Shown here: one piece after another, positions 1 through 64,000 of the stretch
Layout: the number at the start of each line of letters is the position of its first letter
How positions within the stretch are numbered: position 1 is the stretch's first letter
From: Ascidia mentula
Lineage: Eukaryota > Chordata > Ascidiacea > Phlebobranchia > Ascidiidae
NCBI GenBank assembly: GCA_947561715.1
Contig: OX387203.1
Coordinates: forward strand, 15,004,001 to 15,068,000
Direction: 5' to 3'
Length of the DNA stretch: 64,000 bases
Program-made: the position numbers and the translations under genes
The notes under the pieces: model-generated
The model's input: the letters and a program-made list of their open reading frames with translations, nothing else
Told to the model about the DNA's origin: nothing
The model's database searches: none

Positions 1-1211
1 AGTATGCACCAAACATTTCCTGCAGAACTTGATGAAGGTAGTAGAAGAGAAAGCTCTCCCATCAAAGACTCTACGACTGGGAAACCGGGAGAACTTTGCC
101 ATTTTGAACACTACATCCTGTACTTTTACATCTTCTAAACCTACTTTTTGAAGGTCTTCATGTGTGAACACAACGGTTTTACGAACCATCCCTTCATATG
201 CGATTTGGCCAAGTGGCAATTTGAGGTTTTCTAATTTCTCTCCTTTTGCATGCTCAGAGTGACCAAGATGTTGCAAAACTTCATCAAATACATTAGTTAT
301 GGTGGAAATACTATGTTCCTCACCAAATAACCCAGCATAAACAATAAATTGTAAAAGCATTGGATTGCGGCATAAATCAAGCAATTGTGGAGATTTAGTT
401 GCAAGTTTGTTCCACAGTTCATTTGCTTTATCACCCGAGTAGCTATCAAACAGTGTCTTTGCATCCTCAGGAGAAAGATCACTGACATAAATTGTTGGCT
501 TAGGTCGGAGTCCTAATGGTATTAATAGTAATGAGTGGGGCCGAGAAGTAAAAATCAATGTAGATTTTGGAAAAAATTGCCTGCTGCAAAGGTTAGCAAC
601 AAGCTGTTGTACTGGCAAGGGAGTGTGATACTTCTCACTTACAGGTGCCATGTTTTCTAGTGTCCAGGTTGCCTGATCTAATCCATCAAAAATAAAAGCA
701 CACTTTTCTGGGTTCTTTATCATCCACTGGAAAACCAAACTGAGTGTTTCCTGTGAAGCATGGTTGAACTGGTTATCCAGCAGAAGCTCCTGCAAAGTAA
801 GCTTTCTATCGCCGTAGTTTAAATACATGAACCGAAGATGAAGCACTAAGTGATCTTCTGTTTCTAGTTGCCTGCATAATCTCTTTGAAAGAGTGGTTTT
901 GCCGCATCCAGCCGGTCCAAGGAAAGCTAGAAATATGCCTTGCTGGTTGTGTTCTTTAAAGCTTGAAACTAGTTGGGGAAATTTGATGTGTTCACCAACA
1001 AATCGATCATTGTCCCCCTTGCTTGTTGATGGCTGAAACTCATTTTCCTTTTGAGGATCAATTCCTTTGTAAATATCAGTATCTATCAGTGTTGGTTGAA
1101 CCTCTGGTATTTCAACCTTTTGCAACTCTTCACTGTAAGGGACAACATCGAAATCAAGATTTTCAAGCTGATACTTTTGGATTTCATCAACTGCCTGTTG
1201 CAACTTTTCTT
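1..1211 (-). CDS. NLR1 exon 3, NACHT ATPase domain (partial)
   Basis: Acceptor TTTGCAG then an open frame about 400 codons long. It begins with a short acidic linker, then the NACHT nucleotide-binding domain: P-loop GPAGCGKTTLSKR, Walker B AFIFDGLDQ about 70 residues later, a sensor-like FTSRPHSL, and the winged-helix motif CRNPMLLQF. NACHT domains are ATP/dNTP-dependent oligomerisation switches. The open frame changes register about 17 codons before the edge because of a 1-base deficit relative to the same site at 18879-18890 and near 41231. Confidence 0.8.
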
Positions 1212-3341
1212 CTGCAAATTTTAAACAGGTTTTTCAGATAATAAATCTATGTTACAGTGGTTTCTTGAGAAACAGCGAGCTCTAGCATCTATGTTTGGCT
1301 GGGTTTTACTTTTAGTGCAACACGCTGCATAACCATAACGCAAATTGAAGATTAGCGTTTATCAGTAAAATTAGATTATGATGGTCACGTCTAATGCCAC
1401 AGAAAAATTATAAAATCTCAAGTACAAAAACGGGAAAAAAATTGTCTGCTGTTTAGTTTTTTAGCCATCCGTATTATATTTCATCATATTTTCATTTCAA
1501 ATGCTTGTTTCCAAAGTTTTAGTTGATCTAAATCTTATTTTACGTCAATTCATGGAACTACTTTGCTTCGTAGTAGTAGGAACAAACATAATTTCAGATG
1601 ACATCAGGAAACATCACAGAGTATATTTTGTTGTAACCGGCAAATTTCGAGTTGTAAGTTTCTGATTGGTTGTATTTTTACCCACAATGCAGTATGCTTA
1701 ATGGAACATAAAACAAAATTTGTTAAAGGATGCATATTGGTATTTCTATCAAAATAAGTTTAGCGGCGGAAAATGTCCACTTGTCACAAGTGGATGACAA
1801 AGCAATCAGTGATGCATGGGGGTCAATTTCGCAGTTGAATGAGCGTATGCATGTGCTGTTGCTTTGGCGAATTCGATCCAGTTTTGGACAGTTTTAAGTA
1901 GAGTTTTGGGCGTTTTAAGTCAGGTTGCTCCGTGGTAACGTGTGTTGTATAAAATTGTCAAACGGTTTAATTTTGTGGTAATATCTGCAGAATAATGAAA
2001 GACTTGTCTGTGTTGAACGGCAAAAAGTTTTGTGTGGTGTTTCAGCTACAGTGTTTGTTTTACATGTTGGCCAAACAAGCGTGAAGAAAATTCCTTACTT
2101 TCTTAGCCCATGTGATCGGCGTGAAGATGCCTTGGTAACTTACTGGCGCCGTAGCTTCACTTGACAGTTTGGCTCAACACAAAATACGGTAAACTGGAAT
2201 CTTCTGTCCACCGTAATCCATATTGGACATAACTGTCCCTGTACTGTCGTATCTACCAACTGATTTAAACGTTTTCACAAACACTTTTACTTCCCGTATG
2301 TTTGCTCAGTTTCGCTTGTCACAGCTACCAAAGTATTTCAATACTTGTAGTCAAATGGTTTGTAAATTGTTTACATAGGTTATTTGCGATGTCACAATTA
2401 AGGTTATAAGTTGTGAGCAAACTATTGAAACAATTCATGTCTTGATGCCACATATCCAAAATGTTTGCAGTGGCAACATATAACCACATTTGTAGAATGG
2501 TTTAGTATCTCCGTGGAAACTCTTTCATCAATTTTTCGCGGCACACACAGTTTTCGAAACATGTTAGATGCATTATTCTGTCAAGCTGTAAAGTGCTCTA
2601 TTCGTTCAAGTAGACAAAAATGATTGCTTTCTCATCATGATTCTACAAGGGAAGTGAGAGCTCCCGAGCATCTGGATCCAAACACAAATTACTAAACACA
2701 TAAAAGTATCTGAAAACTTAACACCTTTCGCGCGAAAAGGTCACGGACAGCATGCTTTCGTCTTAAATGCTGAAGTCAGACACATTCTTATTTCAATCGG
2801 AATATTGCTTTCCTTAAAAGCAGAGGTCGGTGTTGAGACAACCAAGACATGCACACCCACAGCCCCCAACAACTACCGTAACTGGAACTTAGACAGCCTC
2901 TATCTCAGTGGTATATATGTTGTAATACTTAATACATAAAAGACAACGATTTACATGAACTTGCGTTTCGTGACATAGCACCAGATTTCCATAGGAATGC
3001 ATCATATTCCAAACTTCCCTAACTCCCATACCTCGTTTATCTTCTGATTCTGTATTGGTTGATTCATGGTAATGGGCGTGATGATGATGATGATCTTCCA
3101 CAGTCTGATGCAGATGTTCATGATGATGTACGTCACCAATATGTTGGTGCAGGTTCTGGAATGGAATAAGCAAAAGTTACCAAACACACTAATATTAATC
3201 GACCAAAAAAATTCTGTCACTCACAAATGACTTTCTCAAACCCCTACCACCAGTACAGCAAATCTTAATATTCAAGAACAACAAACTTACCTCGGCAACA
3301 ATGCTTTGTGGGTTTTCTCCTTCTGTTTGGTGTTCGGCCAT
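1..3341 (-). CDS. NLR1: NACHT-LRR family gene, 5' part only
   Basis: Intracellular NLR-type receptor gene running off the left edge. Exon 1 is 3341-3291 (17 codons, begins MAEHQTEGENP, donor GTAAG). Exon 2 is 3155-3032 (124 bp, histidine-rich). Exon 3 runs from 1211 to the edge and is the NACHT exon. Exon 2 ends with one base of a codon and exon 3 starts with two, so they join in frame as Glu. The P-loop GPAGCGKTT and Walker B FIFDGLD are intact. Near position 50 one base is missing relative to NLR2 and NLR3, which shifts the frame in the last codons before the edge, so this copy may be a pseudogene or carry a sequence error. LRR exons must lie outside the window. Family assignment is firm; exact function and ligand are unknown. 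Confidence 0.78.
1212..3031 (-). other. NLR1 intron 2
   Basis: Intron between the histidine-rich and NACHT exons, aligned throughout with the equivalent introns of NLR2 (20034-22501) and NLR3 (48315-50689). About 2750-2860 (minus strand) holds a block of roughly 35 codons without a stop that is also open in the other two copies, but the flanking exons already join in frame without it. No other gene seen. Confidence 0.5.
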
Positions 3342-3420
3342 TCTTGGATTAGCAGGTGTAGCTTTGTATTGCAAGTACAGTATAGAAATATATCACACAT
3401 ACATAGCCTACAAACTGCGA
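3342..3420 (-). promoter_or_regulatory. conserved NLR upstream block
   Basis: About 75 bp directly upstream of the ATG is strongly conserved in the three NLR copies (also 27887-27962 and 51169-51236). On the minus strand it has an AT-rich GATATATTTC stretch roughly 45-50 bp before the ATG and then ACCTGCTAATCCAAGA next to the start. This could be a core promoter or a 5' UTR; no experiment-like evidence is available, and shared descent alone could explain the conservation. Confidence 0.3.
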
Positions 3421-3867
3421 GAAAATTTTGTATGCAAAGGAGGATCATAGAAATGCAACACTCTGTGTTACATCACCACGTTCATTTTTGATAGTGGCGT
3501 AACAATGATCTATATGCGTTACACTTCTTTTCGAATGCCATTGTTGCTTGTTACTGATCAGTTCTGTTATTTGAAGCGTGCTGGTAGGGTAAAATACTAG
3601 TTTGCGTCAGTTATATTGTTTATTTACCAGTTTCAGAGATAATTTTAGCTTAAATGTTTATGTTCTTTCGTTGGCTACAAATTAAGCTGTCATAAGGAAA
3701 CGTGACCAGCTAAAAAAACAGTTGGTAAGTGGTTGCTAGCCTTCATTGTTGGCTGTGTTGTTGATCGTAGAATTTTTATAGAAAACTGTCGTTACTATCT
3801 GTGACGTCAAAGGGAAAAGGAGTGTTTCTACAAAAGTAGCTCTACCTTTTACTTAGCCCTCGCAGGC

Positions 3868-4932
3868 ATAGGCATCGATTTAGGGGTGACTGGGATGACA
3901 TGCCACCCCTCACCAACAAACAGGGGTGACAACATATGCATTGTCACCCCTGGATTTCGTTTAAATTAAAAATGATTGTCAGAAAAACTAGGGATGCACC
4001 GAAAGTTCGGTTTGCCGAATTTATTCGGCCGAAACTAAGGTTTTCGCAATTATTCGGTTTCGGCCGAATATTTCTGCAAAATTCGGCCGAAACCGAAACT
4101 TTTTTACTGCATAAAACGCTGATACGCAAAGTTTAGAAAAGGTTAGAATCCTTGTTTAAACTGTAGGATTGTGTTCGTTTCATTTGTTTACTTTCCCAGA
4201 AATGATAAAAATCAAGTTATAGCAGTTGGAACAAGTCGAGGTTATTCTTTAAGCGCCAAAAAGGCTGTATGATAGGATTAGATCCAATCCAGTACATCAT
4301 GTTTTGTTTAAATTTATTGCGTTGAAAGAGATGGATACCAAAATTAGTTTCGGTTTATTCGGCCGAATTAATTCGGCAACTTTTGCCGAATATTCGGTTT
4401 CGGCCGAATATAAAAATAGCTGTTTCGGTGCATCACTAAGAAAAACCACATACATTATACTATGTGTTAAGCTAGTTTCAAACGACCTGTATGATCACCG
4501 TCACAATCATGACAAACACAAGTGCCTCGTGGATTGTTGCATAGCGCGGCAATTGTTGTAGCATAATGGTAAGAATCGGCATTGTTACGTAATAGGTTTA
4601 TAAGTTTGCAAGCTACAGACAGGGTGTGTACACGCACACACTATTTTTTGCTTCTTTTGCACATAGGTTTATAAGTCATTTTATAATTACTACATCTGCA
4701 TTAGACCGAGTGAAACAAAATGTGCCGCTTTCAGTAAGGGGTCCGTAATTAGTGTTTAAAACTTGCTACAACGACATGATTCGGTGTAAAAATAAAGTGA
4801 CACGAAACGGAATTTGCGTCGTTTGCCTATGTTTAAGGCGATACGACTGACGAAATGTTTTTTGCGTGTTTCTAAAACCTGGAAAAGTCACCCTTAATAT
4901 TTTACAAAACGTTAAAAAAATCGACGCCTATG
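3868..4932. mobile_element. non-autonomous hAT-like element, CATAGGC ends
   Basis: The ends are inverted repeats (CATAGGCATCGATTT at left, complement of AAATCGACGCCTATG at right), flanked by a perfect 8-bp direct repeat CTCGCAGG at 3860-3867 and 4933-4940. An 8-bp target duplication and CA...TG ends fit the hAT superfamily. No transposase is encoded. A second hAT-like element (3989-4438) is nested inside, so this one is the older insertion. Confidence 0.75.
3989..4438. mobile_element. hAT-like MITE nested in another element
   Basis: Terminal inverted repeats TAGGGATGCACCGAAA and complement of TTTCGGTGCATCACTA (15 of 16 match), with a perfect 8-bp target duplication AGAAAAAC at 3981-3988 and 4439-4446. 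The interior is built from repeated TTCGGCCGAA-type palindromes, giving strong secondary structure. No coding capacity; the open frames here (3936-4136, 3944-4129, 4304-4561) are by-products. Confidence 0.85.
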
Positions 4933-4940
4933 CTCGCAGG

Positions 4941-6457
4941 CCAGGAGTTCAGAGTCTACACTCCTATGCAAAATGTTCCATGCATGTGTGCTTTGAGCAA
5001 ACCTTGTTTACTCATGCGAACGGTTAAGTTTCTGTCAATATTATTCCGCAATAGGCAACAAACATCGCTACATACACGTGCCAGTAAACAATATTACCAA
5101 AAGTAGACAAGACATTTGCAAAAGTTTTCCGAAAAAGTAGTTATGTCCTAGGGGAGCTAGGTAGTTGTCTAGCAAATACCCATGCAAGGCGACCAATGTG
5201 CTTGGAAATTAATATCACATTGGAAACGAAATCGAATCGCGTGAGAAAACAATTGGCAGCATCTGTGTACTTTGAAATGAGATACATCGCCCTAAACAAA
5301 ATGGGAAACGGGGATCCGAACGTCAATCACGTGATCTGACTGTTTCTGTTCCAAATGTGCCATGTCACGTAGCTGCGTAACATATGTGTAGGTTTATTTT
5401 CCAGTAGAAAACACTCCTGTCAAATGTTCTCGCTTGCGCCTGGATGCCTTTCGTGTACTATTGTGGTTCGCGTACCACTGGTTGGGAACCACTGGCGTAG
5501 ATGAACCGCCAGAATAACAAAAAAAACCTTAAATGTTAAAATGTCCTGTTGTTCATTTTTTCCACAAAATTTCTCTCAATATTTTGTTTCTTTTTGAGCG
5601 AATTTCCAACAACACTCAACACCAACTGACTTGCAGACTAAAAACCCTGAAACATACTAAAACTGCGGTCTCTCAAACTCGCCTTAGCAACAGATCGTAC
5701 ATCTATGCTTATTCAACCTTAACATTGCCACCCATGCATAAGTAATTGCATTCGCATGAGGTTATTGTGCAAACTGCTCACCTCCGCACTAATATTGTTT
5801 GAATCTTCAGCCATTCTTGCTTTACATTCCAAGTTCAAAGTAAAAATATATTACAGACATACAAGAGTTAAAGTAATACAAACTGTATGCAGAAATCGGT
5901 CACTGTTATATGTTTGTTAAAAAAGTAAGCATTTCCAACAACAGATCTGTCGTCACAAAAGATCTGATGGAGAGGTATTCCACGCCAGTGAACCATTGCT
6001 AGGCAACAGTAATTTACGGAACAAGGACCTTAGGGAATTTGACACTGATTTGCGGCAAAGGAAATGCTGGAAGCTTTGTCGCTTGTTTTTAGCTATTGGG
6101 AACCTTTTTGTGTTGTTTAGATAGCCTGTAAACATTTCATTATATAATCACTTCACATTTTAATCAGGTTTTGTGTAGTCATGCTCGTGTCCAAACTAAT
6201 TTGTCAGCACTACTGATTTATGCTCCTGTTCTTAGATGGAGATTTTGGTCAAGATTTATTCACGTATGATCAATTGTAATTTACATATTTTCTTGGATTT
6301 GGTCGAGTATAAAAACAACTTTCGAACATTAGATATTGACGTTTTCATCTTAATGCCAGGTTTTTAATAAAATATCACACGTGAAGTACATGCTTTAGTA
6401 GTTTTTGAAGCACAAATAAAAATCTTAATACAAGAATAGCAACGCACACAGACACAG
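4941..6457. other. intergenic, NLR1 to protease copy A
   Basis: Holds a second NLR-like first exon (5782-5814), and a solo hAT-type end near 5468-5495 (ACCACTGGTTGGGAACCACTGG). The remainder shows no convincing gene on either strand. Confidence 0.4.
5782..5814 (-). CDS. NLR-like alternative or orphan first exon
   Basis: The minus strand reads MAEDSNNISAE followed by a GTGAG donor. It resembles NLR exon 1 (MAE...IVAE) in sequence, in ending with AE at a codon boundary, and in the preceding AAGA-ATG context. Being 2.4 kb upstream of NLR1 exon 1 and in the same splice phase, it could be an alternative first exon of NLR1 or the remnant of another NLR copy. Eleven codons are too few for certainty. 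Confidence 0.4.
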
Positions 6458-9222
<2,765 letters not shown>

Positions 9223-10055
9223 CTGGGAATATACTACCAAGTTGTGCATCCCCGTAATAAATTGTGGAAAACTTCGCACAACTAACCTAAATCTTGGTCT
9301 GTTAAAAGCCGAAAATGCTCCGTCCTTTGCAAGTTGTAAACAGCAATGTGGTTGGTTTCTCCAATGGAAGGCAATCTTCTCGTAATTCTAAATGCAAGAG
9401 AGCAACTACATGAAAATCTTTTAAAATCTCAAACTTTTTCTGAAAAGAGTTAACATTTGATAAGCAATGTGGAGCCAATAATATGAATTTGTGTATAAGC
9501 TGCAGACAGATGGCCACTGTTTCGACCTAAGAGTTAACATTGTTGAATATTCAGCAATTAGTATTAGAAGTATTGAATATAAATTGTCTTTACACATCAC
9601 AAAGCCAGTTATCTTTTGGTAGAAAGCATTATCCATTCTTTTCTAGTTACAAATGCATTACTTTTTCGACCCAACATTTAAGCATAGGCAACACATATAT
9701 ATTTTGCACTATATTGTATACAATAACAAACTAATGTTAGCTTACGGTAAGACGAAGGTAAGACCTCCGTTGTAATATATCATGATCATTCGACCAATGG
9801 CATATTTAAATTAGAATGGCTTGGCAGCGCTGTCTAGCGGATGAACCAAAAGAAGGCACTAAAACATACGAACTCTTAATTCTTGCTGTTTCTTTTTGAA
9901 AATGGTTTGTTGTATAGTCAGATAACTAACGCGATTAATTTACAAAACTATTAAACAATAGCGTATATCGCCACTGAACCGCAACTCACATCCAGGTTTG
10001 AGGCAAGGAAAATGTTTAAACCCCTCCGGACTCGTGCAAGCAAAGAAAACTTTCG
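9223..10055. other. intergenic segment of the protease duplication
   Basis: Matches 58600-59945, apart from an extra stretch (about 58255-58600) present only there. A CTAGCGGATGAACCAA-type block near 9837-9855 recurs near 29910 and 59517. No gene seen on either strand. Confidence 0.4.
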
Positions 10056-10117
10056 GAAATGCGTGCAGAGCATAATGGATTAGCGATCCATCGCCTTAAC
10101 CACTCGGCCACCTTGTC
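10056..10117 (-). pseudogene. tRNA-Ser(GCT)-like 5' portion, copy 1
   Basis: The minus strand reads like the acceptor 5' strand, D arm and anticodon arm of a serine tRNA: GGTGGCCGAGTGGTTAAGG (A-box region) then an anticodon stem-loop with GCT and the start of a long variable arm. The normal T arm and 3' acceptor strand do not follow, and U33 is C. It is either a truncated tRNA pseudogene or the head of a tRNA-derived SINE. Two further copies at 54702-54760 and 59945-60002 lie in the duplicated segments. Confidence 0.55.
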
Positions 10118-10149
10118 GTCCAAAACCTGTAGTTAAATGAAACATTTAT

Positions 10150-10335
10150 GTGAGATTTGTTTGGAAAAAATATTGTCTTGCAAAAACTACTTTAGTTTGG
10201 TTTAAAATTGTCAGATACGATAAATTGCACTTACATGAACTTGTTAGATGGTTTGTCACATCCTTCAATAGTTCAGTTAGTGCGGTGGTAGAGTTTATCA
10301 CAAATACATCTGAAGTACACAGCATTTTAGGTAAA
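10150..10335 (+). other. possible upstream exon of plus-strand gene
   Basis: Open frame reading ...RWFVTSFNSSVSAVVEF... ending before a GTAAAAG donor. Copies at 60060-60229 (RWFATSFDSSVGAAVEF) and 54880-54945 keep the same frame, which may mean coding or just shared descent. No family recognised. Confidence 0.25.
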
Positions 10336-10809
10336 AGTACTTTTGATAAAGAATGCATTAAACTAACTGGTTTTACAGGATTTCTTTCTTCCTGAGTATT
10401 ACAAATGCCTTCACTATCTTTAGTAAATGGAAAGCATGAAAGTTTTTCCATTTAAGGTTAGCAATTGTTACAGGCGTAAACAAATTTTTTGTGCTGTTTT
10501 GGTAAACTTTGCCCATCTTAAAAGAAGTACAGTACAACTCGGCCATCCTGTCTATGCACTGTACTTTGTTATATTATTTAGAAATGCTCAGAAGTAGTTT
10601 TTAAGGCGCAATTACAAACCTTGTAAACGATTTGTTTAACGATGATTTGTTTAAAATTATTTCATCCTGGTCAATTAAATGCCTTGCTGGTTTTTGAAAC
10701 TATAAAACTGTCAAAATCACATGAAAAATATAAAAAAAAACACACAAACCGGCGTGTAAATCCCAGGTTTGTTTACGTTTCCACAACCGATGCCCCAACT
10801 TGTGATACC

Positions 10810-11835
10810 CCAGATTGTGTGATGGTTTATGTTAAGGTCAACGCATGACAAGAACCCCCACTGTTAGTGTCGTCGTTCTGAAAAACAAGATTGGAAATTG
10901 TTTGTGGTAATATGTGTAGATAAGCAAGAATGACTCGATTTAACCATACAGTAACTAAAGTGGAAAAAGAAAATTTCCACTCTTACTGCAGTAAACATTG
11001 TCAGGCTCAAACAGCCAAGTAGGCGACTGCAATTCTCATGGACGAATATGCTCACTGGCGCCACTGGTGGCTATTTTTTTGTAAAATAGAGATTTCTTCA
11101 TTCTTATAAAAATGAAATACGATTTTCACTTTCATTACTGTTGTCATGGATGTCACTTGTATCTTGTTCAGTGTTAATACATAAAGATAAAAGAAATAGG
11201 GTAAGTTTGTGCCACACATTACCCCAATAAACAACTATATCCAGAAACATAGAAAACTTCCTGCACCCCGCATTCCCCAACCAGATATTCCATACTCACA
11301 TTGTGACGAAAACTGGTTTTGTCCAAGAGGCAAACATGTTGACTGCATAAATCGACTGCAAACATAGAAACAGGTTAGTAATGGGACAGAAAAGTGCATG
11401 GATTTCATTTGAATAAAATTGTGATTCTGTACTAAAATCCAAGCTGACATACTGCTTACATGGGAGAATATTCGAATTTAGAAAAAGTGAGATCTTGTGT
11501 AGAACGACATTGTTCCCGTGGACTTTCCACTTGAATGATTTGCAATAGTATATAGTTGGGAATGATCACATAATGAGGTTTTCCTCTTCAATAATTAGGT
11601 CATGTGAATCCTTTGATTTGTAGTAACCTGTAACCACCCACCCCAGGCCCCAATCGCTGGTCTCATTGGTTAACCTGTCACCATGGAAACAGCTCAATAA
11701 TACTATTTGTTGTTTTTGAAGTTTATCAAAAAAACATCAGCGAATCAATGCTCTTTATGAAACAGATCGCACACAAGAAACACTTACATTTGAGCTGAAT
11801 TTAACACAATGTGCAGCTGTAAGAAGGTGTTGTCA
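10810..11835 (-). pseudogene. serine protease relic B
   Basis: Pieces of a second trypsin-type gene in exon order: last-exon remnant before 10880 (NSGGS, with the DTCRGD part missing), 11060-10985 (APVSIFVHENCSRLLG), 11366-11255 ([13 protein letters not shown] then GISGWG), degraded Asp-exon sequence 11700-11520, and 11830-11785 (LTAAHCVKFSSN). Stops and lost segments show it is not functional. Sister relics lie at 31.5-32.9 kb and 60.7-61.8 kb. Confidence 0.7.
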
Positions 11836-11849
11836 AGTGTGGGTTTTAC

Positions 11850-12450
11850 AGCAACTCAATTATTTCCAGTCATTATTTTCCAATTCTCAGGTTGGCATCG
11901 CAAAAACATCACAGATATTTAATGACTCTGCAAAAACATCACAGGTATTTAATGACTCTGCAAAAACATCACAGGTATTTAATGACTCTGCAAAAACATC
12001 ACAGGTATATAATGACTCTGCAAAAACATCACAGGTATTTAATGACTCTGCAAAAACATCACAGGTATTTAATGACTCTGCAAAAACATCACAGGTATTT
12101 AATGACTCTGCAAAAACATCACAGGTATTTAATGACTCTGCAAAAACATCACAGGTATTTAATGACTCTGCAAAAACATCACAGGTATATAATGACTCTG
12201 CAAAAACATTACAGGTATTTAATGACTCTGCAAAAACATCACAGGTATTTAATGACTCTGCAAAAACATCACAGGTATTTAGTGACTCTGCAAAAACATC
12301 ACAGGTATTTAGTGACTCTGCAAAAACATCACAGGTATTTAATGACTCTGCAAAAACATCACAGGTATTTAATGACTCTGCGAAAACATCACAGGTATTT
12401 ATAGGTTTGCAATCAAAAACGTTTATGTTTGTAAAAGAGTTTTAGATAAA
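11850..12450 (+). pseudogene. plus-strand unknown gene, copy B, minisatellite-filled exon
   Basis: Homologous to the exon at 62334-62530. The start (QLFPVIIFQFSGWHR) aligns with that exon, but then a 30-bp unit is repeated about 17 times where the other copy has one. The frame of the flanking exon sequence is lost at the repeat, while another frame stays open and gives a spurious 202-codon ORF with SAKTSQVFND repeats. Likely non-functional. Confidence 0.5.
11898..12400 (+). repeat. 30-bp minisatellite, about 17 units
   Basis: Head-to-tail units with core CAAAAACATCACAGGTATTT plus AATGACTCTG, differing by single bases. The unit corresponds to the single-copy stretch around 62422-62452 in the paralogous segment (CAAAAACAACACTGGTATTC), so the array arose by expansion inside an ancestral exon. 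The copy at 33.4 kb lacks this array. Confidence 0.95.
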
Positions 12451-12697
12451 GACGTTTTTCTTGATGGTTCTTTTGGTTTTGTCAATAAATTCGAGAAACA
12501 ACAACTACAGTCAGACCTTTTTAATCTAAACTGCTTCGTTTCATCTAATATGTTTTAGTCTGCATAAAGAGCTATCCAGCACATACTTTTATTAAATTCC
12601 ACTTAACAAATGTAGGGGTCAACATAAAATCAAAAATGGGTTTGCCCTTTCTTTATTATCAAAGTCTATCTAACCTTTTTTTGCACCAACTACAAGG

Positions 12698-13165
12698 ATT
12701 CAATGGAGGGCAAGCATGTTGTTGGTGACCTTGTGAAAATTAGAGGTCATGATATTTTTGATGTTGCCTTGGTGATGTTTTACTCTTCAGTGCAACCTGG
12801 TGGATAAATGAAAAAGGATTTTTCCAAAAAAAAAATGAAAACAATGATATTTTGACAAAGGTTTGGGAGCACTGGCAACCAGCAACTAAAGTACCACCAA
12901 AACTCGGCAAATCTCAAACAAAAGCAGAATGTATATCGTTTGTTGAAATTTACATGCAACAAAGTTAAATACCGCTTGTGGGACCCAACTTGTTTACTTG
13001 CGACGTCTTTTTCAGAACAAAATTTCCTGGGATTCGTTGTGTTGGTCAATCATCTAATTCAGTGACTCTAGACCTCTTTGTCCTGGCATACAAAGTTGTC
13101 AGAAAAATCACCGACATTTTTGATGTTTTGATAAATCTGTTCCTGCCAAGATTAAAGCATGGGGT
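12698..13165 (+). pseudogene. plus-strand unknown gene, copy B, middle exons
   Basis: Two exon-like blocks. 12705-12803 reads DSMEGKHVVGDLVKIRG then DVALVMFYSSVQPGG after an acceptor ACTACAAG. 13016-13162 reads KFPGIRCVGQSSNSVTLDL ... DVLINLFLPRLKHG between a TTTTTCAG acceptor and a GTGAAAG donor. The first joins in phase 0 with the exon ending FHLTN at 62530 in the sister copy. I do not recognise the family. The frame is maintained between three copies more at protein than at base level, which suggests past coding. Confidence 0.45.
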
Positions 13166-14170
13166 GAAAGTCACAATGTGTTTTCCATATAACCAGGTTG
13201 TTACTTGCTTCTACTGTTTTGCATATATCCATGCTCATATTGTAAACTGCACAAACATTTTTTGAAAAATAGGGGTTTATAAATCACTCAAAGTGAGCAT
13301 TTTGAGGTTGAGGCAGACTCCCTGACAACGCTCTATGGAGGGGGTCGGCAACCCCCCCTACAATTGTACACTATGGAACCTTATTACCGCCAACGGCGCC
13401 AAAGCGCGTCGACTTTGGTTGACGTTTTGACGATTTCTGAAGGAAATACTGGTTGGATTTCGTTGAAAATGGGCTCGATTGTCAAGGAGGGACTCTTGTT
13501 TATAATATTCGAGAACGGATTAAAATCGACTTTAAATGTAATTGTTACGTCACAAACAAATATTTGTCGTCAATAAACAAAGGGTCAATTAAGTGGTATC
13601 GAGTTAACTTTTTAGTATGTTGGTGTAGTCACCCTTGTGGTTGTCTGTACCAAATTTAAAGTTTGTGTGACGTCTCCTTTATTGGTACGTATGGATGTAT
13701 ACTTTGGGACTTGTTTACCGCCAACGGCGCTAAAGCGCCTTAACCACGACTTTCATTTTTTCATATGTTGGTTTACGCACCCTTGTGGTTGATCGTACCC
13801 AATTTCAAGTTTCTCACAGGTTTGTTTCATTATGTAATCAATGAAGCGTAAAAATGTATTTCTTCGTTGCTGTTGTGCCTTTTGCCGACCTTCATGTGCC
13901 TGCAGGAGAACCGCGTATGTGTGTGTGGGCGAGAAACTTCGTCGTTGCATATCTTCGGTTAGTGACGTCACAATGACGTAATTTTTGGTGTGACGTCATA
14001 ACTTAACCCCACCTTCATTGTGACGTAATTTGGGGGTTCCCCGATTTTTAGAAGATAGGTACGTACAATAGTACACTAGACCCAAATGTCGGAAAGCTTT
14101 CGTCTCACTTTCTGCTCCAAACATATTTCACTTTATATATTTCGCAGCAATTTTATTTACAGCAAAAAAC
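13166..14170. other. intergenic, downstream of NLR2
   Basis: Contains two diverged copies of a block starting TTACCGCCAACGGCGC (from about 13382 and about 13717), each followed by a CACCCTTGTGGTTG motif, and a cluster of TGACGT motifs (13963-14030). No supported gene; several open frames here are short and unconserved. Confidence 0.45.
13963..14030. promoter_or_regulatory. cluster of CRE/ATF-like TGACGT sites
   Basis: Four sites within 70 bp: TGACGTCA at 13963-13970 and 13991-13998, TGACGTAA starting 13974 and 14021. TGACGTCA is the consensus for CREB/ATF proteins. Whether they are bound is unknown; they may be part of an unrecognised repeat. Confidence 0.35.
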
Positions 14171-14171
14171 A

Positions 14172-14177
14172 TTTATT
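14172..14177 (-). terminator. NLR2 polyadenylation signal
   Basis: AATAAA on the minus strand about 100 bp after the NLR2 stop codon. A further AATAAA lies just downstream, and the same arrangement is found after NLR3 (36296-36301). Confidence 0.55.
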
Positions 14178-14277
14178 TTGAACAAACCACAAAAGAAAAC
14201 ACAAATAATTCTGGAAGTCGCGTGTTTTGTTTCAATCCGGACCACTGGAGTCTGCATCGGATGAGAGGAAGGAATAT

Positions 14278-14969
14278 TTACTGATAATCCAAACCCGAAA
14301 CTCTCGGCTGAAAAAAATCAAAAAAATTTCATCAAAATTAACGAAACCATGTTTTTATTGCAAATATAAATTAAACTAAATTCTTACCGGGATTTCCAGT
14401 TTTTCAATCTCTTCTCTCAAGACTCGAATAGATTCGGAATCGAATCCGCATCCAGTCAGCTCCAACCCCGCATCCACTTTAGGGAGAATCCGACAAATAT
14501 TTCCAACATCTTTTCGTTCAAACTTGTTGTAACTCAGGTTGAGATTTCCCAACTATTTAAAACATAAAAATTGGTCGGAAATCATTGTTTCAAACTTTTT
14601 TTAAAACAGATTTTTTTTCTTAAAACCGGATTAAAATTAACTCCATGTTTTCACTTTTGATTAAAAAAAGTAAGTTTTATAAAAATATCATGGATTTAAA
14701 CAAATATTTATTCTCAAAATAATGAAAACCAACCTTGGGTCCCATCTTCATAATCGCTTCACAGATCATGTTTAAAGTTTCGGAATTAAGTTCGCATTCC
14801 TGCAATCCCAGCCTCAAACCGGGTTCTCGAATCCGTGGGAGGAAATCCGCGAGAGCGAAAACATCCGAAATCTTCAGTGGGATGAAGCTTAAAATCAACA
14901 TCCGAGGACAAGAGAGGGCGATGTCATCTCTAAACATTCCGACAACTTCCTGTAAATCTACGAGGAAAT
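14278..14969 (-). CDS. NLR2 LRR exons and C-terminus
   Basis: 14969-14734 (78 codons, ends MKMGPK, phase 0), 14552-14388 (55 codons, LNLSYNKFERKDVGNICRIL) and 14307-14278 (9 codons and TAA). The L-x-L-x-x-N/C pattern (LGLQECELNSETLNMICEAI, LELTGCGFDSESIRVLREEI) is of the ribonuclease-inhibitor-like LRR type usual in NLRs. Each exon carries one to two repeats. The NLR3 counterparts are 37080-36845, 36665-36504 and 36418-36389. Confidence 0.8.
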
Positions 14970-17900
14970 CTGAAACAGGGACAAGTTTATTGAAACAAAC
15001 ATGGCGGAAGTTTTATTAAATCATTTTAATCGGATTTAAACAAGACAAGATCCAACAAATTAATCAAATACAAAAACATTAACCTACTGGAAGGAAAACA
15101 TAAACTTTATATCCGACAAAAAATATGCGACCTTCCTTTAAAACTTTCAACCTGAACATTTTTATTCCATTCTCTTCTATAAGAACAATGGAATTGCGAC
15201 GTCACAATACTTACTGTGACGCAACAGTTACGTTTACAAACACGCATCACACAGACTGGAAATAAATACCAACCTCGTAACTCGTATCTACTTAAATATA
15301 ATCCATCAGGCCTTTTTTCTCGCAGGTATTTCGAAAGTTTCTTCAACAACTTTTCCGCACGTTTGTCTGAAAATAACAAGATCAACATTTACGGCAAAAA
15401 TAGAAGCCATGTATTTGGATGGGAGAATTATTTAAACTCCCAATGTGTGTTTTCCACAAATATAACCTGCGTATATTAGATGCGTAATGAGATGTGAGAC
15501 TTTCTAAACCACGATGCCCGTTTACCCAATATAATGGTAACTTGCAGTGGAAAGTATGTGAATGTTTGACAGCAAGCTTTTCGCGTAAAGCAACTTTGTG
15601 TAACAAATTGTAAACATGGTTTTGCAAATCGTTCAGAGCCTGATAATGGAGACAAGTGCAACAAAACAAATATGTTAAATAACACCAGGATCTCTTTTAA
15701 CACCTAAATGCCTTGTATTGCTTTCCTGGTTATAATTATTACAGCAGAATGAATTTCGTATGTTTAGATGAGAATAAAGAAGCAGTCACAGTTATTACAC
15801 TTGCAGTTGATATCAATTTGCATCATTTTCAGGCAGAGGCAATTTAGGCGATCCCTTCCTAGGACAGATCATAACAATGATAAAACGATGCAGTGGCAGA
15901 AAAATATCGTTCAAAGTGCAAGCGTGCTTTTGTCTGGCGCAAGTTTATCATCTCGTCCAGCGCATGGGATCTACATTATTGCATCATAATAAATTTTGGA
16001 TAGTAGCAAACCTTGTCCTGCATGTTTTGGTTGTTTATGAAAAATATCTAAAAACAGCTTTAGAAATCCTCTGGGTTTTTCTGTGGTGGGATTGGGAGCA
16101 ACTGAAAAGAAGTAAAAATATTTGTGTTCGTCATCAGTGCATGACGGGCTTCTCTAAAACACGCAATCTACGCAACTGCACAAACTACGCAATCTATGCA
16201 ATCTTCACGTTTGCAGGTAAAAAGTCAGACTGTGTTTAGATTGCGCAGATTGCGTAGATTGCGTAGATTGCGTAGATTGCGTGTTTTAGAGAAGCCCGTG
16301 CAAGACTGACTAATTGTCAGAAAGGCAGGCAGGGCCATTCAATGGAGACAAGTGCAACAAAACAAGTATGTTAAATAATAGCATTATCTTAACTTTGGCA
16401 TCAATTAGATGGTCCCAGATTTATGCACCTAAATGCCTTGCATTACTTTACTGGTTACAAATGTTACAGCAAAGTTTTTTTTTGTGTTTTAAGATAAGAA
16501 AAGATTGTTCTTATTGTAACTGACTATGATGCTTTTGTTCTCCATTGTTAAGTGTGGAGGATGCTGGATCACTGGAAGCACTCTTGGCAGAGGTTGATGG
16601 CAAGGTTTTTGGACTGGAATCACTTCCATCACCTGTAAAAAACAATCAAGGTAATAACTGCAAATTATTGGCACTTATGTACACCATAAGGGTTAACGTA
16701 AAGCGAAGGCCTTACTTGATAATTTTGAGAATAAATAAATTAGGTTACAGTGGCTCAACAACCAAGCTGGACCTTGGCATTCCAGGCCACTGCTCTGTCT
16801 GTGGGAGTTTGCCAGTTAGATTTTACAGCAGGGATGCACAACACGAATGTCATATTTGGTCTGCCTGTGGTTTTAAAGTGGCATTCACACCGGTTTTCAT
16901 TCATAGAATGTGGGAATATGTATGCTGTTTTGGATACATCAATGTTTAGCTAAGCTCTTTACTAACAGGTTTTAACTTTATGAAAATACATGTCTCTTTG
17001 AGTTGTGCCTCCTGCTTTACTGGGGAAAGGAGATTTAATTCAGCTATGCTGTATTTATAGGCTAACCACTGCTTTAAGCCACACCGGGAGTCCATTTCAA
17101 AGCAAATTAAAAAAAGAGGGCAATTTTAGATCCATTGAGATCTATAGATATTCTTACTAACTGCTTCAAGTACAGCAACAGCAAAATGTTCAAAACATAA
17201 TAATCAAAAGCTGAAGACAGGGTGTACACGCACTGTTTCGGCCTATGAGGTCTCATCAGTGCAGCTGTTGATTGTGGTACTGTGCTAGCTTTTACACTAG
17301 CGGGCACACTGATTTTCCAAATCACCGGTGTTTTGTCTCTGTTGTTTGGTACTCAGTATAGGATAACAACGAATCAACGTTGATCGAAAGGTACCACAAA
17401 GTGGAAATCAGTGTGCCCGCTAGTGTAAAAGCTAGCACAGTGCCACAGTCAACAGCTGCACTGATGAGACATCATAGGTCGAAACAGTGCATGCACACCC
17501 TGTCTGCGGCTCTTAAAATGTTTACATATGTGAAATGTTGTAATATTCATACAATTTGACAATTAATTTAAGTGCCCAAAACCACAAGTTTATGCAAAGC
17601 AAAGGATATAATAAATACCATCAAATGTATGTGTTACAAAAACAAAACAAAATGTAAGGTTTTCAAAATTTGGCAAGACATTTCAGTCAATAAAGAGTAT
17701 GAAATGTGTGTGAATATGAATTAACATACATGTTTTTTTTATTAACAATATATGATTGTTTAGATTAACACAACAAATGGATTGAGCTACTGTGGCATGC
17801 TTACAGCACTAAAATGTTGCACACCAAGTAACAGCGCATCACAGCCAAGACTGGTAAAGCTTCTTTTCCTGACAGCTCAATATATAAAAAAGCACTGGAG

Positions 17901-20900
17901 TTTGAATTCATAACCCTGGTCATAAGGAACCATAGTTCTTCCAGCTAAGGTATGAGAGTTCAACAAAATAGAAACACCCACTTTGGCTGTGAAGTCACTA
18001 CCAAGAAGCAGGGAAATAAAACTCAACAATTTGAAAATTTACCTTTTCCTGCATGTTTTGGATGTTTCTTTGAACGTCTTGAAAAAAATCTTGCAAAAAA
18101 AACAGTTTGTTTTTTTGTGGCAGAATTGGAAGAAACTAAACAAAAATACTGAGTTTATTAAGTCAAGCATAACCATGCTGTAACACATAATACACTGTCA
18201 AATGTTATACAGCGCAGTTTAAAAATAAAAGAATTGTTGTTATGTCATGGTTTCTGCTTTGTAAACATGTATCACCATTTTCCGGCAATTGTTTTGAAAG
18301 TTGGGCCTTGGAATTTGTTGCGCCATCTAATTTTTTGGATGAAGTAGATTTTACATTTGTTGGAGCCAAACCTCCTCTGCAAGCTGTAAAGCAATGAGTC
18401 ACAATATATAGTATAGCATATATCTTTCTTTTTCTTTCAATTATATTTAAGTTCAATGCTAAGTAATTGGCAAAGTTTTGTCAGCAAAAAAGATAACAGA
18501 AACACATTTTTAATACAAAAATACCAAATGAATATAGTACTGACGAATTTTATGCATCTTGGAAATTGTCATACCGCTGACAGCACTATTGACAGGATCA
18601 GATTCTGAACTGGTTTCACTATGCCCACTTCCAGAGGCTTGGAATGAAAATTATAAAATAAAAATTATGGCCATTAAAGTGCAAACTTTCAAATGCGCTG
18701 CACATACCTGGTTTGTGTCCGAGCAAAAGGCCACACACAAAACGACGAACCATTGCCCAATGGGGTTCATTAATCAAATCGTCCACGATTTGATCAAATT
18801 CTTCATCTGACATGAACATAGAAATGTAGTATGCACCAAACATTTCCTGCAGAACTTGATGAAGGTAGTAGAAGAGAACATCTCTCCCATCAAATACTCT
18901 ACGACTGGGAAACCAGGAGAACTTTGCCATTTTGAACACTACATCCTGTACTTTTACATCTTCTAAACCTACTTTTTGAAGGTCATCATGTGTGAACACA
19001 ACGGTTTTACGAACCATGCCTTCATATGCCATTCGGCCAAGTGGCAATTTGAGGTTTTCTAATTTCTCTCCTTTTGCATGCTCAGAGTGATCGAGATGTT
19101 GCAAAACTTCATCAAATACATTAGTTATGGTGGAAATACTGTGTACCTCACCGAATAACCCAGCATAAACAATAAATTGTAAAAGCATTGGATTGCGGCA
19201 TAAATCAAGCAATTGTGGAGATTTAGTTTCAAGTTTGTTCCACAGTTCATTTGCTTTATCACCTGAGTAACTATCAAACAGTGTCTTTGCATCCTCAGGA
19301 GAAAGATCACTGACATAAATTGTTGGCTTAGGTCGGAGTCCCAATGGTATAGATAGTAATGAGTGGGGTCGAGAAGTAAAAATCAACATAGATTTTGGAA
19401 AAAAATGCCTGTTGCAAAGGTTAGCAACAAGCTGTTGTACTGGCAAGGGAGTGCCATAATTCTCTTTTGCAGGTGCCATGTTTTCTAGTGTCCAGGTTGC
19501 CTGATCTAATCCATCAAAAATAAAAGCACACTTTTCTGGGTTCTTTATCATCCACTGGAAAACCAAACTGAGTGTTTCCTGTGAAGCATGGTTGAACTGG
19601 TTATCCAGCAGAAGCTCCTGCAAAGTAAGCTTTCTATCGCCGTAGTTTAAATACATGAACCGAAGATGAAGCACTAAGTGATCTTCTGTTTCTAGTTGCC
19701 TGCATAATCTCTTTGAAAGAGTGGTTTTGCCGCATCCAGCCGGTCCAAGAAAAGCTAGAAATATGCCATGCTGATTGCGTTCTTTGAAACTTGAAACTAG
19801 TTGCTGAAATTTGATGTGTTCACCAACAAATCGATCATTGTCCCCCTTGCTTGTTGATGGCTCAAACTCATTTTGAGGATGAATTCCTTTGTAAATATCA
19901 GTATCTATCAGTGTTGGTTGAACCTCTGGTATTTCAACCTTTTGCAACTCTTCACTGTAAGGGACAACATCTGGATCAAGATTTTCAAGCTGACATTTTT
20001 TGATTTCATCAACTGCCTGTTGTAACTTTTCTTCTGCAAATTTTAAACAGGTTTTTCAGATAATAAATCTATGTTACAGTGGTTTCTTGAGAAACAGTGA
20101 GCTCTAGTATCTATGTTTGGCTGGTTTATTTTTAGTGCAATATGCTGCATAACCATAACGCAAATTGAGGATTAGCGTTTATCTGTCAAATTATATTATG
20201 ATGATAACGTCTAATGCCACAGAAAAATAATAAAATCCCAATGGCAAAAACAGGAAAAGTTTCGTCTGCTGTTTAGTTTTTTAGCCATCCGTATTATATT
20301 TCATCATTTTTTCATTTCAAATGCTTATTTAGAAAGTCCTTATTTTATGTCAATTTATGGAACTACTTTGCTTCGTAGGAGTAGGTACAAACATAATTTC
20401 AGATGACATCGATAAACATCACAGAGTATATTTAGTTGCTAACGGCAAATTTCGAGTTGTAACTCTCTTATTGGTTGGATTTTTACCCACATTGCAGTGT
20501 ACTTAATGGAACATAAAACAAAATTTGTTAAAGGAAGCATATTGGTATTTCTATCAAAATAAGTTTAGCGGCGGAAAACGTCCACTTGTCATTGACAAAG
20601 CAATCAGTGATGCATGGGGGTCAATTTCGCGGTTGAATGAACGTATGTATGTGCTGTTGCTTTGGCGAATTTGAGCCAGTTTTGGACAGTTTTAAGTAGA
20701 GTTTTGGGCGTTTTAAGTCTGGTTGCTACGTGGTAACGTGTGTTGTATAAAATTGTGCTGAAAAGGCGGTTTAATTTTATGGTAATATCTGCAGAATAAT
20801 TAAAGACTTATGTCAGCGTTGAACGGCAAAAACTTTTGGTTTTCTATTAGTTATGTTCCCAGTTCTAAACTATCCGACCTGGAGAAACCTAGTGTGAAGA

Positions 20901-23900
20901 AAGTGGGCAGAAAAAGTGGACGCGAACATATGAGCGGGAAGTAAATCAATCGAAATCATAATCACTCAGCAAACATGGGAAACATGAGAGTGTTTCCGTT
21001 CCACAGTCAGCAAATAAAGCTTCATCGTAGATAGACGTTTGGCGTTACAGCTACAGTGTTTGTTTTACATGTTGGCCAACCAAGCGTGAAGAAAATTCCT
21101 TACTTTCTAAGCCCATGTGATCGGCGTGAAGATGCCTTGGTAACTTACTGGCAACGTAGCTTCATTTGACAGTTTGACTCAGCACTAGATCCACCGTAAT
21201 CCATATTGGAAATAACTGTCCCTGTACTGTCGTACCTACCAACTGATTTAAACGTTTTTACAAAACACTTGTACTTCCCGTATTTTTGCTCAGATTCGCT
21301 TGTCACAGCTACAAAAGTATTTCAACACTTGTCCTCAAATGGTTTGTAAAATGGTTACGTAGGTTATTTTTTATGTCACGAGGTTATAATATGTGAGCAA
21401 ATTGTTGAAACAACTCATGGCTTGATGCCACATTATCAATATGTTTGCAGTGGCAACATATAAGCGCTTGTGTAGAATGGTTTCATATCTCTGTCGAAAC
21501 TCTTTCATCAATTTTTCTCGGCATGCACAGTTTTCGAAACCTGTTAAATGCATTATTCTGACAAGCTGTGAAGTGCACTATTCGTTCAAGTAGACAAAAA
21601 TGATGGCATTCTCATCATGATTCTACAAGGGAAGTGAAGCTCCCTCCAAACACAAATTACCACATAAAAACAACACATAAAAGCGTCTGAAAACGTTTTC
21701 AGGCGAAAGGGTCACGGACAGCATGGTTTCGTCTTAAATGCTGAAGTCAGACACATTCTTATTTCAATCGGAATATGACTTTCCTTAAAACCAAAGGTCG
21801 GTGCTGTGAAAACAAAAACATGCCGTAACAGGAACTTACACAGTCTCTATCTCAGTGGTATATATGTTAATTGCTCTTGCTCTGTCGCTCTGTCTAAAGT
21901 ACTCGGTTACCAAGTTTTTAATCCCATTGATATGACGCGTGTATTATAAATCGTAAACGAATTCTGTTCACGGAGTCAAATTAGTTATCGTTCAAAACAC
22001 CCCCAGAGGATCAGAACTTAGTTAAAACAGCCAAGTTCACACCACTGCGTCAGGCCATGCTCCGCTAAGGAGTTTTGGGTGTTTGATCATTTCGGAAATT
22101 ACATAAAAGCCAAAGATGTACATTTACATGAACTTGCATTTCCAGACATAGCACCAGATTTCTATAGCAATGCATCATGCATGGCAACCTAACTGATCAT
22201 TGGTAGCGAGATTGCTGACAACCTTAAAAAATGTAGAATTCAGTGAAACACCATCTGCAGTGACAATTTTAATGTAATGATTTCCACGTCATTTTATCAG
22301 AGTCTAATTGTGTTAGTCACATAATGTGTTCAATTAGATTCTATATTGTCGTTGGGGCAAGACACAGATATTGTTACATGAGTCGCATTAAGCTAATAAT
22401 TTTGTCATCTCCAAATGGTCGAATACAAATGATAAATCGGTTGGGTTTCGACTTGAATACAAGTATTTGTATTCCAAACTTCCCTAGTAAATCTCCCATA
22501 CCTCGTATATCTTCTGATTCTGTGATGGTTGATTCATGATAATGTGCGTGATGATGATGTTCTTCCACAGTTTGATGCAGATGTTCTTCCACTGTCTGAT
22601 GGTGATGTTGCTCCACAGTCTGATGGTGATGTTGCTCCACAGTCTGATGGTGATGTTGTTCCACAGTCTGATGGTGATGTTGCTCCACAGTCTGATAGTG
22701 ATGTTGCTCCACAGTCTGATGCAGATGTTGTTCCACAGTCTGATGAAGGTGTTCATGGTGATGTACGTCACCAATATGTTGGTGCAGATTCTGGAATGAA
22801 ACCAGCAAAAATTACCAAACACACAAATATTAATTGTCCAAAAAGACAGCATGGTCGTTGAAATTTTCTGAAATCCAATACGGCTCTAAGCTGCCAACAT
22901 GCGTTTTGTTACGTATTCTATTTGACTAAGGCAAGCATCATACGTGAGTTACCTACTGTTTCGACGAGCTATTTTCTCTATTTAATCATTTGCAAGTGTT
23001 CAAAGCAGTTATCGGAAGGATTTACCAGTTTATTTTTGGAACTTCTTTTGAAACGTAATTGTCAGCTGTGAATGTGTTTGGAGGAGATTCTTGAGGTCGC
23101 TTGTTTAGCCAGCCCGGCCCTTTTTATGGCCACTATAGCGTTTTGTATAGTAGAGGTTAGGCGGCAAGCGGCCAGGGTATGTCTTTTGTCACTTACGGAC
23201 GAGAATTTGGAAGTGGACGCCCGTTTCAATCCCGGGATGAAGCGTCCCGAAATCTTAACGTTGCTGCGGCAACATAACATTCGTTGGCGCACCTTCCTAG
23301 AAGGTCTGTTGCAGTTCTCTAACGGCAGAATAAAGTTTTACTGCCCCACCAAGGATAAGGCGCGTGAATTCTCCATGGCACTTCGCGCGACCGGAAAGCC
23401 GGTTTACGCAACCGCGAGATGTGAAGATGAAGAATGTGTAACACTTACCAAGGTCCCCCCGCGTATACCAATGCAAGCGCTCCTCGCATATTTTGCCAAG
23501 TACGCCCCAACACTAAGAGGGTGGAAAACCAATGACGATTGCGGCCTCTACGGAGGCAAGCGAATTATTATAATGAAAGGGTCTGTGCTGAAAGAGAACC
23601 CGATCCCAAAGCGGGTTCGACTTGGCAAGAACGTGGTCGAGATAAAATACAACGGCCAGCCAAAAAAATGCGAATTTTGTTTGGAAATGGGCCACCAGAA
23701 AAGCGACTTCCCAAGCTTTGCGAGGCAAGCGGTGGAGCGCAAGCAGGCAGCCGAAAAGAATAGTGCCGGCGATAAGGAGCCGAATGTGCCAGCCAAAGAT
23801 AAGAAGACATCAGAGGCTAACGCTACAACAGGTCCGACAGCTGATATTGCGCCGGACCAAAATATGCAAGCGACCGCTGAGGTCACACCATCTGTGCACC

Positions 23901-26900
23901 TGCATGTACCAGATGTTACACCTGGCGCCACTGATAAGAGCGTGGAAGTCCGAATGGACCCACGGCCCCATCCTCTTAAACTCGGCACCTCTAAAAGGCT
24001 CTGCCTACGGGGGTGTCGCAGTTCTTCTAAACTCCTCCAGCCTCCGAATTCTTAATTCAACTTCTGACTCTGACGGTCGCATTATTGCGGCCGATATATC
24101 AACCCTGATCCACACCTTTCACTTAGTTAATATATACGCACCCTCCGGCACAAAAAATTACATATTCAATAACAAATTCTTCGACTCTCTCTACCCCTAC
24201 ATCTCTTCTACCCACCCAATTGTTTTTACTGGAGATTTTAATTGTGTAACCGACCCTACCTTAGACAGATAACCATCACTACCCAATCGACAACCCAGCT
24301 ATAACCTTATAAAATTACTACTTTTAATTTACAGGATTCTTTTCGGCTTCTACATCCAAATCTCCGTCAATTTTCCCGCCGCGCCCCAAACTCTCAGTCT
24401 AGAATAGATCGAATTTACCTCTCCCTTTCATTAACTCTCAATAATCATCTTTTTACTCCTTGTCCCTATTCGGACCATGACTCAGTTTCGGTCTCTCTTA
24501 ACCTTATCTCTTCTCCACCCAGAGGCCGTGGCACATGGAAAAATAATACTAAAACTCTCAACGACCCTCTTTTCCGTCTCGACTTTCATCGCTTCTACCC
24601 TTTTTGGCAAACTCTCGCTCCTTTACACTCTAACCCCATGGATTTCTGGCTGACACTTAAATTTAAATTTCAATCCCTGATAAAAACACATTCGAAACGT
24701 TTGGCTAAACAATCCCGAGAAGAAACCTACACCCTACATCAACAACTCGACACCGCCCGCCAAACTCTCAACGACAATCCCTCTTCTGAAAACTTTCGCT
24801 CCTTTCAATTTATTAAAAAATCCCTAAATTCTCTCTACCTTTCTAAATCCCGTGACTCTATTCTAAAATCTCTTTCCTCCGACTCCCATTTTAAAAACAT
24901 TACCGATAAATTACTCTACTCCGAATTACTACCCTCACGCATTCACAATCCCATCTTCGAACTACAAGACGACCACGGCCTCCCTCTCTCTACCCCCAAG
25001 GAACTTCTTTCTCACACTCGGCAATTCTTCGAAACTTTATATTCTAATCAAAACCTTCCAATACCCGACCCCTCTAATTTATTCGCTAAAATTCCCCTTA
25101 AATTAATTCCGGGCCAACACACTGAAACCTTATCAAATCCCATCACGCAACATGAAATTAGAAAAACTCTTTCCCTCTTTCCCTTCGGCAAACCCCCCGG
25201 CCCCGACGGTCACAGCAGCGAGTTTTACTCGCTGTACCGGGACCTCATCGGGACCGACCTCACCCAAGCTCTTAACTTCTCATATTTTAATTCCTACACC
25301 CCTTCAGAATACAACCTTGGACATCTTACTCTTATCTTCAAAAAAAATGACCCCACTCTTCTAAATAATTACCGGCCAATCTCTCTTCTAAATACGGACC
25401 TTAAAATTCTTCACAAGCTTCTAAATCTCAGACTCAAACCCTTCATTCCCGAAATTCTCTCTTCAAATCAATTCGCTACCCCCGGCTCTTCCACCACTGA
25501 CGCAACTTCTCCCCTAGGCGATCTCCACCATCACGCTTCCTCATTCAATTGGGACACTGACTTCATTTCCCTCGATTTTCAAAAAGTCTTCGATTCTGTT
25601 TCATTTTCTTGGCTACTCCTTCAGTTAACTCTTAAACGCTTTCCCACTTGACCCCCTTAGTCTGAACCTCTTCCTGATTGCCCTAGATCCGCTCCTCGTT
25701 GCCCTTCAAAATCACTCTTCTATCGACTCAACCCTAGTGCCATGCCGCAACACACCCAAGGCAATCCCTTACGCCGATGACATCACCCTAGTGGTGGCGC
25801 ATCGGCACTCCCTCACCAAAGCCCTCGGCCTCATTGATTATTAAAATTTTATTTAGTAAATTTTTTCAAAACAATTACCTCTTTGCAATCCCGCGCCAAA
25901 TCTATCAGCAACCCGTTTCTTACCTTTGATTCTGAATGCATCCTCTCAAAAACTTTAATTTTGCCCCAAATTTCATACCTTGGTAAAACTTACCCTTTAT
26001 CTCCCCAGCAACGAGAACGGATCGACGGCATAGTGGTAAAGTTCGTCGTCGGCCCACCTTGCCAATTAACATCCTGGCAGCCCGTCGTGACCATGGCGGT
26101 TACGGCGCGGCAAACATTCCCCTCTACGCTGACCTATCACTTCTCTCTCCTATAAAACAATATTACAATCACCGCCTTTTGGAATCCCCAACTTCTCCAC
26201 AACTTTCCTTTATAGAATACAACATTGGACTTCCCCTTAGCAAACTTTTAAACCTTCGTTCTAGAAACTTTCTTCCACACGCTTCAACACCTTCTCCGCA
26301 CTATCTTCATATTCTTAATCTTCTCAAATCTTTCAAACTCACCGAAACTGAGCTCATGACCAAAAAACTCAAACCCCTCTATCTCCGGATCATCGATGAA
26401 ACCAACACACCACATCCCTTCAACGACTGGCCCCAAATTCACCATCCCATCTTTCCAATTATCTCAAAACCTTTAATTTTCGGCTAACACATAAAATTCT
26501 TCCGTTAAATTGTCAAAAATCATACCTCCCTTTGGATCAACAACCCCACTGCTACCTGTGCAAATTCTCCTTTGAAACTTTTACTCACCTATTCCACAAC
26601 TGTCCTTCCATTTAACCTCTGCTCACCTTAATTCGCGACGTCTTTCGAACTTTATCTGACCTAAACACCTGTCCTTTCGACACCCCTTTACACATCACAT
26701 TTCCACAACTTCACAACACAACACCTTACACGAAAACATTAGGAGCACTGTTAAACACCGCACTAACACACACTATCTGGAAAACACGCAACAGAATTAA
26801 ACATGACACACGCCCCATCAACGACATACCCCGCCACTTAGTAACATCCTGCAAATCCTCTTTACGCTTAAAACTATCTATCCAGCGAAATAGGGACAAC

Positions 26901-27886
26901 CCCTTTCTCGAGGAAATCCTGGCCGATGTCGTAAACACGCTTAACATCACGCATACCGACACCCCATAAAAGCGCCCAGTCGCGGAACATAAATTCTTAA
27001 ACTTGGCCACGCGATTTAGCTTTTTTTCCTCCGTACACTACCGCCCACTCGTGGACTAGAAAATATCCAAAAATTTACCACTAGATGACGCTACCTACTT
27101 TGGTAAGCGCGCGCCATTGTGCCTATATTTTTGTACTCGCACTCGTTATTCCACGCTCGTCAGTTAATTACGCCGCGAGTGGTCATAAACCCCATCACAA
27201 ACTAAACACTAGGGGTCGATACGGATTCCCGTAAGTCCTTTTTTTTTCTTTTTTGTGTTATTATCTGCGTTCACCTTTTTTCGCTCGTCATTAAATTGCG
27301 CATACACGTGGTCAGTAACACCACGCCAGGCTAACCACTAGGGGTCGGTGCAGAGTCCGATACGCCCCTTTTTCCTTTCTGTTGTCATTCGTGTCTACTG
27401 TCTTCGCCCGCCATTTAGCTGCGCCAACACGTGGTCAGTTACACCATGTTAAATCAACCACTAGGGGTCGATAGCTCCCCATGCGATTATTTTTATGTGT
27501 TTTGCGTTTTTCTTCTTGTGTTTTTCTCGTGTGCCTACTAGGTATTTGCGCCAACTAGTGCGATACCCGCGAGGGACTGGCTGCCGCCAGGAGTCGCTGT
27601 GTATCGTCAAGCCCTTTCCCTTATTCGTTGCGTTCTCTTCTTACTTTGTTCAATTTTATGCGTGGCGTTATTCGTTCACGTGGTGTGATATTCGTGGGGA
27701 TTTGATGTGCCCCGAATAAAATAGTGCCAACATGCGTTTTGTTGCGTGTAAACAAAAACTGTCACTCACAAATGATTTTCTCCAACCCCTACCACCAGTG
27801 CAGCAAATCTCAATATTCAAGAACAACAAGCTTACCTCGGCAACAATGTTTTGTGAGTTTTCTCCTCCTGTTTGTTGTTCGGCCAT
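14278..27886 (-). CDS. NLR2: NACHT-LRR gene with His-rich N-terminus
   Basis: Most complete NLR of the array. Exons: 27886-27836 (MAEQQTGGENSQ), 22790-22502 (His-rich), 20033-18708 (NACHT), 18637-18575 and 18383-18276 (Ser-rich linkers), 16632-16525 (Ser/Thr linker), 15639-15467 (pre-LRR, uncertain), 15366-15274, 14969-14734, 14552-14388 (LRR), 14307-14278 (PRVSGLDYQ stop). Junction phases agree for all except around 15639-15467, where one extra base relative to NLR3 puts the exon out of phase and the downstream junction is not resolved. NLRs sense intracellular danger signals; no effector domain (CARD, PYD, Death) was seen. Intron 1 holds a LINE, other introns hold a MITE and a foldback repeat. 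No large break in the NACHT module. Confidence 0.75.
15274..15639 (-). CDS. NLR2 pre-LRR exons
   Basis: 15639-15467 encodes LQNHVYNLLHKVALREKLAV then KLPLYWVNGHRGLESLTSHY in the frame that NLR3 also keeps, but the NLR2 acceptor leaves one extra base, so this exon would be read in a different frame. 15366-15274 (KRAEKLLKKLSKYLREKRP, phase 1 to phase 1) is a helical, basic segment joining correctly to the first LRR exon. The link between the two blocks is unresolved: the donor giving the right phase would leave an intron of only about 26 bp. Confidence 0.5.
15640..16524 (-). other. NLR2 intron with MITE and internal duplication
   Basis: A stretch near 15650-15720 (GGAGACAAGTGCAACAAAAC) is repeated near 16342-16450. 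A small fold-back MITE occupies 16142-16298. No supported exon, although 16035-16004 keeps an acceptor and donor-like signal and a similar sequence lies near 18050 and 38090. Confidence 0.4.
16142..16298. mobile_element. fold-back MITE with GCAATCTAC microrepeats
   Basis: Inverted ends CGGGCTTCTCTAAAACACGC at about 16145 and its complement ending 16298, followed inward by repeated ACGCAATCT units. Flanked by TGCA at both sides. The matching site in NLR3 (38225-38240, CCAGTGCAAGACTGAC) lacks the element, showing a clean insertion. TGCA is itself a palindrome, so the exact duplication length is ambiguous. Confidence 0.75.
16525..16632 (-). CDS. NLR2 Ser/Thr-rich linker exon
   Basis: 108 bp between TTTTTACAG and GTCAGT, phase 1 on both sides, reading GDGSDSSPKTLPSTSAKSAS and on. 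The NLR3 counterpart is 38561-38454, also 108 bp and phase 1-1. Low-complexity polar sequence suggests a flexible tether between NACHT and LRR. Confidence 0.65.
16633..18275 (-). other. NLR2 intron with foldback repeat
   Basis: Mostly non-coding. Contains the foldback at about 17217-17505. 18076-18040 could be a small exon (acceptor TTTGCAAG, donor GTAAAT) but the phase is uncertain. The 84-bp linker exon present in NLR3 at 40198-40115 has no clear counterpart here. Confidence 0.4.
17217..17505. mobile_element. long foldback (palindromic) repeat
   Basis: Left arm (about 17217-17322) and right arm (about 17400-17505) are inverted copies about 90% alike, both carrying GCTAGCTTTTACACTAGCGG or its complement and GACAGGGTGT at the outer end. 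A single right arm survives in NLR3 near 39843-39925. Likely a foldback-type DNA element or MITE; superfamily not assigned. Confidence 0.7.
18276..18383 (-). CDS. NLR2 linker exon
   Basis: 108 bp, acceptor GCTTTACAG, donor GTGATAC, phase 1-1, encoding CRGGLAPTNVKSTSSKKLDG and on. The NLR3 exon 40739-40629 is 111 bp, also phase 1-1, differing by one codon at the donor. Confidence 0.65.
18575..18637 (-). CDS. NLR2 short Ser-rich linker exon
   Basis: 63 bp, phase 1-1, encoding SGSGHSETSSESDPVNSAVS. Identical length and phase in NLR3 (40993-40931). Directly follows the NACHT exon, which ends GHKPG with a GTATGTG donor. Confidence 0.7.
18708..20033 (-). CDS. NLR2 NACHT exon (intact)
   Basis: 1326 bp, entering in phase 1 and leaving in phase 1. 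About 29 residues of linker, then the NACHT module: DRFVGEH lead-in, P-loop GPAGCGKTT at about exon residue 97, Walker B AFIFDGLDQ at about 170, LIFTSRPHSL, winged-helix CRNPMLLQF, and a C-terminal helical region ending RRFVCGLLLGHKPG. No stop. Expected to bind ATP or dATP and drive oligomerisation. It is the best candidate here for a functional NLR core. Confidence 0.88.
20034..22501 (-). other. NLR2 intron 2
   Basis: Aligned with intron 2 of NLR1 and NLR3. Near 20849-20880 a TAGTTATGTTCCCAGTTCTA fragment resembles the left end of the hAT-like element found at 46734. No supported exon. Confidence 0.4.
22502..22790 (-). CDS. NLR2 exon 2, histidine-rich octapeptide repeat
   Basis: 289 bp (96 codons plus one base). 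Begins NLHQHIGDVHHHEHLHQ, then about eight tandem copies of an 8-residue unit (HHHQTVEQ, HLHQTVEQ, HHYQTVEQ and similar), then HHHHAHYHESTITESEDIR. The 24-bp unit keeps the frame. NLR1 has one unit and NLR3 about seven. His clusters can bind zinc, copper or nickel, but no function is known here. Overlapping frames on both strands are also open and are by-products of the repeat. Confidence 0.75.
23072..24055 (+). pseudogene. LINE ORF1 (nucleic-acid-binding)
   Basis: 327-codon frame typical in layout for Tx1-like ORF1: an RRM-like region, then a zinc knuckle KCEFCLEMGHQKSDFP in which the final Cys is replaced by Phe, then a charged, Ala/Pro/Thr-rich tail. The last codons (from about 23975) are endonuclease sequence read in the wrong frame, so a deletion has fused ORF1 to ORF2. 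Confidence 0.7.
23985..24640 (+). pseudogene. LINE endonuclease fragment
   Basis: Exonuclease-endonuclease-phosphatase motifs: NIYAPSG, VFTGDFNCV near 24220-24250, then SRIDRIYLS and YSDHDSVSV near 24400-24490 after a frame change and stop. The N-terminal part with the first catalytic Asn and Glu is missing. In intact elements this nicks target DNA. Confidence 0.7.
24638..25840 (+). pseudogene. LINE reverse transcriptase fragment
   Basis: 337-codon frame with RT motifs: GKPPGPDGHSSEFY, NNYRPISLLNTDLKILHKLL, FISLDFQKVFDSV. A deletion removes the segment before DPLSLNLFLIALDPL, and IPYADDITLV (the YADD catalytic box, about 25770-25800) follows in another frame. Motif order and wording fit the L1/Tx1 group. 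Confidence 0.8.
27130..27480 (+). repeat. imperfect ~140-bp tandem repeats in LINE 3' region
   Basis: Three units each containing a CACGTGGTCAGT-type (or GAGTGGTCAT) motif followed by ACTAGGGGTCG (near 27211, 27341, 27463). They sit downstream of ORF2 and are probably 3' UTR repeats of the LINE. Confidence 0.6.
27836..27886 (-). CDS. NLR2 exon 1
   Basis: 51 bp, ATG to GTAAG donor, reading MAEQQTGGENSQNIVAE, phase 0. Same length and phase as NLR1 3341-3291 and NLR3 51168-51118. No signal peptide, consistent with an intracellular protein. Confidence 0.7.
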
Positions 27887-27975
27887 TCTTGGATTAGCAG
27901 GTGTAGCTTTGTATTGCAAGTACAGTGTAGAAATATATCACACATATATAGCCTACAAACTGCGTGAAACCGGAT

Positions 27976-28441
27976 CACTGTTGCCAGATTTTTTTTACCA
28001 AAAGCTCCAATTTTTTGTTTCAACACGCCCCAAAAGCGCCAATTTCTGCAAAAACAAAACGCCCAAATGCGCCCAATGTTAATGAAGTTTACACTTATCA
28101 ATTACGTACTCCAATCGTCATTTCATACCTATTGTTGGCTGCACTCATCTAACAAGAAACACTTCAACTGAAAACTAAGTCCGTGAGCAGGACACAAGAC
28201 CGGTAAATTTCATTAGTTTCATCACAGTCGTCATTGCAATAAGATTATGACGTCATATTTCTTTGCGTAGGGAGGTTGTAGTATTTGCAATAAGGCTGAG
28301 ACAGCGTTTTGTCACATAATTAATGAACTAACAATCAAACTTTTGAATTTCCAAAACACGCCCAAAGCGCAAGGTGCAACAAAATAGCTCATACGCCCAA
28401 CACAACACGCTCAATTGGGCGTAAAAAGCGCCCAACAACTG
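27976..28441. mobile_element. hAT-like MITE just upstream of NLR2
   Basis: Ends CACTGTTGCC and CAACAACTG, flanked by 8-bp AACCGGAT (27968-27975) and AAGCGGAT (28442-28449), one mismatch. The interior has many GCGCCCAA/TTGGGCG motifs. It lies 90 bp upstream of the NLR2 ATG, separating the conserved upstream block from more distal sequence. Confidence 0.65.
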
Positions 28442-28944
28442 AAGCGGATCCTTGTTGCTGCCGTGCGACTTTCTTTTCTGGCCCTTTTTCTGTTTCACGC
28501 GTCACTTGTCATTTGTTCCGCTTTATTACATTTCTGTTATAATTTCTATAGTTTTTCATTTTCGAGGGCAACGTCTGTGTATATAAACGCGAACTTTTCC
28601 TCTTTTTCTCATTTCGTAAAAGTTTGAAGGATATTGCTACTGTATCGCTGTATGCAGTGGTGGGATTCAAGTATTATAGCAACCGGTCCTCTCATTAGCG
28701 ACATGCCATAGTAACCGTGGGAATACAGAGTGTTTATTTTCTATTAATTTCGCAACGATGTTTTATTTTTAGTTTTTCAGTTACCACATTTCTCACGAAT
28801 ATTACTAACAATTTGGTGAAGAGATTTGTGCGTTTAAAGCAGACTGCCGTTGATAAAAATCAGTAATTGTTTATTTATCTCCTGTGGCAGGCGGCCTTCC
28901 GGTTGTGTTGCGCTGCTGCCGCAACAATTTGTATGCAGTGAAGG

Positions 28945-29170
28945 CCGCATCCCTGTATTTCTATGGAAAAGACTTTCTTGGTTGGGAAATGCCCTTCTCG
29001 AACTCCGACGTAACAGAGTAAAATTATGTGTAACAATGCAATGGGTCATGCATGGGCGCCGGTGTTTTGGTTGAATGGGTTCAAATGAACAGGCTGTTGC
29101 CAGGGCGATTTTCAGCGTGTTTGGGGGCAGTTTTACTATGGTTTTCAGGGTTATTAGTCAGGCAGTAAAT
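28945..29170. repeat. dispersed repeat, copy 1
   Basis: About 200 bp shared with 38680-38862, including ATGGTTTTCAGGGTTATTAG and GGTCATGCATGGG. A weaker relative lies in NLR intron 2 (near 1816). Type unknown. Confidence 0.5.
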
Positions 29171-29597
29171 TGACTTAAGATGCAATGAGGGTGTAAATTG
29201 TTTCTGCTCCAGTTCATTGTTTACATTCTGGAATTGGCATGGGTTCATTTGACATCTCAGTCAGCAGGATGGTATTTTTTTTCTGTCACCTAGTTGGAAA
29301 TACTCATACACTTTGGTATATATACACACATATACTTATGCATGTATTTAAAAACATAAAAGTGAACTAAAGTATTGTAGATGACAGAAAAAAATACTGA
29401 AGTACACATATGTGGTCACTACAGTAAGCACTGCCAGGCAAAGTAAGCAACACTATGGTTAATTTATTCAAGCCAGTATTAAAGATTGCAGGCAAGAAAA
29501 AACTTTTGTTTCCGCCGCTTGGCATCTTGCGTTGGAATGGTGGAACTGACGGCTTGTATGAAATTCCTGTTGCTGCCAGGCATATTGCAATTTAATA

Positions 29598-29632
29598 TGT
29601 ACTGATCTTCTGGCATAAAGAAGATCAGTACA
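29598..29632. other. perfect 14-bp hairpin
   Basis: TGTACTGATCTTCT, 7-base loop GGCATAA, then the exact complement. Too short for a miRNA precursor; possibly a cruciform or transcript stem-loop. Confidence 0.45.
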
Positions 29633-31499
29633 TTTTGAATTGACTGCTTGTAACTTAATTGCTATAGTTTTACAAATTTGTATCAGTTCTCAAAACAGGC
29701 ACCGCATGTGAGAATAGCCCAACATCACCAAATCACCCCACCACCCCCATATCACACTGGTTCACGCACAACCTACACTCACTAACACCTAAAACTGTCC
29801 AGACACGAAACGAGCCAGGTAGCGGAAGTTTAAAACCCCAAGGTTCATTAGAACCTTTCCCAGCGACCAATGGCAAGTTTAATTTAAAATGGCTTGGCTG
29901 CGCCGTCTAGCGGATGAACCAACAAATAACACTAAAACATCTATTTCGCCTTGGTATTCACTAATTTTGACGTCAACACAATGTATCGTTGTTACGTCAC
30001 ACAAGACTTTGTCCCTGTTTTCGTCTTAGTTAGTTGTCATGCACTGCTGTCGGTTGCTAAACCTTATTTTTTTCGATATGAATATGGACAATTTTAGGCA
30101 AATTTAATGGCCAGTTGTTTTTTGCTGCCTACGATTATACGGTAAGCTGGCATTATTTATTGTGCTGTATTACTTCTTGGTAAATAACGTTAACCTTGTT
30201 TACGGAGATTAAAAAAAGATCATTGTGTATTTAATTTCTTTGTATTTTTGGTCGCTGTTCCTACGCATGTGAAGAAACCGCAGCGCCTTCGGAATAAAGT
30301 TTATCGGTTTCTGTTGACCGGAGCGCTTTGTGAGTTACGGACTATTGTAGAAATTCCCGCCTGGTGCTCTGTCCGGGACCAAAGGGTCACGCCCGCCGAA
30401 CTGCCAAGGGCACCGCAACACTGCTTAACACCTAAATGTATTGATGGGTTGAGATGGTTTGGTGGAATTTGATCTCCGCGAACCCAACATCAAGTCTGTC
30501 AAAAAAGTCTCGGTGTGACACCATGCTGGCTGCAGTTCCCGTCAACGATGGTAGTGATGTAGGAAACCACATGTTGGGATCTAGGAGACAAAATGTTGTA
30601 ACCAATGAGACCACATTGCGATCTGAGTTAGACCGAACATTAGGATCTCTGAGACCAAATCTCTTTGTTTGCAGGAAAAGTCGCAAATACATCGGGCGAT
30701 ATCAAAGTCGAGGCAGAAACAAAGAGATAATTGCTGCGATTACGCGACAAAGTAGACTTAGAAGAAGTAGCGCAAGTTGAAAGACGGGGTGTAAATGCAA
30801 AAGCTGTTTCGAAGGACCAAGTTAAAAATATGACAATAAAAAATCCCTACTATATGTATTTGGTCACAAAAATTGCCATCGTAATGTAAGTTGATGTTCA
30901 ATGTTTAACAATATATAAGAAAGAAATCTTCCTTATCCTTTCAGTTAAACGAGAGAGGAACGAGTCGTTCGATTGCCAACATCCACTCACAAGTACATGT
31001 GGAGTTATCAGCTGCTGCAAAGCAGAAAACCCATAAGCTTTTTTCATAAATAAGGGGCTTCTGCAGTTGCGAGATTACAGCGAAAGAAACTGTTTCATCG
31101 TCTACACTTGGAACTGCCAAGCGCCTGTGATTTTATTATTTGTAACCCAGAATATAGCTGGTCGGTGTTGCCCATGCACCCTGTGACTTATCAGGGAAAC
31201 GAATCGACCGCATCTAGCTGCTGTAGTTTCCGCCATAAGTAGCAAACTGTTTTACTTGTGGGACAAAACGTCACGTACGAATTTCCTTGTTGATACAGGG
31301 GCTGGAATGAGCATTCTGCAATGAAATAAGTGGGTTTTAAACTACAATTTTGTTATTCATACCTTTAGCACTGCCGTTTAGTTAAAATACATTCGAGCAG
31401 CAGCCTGATATTTAAAAATGCGCTTTTAAGGCGCAATCAGAAATCTTGAAAACGACGTTTTGTTTGAAATGATTTTATCCCGTTCAATTAAATGCCTTG

Positions 31500-32880
31500 T
31501 TGGTATAAAATTATATCATAATTTTCTTTTTCCGCTGTTAGCTACTGTATGGTTAAATCGAGTCATTCTTGTTTATCTAAAAATATTTCCACAAATAATT
31601 TCCAATCTTGTTTTTCAGAACGACGACAATTTTATAGTTTAACCATACAGTAGCTAACAGTGGAAAAAGATAATTTGTGCTCTTACTGCAGTAAACATTG
31701 TCAGGCTCAAACAGCCAAGTAGGCGACTGCAATTCTCATGGATGAATATGCTCACTGGCACCAACTGGTGGCAATTTTTTTTTGCTGGACATTCTGCTCT
31801 TTATTGGAAAATAGTGATTTGTATTATTTCACCTTTTAGCATTACCCCAATATACAATTATATCCAGAAACAAAAAAAACTTCCTGCATCCCGCATGCGC
31901 CAACCAGATATTCCATACTCACATTGTGACGAAAACTGGTTTTGTCCAAGAGGCAAACATGTTGACTGCATAAATCCACTGCAAACATAGAAGTAGGTGT
32001 AGGTTAGTAATGGAACAGGAAAGTACATGGATTACATTTGAATAAAATTGTGATTCTGCACTAAAATCCAAGCTGACATACTGCTTACATGGGAGAATAT
32101 TCGAATACAGAAAATTGAGATCTTGTGTAGAACGACATTGTCCCCGTAGACTTTCCACTTAAATGATTTGCAACAGTATAGTTGGGAACATAGGCGCCTA
32201 GTCCGGGGGGGGGCAGGGGGGGCGGCGCCCCCCCAGGTTTTTCAAAAAAAAACGAGTGGCTATTACGCGCGTCTGTACGCACCATGTAACTCGTTACATT
32301 CGTAACGTTTAAAGCAAAAAAGACCTAAAAACAATGTGTTTCTTACATGACGCACACAAAATATGTTGACCTAGTTTCTCTTACGTAACTAACATCGGTT
32401 GTTGCAACGTCAGCCTCGCAGTATGACATGCCAACAGGTACGTATTGGTTGTGCCGTAGACCGACCTCGTGCGTTCACCGTTAACGCCGCCCTTTTGGCT
32501 AATACGCCTCTTGTATTGAAATTCAAACACAGTTTTTCGATACTTGATGACGTCATAGTAACAAATTATGACGTCATAATATAGCCGCCCCCCTGGGAAA
32601 ATGAAAACTAGGCGCCTATGGTTGGGAATGATCACATAGAGAGGTTTTCCTCTTCAATAATTAGGTCATGTGAATCCTCTGATTTGTAGTAACCTGTAAC
32701 CACCCACCCCAGGCCCCGATCGCTGGTCTCATTGGTTAACCTGGCACCATGGAAACAGCTCAATAATACTATTTGCAAATCAATGCTCTTTATGAAACAG
32801 ATTGCACACAAGAAACACTTACATTTGAGCTGAATTTAACACAATGTGAAGCTGTAAGAAGGTAATGTCAAGTGTGGGGT
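31500..32880 (-). pseudogene. serine protease relic C, with local inversion
   Basis: Pieces homologous to relics B and E: 31765-31690 (exon with ENCSRLLG), 31990-31880 ([13 protein letters not shown]), Asp-exon remnant around 32640-32740 and 32870-32820 (LTASHC). The acceptor region of the last exon (about 31526-31630) is inverted relative to the other copies. A MITE at 32189-32620 splits it. Non-functional. Confidence 0.65.
32189..32620. mobile_element. hAT-like MITE, CATAGGCGCCTAGT ends
   Basis: Perfect 14-bp inverted ends with an 8-bp target duplication GTTGGGAA at 32181-32188 and 32621-32628. Sister segments at 11555 and 61545 read ...ATAGTTGGGAATGATCACAT without it, giving two empty sites. 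Related in its ends to the elements at 3868 and 39153. Confidence 0.88.
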
Positions 32881-33379
32881 TTACAGCATCTTAGTGGGTG
32901 TCTCCAATGTATGGAAACCTGTTGAAATCATAAAAGTAAATTATTTTTCTTGATGTTATGTGAATATCACATATCTTGCACAGAATGTCACCATTAACTA
33001 ACTTAAAAAGTGTTTCTTCGGTTTGACGTTGTAACACTTAAATTATTTTAACCTGTTGTCATTTTTGACAAACAAGTTGCAGATTTTAACAACTTTTTGT
33101 TAGTTTTTAAACTGGGTGAAAAAATATAATCAATCATATTATTCATCAATACTTCATTATTTTGTAACAATTAAATAATAATGACTTATAAATGGTGGGG
33201 AAGGTCAACTACAAAAACAACATAACCCGTCTCACACAATTTATAAAACAGCATTTAGGCAAAACGTTTTGGGTTGATTAAAAGCAATACTGCTTACCGT
33301 ATGTTTGTCATCTTTCATTGTCATTTTCTGTTATGAGTAAGATTGCATTCTATCGGAGTGTGTTTAACTTCTAATATTA

Positions 33380-34747
33380 CATTTTAGGTGTTTTTACCCA
33401 GGATGTCCTTGCAGAGAAGTATTGGTATTCTTGATGTTGCCTTGGTAATGTTTTACTCTTCAGTGCATCCTGGTGGACAAATAAAAACAATGATATTTTG
33501 ACAAAGGTTTGTGACCACTGACGACCCGCAAATAGAGTACCACTGAAACTCGGCAAATCTCAAACAAATGCATAATTATGACAGCCAAACATAACATGGT
33601 TTTAATGTAATGACACAAAAAAAGAACAAAAAAAATTTGTTGCGTTTACAATGCTACAAGAAATTAGGCTAGTACTTGTGTTAATACAAGAAAAGTTTAT
33701 GCAGCAAAATAATGGCATCTACGCATAGTTACACACACATTTGTGATAATATAGCAATATCAACACATCTAGGTAAAAACATCACATAAGTTTTCTGTGT
33801 ATTGTTCATTGAAATTTGTATACAACAAAGTTAAATACAGATTGTGGGAACCCACCTTTTTTCTTTGCGACCTCTTTTTCAGATGAAAATTTCCTGGAAT
33901 TCATTGTGTTGGTCAATCATCTAATTCAGTGACTCTAGACCTCTTTGTCCTGGAATATAAAGCAGTCAGAAAAGTCATTGACCTCTTTGATGTTCTGATA
34001 AATCTGTTCCTGTCAAGATTAAGGTACGGGGTGAGTGTCACAATGTGTTTTCCATATAACCAGTTTGTTACTTCCTTCTACTGTTTTGCATATATCCATG
34101 CTCATATTGTAAACTGCACAAACATTTTTTTGAAAAATAGGGGTTTATAAATCACTTAGAGTGAGTATTTAGAGGTTGTGGAAGACTCCCTGGCAACGCT
34201 CTATGAAGGGGTCAGCAACCACTGGCACCTGAGGTTAATATTCATGACATGCCAACTGATCATAAGTTCATACTTTAGTACTTTTCCATGCTATCGTGAT
34301 TGGCTTGCGTCACAAAGATAAATGTCGAAGAATTGCACAAAGTTACACCATAAAATTTATATAATGATATAAGTATTGAGGCGGTGGCAACACAGTGGTA
34401 ACAAGATAAGGGCAACATACTCTGGTTTGCATGTACACAAGTTAAAAACACACATGTAATGTTTAAAACGTTGCTGACCCCTGCTGCACTGACACTGGTT
34501 ACGAACCACTGGTATTAGTTGAAAATTCCCCAAAAAATTTAGCTATATTTTGCAGAAAATTTCACAAGCCTTGCATATGAATATAATTTACTGTGACATG
34601 GAGCCCGACGGCACCACAGTTTTTAGCTTTTACATGGACATAGTGTTTCACCTGGATTGTCTTCAAAGGTTTGCACCCTTTTTTGGAAATCTTTGCCAGG
34701 TTCTTTGGCGAGAAAGATTGTCAAGTGCCAACATCAAGTTGCACTGA
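33380..34747 (+). pseudogene. plus-strand unknown gene, copy C
   Basis: Blocks: 33427-33480 (ILDVALVMFYSSVHPGGQI), 33882-34032 (GQSSNSVTLDLFVLEYKAVR then DLFDVLINLFLSRL) and the terminal exon 34550-34747 after TTTTGCAG, reading KISQALHMNIIYCDMEPDGT ... RERLSSANIKLH stop. The upstream exon around 62334 in copy E is missing here. The terminal exon is the clearest in the window. No family recognised; a distant trypsin-fold match is only a guess. Confidence 0.45.
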
Positions 34748-34754
34748 TGAGACC

Positions 34755-35610
34755 TGTCAAAACCTTTAGAGGGATTTTATTAGTAAACGGAATCCAGGTT
34801 TTAATAAAGTTAAACTTCGAGTAACAAACAATAACACCTGTAAAAGAAATACAAAAGTAAGACCGCACACAGAGAACACCAAGAACAACTAAAGAAACAC
34901 AGGGCGCTGGCAGACATATAAGGCGTGTAATTCCTGAGGCATAATTAACTACACGCGCCCGTGTAAGTGTTGCGTTCGATCACCACAATCACCCCCGCCA
35001 ATTTTTGTTTACAACTAGGCTATAGCACACAAAAGACACAAGGGAAATAATAAGTTCAATTTCATGTGGTCCACTCTCCGAACCTCTGTGGAGGTTTGCG
35101 TTCACGGGTAGAACGCCTGGGACCAGGCGGCGTTGACGCAGTCTCTTCGTGATGGGAAGGTTCCTCGTTTAGTTCTTGTATGTAATGTTCGCCACTATCT
35201 ACTTCATCGCCATCATTCGATCTCTGTTGCGGACTTGTAGGTTCATCTGCTTCAAAACTTTCCTGTATGGCTGCATCGGGTGCATTCGGATCAGCAGTTA
35301 AATCCTTCGGTCGGGGTATGTGCTGTTCCATTTTTGTTTTTTTTGTTCGAACGCTACTTTAATTAACTTTATTAAATTGTCAAAACCTTTAGAGGGATTT
35401 TATTGGTAAACGGAATCCAGGTTTTAATAAAGTTAAACTTCGAGTAACAAACAATAACACCTGTAAAAGAAATACAAAAGTAAGACCGCACACAGAGAAC
35501 ACCAAGAACAACTAAAGAAACACAGGGCGCTGGCAGACATATAAGGCGTGTAATTCCTGAGGCATAATTAACTACACGCGCCCGTGTAAGTGTTGCGTTC
35601 GATCACCACA
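34755..35610 (-). mobile_element. small internally deleted LTR element
   Basis: Two 233-bp direct repeats (34755-34987 and 35378-35610) that start TG and end CA, flanked by a 5-bp target duplication AGACC. The repeats are almost identical, so the insertion is young. The 390-bp interior holds only a short tail resembling the end of an LTR-retrotransposon polyprotein (RRSTRERKPPQRFGEW) on the minus strand and a G-rich tract next to the left repeat. Too short to be autonomous; a broken or TRIM-like derivative. Sister segment E at 63966-63985 lacks it. Confidence 0.85.
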
Positions 35611-36295
35611 AGACCTAACAGATCAAAACGATGGCCCAGTCGCCCAGTCTGCAACTCACTTAATATGATTTCTGTTGATAAAAGTTATAATTTAATTTAG
35701 TTTGGGGTCAGCATGATGACCAGGACTTCTTCCAGCAACAATTCATTGCGTGGATTAGTGGTGGTTTTCGGAGCTGATAAGATTGTTCTCATTAAGTGTG
35801 TTTTATTCAGATTTTGGATAAAATTTATTCTAGGATTTTTTTTATCTGGATTGACTCGAGGATTCATTTTAAAATAAACCCAGCAAGTAACTTTCAAACA
35901 GAGCACAACTAAACTGCAAGTAAGTATTTGTGTACAACAGACCAATACAAGACATACACTTACTTCATTAACCAACATATTCTCTTGTAACTTGATCACT
36001 GGGCGTTGTTAGTTTGTGGGAGTTTCACTCTTCATTTGCAATGAGATTTCTTCCAATTAAAACCAATACATTTTAAAATAAGACATTTTGAGACAGTTGA
36101 AGTTTTGATTTTATTCCAGGACTAAGTAGATCCGTCTGTTACGTTCCTACATGACAACATTCTATTCTACAAACAACCCCTGGTATTCTTTCTTCGGAAA
36201 ACTGGAATAAAAATGTCGGAAAACTTTCGTCTCACTTTCTGCTCAGACATATTTCACTTTATATTTCGCAGCAATTTTATTTGCAGCAAAAAACA
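35611..36295. other. intergenic, downstream of NLR3
   Basis: A 100-codon minus-strand open frame (35999-35697) contains a strong GTAAGT donor near 35963 and a TTGCAG acceptor about 60 bp on, so a small spliced transcript is possible, but no homology was recognised and no second copy exists in the window. Confidence 0.3.
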
Positions 36296-36388
36296 TTTAT
36301 TTTGAAGAAATCACAAATAATTCTGAAAGTCGCTATTTTGTTTCAATCCGGACCACTGGAGTCTTCATCGGATGAGAGGAAGGAATAT

Positions 36389-37501
36389 TTAATGAAGATC
36401 CACATCGTAAACTCTCGACTGAAAAAATATCACAAAACTTTTAATTTCATCAAAATTAACAAAACCATGTTTTAATGCAAATATAAATTAAACAAATTCT
36501 TACCGGGTTTTCCATTTTTTTAATCTCTTCTCTCAAGACTGGAATAGATTCGGAATCGAATCCGCATCCATTCAGCCACACCTCATCCACTTTAGGGAGA
36601 ATCCGACAAATATTTCCAACATCTTTTTGTTCAAACTTGTTGGAACTCAGGGCGAGAACTTCCAACTATTTAAAATATAAAAATTGGTCGGAAATCTTTG
36701 TTTCAAACTTTTTTAAAACATATTTTTTTCTTAAAACCGGATTAAAATTAACTCCATGTTTTCACTTTTGATTAAAAAAAGTAAGTTTTATAAAAATATC
36801 ATGGATTTAAACAAATATTTATTCTCAAAATAATGAAAACCAACCTTGGGTCCCATCTTCATAATCGCTTCACAGATCATGTTTAAAGTTTCGGAATTAA
36901 GTTCGCATTCCTGCAACCCCAGCCACAAATTGGGTTCTCGAATCCGTGGGAGGAAATCCGCGAGAGCGAAAACATCCGAAATCTTCAGTGGGATTTTGTT
37001 TAAATTCAACCACCGAGGACAAGAGAGTGCGATTTCATCTCTAAATATTTCGTCAACTTCCTGTAAATCCACGAGGAAATCTGAAACAGGGACAAGTTTA
37101 TTAAAACAAACATGGCGGAAGTTTTATTAAATCAGTAAAACTTTTTATTGCAAACTTCAAACAAGATTTCTTCACTTTTAATCGGATTTAAACAAGACAA
37201 GATCCAACAAATTAATCAAATACAAAAACATTAACTTACTGGAAGGAAAATATAAACTTTATCCGACAAAAAATATGCGACCTTCCTTTAAAACTTTCAA
37301 CCTGAACATTTTTATTCCATTCTCTTCTATAAGAACAATGGAATTGCGACGTCACAATACTTACTGTGACGTAACAGTTACGTTCACAAACACGCATCAC
37401 ACAGACTGGAAATAAATACTAACCTCGTAACTCGTATCCATTGGGCTCTTCTTCTCGCAGGTATTTCGAAAGTTCCTTCAACAACTTTTTCGCACGTTTG
37501 T
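36389..37501 (-). CDS. NLR3 LRR exons and C-terminus
   Basis: 37501-37424 (78 bp, phase 1-1), 37080-36845 (FLVDLQEVDEIFRDEIALS; ends MKMGPK), 36665-36504 (LEVLALSSNKFEQKDVGNIC), 36418-36389. All open, with canonical GT/AG sites. The low divergence from NLR2 argues for recent duplication. A polyadenylation AATAAA lies at 36296-36301. Confidence 0.78.
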
Positions 37502-37601
37502 CTGAAAATAACAAGATCAACATTTACGGCAAAAATAGAAGCCATGTATTTGGATGGGAGAATTATTTAAACTCCCAATGTGCGTTTTCCATAAATATAA
37601 C

Positions 37602-37773
37602 CTGCGTATATTAGATGCGTAATGAGATGCGAGACTTTCGAAACCACGATGCCAGTTTACCCAATATAATGGTAACTTGTAATGGAAAGTATGTAAAAGT
37701 TTAACAGCTAGCTTTTCGCGTAAAGCAACGTTGTGTAACAAATTGTAAACATGGTTTTGCAAATCGTTCAGGG
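37602..37773 (-). CDS. NLR3 pre-LRR exon
   Basis: Acceptor TGGCCAG gives phase 1 and reads LNDLQNHVYNLLHNVALREK then KLPLYWVNWHRGFESLASHY. Conserved with NLR2 but there one base longer at the acceptor. The donor is uncertain: CGCAG/GTTATA leaves the wrong phase for the next exon. Confidence 0.5.
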
Positions 37774-38453
37774 CTGGCCAATGCAGACAATGCCTTGTAT
37801 TACTTTGCTGGTTACAATTATTACAGCAGAATGACTTTCTTATGTTTAGACGAGAAAAAAAGGGGTCACAGTTATTACACTTGCAGTTGATCCTAAATTT
37901 GCATCATTTTTTTCAGAAAAATTTAGGCGACCCCTGGCTATGGACATTTCATAACAATGATAAAACGATGCAGTGGCAGAATGTTTTCCTATCGCACTAG
38001 CGTTCTTTTGTCTGGAGCAAGTTTATCTTCTCGTCCAGCGCATGGAATTGCCATTAATGCATTATAATGAATTTTGGATAGTACCAAACCTTGTCCTGCA
38101 TGTTTTGGTTGTTTGTGAAAAAGATCTAAAAACAGCTTCATTAATCCTCTGGGTTTTTCTGTGGTGGAATTAGAAGCAACTGAAAAATAAAAATATGTTG
38201 TTTCAAATGTTTGTGTTCGTCACCAGTGCAAGACTGACTAATTGTAAGAAAGGCAGGCAGGGTCAGTCAATGGAGACAAGTGCAACAAAACAAATATGTT
38301 AAATAACAGCAGCATCTTAACTTTGGCATCAATTAGATGGTCCCAGATTTTTACACCTCAATGCCTTGTATTACTTTACAGGTTACAGATGTTACAGCAA
38401 AGTTTTTTTTGTCTTTTTAGACAAGAAAAAAGATTGTTTTTAATGTAACTGAC

Positions 38454-38561
38454 CACCATGCATTTGTTCCTCGTTGTTAAGTGTGGAGAATGCTATGTCA
38501 CTGGAAGCAGTCTTGACTGAGGTTGATGGCAAGGTTTTTAGACTGGAACCACTTCCATCAC
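38454..38561 (-). CDS. NLR3 Ser/Thr-rich linker exon
   Basis: 108 bp, phase 1-1, reading GDGSGSSLKTLPSTSVKTAS and on to LNNEEQMHG, donor GTCAGT. Counterpart of NLR2 16632-16525. Confidence 0.6.
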
Positions 38562-39152
38562 CTGTAAAAAACAATCAAGTTGATAACTGCAAATTAATGG
38601 CACTGATGTACACCAATAAGGGTTAACCCAATACGAAGGCCTCATTTGATAATTTTGACAATAAATAAATTAGGTTACAGGCCGCAACTCTGTATTTCTG
38701 TGGAAAAGAGTTTTTGGTTGGGAAATGCAATGGGTCATGCATGGGTGCCAGTGTTTTGGATGAATGAGCGCAAATGATCAGGCTGTTGTCAGGGCGATTT
38801 TCAGCATGTTTGGGGCAGTTTTACTATGGTTTTCAGGGTTATTAGTCAGGCAGTAAATTGGTAGAGGGTGCTGTTGAACATGTAGCTGAAAAATATTGAG
38901 GTCGATTTCGTGGAAAAATAAATCACAGAAAGTATGCTCAGTTTGTGATTTTCTGTTAGTCCCGACCCTTGTCTAGGAATTCTGGTCAAAATTATATTCA
39001 AGATAACTACTTTAACCACTCCCCCAGGGGCATTTTGTCCCCCTGTTGGCAATTTTTTTGGCTAAAACAGCAGAAAAAAAGTGTAGGTTTGTTTTGTGAA
39101 AAAATGAATCACAGAAAGTAACCTCCATTTGCGATTAAGTAAAGCCTCCAAC

Positions 39153-39474
39153 CATAGGCGTAGAGTTTTGCACATCAACGGGGGTGCGGCGAAAAAAAAT
39201 ACTAACGTCAGAAGGACGTTTTGCACGCCATATACAAGTTAAAGCGTCGTCTATGTAAGCACGTTCATCACCAACGTAATTTCGTTTGTTGCGTAAGTGT
39301 TGTTCGCGAATACGAGACAAACGAAACAGCGTGTTACGCACTTTGAGTGCTATCAGAAGGAAATGCGCCTTTATTTTTGCTGCGGAACCGAAAGGACACG
39401 ATGCGATTGCGTTGTAAATTTAGAAAAGGTCGGGGGTGCGCGGCACCCCTGCACCCCCGTACTCTACTCCAGTG
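39153..39474. mobile_element. hAT-like MITE in NLR3 intron
   Basis: Inverted ends with CATAGGCGTAGAG at left and complement of CTCTACTCCAGTG at right, plus inner GGGGGTGCG/CACCCCC. Perfect 8-bp target duplication CCTCCAAC at 39145-39152 and 39475-39482. Same end family as the elements at 3868 and 32189. Confidence 0.8.
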
Positions 39475-40114
39475 CCTCCAACCCTCCTCTACACAAATCA
39501 TTAAGAATTAGATGTATTGTAACTGTTTTGGGGGCCCCCAGGGCTGTTTGTACACCCCCTAGGACTGGCAGTTTAGCAGTTAGTCTTTGCAAAACGACCC
39601 ATGTGCTGTCTTAATGCAGCTGCAATCAATTTTTTTTTCTGTTTAGCAATTGTAGTCTCCCTTCATAAGTCATCAGACCCGGCAATTGTTTTTGACAAAC
39701 AAGAGAAACTGTCACCAGGTGCACGAAGGCAAATGACCTATAAAACTCAATTTTTAGGATTTAATTGTGAGTTGCCACTGCTCTGTCTGTGGGAGTTTGC
39801 CAGTTAGACTTTACAGCAGGGATTCACTACACAAAGATCCTATTTGGAAATCAGTGTGACCGCTAGCGTAAAAGCTAGCACAGTGCCACAGTCAACAACT
39901 GCACTGATGAGACCTCATGTCGAAATGTTTGCATATGTGAAATAATGCAATATTCATACCATTGGACAATTAATTTAAGTGCCCAAAACCACAGGTTTAT
40001 GCAAAACAATGGATATAATATATACCAATGGATATATGTGTTACAAAAATGTTATACTTCGGTACTTGCGATAAAAATCAGTTAAGCAATGTGCGTATAT
40101 AGGGCAGAACTTAC

Positions 40115-40198
40115 TTTTTACATGTCCTAGCTCACCACCATCTATTTGATGTATTCTGGTTGCCTCAAGTTCAGCTGCAGCAGTGGAAGTTTCACCAG
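40115..40198 (-). CDS. NLR3-specific linker exon
   Basis: 84 bp between TTTCTACAG and GTAAGT, phase 1-1, reading GETSTAAAELEATRIHQIDG then GELGHVK. No equivalent found in NLR2, so linker length differs between copies. Splice signals are strong; coding status rests on phase and signals. Confidence 0.55.
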
Positions 40199-41063
40199 CT
40201 GTAGAAACATATGTATTACAAATCATAAACAAGATATACTGGGATACCATCTGTTTACAAGTGCCTTGATGAAACAGAGTACAAACATTGTTGAAATTCT
40301 AGTAAAATTTTAAATAATTATTCCAGTGGTTCTCAACCTGTAAGGGCTTTTTAAGTGGTGTGCATAAAAATTGCAACATAGACAAATTCCATCCAAAAAT
40401 GCCAATCGTTGTGAAATTGCATGCTGCGACATGTGTTATGAACTTTCAATGGGCATTAAATCCTGTTTCTGGTTGTTAATTGGCATTTTGATATTCAGTT
40501 TAAAGTACAACACAACCATGCTTTAACACATAATACACTGACAAATCTTGTGCATCACAGTTTAAAAATGAAAGCATTGTTGTTGGTTATGTTTCACTCA
40601 AACAGTTTTCTGCTTCGAAAACAGTTACCATCATTTTCCGGCGACTGTTTTGACAGTTGGGCCTTGGAACTTGTTGCGCCATCTAATGTTTTTGATGAAG
40701 TAGATTTTACATTTGTTGAAGCCAAACCTTCTCTGCAAGCTGTAAAACAATGAGTCACAATATATAGTATAGCATATATCTTTCTTTTTCTATCAGTTAT
40801 ATTTAAGTTCAATGCCATGTAATCGGCAAAGTTTTGTCAGCAAAAAAGATAACAGAAACACATTTTTAATACACAAATACCAAATAAATATAGTACTGAC
40901 GGATTTTATGCATCTTGGAAATTGTCGTACCGCTGACAGCACTATTGACAGGATCAGATTCTGAACTGGTTTCACTACGTCCACTTCCAGAGGCTTAGAT
41001 TGAAAATTATAAAATAACAATAATGGTCATTAAAGCACAAACTTTCCAATGCGCTGCACATAC

Positions 41064-42200
41064 CTGGTTTGTGTCCGAGCAAAAGGCCACACACAAAACG
41101 ACGAACCATTGCCCAATGGGGTTTGTAAATCAAATCGTCTACGATTTGATCAAATTCTTCATCTGACATGAACATAGAAATGTAGTATGCACCAAACATT
41201 TCTTGCAGAACTTGATGAAGGTAGTAGAAGAGAACATCTCTCCCATCAAAGACTCTACGACTGGGAAACCGGGAGAACTTTGCCATTTTGAACACTACAT
41301 CCTGTACTTTTACATCTTCTAAACCTACTTTTTGAAGGTCATCATGTGTGAACACAACGGTTTTACGAACCATGCCTTCATATGCAATTTGGCTAAGTGG
41401 CAACTTGAGGTTTTCTAATTTCTCTCCTTTTGCATGCTCAGAGTGACCAAGTTGTTGCAAAACTTCATCAAATACATTAGTTATGGTGGAAATACTGTGC
41501 ACCTCACCAAATAACCCAGCATAAACAATAAATTGTAAAAGCATTGGATTGCGGTATAAATCAAGCAATTGTGGAGATTTAGTTGCATGTTTGTTCCACA
41601 GTTCATTTGCTTTATTACATGCGTAACCAATACACAATGCCTTTGCATCCTCAGGAGAAAGATCACTGACATAAATTGTTGGCTTAGGTCGGAGTCCTAA
41701 TGGTATTAATAGTAATGAGTGGGGTCGAGAAGTAAAAATCAATTTAGATTTTGGAAAAAGTTGCCTGCTGCAAAGGTTGGCAAAAAGCTGTTGTACTGGC
41801 AAGGGAGTGTGATACTTCTCATTTACAGGTGCCATGTTTTCTAGTGTCCAGGTTGCCTGATCTAATCCATCAAAAATAAAAGCACACTTTTCTGGGTTCT
41901 TTATCATCCACTGGAAAACCAAACTAAGTGTTTCCTGTGAAGCATGGTTGAACTGGTTATCCAGCAGAAGCTCCTGCAAAGTCAGCTTTTTATCGCCATA
42001 GTTTAGATACATGAACCGAAGATGAAGCACTAAATGATCTTCTGTTGCTAGTTGCCTGCACAATCTCTTTGAAGGAGTAGATTTGCCACATCCAGGCGGT
42101 CCAAGAAAAGCTAGAAATATACCTTGCTGGTTGTCTTCTTTGAAGCTTGAAACTAGTTTCTCAAATCGGATGTGTTCACCAACAAATCGATCATTGTCCC
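41064..42200 (-). CDS. NLR3 NACHT exon, main part
   Basis: From DNDRFVGEH at the transposon junction to GHKPG with donor GTATGTG. P-loop GPPGCGKST, Walker B AFIFDGLDQ, FTSRPHSL and winged-helix YRNPMLLQF are present and open. The 5' 168 bp of the exon, which in NLR1 and NLR2 encode the acidic linker before the NACHT core, are absent. Confidence 0.8.
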
Positions 42201-42278
42201 GGTTTGACTAAAATCCTGACTGCCTGACTCGCCTGACTTCAACAGCAGTGTTTCCAAAAATATTTTCAGGAAAAGTAG

Positions 42279-42565
42279 CCTGACTGACTTTTGTGTGTTT
42301 CAATTGCCTGACTTTGGTGACGGTGTGTTGGAATTGCCTGACTTTCGTGATTGTGTGTTGGAATTGCCTGACTTTCGTGATTGTGCGCTGTCATTGCCTG
42401 ACTTTCGTGATTGTGTGTTGGAATTGCCTGACTTTCGTGATTGTGCGCTGTCATTGCCTGACTTTCGTGATTGTGTGTTGAAATCGCCTGACTTTCGTGA
42501 TTGTGCGTTGCAATTGCCTGACTTGCGTATGTTGGTATTAGAAATGCCTGACTTTCGTTTTAGTA
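42279..42565. repeat. left TIR array of the MULE, 30-bp units
   Basis: About nine units of the type TTGCCTGACTTTCGTGATTG plus a variable 10-bp part (TGTGTTGGAA, TGCGCTGTCA). Open frames on both strands here are by-products of a 30-bp unit without stops. Confidence 0.92.
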
Positions 42566-43493
42566 TAGGTACGGGAATTGCGTGGCTTTTTTGATTGGGA
42601 ATATTTGTGCTGTTACTTAAACCCTGCGAAAGTAATCTGTATACTCATTATTATGAAAGAAATAGAACGTCTGAAGGTGAAATTGGTCTGCAATTCAACT
42701 TTCCAGAGAAACGTTGTATTTACGTGCTCGTAAACGGCGTTTGGTACAGCGTGATTTTTTTCTTCTTTGACGTTATCATGTAGCACTGTTTTTGAAGTTT
42801 TTTTTTGGTGTGCCTAAGTTTGTTACTGTGGTACGTTCGATTACATTAAAATCTGCTACAACAGGTTGTGTTCTTGGAAACCTAAATATTCGGTTAACTT
42901 GGATGTGTTTGCCGAAAACGATCCAATAAAAAGTTATTCGTGGTGCATTAAGTGTTTTGTTTCTGGATTCTGCACAATTTGCCATTGTCGATGTTCAATT
43001 TTCACCACAATGGGCTTTGTAACGACACAATGTTTGTGTTTTTTTAGAACACTAGCTAACCTTCCTTGGACATTTTAGGGTCGTTTTATTCCTTGCAGCA
43101 GCAGAGGTTTTAATATTATTTACCTTTTGTTGTTTTGTTACAAAGCTATTTGAATCGGATATATTTAATACCGACTACCTAACAGAATCTGTTCTGGTGC
43201 TCGAGGAGGGAAATATTCCAGTAAGTAATATTGTTTTGGAATTGTATGGCCGTGTTTGACAGAAATCGCTTTTCTAATTCACTGATTCGACAATAATGTC
43301 GTTTGCGTAAATGTTTCAAGTCCTTTTTTTGAGCACATAAGAGATAAAATGTACATTATGTAACACAAAAAGGCCTACACGTAAAGTTTGGGTTTCCTAA
43401 CATAGGAAAAAGGCACAACAATGATGCTAAGAATTGAATTGAATAAGAACAAATAAATTAACGGCGTCTCCATTGCAGCAATTCTACCGACAT
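42566..43493. other. MULE left non-coding region
   Basis: Between the left array and the end of the transposase gene. No conserved frame found; it probably carries the transposase 3' UTR. Confidence 0.4.
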
Positions 43494-46400
43494 GAAGGAC
43501 AAACATAATATGGTGTGAGTTTGCTGCATTCTCCACAAGAGCGATGTATCCATTTGCGACAGATGCAGCACATCAACTGAAGTTCAGCTTCCGTGAAATC
43601 CCCTTTGCAACTTTGAGCGGCACACCGAGACCAACCGCATATAGACTGATGGAGGCTTTCGGGAACAAAATCATGTCCAATTTTGGACAGAACCTAAACA
43701 TGAAAAAAAGGAAATCATTTGCTGCCAACAACAATCAAATGTTGACGACTACATTTCAAAATCTGTGTACTAACCTTGGGCTGGAACATATCTTTTTTCA
43801 AAGCTGCTAGAACACGTTTTCTTTCTAGTGAAGTGAAGCGGACTGTGGGTGTGCAATTACTGATTGTTTCTGAGCTTTTCAAAGTAAACGAAACCCAATT
43901 TCTTGCTTGTTTGGAGTTAAAAGAAGTCAAAGGAATTCTGTTCAAAACGCAGTACACGTTTACGATTACGTGTATTCCGCAATCAATGTTATTTTGCTGC
44001 TGTGGGGTCTAGTCGAATCGGTATACTTTCCAGGAATTCACATCCCCAAGGTGGCCAGCTGCGATGTAAAATGTTGAAATTGCCTTCAATACGGTTTGGC
44101 CAATACCAACCAATCGCGAACAAATCGACCTTGACATTGAGTCAAACAAGTGCACAGATTGGGTTTGAAAAACAGCCACAGCTAAAATCCAATGACAGTT
44201 GTTGTGGCAAATTGGAAAAAGCACAACATCCTTGTTGAGAACCAAGTTTCGCTCAATGAACCCAACCAGGCACTCCAAACGGTGATGCTGTAATGTGCAG
44301 TACATGTTTGAAGGAACAACTACAGCATTGATTGGCGAACTATTTATAAGATGCGCAATGCACATGTCCAGCGCATAGTCATCAAGCCACTGGGCATTGT
44401 CGACAAGGTTAATGCTGCTTAGCAATTGGCGGTTTTCAATACTTTTTTTTGGAATTGAGCCTAGTTCTGTTTCCCATGGAAACGATGCCTTATCAGTGTC
44501 GTGTGGAATGATTTCCCTGGCACTGTTTGTTTCGCTTTTGTACCTCTTCAAAATCGGAGATAAAGGAGGTTCAGGCGACACGTGCATTGGCATATCATCC
44601 TTTGTCGGCGTTGAGTGCCTAGCCATGGTAACAAAGGTGGAATCTGGTGCAGGGATTGTACTATAATCATAGTCCTTGGTTCTTGGCTTTTTTCGACCAG
44701 ACTTTCCCTCGCCTCTCAGAGCCCTTTTCCGCAAAAGGGACAGAGAATAAGTTTTGTTGTCTCTTGTCCGTATTCCAATTGACATTTCAGCAGCAAAAAT
44801 GTGAAAACATTTTCCTGTGCTACTACAAGAGCATTTTGGTTTTGGGAATAGTTGAACCGCGTGTGACGAGTTTGCAAATCTGTTGTATACGGTAAACGTC
44901 TGTATGGAAGAGCTAAGTGCCACCATATTGTGTTCAACGCAGTCAACTGCCATAGCTTTTTGAGAAGCCCGATGTGTTGGACGTTTTTCTGTGGAGTGTG
45001 AGACAGGTTTGAAGGTTTTTTTTATTTCTGCCACAATTGACTTCGGTGAAGCTACTTTTTGGTTCAACCACTGGCAGTCGGATACTCCCCTGAGGGTAAA
45101 TTCATCTTTAAGTGTATAGTTCCCAAGTCCGCAGTTGCTCCTTTCAAACTCGTACAAAGTATAAACTTGGTAACGATGTAATGCCAGGACCATGCAATCT
45201 ACTCGCATTTCTTTCCATTCATTCCATTCTTTTAAAACTTCGTTAAAGGACTCGGAAATATTGTTAGTGCACGCGATTTGGCCCTCAAATGCGGCGTACT
45301 TCTGTGTGACGAACCGACATGAGTGTGAAAAAAGGTCATTCTTAAGGTGTTTTTCGAAGTATTTGCAAAATGGACCTGACCAGTTGACCCCACGCTCGGT
45401 CAAAATTTCATGAAATTCTTCTTGGGATTTGGAATTTATTATTTGTTCGACGTCGTCTTTGTATACTTTGATGTCATCCATCTTGCCTCCATTTTTTTTC
45501 ACCCAGTTTTCGACGTCGTGCAGTATGTGGTTTGTGCAAAACACAAGCGAAATTTTGGGAGAAACTTGTCGGAATGCATTAACAATGCCCGCTTCCCTAT
45601 CAACAACCACAGGTATGTGCAACACCCTGTCGAAACCGATTGCTCCGAAAATTCCTTTTAAAAACTCGTTATGAAAAGTTTGAAATTTTCTTTCATGCAA
45701 AAGAAATCCAATTGGAAAAATAGGATCCTTTCTAATGCGAACATTTCGTCCAACAAGAGGTGAAATATAGAAGTCGCCCAAAGAGAATGTGGTGTCGTAT
45801 GAAATTAGATATTTGTACTGAGGACCCAAAAGGAACAGTTTTTTAACGTAAGTTATCATCTCTGGCAAAAAAAGGATTATTGTTAAATCTGGTGTGAACG
45901 AAATTTCGCAAATGAATCCACCCAGCTGACCTTGGAGTTCGCAAAGGCTAAAAATTTCGTCGTGAGTTAGACGTTGCTCCTTGCGTTGCTCATATGCAAT
46001 ATTATCGCACTGTTTCGTGTTACGTGGCCTATTCACTAGCATTGACTCAACCTCTGCCTGATCTTGTAGCAGGGCATAATTTATTTTTGGCTTGTGTAGG
46101 TTGCCTAGAGATTTTATATCCTGCAGCACCTCTTTCTTGACAGGAACAAACAGTCTATTCCTGGATTTGCTGTTTCCATGAGGTTGTGACTCATAAACGG
46201 TGTGGTCACCCATATAATGAACAACATACGTTGGTGGAGCATCACTTTCCATGTCGTCAATTGAGCACACGACGTGTTTTATAAAACGGTCGCTTGAATT
46301 TTTTCCGCCAAGTTTTGGATGCTGGATATGGAAATACCACTTTCTTAGTGACTTTCCAAACCTTTTATTTCCCCGATTAACCCATATATATTGGTCATAG

Positions 46401-46567
46401 TGAAAATCTTTTCCTAACTTTTTTGTTTTTCCTTTGTACAAATATACATCTCCTCCTTTCGGTTTTATTGGTGGTTCGTTTACAACTGTCTCGTGCTTTA
46501 GTAAAAGTAATATTTCTTGATGTGTAAGACACTCAGTCACACCTTTTTGAATTGGATTTGCACCCAT
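43494..46567 (-). CDS. MULE transposase fused to Ulp1 protease and PHD-like finger
   Basis: Exon 1 46567-43775 (931 codons, phase 0) and exon 2 43693-43494. In order: a WRKY/FLYWCH-like DNA-binding segment (about residues 60-155, C...VHYMGDHT); the MULE catalytic core with YDTTF (first Asp), VVVDREAGIVNAF (second Asp), CTNHILHDVENW and CTNNISESFNEVL (Glu); a SWIM finger CSCSSTGKCFH (about 600); then a C48/Ulp1 cysteine protease with NAQWLDD, CHWILAVA (His), HLFDSM (Asp), PQQQNNIDCG (Gln and Cys). Exon 2 adds a PHD-like cluster (CCICRKWIHRSC ... YVCPSC). One TAG at 44009-44011 interrupts the protease between His/Asp and Gln/Cys. It is otherwise open, so recent inactivation, read-through or a sequence error are all possible. 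Confidence 0.88.
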
Positions 46568-46733
46568 GATTTTTCAGAGAGAACGCTGATAAAAACTCGC
46601 TACTTTCCCAAATACACTTTCAGCAGCAATGCTCAAATCCACGCCGTCTTGTTGCTATTTAACGTACAACACGTGATTGTGACGAAAGAATCGATGGACA
46701 ATTGCTATTCGATTGAACCCAAAAGGTCGTAAT

Positions 46734-47154
46734 TAGTGATGTTCCCAGTTCCAAATTATCCGGCCCGGCCGGATCCGGATAGTTATTAATCAAATCCGGC
46801 CGGATAATTTGGATCCGGCAGTTTGTTAACACTGATTCGTATATTATAGCAAAAATGCTATGTTAAGGTTAGCCTGTCATAAGTGGAACAAATCAACTTG
46901 GGCATTTATTAATATGGTATAACACGTCACGAAAAACCTTAATAACAAATAACAAAAAAATCTTACGTCGGCGAGTATAACAGACTGGGTCCCAAAAACG
47001 AGTAATTTGCGAATTGTTTGTACGCTTTTAGGACAGAAATGCTTTCCCAACTATCCGGTAAAATTAAGTGTATTATCCGGCCGGGTCCGGGTACTGAAAA
47101 TTGGTCAATATCCGGCCGGGTCCGGGTACCCGGATCCGGCGCAACCCATCACTA
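46734..47154. mobile_element. hAT-like MITE nested in the MULE
   Basis: Ends TAGTGATGTTCCC and complement of GCAACCCATCACTA, interior rich in CCGGCCGGAT palindromes, flanked by a perfect 8-bp duplication GTCGTAAT (46726-46733 and 47155-47162). A fragment of the same family lies near 20849. Confidence 0.85.
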
Positions 47155-47339
47155 GTCGTAATAGAAGTTTGTAATGACAAAAAAACTTACACACCGACGA
47201 AACAAATTCCAATCTGTTCGCCTTGGGAGTTAATTCCACCGGATAGTATTTATCCCTTGTTAGAACCCACAAAACAACTTAGTGCTATAGTTAGTACAAA
47301 CAGTACAACGCACAGCAGTCAGGTGGCCAAGGTTTTTTG

Positions 47340-48190
47340 ACAATCACGAAAGGCAGGCAATTCCAACACACAATCACGAAAGTCAGGCAATTCCAACACA
47401 CTATCACGAAAGTCAGGCAATTGCAACGCACAACCACGAAAGTCAGGCAATGACAGCGCACAATCACGAAAGGCAGGCAATTCCAACACACAATCACGAA
47501 AGTCCGGCAATTCCAACACACAATCACGAAAGTCAGGCAATTGCAACGCACAATCACGAAAGTCAGGCAATGACAGCGCACAATCACGAAAGTCAGGCAA
47601 TTCCAAAACACAAAAGTTAGGCAATTCCAACACACTATCACGAAAGTCAGGCAATTCCAACACACTATCACGAAAGTCAGGCAATTGCAACGCACAATCA
47701 CGAAAGTCAGGCAATGACAGCGCACAATCACGAAAGTCAGGCAATTCCAACACACTATCACGAAAGTCAGGCAATTGCAACGCACAATCACGAAAGTCAG
47801 GCAATGATAGCGCACAATCACGAAAGTCAGGCAATTCCAAAACACAAAAGTCAGGCAATTCCAACACACTATCACGAAAGTCAGGCAATTGCAACGCACA
47901 ATCACGAAAGTCAGGCAATGACAGCGCACAATCACGAAAGTCAGGCAATTCCAAAACACAAAAGTCAGGCAATTCCAACACACAATCACGAAAGTCAGGC
48001 AATTCCAATGGACAATCACGAAAGTCAGGCAATTGCAACGCACAATCACGAAAGTCAGGCAATGACAGCGCACAATCACGAAAGTCAGGCAATTCCAATA
48101 CATATTCACAAAAGTCAGGTAATTGCAACGCATAATCACGAAAGTCAGGCAAGTTCAATACATATTCAGGGAAGTCAGGCAATTCCAACG
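47340..48190. repeat. right TIR array of the MULE, 30-bp units
   Basis: About 28 units of CACAATCACGAAAGTCAGGC plus ten variable bases, inverse complement of the left array. Several units are shortened. Sub-blocks of three to five units recur, showing higher-order amplification. It produces spurious frames of 180-290 codons in at least three frames. Confidence 0.93.
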
Positions 48191-48287
48191 TACGATGATT
48201 ACATGGCTATTTTCCCTGAATTTTTTTTTGGAAACACTGGTGCTGAAGTCAGGCGAGTCAGGCAGTCAGGATTTTAGTCATGCCCAT

Positions 48288-48314
48288 CATCAACTGCCTG
48301 TTGCAACTTTTCTT
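48288..48314 (-). pseudogene. NLR3 NACHT exon, severed 5' fragment
   Basis: Acceptor AAATTTGCAG followed by the first 27 bp of the exon (EKLQQAVD), ending at the MULE. Matches NLR1 1211-1185. Confidence 0.75.
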
Positions 48315-50689
48315 CTGCAAATTTTAAACAGGTTTTTCAGATGATAAATCCATGTTACTGTGTTTTTTAGACAAAACAGTGGGCTCTAGCATCTATGTTT
48401 GGCTGGTTTGATTTTAGTGCAGCATGCTGCATAACCACAACGCAAATTGAGGATTAGTGTTTATCTGTCAAATTATATTGTAATGGTAACGTCTAATGCC
48501 ACAGAAAAATGATAAAATCCAAGTACAAAAACGGGAAAAAATTGTCTGCTGTTTAGTTTGTTAGCCAACCGTATAATGTATCATCATATTTTCATTTCAA
48601 ATGCTTCTTTACAAAGTTTTAGTTGATCTAACTCTTATTTTAGGTCAATTTATGGAACTTCTTTGCTTCGTAGGGGTAGAAACATACATAATTTCAGATG
48701 ACATCGACAAACATCACAGAGTATGTTTAGTTGTAGCAGGCAAATTTCGAGTTGTAACTCTCGGATTGGTTGGATTTTTACCCACAATTCAGTATACTTA
48801 ATGGAGCTTTAAAAAAACTGCTGAAGAACGCATATTAGTATTTCTATGAAAATAAGTTTGGCGGCGGACAATTTGCACCTTGCATTTAATCCTCTGTCAC
48901 AAAAGAAGGACGCCACAAAGCAATCAGTGATGCATGGGGTTCAATTTTACGTTTGAGCACATGTGCCAGATTTAGGCAGTTTTAAGTAGAGTTTTGGGCG
49001 TTTAAAGTCAGGTAGTTACGCGGTAACGGGTGCTGTATATAATTGAGCTGAAAAGGCGGTTCAATCTTGAGGCTATATCTGCAGAATAATCAAAGACTTG
49101 AATTACAAAAAATGTCTGGTCCAAGAACACCATCGGTGACGGGACCTGCAGCCAACATGGTGTCTGACGGAAGTCAATGTTCATAACGACAGTGATGTTT
49201 CAATCCTGCTATAACTGACAAATCGCATCCTAAAAGCATGAGCAATCAGTCATGTTGTGTAGCAGCCTACTGTTAATGCCACAGTTCTAACCCGCTTTAT
49301 AGCCAAGTTAAATAATGTGAGTGATATTTTTTATTATTGTTGAAACTTTCTACTAGTTCTGTTTCTCAATCGAAATCATAATCACTCCGCAAAACATGGG
49401 ACACAAGCCAGGTTTTTTTACAAAGTTGTGTATTTTCTGTTTTTTCAGAGGAAGAACTTTCAGCGATTGTATGAGAGTGTTTCCGTTCCACAGCAAAAAA
49501 AGCTTCATCGTAGACAAACGTAGGTGTTTTAGCTACAGTGTTTGTTTTACATGTTGGCCAAACAAGCGTGAAGAAAATTCCATACTTTCTAAGCCCATGT
49601 GATCGGCGATGCCTTGGTTACTTACTGGCACCGTAGCTTCATTTGACAGTTTGGCTTAACACTAGATACGGTAAACTGGAATCTTCTGTCCACCGTAATC
49701 CATATTGGAAATAGCTGTCCCTGTACTGTCGTATCTACCAACTGATTTAAACGTTTTCACAAACACTTTTACTTCCCGTATGTTTGCTCAGTTTCGCTTG
49801 CCACAGCTACAAAAAAATATTCAAACACTTGTCCTCAAATGGTTTGTAAAATGGTTACGTAGGTTATTTGTGATGTCACGAGGTTATGAGTTGTGAGTTA
49901 ACTATCAAAACATTTAATGGCTTGGCCTAATGCCACATAACCAGAATGTTTGCAGTGGCAACATAAAAGCGCATGTGTAGAATGGTTTCATATCTCCGTC
50001 GAAACTCTTTCATCAATTTTTCGCGGCACAAACAGTTTTCGAAACCTGTTTAATGCATTATTCTGACAAGCTGTAAAGTGCTCTATTCGTTTCGTTCTAG
50101 TAGACTAAAATGATCGCATGTTTATCATGATTCTACACGGACAGAATGCTTTTAGCTTAAATGCTGAAGTCAGACACATTCTTATTTTAATCGGAATATT
50201 GCTTTCCTCAAAAACAGAGGTCGGTGTTGTGACAACCAAGACATGCACGTCCACACCTTCTAGTATCATGCTGAACGACAGAACTTTTTGCTCGCACTTG
50301 CACTCCGCCCCAACAACTACCGTAACTGGATTTGATGGTTGCGGCTGACGATGCGTAGCGGTCGCCGATTTTTCCGCGCTTTTGGAAGCGCCAAGAGGCT
50401 TTACACTAGCAGTCATTGGTAGCGAGATTGCTGACAACCATAAACAAAAATGAAGAAATCAGTAAAACATTATCTGCAGTGACAATTTTAATGTGACGGT
50501 CTTAGTCACATAATATGGTCAATTCGATTCTATGTTGTTGCTAGGGCAAGACACAGATATTAATAAATGCGTCGCATTAAACTCACATTTTTTCATCTCC
50601 AAATGGTCGAATATAAATGCTAAATCAGTTGGGTTTCGACTTGAATACAAGTATTTGTATTCCAAACTTCCCTAGTAAAACTTCCCTAC
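48315..50689 (-). other. NLR3 intron 2
   Basis: Homologous to intron 2 of the other copies. A 110-codon open frame at 50437-50105 extends the block that is also open in NLR1 and NLR2 (HVLVVTTPTSVFEESNIPIK here). It could be a cassette exon, but exons 2 and 3 join in frame without it. Confidence 0.35.
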
Positions 50690-50948
50690 CTCGTTTATCT
50701 TCTGATTCTGTAATGGTTGGTTCATGATAATGGGAGTGATGGTGATGGTGATCTTCCACAGTCTGATGCAGATGTTCATCCACAGTTTGATGGTGATGAT
50801 GTTCTTCCATAGTTTGATGCAGATGTTCTTCTACAGTCTGATGGTGATGTTCTTCTACAGTCTGATGCAGATGTTCTTCCACAGTCTGATGCAGATGTTC
50901 TTCCACAGTCTGATGGTGATGTACGTCACCAGTATGTAGGTGTAGGTT
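50690..50948 (-). CDS. NLR3 exon 2, histidine-rich repeat
   Basis: 259 bp, same phase as in the other copies. NLHLHTGDVHHHQTVEE followed by about six more HxHQTVEE-type units (one with Met for Val, one with Asp), ending HHHHHSHYHEPTITESEDKR. Confidence 0.72.
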
Positions 50949-51751
50949 CTGCAATGGAACCAGCAAAAGTAACCAAACATACAAATAAAAGACAGCATGG
51001 TCATTGAAATATTCTGAAATCAAAAACTGTTTCTAAACTGCCCACATGCGCGATTGAATTTCTTCAACCTCTACCACCAGTACAGCAAATCTTAATCATC
51101 AAAAACAACAAGCTTACCTCGGTAACAATGTTTTGTGGATCTTCTCCTTCTGTTTGTTGTTCGGACATTCTTGGATTGGCAGGTGTAGCTTTGTATTGCA
51201 AGTACAGTATAGAAATATATTACACATATATAGCCTACGGTGTGTAAAGATTTGTATATTATGCAATTCAAAAACACACATACTCATGAACATAAAAGTA
51301 AACTAAAGCATTGCAGATGACAGAAAAAAAAACTAAAGTACACATATGTGGTCACTACAGTAAGCAGTGACAGGCAAAGTAAGCAAAACTATGGTTAATT
51401 TGTTCAAGCCAGTATTGAAGATTGCAGGCAAGGAAAAACTTTTGTTTCCGCCGTTTGGCATCTTGCATTGAAATGGTGGAACTGACTGCTTGTAACTTGC
51501 TAGAATTTTACAAATTATTCTACAGAAACACAAGGATTTAATATAACTCAGTTGTAACTATGGGAATTCAACTTGTGTCAGTTGTCAAAGCAGGCACCGC
51601 ATGTAAGAATGGTAGATGCTCAATAACCACCACACAGACGGGCGATAGGGATTTTCCCGTTTCAAGCGTGGTTACTTTAAGAATGATCCTCGTCCTTTCA
51701 AGTAAACAAGACGGGAAACGAGTCATGCGATTGGCAACATTCAGTTAAAAG

Positions 51752-51930
51752 CAGTGGTGGTTTAAATTTTTTTGTCAGCCGGTTCTATCACAAAAGTTAT
51801 ATTTTTCAGCGGGTTATGTTACAAAAAGTCATATTGATAGCAACCAGTAATGCTAACCGGTTCGCTGATCTCATAAAATTTCGTGAGACGGTTCTATGAA
51901 CCGGTGCGAACCGGCTGAATCCCACCACTG
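51752..51930. mobile_element. hAT-type MITE, CAGTGGTGG ends
   Basis: Inverted ends CAGTGGTGG(TTTAAA) and complement of GAATCCCACCACTG, with inner CAGCCGGTTC/GAACCGGCTG. No clear target duplication. A solo left end of this family is at 28655. Confidence 0.55.
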
Positions 51931-52628
51931 GTCACAAACCACAAGTAAATACATGTGGAGTTATCAAAATCTATTCACCAAGGCGACAACTCTATGTATT
52001 AAAACATTAACAAACTTCTGTCTACGGCACAACACATGCTTACCGACCCTAAGACAACATTCGTTAACATCACAAATTCGCCCCATTCCCTAATGACGCA
52101 ACAAAGTACAGCACGCCATACGAAAACACAACAGTGGTGACGTCACAAAGCGCTACGTTTCGCTTTCAGTTTGTCGTGATTCGAATTCCATTATGAAACT
52201 GAATCTGACGACGAAAAGGAACGAATAAAATTGATATCTTTATGCATGGACTAAACTATAATTTATACCAAATACTGATGGTAGTTTAGCATTAGAAATG
52301 TTTGTGCACCAATCTGTCAGGATGTTGTTGAGTTTGCATATTATAGCTGAATACTGAATTTTATACTGGTTTACCATCTGCACGGACAGTGTGAAGTTCT
52401 TAACAGTGCAATTCACAAACAACATAAATAACAAACTTACTTTTCGGCACAAGAATATCGAAAAGGACTGTTAGCATGAGGTAATCATATTTGAATAAGC
52501 GCAATTTCGGACACAGTTATTTCAGTTACGTTGACAAATTTTGGCTACAAAAAAGCATTGATGTCCTTTCAGACTCTTGAGCGTCGCAACTAAAGAATGA
52601 TACTTAGTTCAGATGTTATTATAAGAGG

Positions 52629-53870
52629 TTGAGAGGTACCGTCTTCAAAATTCCGGTCATTTTCACGTACACTGGAATTAAACCGCCAATTTTCGTAAAT
52701 GTTTGGACGACTGGGAACTCTACACAATTGCTATGCATGGTTTCGATTACGCGTCATCAATGGTTCAAACATCACAATGCTGCAGGTAAAGATTGGCTGA
52801 AATGCATTGGTTTAGATAAGAGCTATTTACTAAAACGTGTGTAGCGCAGCCCTTAATCCTTTTGTGGAAAAACTTTAGCCAAAGCAGAATTTGTCGAAAA
52901 ATGTAAGTACCAGATATCAAAAACAAAAACTTTTTCGTATAGGCGAAGAAAACATCTTCAATTCACGGCAACCAGCATGCGTGGCACCAACTTTCGCTGT
53001 TGTGTGCGTTTTTACTGCGGTGAATAAATCTTGATCATATTGAAACTGAAAGTAGACTGACACTAAAGCTTATCTGTTATGTTTTTTTGTTGGTGCGTAC
53101 AACTAAGTTGAGAAAATTTCGTAAATTTTATAATGGTTTGCAAAACGTTCTTAAGTGACCTAGTGTAGGGATTCCCAAACCGGGGACCGCAACGACTGCA
53201 CTGGGGTCCGTAATGAAAACAATTGCTACATTTTATACAGTGCGTAAGCAGTGATCATAACTGGATTGGTTTCGCAAGCTTTACAATACGAACAATATAT
53301 ATTTACTCTACTTTTGAATGGTTCTTACACTATCCTTGTATCTTACGATTTCAAACTTTTTACAAGTTTTTCTTTCGTTTCTTTTACTACGCGTCTATGA
53401 CGTAAGAATTCACCCTAATTGCTATTGTTGATATTGTTTGTGGAATTCCCAACGCTGATTACGTTGCAAAATGATATGACGTAAGACAGGGGGTCCGAGA
53501 AAAACAGGTTCACCAAATGAGGTCCACGGCCAAAAAAGTTTGGGAATCCCTGACCTAGAGAATTAGGAGAACACGTTTATAATTTTTTTTTGAGTTTTTT
53601 GTTTCTTATGCTGCGATTTTGCCATCTAACGAGGCACTAAACGCGCACATCAATGCAATGCAGCTACTAGATGCGCAAGCTTTTCTTCGACTAAACGGAA
53701 ATTTTTGTTTATTGGTACTTATATTCTTCGACAAAGGATTTAGGGCTGCGCTACACGCGTTTTAGTAAATAACTCCTATCTAAACCATGCATTTTCAGCT
53801 AATCTTTACATATAACATTGTGACGTCAGACCCATTGTGACGCGGAGTCGGAACCATGAATACTTCGAAA
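52629..53870. other. inverted duplication, possible pogo/Tigger-like relic
   Basis: 52730-52960 and 53640-53860 are inverted, diverged copies. The plus-strand frame 52629-52844 has AGKDWLKCIGLDKSYLLKR, which loosely resembles the DNA-binding end of pogo/Tigger transposases. Decayed, and the assignment is weak. A MITE lies between the arms. Confidence 0.3.
53166..53552. mobile_element. hAT-type MITE, AGGGATTCCCAAAC ends
   Basis: Ends TAGGGATTCCCAAAC and complement of GTTTGGGAATCCCTG; flanking ACCTAGTG (53158-53165) and ACCTAGAG (53553-53560) differ by one base. No coding capacity. Confidence 0.72.
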
Positions 53871-54701
53871 ATATCTGAAACCAGCATTGTTAAAAGTAAA
53901 CAAACACATATTGTCCGAGATATCTTTGGTCCAAGTAACACAATTATGTCGCAATTCCAACTGCAAAACTGCTAGTTATCAATGAATTAGTAAAACCACC
54001 ACGAGCAGCAAATCTACTACTTCCAAAACAAGTTTCGTATAAAAAAGGGCTTCTGTAGTTGCGAGATTACAGCGAAGAAAACTGTTTCATCGCCAACACC
54101 TAGAACTGCCAAGCGCCTGTGATTTTATTATTTGTAACCCAGAATATAGCTGGTCGGTGTTGCCTATGCACCCTGTCACTTATCAGGGAAACGAATCGGC
54201 CCGACCGCATTTAGCTGCTGTAGCTTCCGCCATAACAACCTGTTTTAATTGTGGTTGATACAGTGGCTGGAATTAGCGTTTGACAATAGACTATAATTTT
54301 GTTTTGACGATATATAATACCTTTAGCACTGGCGTTTGATTCAAATACAATTGCACAGCAGCCTGGTATTTAAAAATATACGTTGACCCGATATACTGTA
54401 GTGTGGCGACTGAACTTGTTCTGAAATTAATAATCACTTGTTCGAAGGACTGTTTTTTTGCTTCGCTTTGATTTATCCCATAGATATCATAACTATTGAA
54501 CAATATAACGTATACCGTCACTGAACCGCAACTCACAGCTAGGTTTGAGGCAAGGAAAATGTTTAAACCCCTCCGGACTAGTGCAAGCAAAATAACAACA
54601 ATAAACGTTTTGAAGTGCGTCATTTTCGAATCCATTCATACGTCGCATTGTTTCAAAAATTTCCTGGTGATATCAATGCTAGTGAACTTTCGGCACAGGA
54701 A

Positions 54702-54760
54702 ATGCGTGCAGAGCATAATGGATTAGCGATCCATCGCCTTAACCACTCGGCCACCTCGTC
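54702..54760 (-). pseudogene. tRNA-Ser(GCT)-like 5' portion, copy 2
   Basis: Same 5' half as copy 1 (GACGAGGTGGCCGAGTGG, anticodon loop with GCT and C33), again without T arm or 3' acceptor strand. Confidence 0.55.
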
Positions 54761-55163
54761 GTCCAAAACCTGTTGTTCAATGAAATATTTATGTGAGAAT
54801 TGTTTGGAAAAAATATTGTCTTGTAAAAACTACTTTAGTTCGGTTTAATATTGTCAATTGCACTTACATAAACTTGATATTTAACTGGTTTGCCACATCT
54901 TTCGATAGTTCAGTTGGTGCGGCGGTAGAGTTTATTTGCTTGGCCATAATGTTTACTCTACTGTGGTTCGTCTCCATTAGTTCCTACCTAGTTTGGTTCC
55001 TAACGAATCGACATCAAATGCAAAGAACCACAAAGTGGAAGATTTCCTGGTTAGTTAACCGGCAAGACCACATCGCAAGCTGCACTTCGGAATGGGACGA
55101 TCACGCCTTGTCATGCAAGAGCATAAAGTGTTGTCTGATTACGGTTGTAGAGATCCCCTACGT

Positions 55164-55391
55164 CAGTGATTCCCAACCTTTTTGTGGTTGCGTACGACTT
55201 GGAGGTAAAACAATTTCATCGCGTACCACCTAGTTAAGTGTGACAAAGTAACCTAGAGGATGAAGTAACAAACATTTAAACATTTTGGGATCATTTACGG
55301 CTTTTTCAATTCGAACAATATCCGCTAATTACGGAAAGGTGCTCGCGTACCACCTGGAATGCCGTCGCGTACCACCGGTTGGAAAACACTG
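55164..55391. mobile_element. hAT-type MITE, CAGTGATTCCCAACC ends
   Basis: Left end CAGTGATTCCCAACC, right end GGTTGGAAAACACTG, with GCGTACCAC repeats inside. Target duplication only approximate (CCCTACGT and CCCTATAC). Confidence 0.5.
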
Positions 55392-55683
55392 CCCTATACG
55401 TATGTGGAAGGTCTGGAAAGTCGTGCGCTAGCTCACCAGTGTATCCTGTCAACATTACGCGCGTCGGTTTCAACAAAAATTCCCCACATATATTCAGAGA
55501 ACAGTTGTCGAAAAAGGAACATTACAACGAAACGGCGTTAGATAGAGCATACCGGTTTAGTTGTGTCAATGCAGACAAGAAGATCCTGTTGATCCAATCT
55601 TCAACCACAAAGCTTAACCATTTTGTTAATAAGTTCTGAACTTTAATCAAATACACGAGTACAAACGCACACAGCAGACACAA

Positions 55684-58240
55684 TCAGTAACGTTGGCAAT
55701 ATTTGTCAAGCACTCGGAAAGATCGAACGTCGCTCATAAACTGTTCATCAGTTGGTCTCAGTCGCATTTTGAGGTAAAGCCAACGAACATAGCTTGACAC
55801 CCTCGTGTAAATCCCAGGTTTGTTTACGTTTCCACAACCGATGCCCCAACTTGTGATACCCCAGATAATGTGACGTGCCGTGTTGGGGTCTAAACATGCC
55901 AAAGGACCCCCACTGTCACCCCGACACGTGTCAAGGGCCATCTTTCTGGAAAACAAAAATGCCAATAGTTTACAAAAAATGGGATTTCTATGTTAGAAAA
56001 GTTTTTACAGTTGCCTAAAATGTTTATATTAAACGTGCGAGTCATAATAACCGAAATTGTACGTTTGGTTCAATTGCTGAACAAACAAAACGAAAAATAC
56101 ACAAGTGCTTCAGGCAAAAAAACTACCTGCAAATGCAAAAGTTAAAACAGACATCGAACAATCGCAACAACAAACAAATTACAAAACGTTGCATTCTAAA
56201 CTAAACAGGAAAGCAAGAGGTGTTTGATAGATTAACTTTAAAAGGCTGCATTGGTACAGAAAATTGTTGTTCTCACCGCAGCGCACATCATGGAGTGCTT
56301 AAGGTAGTCAACACCGAGAGGTCGGCTGCAATTCTCGTTGGGAAATACGCTCACTGGCGCCTGCTGGAGGCAGGGTGGATAATCCGTGGGGTTAACTGCC
56401 GAACAACAAGCATGTTGTGTTGTGATTCTTAAAGGTTGTGGTTGGCAAGACTTTTGCAAGTTTCGTCAACACCGCATCACAGTGTTCGTTGTTGTAACTG
56501 ACAAATGTTATATATGCCGACCGTAGATTGAATGCGCTATACTATGAAATTGTACCGACAGAATACAGAGGTTAATTCATAACGCGCAGGTGTTAGAAAT
56601 ACTTTCATATCGGTTTGTGGAAAGATTTGGGAAAAGAAAGAAACTTGAAGTTTTCAAAAACCTTTGTCTATGTGCAAAATACTGAAATGAATAACCTTGA
56701 ATTAGAAGCCAAAACCTAAATTGTTAAACAGACATTTCAAACAAAACATGTGTTTATCATCAGTGCTGTATTACATGATTATAAGCTGCATCGAATGCAT
56801 CGCCTACATTCACAGGCTGGCAGGCGGATGGAAAGCCAATTTCGAAACGTGTTTGAAAATAGTCCAGCATTCCAGTTTTTACCGTTTTATTCAAAAACCC
56901 TTATCTAATGACGTAACTGTCGATAAACAACTGTTAAAGCGACTCATGCACAGAAAAACACAAAAAACTTACAGTGTCTGGGACCATGCGCCCCCCAACC
57001 AGATATTCCACATCGAGATTGTGGCGAAAACTGGTTTTGCCCGAGAGGAAAACATGCTGGTCGTACAAATCGACTGCAACCATAGAAATAAGTTTAAAAT
57101 GAAACACTGATATCTCCACGTGATATTTAATAACTCCTTGCTTCGGGCGTATTACGTTTACGTTGTGTAAAAACCAAGGCAATGCGTTCTCATTTGGACC
57201 AGGACTCTTGTGAATTTATCTTACTTGAATGAAACGCATTGTCTCAATTTAATCAACGCCAAGTCGTTGGTTGGACTCGAATGATACGAGTAGTAAGGAT
57301 GTATGTAAACCTCTTCAATATCTAGGTCACGTGAATCCTCTACGCCCTCTGATTGGCTGAATTGGAGTCCGTCACGGTTGTAGTAATCGCCCACCCGAAC
57401 GATCGTCTCATTGGTGAACCTGTAACCATGGAAATGGTTTCCATGGTAATTTAAAAGAACTTTGGAAATTACTCACGATTTCGAACTGGATTCGACACAA
57501 TGTGCGGCTGTGAGGACATAACATCTGTTGATGAGAGTTCCTCCGCAAGAGTGAGGGGTGCGGCCTCTTAATGGATACTTCTTACGTATGGAAACCTGTA
57601 AGAATGACAAAAATACCTCGCACACTTGATGTAAACATATAGATATTAAGCTTATATTGGTTTTTAACCGGTGAAAAATTTACCAGTAGGGGGAAATTTT
57701 GGGTTTTTGGGTGATTAGTCGGCACCGAATTATACAAAAGTAGTTACAAGAGAAATATTATGATCTGTATTCACTGTGTGTCGTAGGTTTTTGGCAATTG
57801 GTCATGCCATGTGGCCGAAACAGTGAAAAAAGGATAACAGATATAGCAAAAAAGCAATCACTAAATTCTACATTTAAAAATTTGAATACTGGTGGGAAAT
57901 AGGGATCCCGATTAAATTTAAGATAGGAAATGAGATGAAAAATGGTTAAGAACCAGCACTGTTACAGACACACGTGCACATGGAAGTAAGCGTTTATGAA
58001 AGCCGGGATCTGACTGACAACGAATATAAGACATGGGTTTAAATTGAGCTCTCCTATAATTGTACGTTTCAACATAACTTTGCAAATCTCCCAAAAAATC
58101 ATTTACCTGCCACGGCTGACTCCCGGGGTTAGCGTTGACCCCTTCCACTATTCTCAATCCGTCTTTGACCTCAGGACAGAAAGCCGGAACAGGAATATCG
58201 GTGGTGACTTCGCTGCAAGATTCTTCTTGCAGTTTGCTAC
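55684..58240 (-). CDS. trypsin-like serine protease, copy D (best copy)
   Basis: S1A family zymogen. Exons: 58240-58107 ([20 protein letters not shown]), 57595-57477 ([19 protein letters not shown], His57), 57419-57225 (NDLALIKL, Asp102), 57073-56973 (CGISGWG), 56395-56277 and 55945-55684 ([10 protein letters not shown] with Ser195; Asp189 implies cleavage after Arg/Lys; [10 protein letters not shown] near the end, stop 55684). Phases agree at every junction except the last: from the homologous acceptor (55945) an extra base gives an early stop, whereas an AG four bases further on restores [12 protein letters not shown]. The signal-peptide exon was not found. Likely secreted; activated by cleavage before IVEG. 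Confidence 0.82.
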
Positions 58241-59944
58241 CTGGGAATATACGAACACAAAGCACTGGCTTTAAACAACACGATCAGCCTGGATGTTGAT
58301 GAGACGTTTTTTACATCATAATATTGCTGTGTTTACTTTCAGGGAACTGATGATGCCAACAGGGCGAAACATATATTCCTAACAACTGTGTATTGTGCGC
58401 ATATTGCCTTACGGTTTTTTAGTATTTGAAGTCATATGGGGATATACGACGTACACTCTACATGAATAAAAATGTTTCATGGCATAGTGATACAAGCGTT
58501 CAAATCCCTCTCGTAGTTTTTAGGTTGTAATATTGTCCAAAAAATACTTTTTATGAGTTTTAATTAAAAAGTTTACAACACAAATGACACGCTTGACCGA
58601 GTTGTGCATTCCCGTAATAAATTGTGAAAAACTTTGTACAACTAACCTAAATCTTGGTCAGTTAAAATCCGAAAATGTTCCGTCCTTTGCGGGTAAAAGC
58701 AATGTGGTTGGTTTCTCCAATGGAAGGCAATCTTCTCGTAATTCTAAACAGCAGAGAGCAACTACACAATTGCATGAAAATCTTTTAAAATCTCAAACTT
58801 TTTCCGAATAGAGTTAACATTGTTGAATATTCAGCAATTAGTATTAGAAGTATTGAATATAAATTGTCTTTACGCATCACAAAGCCAGATATCTTTTGGT
58901 AGAAAGCATTATCCATTCTTTTCTAGTTACAAATGCATTACTTTTTCGACCCAACATTTAAGCATAGGCAATACATATATATTTTGCACTATATTGTATA
59001 CAATAACAAACTAATGTTAGCTTACGGTAAGACGTAGGTAAGAGCTCCGTTATAATATATCATGATCGATATGGTGTGAATACGAATAATGATTTGAAAC
59101 TTAGTCCCTCTGCTTAATCTTGCCCTACCCAGACCGCATAAGGGCCTTGCACTCCATTCATTTCCAGTTGGTCCGTTCTTGATGATTAGCTGTGTGTTAC
59201 ATACAAAGCGAAACCATCACAACCAGCAAGTTTATTCAATTCAATGTTTTACAGTATGATAATTTGTATTATCATAATCTCCTGATAGCAATATACCCAA
59301 CAGAAACACATTCTACTTGAATAAGCTATACTGATGATGTTTAGAAGCATAGGCGATACATATACATATGAATATATCAATTGAAAAGCTTGTGAAATAA
59401 CGACTCCGGATTTATTACAGAACTTGCTACAGGAAGTTGAAAGTTTGTTCAATTTATTGTAACCTTTTCCACCGACCAATGGCATATTTGAATTAGAATG
59501 GCTTGACAGCGCCATCTAGCGGATGAACCAAAAGAAGGCACAAAAACATATGAACTTTTAATTCTTGCTGATTCTTTTTGAAAATGGTTTGTTCATGCCA
59601 AAATAATGTTTTTGTGAAGTACATTGTTAGTTATCTGACTTAATCTTGCATGCCTCGTGTTGTGACACTAGTGACCTGTAGTAACCCAGATGGACAGTAC
59701 TATTATGGAGGTGGTTTGAGTTTCTTCTCACCAAAAGATCTGTTTGGGTGATAGTTTGCTTATCAAGCTATGAACGGTCGTTACATCGCTGCTTTTCTAT
59801 GCCGTGTAAATATGTTTTTTATGTCGTGTTATTTTATGAACAATAGTGAATATCGCCACTGAATTGCAACTCACAGCTAGAGTGGAGGCAAGGAAAATGT
59901 TCAAATCCCTCCGGACTCGTGCAATCAAAGAAAACTTTCGGAAA
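58241..59944. other. region upstream of protease D
   Basis: Matches 9223-10055 except for a stretch of about 350 bp at 58255-58600 absent from copy A, which contains a GATGATGCCAACAGGGCGAA motif and may be a mobile insertion. No signal-peptide exon or other gene recognised. Confidence 0.4.
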
Positions 59945-60002
59945 TGCGTGCAGAGCATAATGGATTAGCGATCCATCGTCTTAACCACTCGGCCACCTCG
60001 TC
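59945..60002 (-). pseudogene. tRNA-Ser(GCT)-like 5' portion, copy 3
   Basis: Third copy, same truncated structure as 10056-10117, with one base changed in the D arm (AAGACG for AAGGCG). Confidence 0.55.
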
Positions 60003-60729
60003 GTCCAAAACCTGTTGTTAAACGAAATATTTATGTGAGATTTTTTTGAAAAAAATATTGTCTTGTAAAAACTACTTTTGGTTTAATATTGTCGGATACG
60101 ATAAATTGCACTTACATAAACTTGATAGATGGTTTGCCACATCCTTCGATAGTTCAGTTGGTGCGGCGGTAGAGTTTATCACAAATACATCTGAAGCACA
60201 AAGCATTTTAGGTAAAAGCACTTTGAAAAAGAATGCATTAAACTAACTGGTTTTACAGGATTTTTTTCTTCCTGAGTATCACAAATGCCTTCACTATCTT
60301 TAGTAAATGGAAAGCATGAAAGCTTTTCCATTCAAGGTTAGCAATTGTTACAGGCGTAAACAAATTTATTGTGCTGTTTTGGTAAACTTTGCCCATCTCA
60401 AAAAAAGTACAGTACATAATAAACGCGCTGCGTTCAGGTCGCAGTACTTTAGACAACTTGGCCATCCTGTCTATGCACTGTACTTTGTTATATTATTTAG
60501 TAATGGTAAGAAGTAGTTTTTAGGGTGCAATTACAAACCTTGTAAACGATGATTTGTTAAAAATTATTTCATCCTGGTTAATTAAATGCCTTGTTGGTTT
60601 TTGAAACTATAAAACTGTCAAAATCACAACAAAAAATTCAAAAAACACACACAAACCGGCGCAGTCTCAATCAATAATGTTGGTAATATTTACCAAGAAT
60701 CCGATAAGATCGAACAAAGCTTGACACCC

Positions 60730-61800
60730 TCGTGTAAATCCCAGGTTTGTTTACGTTTCCACAACCGATGCCCCAACTTGTGATATCCCAGATTGTGTGA
60801 TGGTTCATGTTAAGTGCCGTCGTTCTGAAAAACAAGATTGGAAATTATTTGTGGAAATATTTTTAGATGAACAAGAATGACTCGATTTAACCATACAGTA
60901 GCTAAAGTGGAAAAAGAAAATTTCCACTCTTACTGCAGTAAACATTGTCAGGCTCAAACAGCCAAGTAGGCGACTGCAATTCTCATGGACGAATATGCTC
61001 ACTGGCGCCACTGGTGGCCATTTTTTGGAAAATAGTGATTAGTTTTTTTTTTGTAAAAATGAAATACGATTTTCACTTTCATTACTGTTGTCATGGATGT
61101 CACTTGTAGCTTGTTCAGTGTTAATACATAAAGATAAAAGAAATAGGGTAAGTTTGTACCACACCGAAAAGTTTTCAAGTAACATGTGCTTTGTATAATT
61201 TCACCTTTTAGCATTACCCCAATAAACAATTATATCCAGAAACATAGAAAACTTCCTGCATCCCGCATGCGCCAACCAGATATTCCATACTCATATTGTG
61301 ATAAAAACTGGTTTTGTCCAAGAGGCAAACACGTTGACTGCATAAATTGACTGCAAACATAGAAATAGGTTAGTAATGGAACAGGAAAGTACATGGATTA
61401 CATTTGAATAAAATTGTGATTGTGTACTAAAATCCAAGCTGACATACTGATTATTTGGGAGAATATTCAAATTTAGAAAAGTGAGATCCTGTGTAGAACG
61501 ACATTGTCCCCGTAGACTTTCCACTTGAATGATTTGCAACACTATAGTTGGGAATGATCACATAGTGAGGTTTTCTCTTCAATAATTAGGTCGTGTCAAT
61601 CCCCTGATTTGTAGTAACGTGTAACCACCCACCCCAGGCCCCGATCGCTGGTCTCATTGGTTAACCTGTCACCATGGAAACAGCTCAATAATACTATTTG
61701 CAAATCAATGCTCTTTATGAAACAGATTGCACACAAGAAACACTTACATTTGAGCTGAATTTAACACAATGTGAAGCTGTAAGAAGGTAATGTCAAGTGT
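60730..61800 (-). pseudogene. serine protease relic E
   Basis: Homologous to relics B and C: last-exon remnant around 60740-60830, 61010-60935 (ENCSRLLG), 61360-61250, Asp-exon remnant 61680-61500 and 61795-61745 (LTASHC). Too damaged to encode a protease. Confidence 0.65.
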
Positions 61801-62333
61801 GGGGTTTACAGCATGTTAGTGGATGTCTCCAATGCATGGAAACCTGTTGAAATCAAAAAAGTAAATTAGTTTTCTTGATGTTATGTGAATATCACATATC
61901 TTGCACACTTGCACAGAATGTCACCATTAACTAACTTAAAAGTGTTTCTTCGGTTTGACGTTGTAACACTTAAATCATTTTAACCTGTTGTCATTTTTGA
62001 CAAACAAGTTGCAGATTTTAACAACTTTTTGTTAGTTTTTAAACTGGGTTAAAATATAATCAATCATATTATTCATCAATTCTTCATTATTTTGTAACAA
62101 TTAAATAATAATGACTTATAAATGGTGGGGAAGGTCAACTATAAAAACATAACCTTGTCTCAGACAATTTATACAATATCATTTATGCAAAACATATTGA
62201 GTTAATTAAAAGCAATACTGCTTACCATATGTTTATTATCTTTCATTGTTATTTTCTGTTATGAGTAAGATTGCATTCTATCGGAGTGTGTTTAACTTAT
62301 AATATTACAATTTGGGTGTTTTTTATCCAGGAT

Positions 62334-63966
62334 GTCCTTGCAGAGAAGTATTGGTGCTAACAACAACTAAATTATTTCCAGTCGTTATTTTCCAATCCTC
62401 AGGTTGGCATCGCTATCACTCTGCAAAAACAACACTGGTATTCAATGACTTTGCAATTAAAAGCATCAATGCTTGTAAACGAGTTTTAGATAAAGATCAT
62501 ACTTTTATTAAATTCCACTTAACAAATGTAGGGGTCAACATAAAATCAAAATGAGTTTGCCCTTTCTTTATTAACAAAGTCAATCTAACCTTTTTTGCAC
62601 CAACTACAAGGATTCAATGTAGGGCAGACATGTTGTTGGTGACCTTGTGAAAATTAGAGGTCATGACATTCTTTTTTTGTGTGTTTGTTTTGACCACACA
62701 GGGATTTGAATATTCTTGATGTTGCCTTGGTGATGTTTTATTCTTCAGTGCAACCTGGTGGATAAATGAAAAATGAAAGGTTTTGGGACCACTGTCGACC
62801 CGCAACTAGAGTACCACTGAAACTTGGCAAATCTCAAACAAATGCATAATTATGACTGCCAAACATAACATGTAATAAAACAAAAAAAATAGTTGTCTAA
62901 TAATGCTACAAGAAATTACTGTTGTAAAGTTTATGCAGCAAAATAATGTTATATAGGCATAGTTACACACACTTGTGATAATATAGCAATATCAATACCA
63001 AGGAAAAGGTATCACATAAGTTTTCAGTATTTCTTTCATCGAAAATTACATGCAACAAAGTTAAATACTGCTTGTGGGGCAACCCAACTTTTTTGCTTGC
63101 GACCTCTTTTTCAGATCAAAATTTCCTGGGATTCGTTGTCTTGGTCAATCATCTAATTCAGTGACTCTGGACCTCTGTGTCCTGGAATATAAAGCAGTCA
63201 GAAAAGTCATTGACCTCTTTGATGTTTTGATAAATCTGGTCCTGCCAAGATTAAAGTAGGAAGTGAAAGTCACAATGTGTTTTCCATATAACCAGGTTGT
63301 TACTTGCTTCTACTGTTTTGCATATATGCATGATCATGTTGTAAACAGAACAAACATTTGATTAAAAATAAGGGTTTATAAATCACTTAGAGTGAGTATT
63401 TGGAGTTTGTGGCAGACTCCCTGACAACGCACCATGGATGGGCCAATGAGGTTAATATTCATGGCATGCCAAGTGAATTAGAAGTTCATACTTCAGTACT
63501 TATCCATGCGTTCGGGATTGGCTTGCGTTGCAAAGATATGTAAAAAAGACAAAGGTTAAGGATTTGTACAAATTTACACAATAAAATTTATGTAATGATA
63601 TAAGTAATGTGGCGGTGGCAACCCAGTGGTCCAAGATAAGGGCAACATACTCTGGTTTACAAGTACATAATTTAAAAACACATGTTGCTGACCCCTGCTG
63701 CACTGACACTGGTTACGAACCACTCGTCTAAATTTGAAAATTCTCCCAAAAAATCAGCTATCCTTTGCAAAAAAATTCACAAGCTTTGCATATAAATATA
63801 ATTCACTGTGACATGGAGTCCGACGGCACCACTGGTTTTAGCTTTTACATGGACATGGGGTTTCACCTTGATTGGCTTCGGAGGTTTGCACCCAGTTTTT
63901 GTGGAAATCTTCGACTGGTTGTTTGGCGAGAAAGATTGTCAAGAGCCAACATCAAGCTGCACTGAT
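62334..63966 (+). pseudogene. plus-strand unknown gene, copy E
   Basis: Exon-like blocks: 62334-62530 (CREVLVLTTTKLFPVVIFQS then INACKRVLDKDHTFIKFHLT, donor GTAGGG, phase 0), 62610-62760 (VGDLVKIRG and DVALVMFYSSVQPGG split by an insertion, with ATG-TAG before it), 63115-63257 (SNSVTLDLCVLEYKAVRKVI) and 63772-63966 (HCDMESDGTTGFSFYMD to a stop after KLH). The acceptor of the last exon is lost. Three degraded copies of a real but unnamed gene seem likely. Confidence 0.45.
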
Positions 63967-64000
63967 GTGATCTAACAGATCAAAACATTCGCCCAGTCGT

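Follow-up and report, generated by a model that had tools for sequence, protein, structure and literature searches.

The stretch of Ascidia mentula DNA analysed here (the window, 64,000 nucleotides) contains a genuine MULE of the Ulp1–PHD kind with Foldback-type ends, and the copy of the element in the window is broken. The transposase combines a CG-1-like N-terminal domain, a MULE DDE core, a SWIM motif, an Ulp1/C48 protease, and a PHD-like finger (Table 1). The combination of C48 and PHD in a MULE is already described in outline. The parts that appear to be new are the CG-1-like domain, the score of which in the window copy is under the Pfam cut-off, the prevalence of such elements in a tunicate, and the pattern in which a MULE carries either OTU or C48.

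Table 1. Features of the transposon in the window, ordered by position.
Feature	Position	Strand	Remarks
Whole element, ~6.1 kb	42200..48285	minus	Delimited by TIRs and terminal pentamers
Terminal pentamers	CGGTT 42200–42204; GGGCA 48285–48281	GGGCA on minus	Putative, from comparison with 13 short elements
Left TIR	42205..42280	plus	First 37 bp identical to right TIR
Left array, 30-bp units, 8.9 copies	42291..42558	plus	CCTGACT in single orientation
Exon 2, PHD-like finger	43484..43693	minus	69 codons and stop, in frame with exon 1
Transposase intron, 81 nt, GT-AG	43694..43774	minus	Predicted from reading frames and relatives aligning on either side
Transposase exon 1	43775..46567	minus	931 codons, one in-frame TAG; start ATG at 46567
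Ulp1/C48 domain, approx. aa 745–895	43883..44335	minus	50.4 bits with stop read through
Premature TAG, codon 853	44009..44011	minus	Lies ahead of C48 Gln and Cys; copies B and C have a sense codon here
SWIM motif C-x-C-x5-C-x-H	44792..44845	minus	C579-x-C581 / C587-x-H589; relative P0017 passes Pfam
MULE DDE core, D258 / D323 / E439	45230..45802	minus	Unchanged in all 22 aligned sequences
CG-1-like N-terminal domain, approx. aa 10–130	46178..46540	minus	Pfam CG-1 below cut-off; relative P0008 above
Right array, 30-bp units, 28.9 copies	47340..48189	minus	Inverted relative to left array
Right TIR	48205..48280	minus	Inverted match to left TIR

Gene and domains of the transposase

The original prediction that the transposase is encoded by one spliced gene was confirmed. 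Exon 1 continues in frame into exon 2 across a predicted GT-AG intron. All three close copies, including that in the window, contain exon 2 in the same order. The uninterrupted frame from the ATG is 852 codons long and ends at the TAG, beyond which the same frame runs on to position 43775. Relatives P0003, P0006, and P0007 each gave a single tblastn match that spans the position of the TAG and reaches exon 2. Therefore, the remainder of the C48 domain and exon 2 belong to the ancestral gene. A 19-nt intron removing the TAG was rejected as too short. The four residues of the predicted catalytic set, H792, D809, Q857, and C863, were all found; however, the TAG separates His and Asp from Gln and Cys, so that the full tetrad is not encoded by a single frame of the window copy.

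The reading of the gene as an animal MULE with SWIM, Ulp1/C48, and PHD-like domains is borne out by conserved residues, profiles, and relatives. Residues D258, D323, and E439 of the MULE type, together with C344-x2-H347, are invariant in all 22 aligned sequences, including that of the window. Pfam matches at E≤0.01 among these 22 members, many of which are fragments and several of which lack the N-terminus, were obtained for MULE (PF10551) in 17, C48 in eight, Transposase_mut in seven, CG-1 in six, PHD in four, Macro in three, and SWIM in two. The Pfam check proposed with the original prediction was passed by the window copy for C48, whereas the MULE core (15.9 bits, cut-off 27.6) and CG-1 fell below the cut-offs, SWIM was unmatched in the pieces of the window copy, PHD was unmatched when exon 2 was searched alone, and FLYWCH was absent. 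Each domain below the cut-off in the window copy passes Pfam in at least one relative: MULE with 37.4 bits and CG-1 with 29.4 bits in P0008, SWIM with 24.3 bits in P0017, and PHD with 28.1 bits in P0021 and 26.6 bits in P0018. The C48 domain reaches 67.4 bits in P0007. The listed protein of P0019 has C48 and lacks PHD, and the predicted protein of P0001 from Ciona contains neither. Named relatives of the transposase come from Ciona intestinalis (40%), Ptychodera flava (45%), Sceloporus undulatus (37%), and the mite Leptotrombidium deliense (31%); searches of viral and prokaryote collections gave none.

The pieces of the C48 domain on either side of the stop score 19.4 and 22.2 bits (Pfam cut-off 20.7), and the score rises to 50.4 bits (E 3.4e-13) once the stop is treated as a placeholder residue. 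H792 and D809 are 17 residues apart, and Q857 was assigned from its position six residues before C863, which we take to be the spacing characteristic of Ulp1. A 16-member family profile matches SENP1 (6.2e-16), Ulp1 (1.1e-13), SENP8 (6.9e-11), SENP2, and SENP5, as well as a Mutator family transposase structure (6.4e-5) and the PHD fingers of PHF2 (7e-5), EBS, PHF1, and BPTF. Exon 2 is the sole match of a family PHD profile, built from the C-termini of seven relatives, among the 1224 ORFs of at least 30 aa in the six frames of the window (E 3.5e-7); 13.7 of its 26.3 bits are compositional bias. In nine aligned C48–PHD tails, picked because both domains are present, the catalytic His and Cys are retained in all nine, and Asp and Gln in eight each. 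The PHD His is preceded at a distance of two residues by a Trp, which lines the methyl-lysine cage in H3K4me3 readers, in eight of the nine tails.

The CG-1-like domain of the window copy scores 17.8–20.5 bits, depending on the piece (curated cut-off 23.5). Seven of nine family N-terminal pieces match CG-1 at E≤0.1, the best of them at 1.2e-8. The search of the genome with PF03859 gave two hits, both at the CAMTA gene, which was so named from the CG-1 family match at its place, and none in transposons. When scored against the family profile, the CG-1 part of the host CAMTA gene ranked best among 20001 sequences, consisting of itself and 20000 of its own shuffles (19.5 bits, next best 15.5; profile positions 4–115 of 162). 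The exon pieces of CAMTA were chosen and joined by eye in the translated sequence, which favours a match in this comparison. Among solved structures, the N-terminal profile did not match CG-1 and gave weak matches to telomere-factor and WRKY structures, with a best E of 0.088. It is likely, but not proven, that CG-1 of CAMTA and the N-terminal domain of the transposase share ancestry, the direction of which could be either way. Among the papers listed by searches of the open-access literature, no report came up of a CG-1-like domain in a transposase or of a transposase that combines Macro, C48, and PHD. A survey from 2023 of animal factors derived from transposons (PMC10027918) mentions neither CG-1 nor CAMTA in its main text.

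Ends of the element and history of the window copy

The 25-base start of the TIR has 46 matches in the genome with at most three mismatches (20 forward, 26 reverse), and the reversed control has none. The motif GCCTGACT is present in the TIR and in most of the 30-bp units. The left arm has 12 copies of it on the plus strand, the right arm has 26 on the minus strand, and two more lie elsewhere in the 64 kb. Fourteen distinct TIR pairs were identified among 55 loci, which include 30 of the 46 matches to the TIR start; one pair belongs to copy B of the window element, and 13 delimit gene-less elements of 396–1310 bp. One CGGTT and one GGGCT end lie outside the TIRs in 12 of the 13 short elements; the window copy carries GGGCA in place of GGGCT. 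The arms are cleanly inverted in 12 of the 13, with every forward motif to the left of every reverse motif, and contain 3 to 31 CCTGACT motifs each.

A perfect TSD flanks nine of the 13 short elements (six of 8 bp, three of 9 bp) and is absent in the other four. The mean identity of the 8-bp flanks of the 13 elements is 0.67, compared with 0.31 after shuffling (2000 shuffles, largest value 0.54), and that of the 9-bp flanks is 0.50, compared with 0.30 (largest value 0.48). The short elements thus show the TSD of about 8–11 bp that is expected of the MULE superfamily, and the window insertion does not. The long TIRs made of variable tandem units are those of the Foldback-type class. In appearance, the short elements consist of nothing but end sequences, which is what would be expected of Foldback-type elements that lack the gene and are mobilised in trans. 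Rfam models at gathering thresholds had no match across the window.

The window element is inserted in an exon of an NLR gene. A TSD was sought in the flanks of the insertion and was not found, and comparison with the NLR paralogues at 1–1233 and 18622–20055 showed that 167 and 161 bp of the exon, respectively, are missing at the insertion. The closest named relatives of the NLR frame at 18622–20055 are from Phallusia mammillata (44%, or 56% in a shorter segment) and Clavelina lepadiformis (35–40%). The transposase has two close copies, B (C71:14516652-14519207) and C (C71:14331378-14333929), which are 98.5 and 98.6% identical to the window copy in exon 1 and 94 and 100% identical in exon 2. 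Independent transposition of copy B was rejected, because its 15-base flanks are the same as those of the window copy on both sides. Copy C has lost the left TIR, and its flanking DNA aligns with that of the window copy for ~2 kb on the right and in part on the left, so that its independent transposition was judged unlikely. Therefore, the NLR locus has undergone duplication. Copy B differs from the window copy by one inserted and one deleted base, and copy C by four and eight. Stops were seen within the matches of copy B, and none of the three frames is whole. Codons with single changes between the close copies and the window copy are nonsynonymous and synonymous in ratios of 24:11 and 19:7, that is 2.18 and 2.71, versus 3.04 for simulated random changes. 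These values are near the simulated one, and therefore there has been little or no constraint since the duplication.

A hAT-like element of 421 bp with the TSD ATTACGAC is located at 46734–47154 and is absent from copies B and C.

MULE cores and protease domains across the genome

Profile searches of the assembly (195.8 Mb, 79 contigs) located MULE (PF10551) at no fewer than 49 places, C48 (PF02902) at no fewer than 87, and OTU (PF02338) at no fewer than 15; the core of the window element is not among the 49. With all 87 C48 places counted, C48 is positioned 1.5–2.2 kb downstream of the MULE core on the same strand at 28 of the 49 places, against a chance expectation of about 0.02 pairs; the loci L060 and family 2 were read, and the others of the 28 were counted by domain position. 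OTU is located 1.4–2.2 kb upstream of the core at seven of the 49 places, C48 and OTU occur together at none, and 14 have neither. A PHD match within 1.2 kb past C48 was found at at least 24 of the 28 MULE–C48 places, in a pairing that drew on 50 of 150 scored PHD candidates, out of 270, and family 2 would be the 25th. The other 59 C48 places have no MULE place 1–3 kb upstream; among them are the window element and its copies, the cores of which fall outside the 49. Among the MULE transposases of this genome, those that end in C48 and a PHD-like finger appear to be the most common.

Family 2 (C52, about 490.2–504.5 kb) is 36–39% identical to the window protein. Its C48 domain is in two pieces with scores of 19.5 bits, which is under the cut-off, and 30.4 bits, and its PHD-like finger scores 23.0 bits (cut-off 24). 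The ends of family 2 contain inverted arrays of 42-bp units, with 149 and 47 copies, and the 8-bp TSD CATTTATG was read by eye from the element edges. Locus L060, which is absent from the 45 genome matches of the window protein, encodes SWIM (25.7 bits), C48 (53.5), and PHD (29.3) in one frame and MULE (41.7), the ZSWIM1-3 RNaseH-like domain (48.1), and ALS2CR8 (54.1) in the frame upstream, all above the cut-offs. Among the more distant MULEs with OTU ahead of the core, L017, L018, and L021 exceed the OTU cut-off, and L019 has OTU (16.1 bits) and a PHD-like start (19.1 bits), both below the cut-offs. Arrays flank the gene in inverted orientation in L017 and L019 and in direct orientation in L020; in L018 a single side bears an array, and in L021 one side bears two adjacent arrays that are inverted to each other.

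Known elements and the proposed mechanism

The original prediction mentioned Kaonashi among the Ulp1-bearing MULEs of plants and Phantom among the animal MULEs with FLYWCH; by structure, the nearest described kind is instead Rehavkus. Phantom was not adopted, since FLYWCH had no match in the window copy or in 21 relatives, some of them without the N-terminus. In the plant elements Kaonashi and CUMULE, said to have been reported by Hoen in 2006 and van Leeuwen in 2007, an Ulp1 domain is reportedly joined to a MULE transposase. Their hosts are plants, whereas the host here is an animal, and Kaonashi, set apart by description, was not adopted. We know of no PHD finger, CG-1-like part, or Foldback array in Kaonashi or CUMULE.

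The original prediction knew of no described animal element with the present combination of domains. Prior art exists in Bao et al. 2010 (PMC2836005), where the legend of Figure 1e refers to an alignment of the Ulp1 and PHD domains present in transposases of Ginger1 and Mutator. According to the available text of that paper, Ulp1 is present in Mutator elements of hydra and lancelet, which resemble the window element in having a MULE-type transposase with Ulp1; by their description, the window element differs from them in its tunicate host, CG-1-like N-terminus, and Foldback ends. The same text states that Ginger1 contains OTU or Ulp1, never both, and proposes a role for them in transposition. 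Ulp1 or OTU is C-terminal to the Ginger1 transposase, and one family has Ulp1 together with PHD; in contrast to the elements described here, the core of Ginger1 is of the Gypsy-integrase type, and its OTU follows the core, whereas OTU precedes the core in the MULEs of this genome. In the available text of Dupeyron et al. 2019 (PMC6446971), a Cnidarian MULE group has an ovarian-tumour gene, and the single chordate sequence is from Ciona. The Mutator/Foldback MULE Tm1 of root-knot nematodes (PMC3169594) is described as having composite ends starting with CGGTTAA. Tm1 shares with the window element asymmetric outer motifs (A1 CGGTTAA in Tm1, CGGTT here), inner tandem units of variable number, and short gene-less copies, and its TSD is mostly 9 bp. 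Its transposase differs, having 496 aa with FLYWCH and MULE, and the available text of PMC3169594 does not mention ulp or phd.

It is a real possibility, although somewhat short of even odds, that the element is a strict Rehavkus of the same clade and thus mostly described already in Repbase. Rehavkus elements of arthropods and annelids are described as having a PHD finger, a minisatellite before the 3' TIR, a TIR of 26–400 bp, and a 9-bp TSD (PMC6446971), and the inverted termini of Rehavkus-1_TC hold tandem arrays (PMC10218199), as do those of the window element. In the present elements, the PHD finger was detected by the family profile in exon 2 and above the Pfam cut-off in two relatives, and minisatellites adjoin the TIR as 30-bp arrays on both sides, and as 42-bp arrays in family 2; the animal host and the TSD of about 9 bp are further likenesses. 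Nevertheless, the comparison with Rehavkus was made by description and not by sequence, the main text of PMC6446971 mentions neither ulp nor protease, the hosts are different, and TSDs of 8 bp outnumber those of 9 bp in the short elements.

Based on the structure of the element and its relatives, a joint explanation can be proposed, to which we assign a probability of roughly 0.7: the element is a MULE DNA transposon that moves by cut-and-paste, with ends of the Foldback type and the domain roles given below, and its broken window copy was passively duplicated. The N-terminal domain and SWIM would bind the repeated units containing CCTGACT, and many transposase molecules may thus load at each end. 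The DDE core would cut and join the DNA. We infer that C48 cleaves SUMO or a ubiquitin-like protein and that PHD targets chromatin: the protease may free the transposase, or repair and silencing proteins at the break, of SUMO or a related modifier, and the PHD finger may keep the complex on marked nucleosomes. The gene-less short elements would be mobilised in trans. A transposase made from the window copy would lack functional C48 and PHD, and this copy was probably duplicated passively along with the NLR locus.

The C48–PHD tail could instead be cargo, a host fragment that was captured once and plays no role in transposition. MULEs are prone to picking up host gene fragments (Dupeyron 2019, PMC6446971, in its available text), the protease and reader roles of the tail are ones that we infer, the window copy survives without a complete C48, and 14 MULE places contain neither protease domain. 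However, the tail is at the same position in relatives from a mite and other sources, it is also present in family 2 and in L060, a lineage that the window protein does not match, its catalytic residues are mostly retained, and 28 of the 49 MULE places have C48. We consider a cargo origin unlikely. Even less probable, and disfavoured here, is that the gene is a domesticated host gene and not that of a transposon. There are just three close copies, at least two of which are duplicates of a single locus; against domestication, exact TIRs and inverted arrays enclose the gene, the TIR start recurs across the genome, and the copies decay near-neutrally.

Beyond the mechanism of the cut-and-paste MULE transposon favoured above, a wider joint reading is that proteases of ubiquitin-like modifiers work in the transposition of animal MULEs, as C48 with PHD behind the core or as OTU ahead of it, with no case of both found in this tunicate, across lineages that share little else, and that CG-1 of CAMTA has a common ancestry with the DNA-binding domain of one transposase family. 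We put forward this combination tentatively and regard it as doubtful as a whole. Why transposases carry SUMO or ubiquitin proteases is a question raised for Ginger and Mutator elements in PMC2836005, according to its available text. A 196-Mb chordate genome with 28 MULE–C48 and seven MULE–OTU pairs makes binding, protease, and chromatin-reading tests feasible, as do the short elements with exact ends and the known 30-bp end units. The link between CG-1 and the DNA-binding domain of a transposase, if true, bears on the origin of CAMTA factors.

Features surrounding and interrupting the transposon

The MULE transposon has broken up one member of a cluster of NACHT-type NLR genes. The element is itself interrupted by a short hAT-like element, inserted between the start codon of the transposase gene and the right array of 30-bp units; both copies of the transposase gene located elsewhere in the genome, B and C, lack this insertion. 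His-rich frames can be read from two of the further tandem arrays in the window, those starting at 22549 and 50752.

Additional features of the window (window positions)
Feature	Position	Details
NLR gene cluster	1-1233, 18622-20055, 40978-42207	NACHT type
Possible non-LTR retrotransposon	23072-26966	open frames, judged by eye
Further tandem arrays	11900-12401, 22549-22745, 50752-50922	30 and 24 bp
hAT-like short element	46734-47154	421 bp; ends TAGTGATG; 8-bp TSD ATTACGAC

Protein relatives of the transposase

Three relatives of the transposase (P0013, P0015 and P0018) contain a Macro domain positioned behind the SWIM domain. The Macro domain of P0018 scores 115.8 bits, and its best match among solved structures is PARP14. 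This single protein combines a SWIM motif, Macro, C48 and PHD with an alignable MULE core; its C48 domain scores at the cut-off. Another relative, the 630-residue-long P0005 (37% identical), is annotated in the lizard Sceloporus undulatus. MULEs have seldom been reported from vertebrates.

C48-PHD units and other MULE lineages in the genome

On contig C1 (C1:15013362-15017030), three places with the same C48 score recur at intervals of 1677 bp, and each is followed by PHD at a constant distance. Judging from the matches to domain profiles, these are tandem C48-PHD units; no MULE place occurs near them among the matches listed.

Four other MULE loci (L017, L018, L019 and L021) are OTU-MULE transposons. 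In two of them, L017 and L019, subterminal minisatellites lie on either side in inverted orientation, and L019 starts with a PHD-like finger. In contrast to the inverted arrays of other MULE loci, the 138-bp arrays enclosing the MULE remnant L020 (C69:12461000-12470900) are in direct orientation, and they are 99.6% identical across 1859 bp. Four MULE places of this kind lie within a 22-kb span.

Locus L060 (C71:14497200-14500900) represents a second MULE-SWIM-C48-PHD lineage. Its upstream frame matches the ALS2CR8 and ZSWIM1-3 families, which suggests that these animal genes are linked to transposases.
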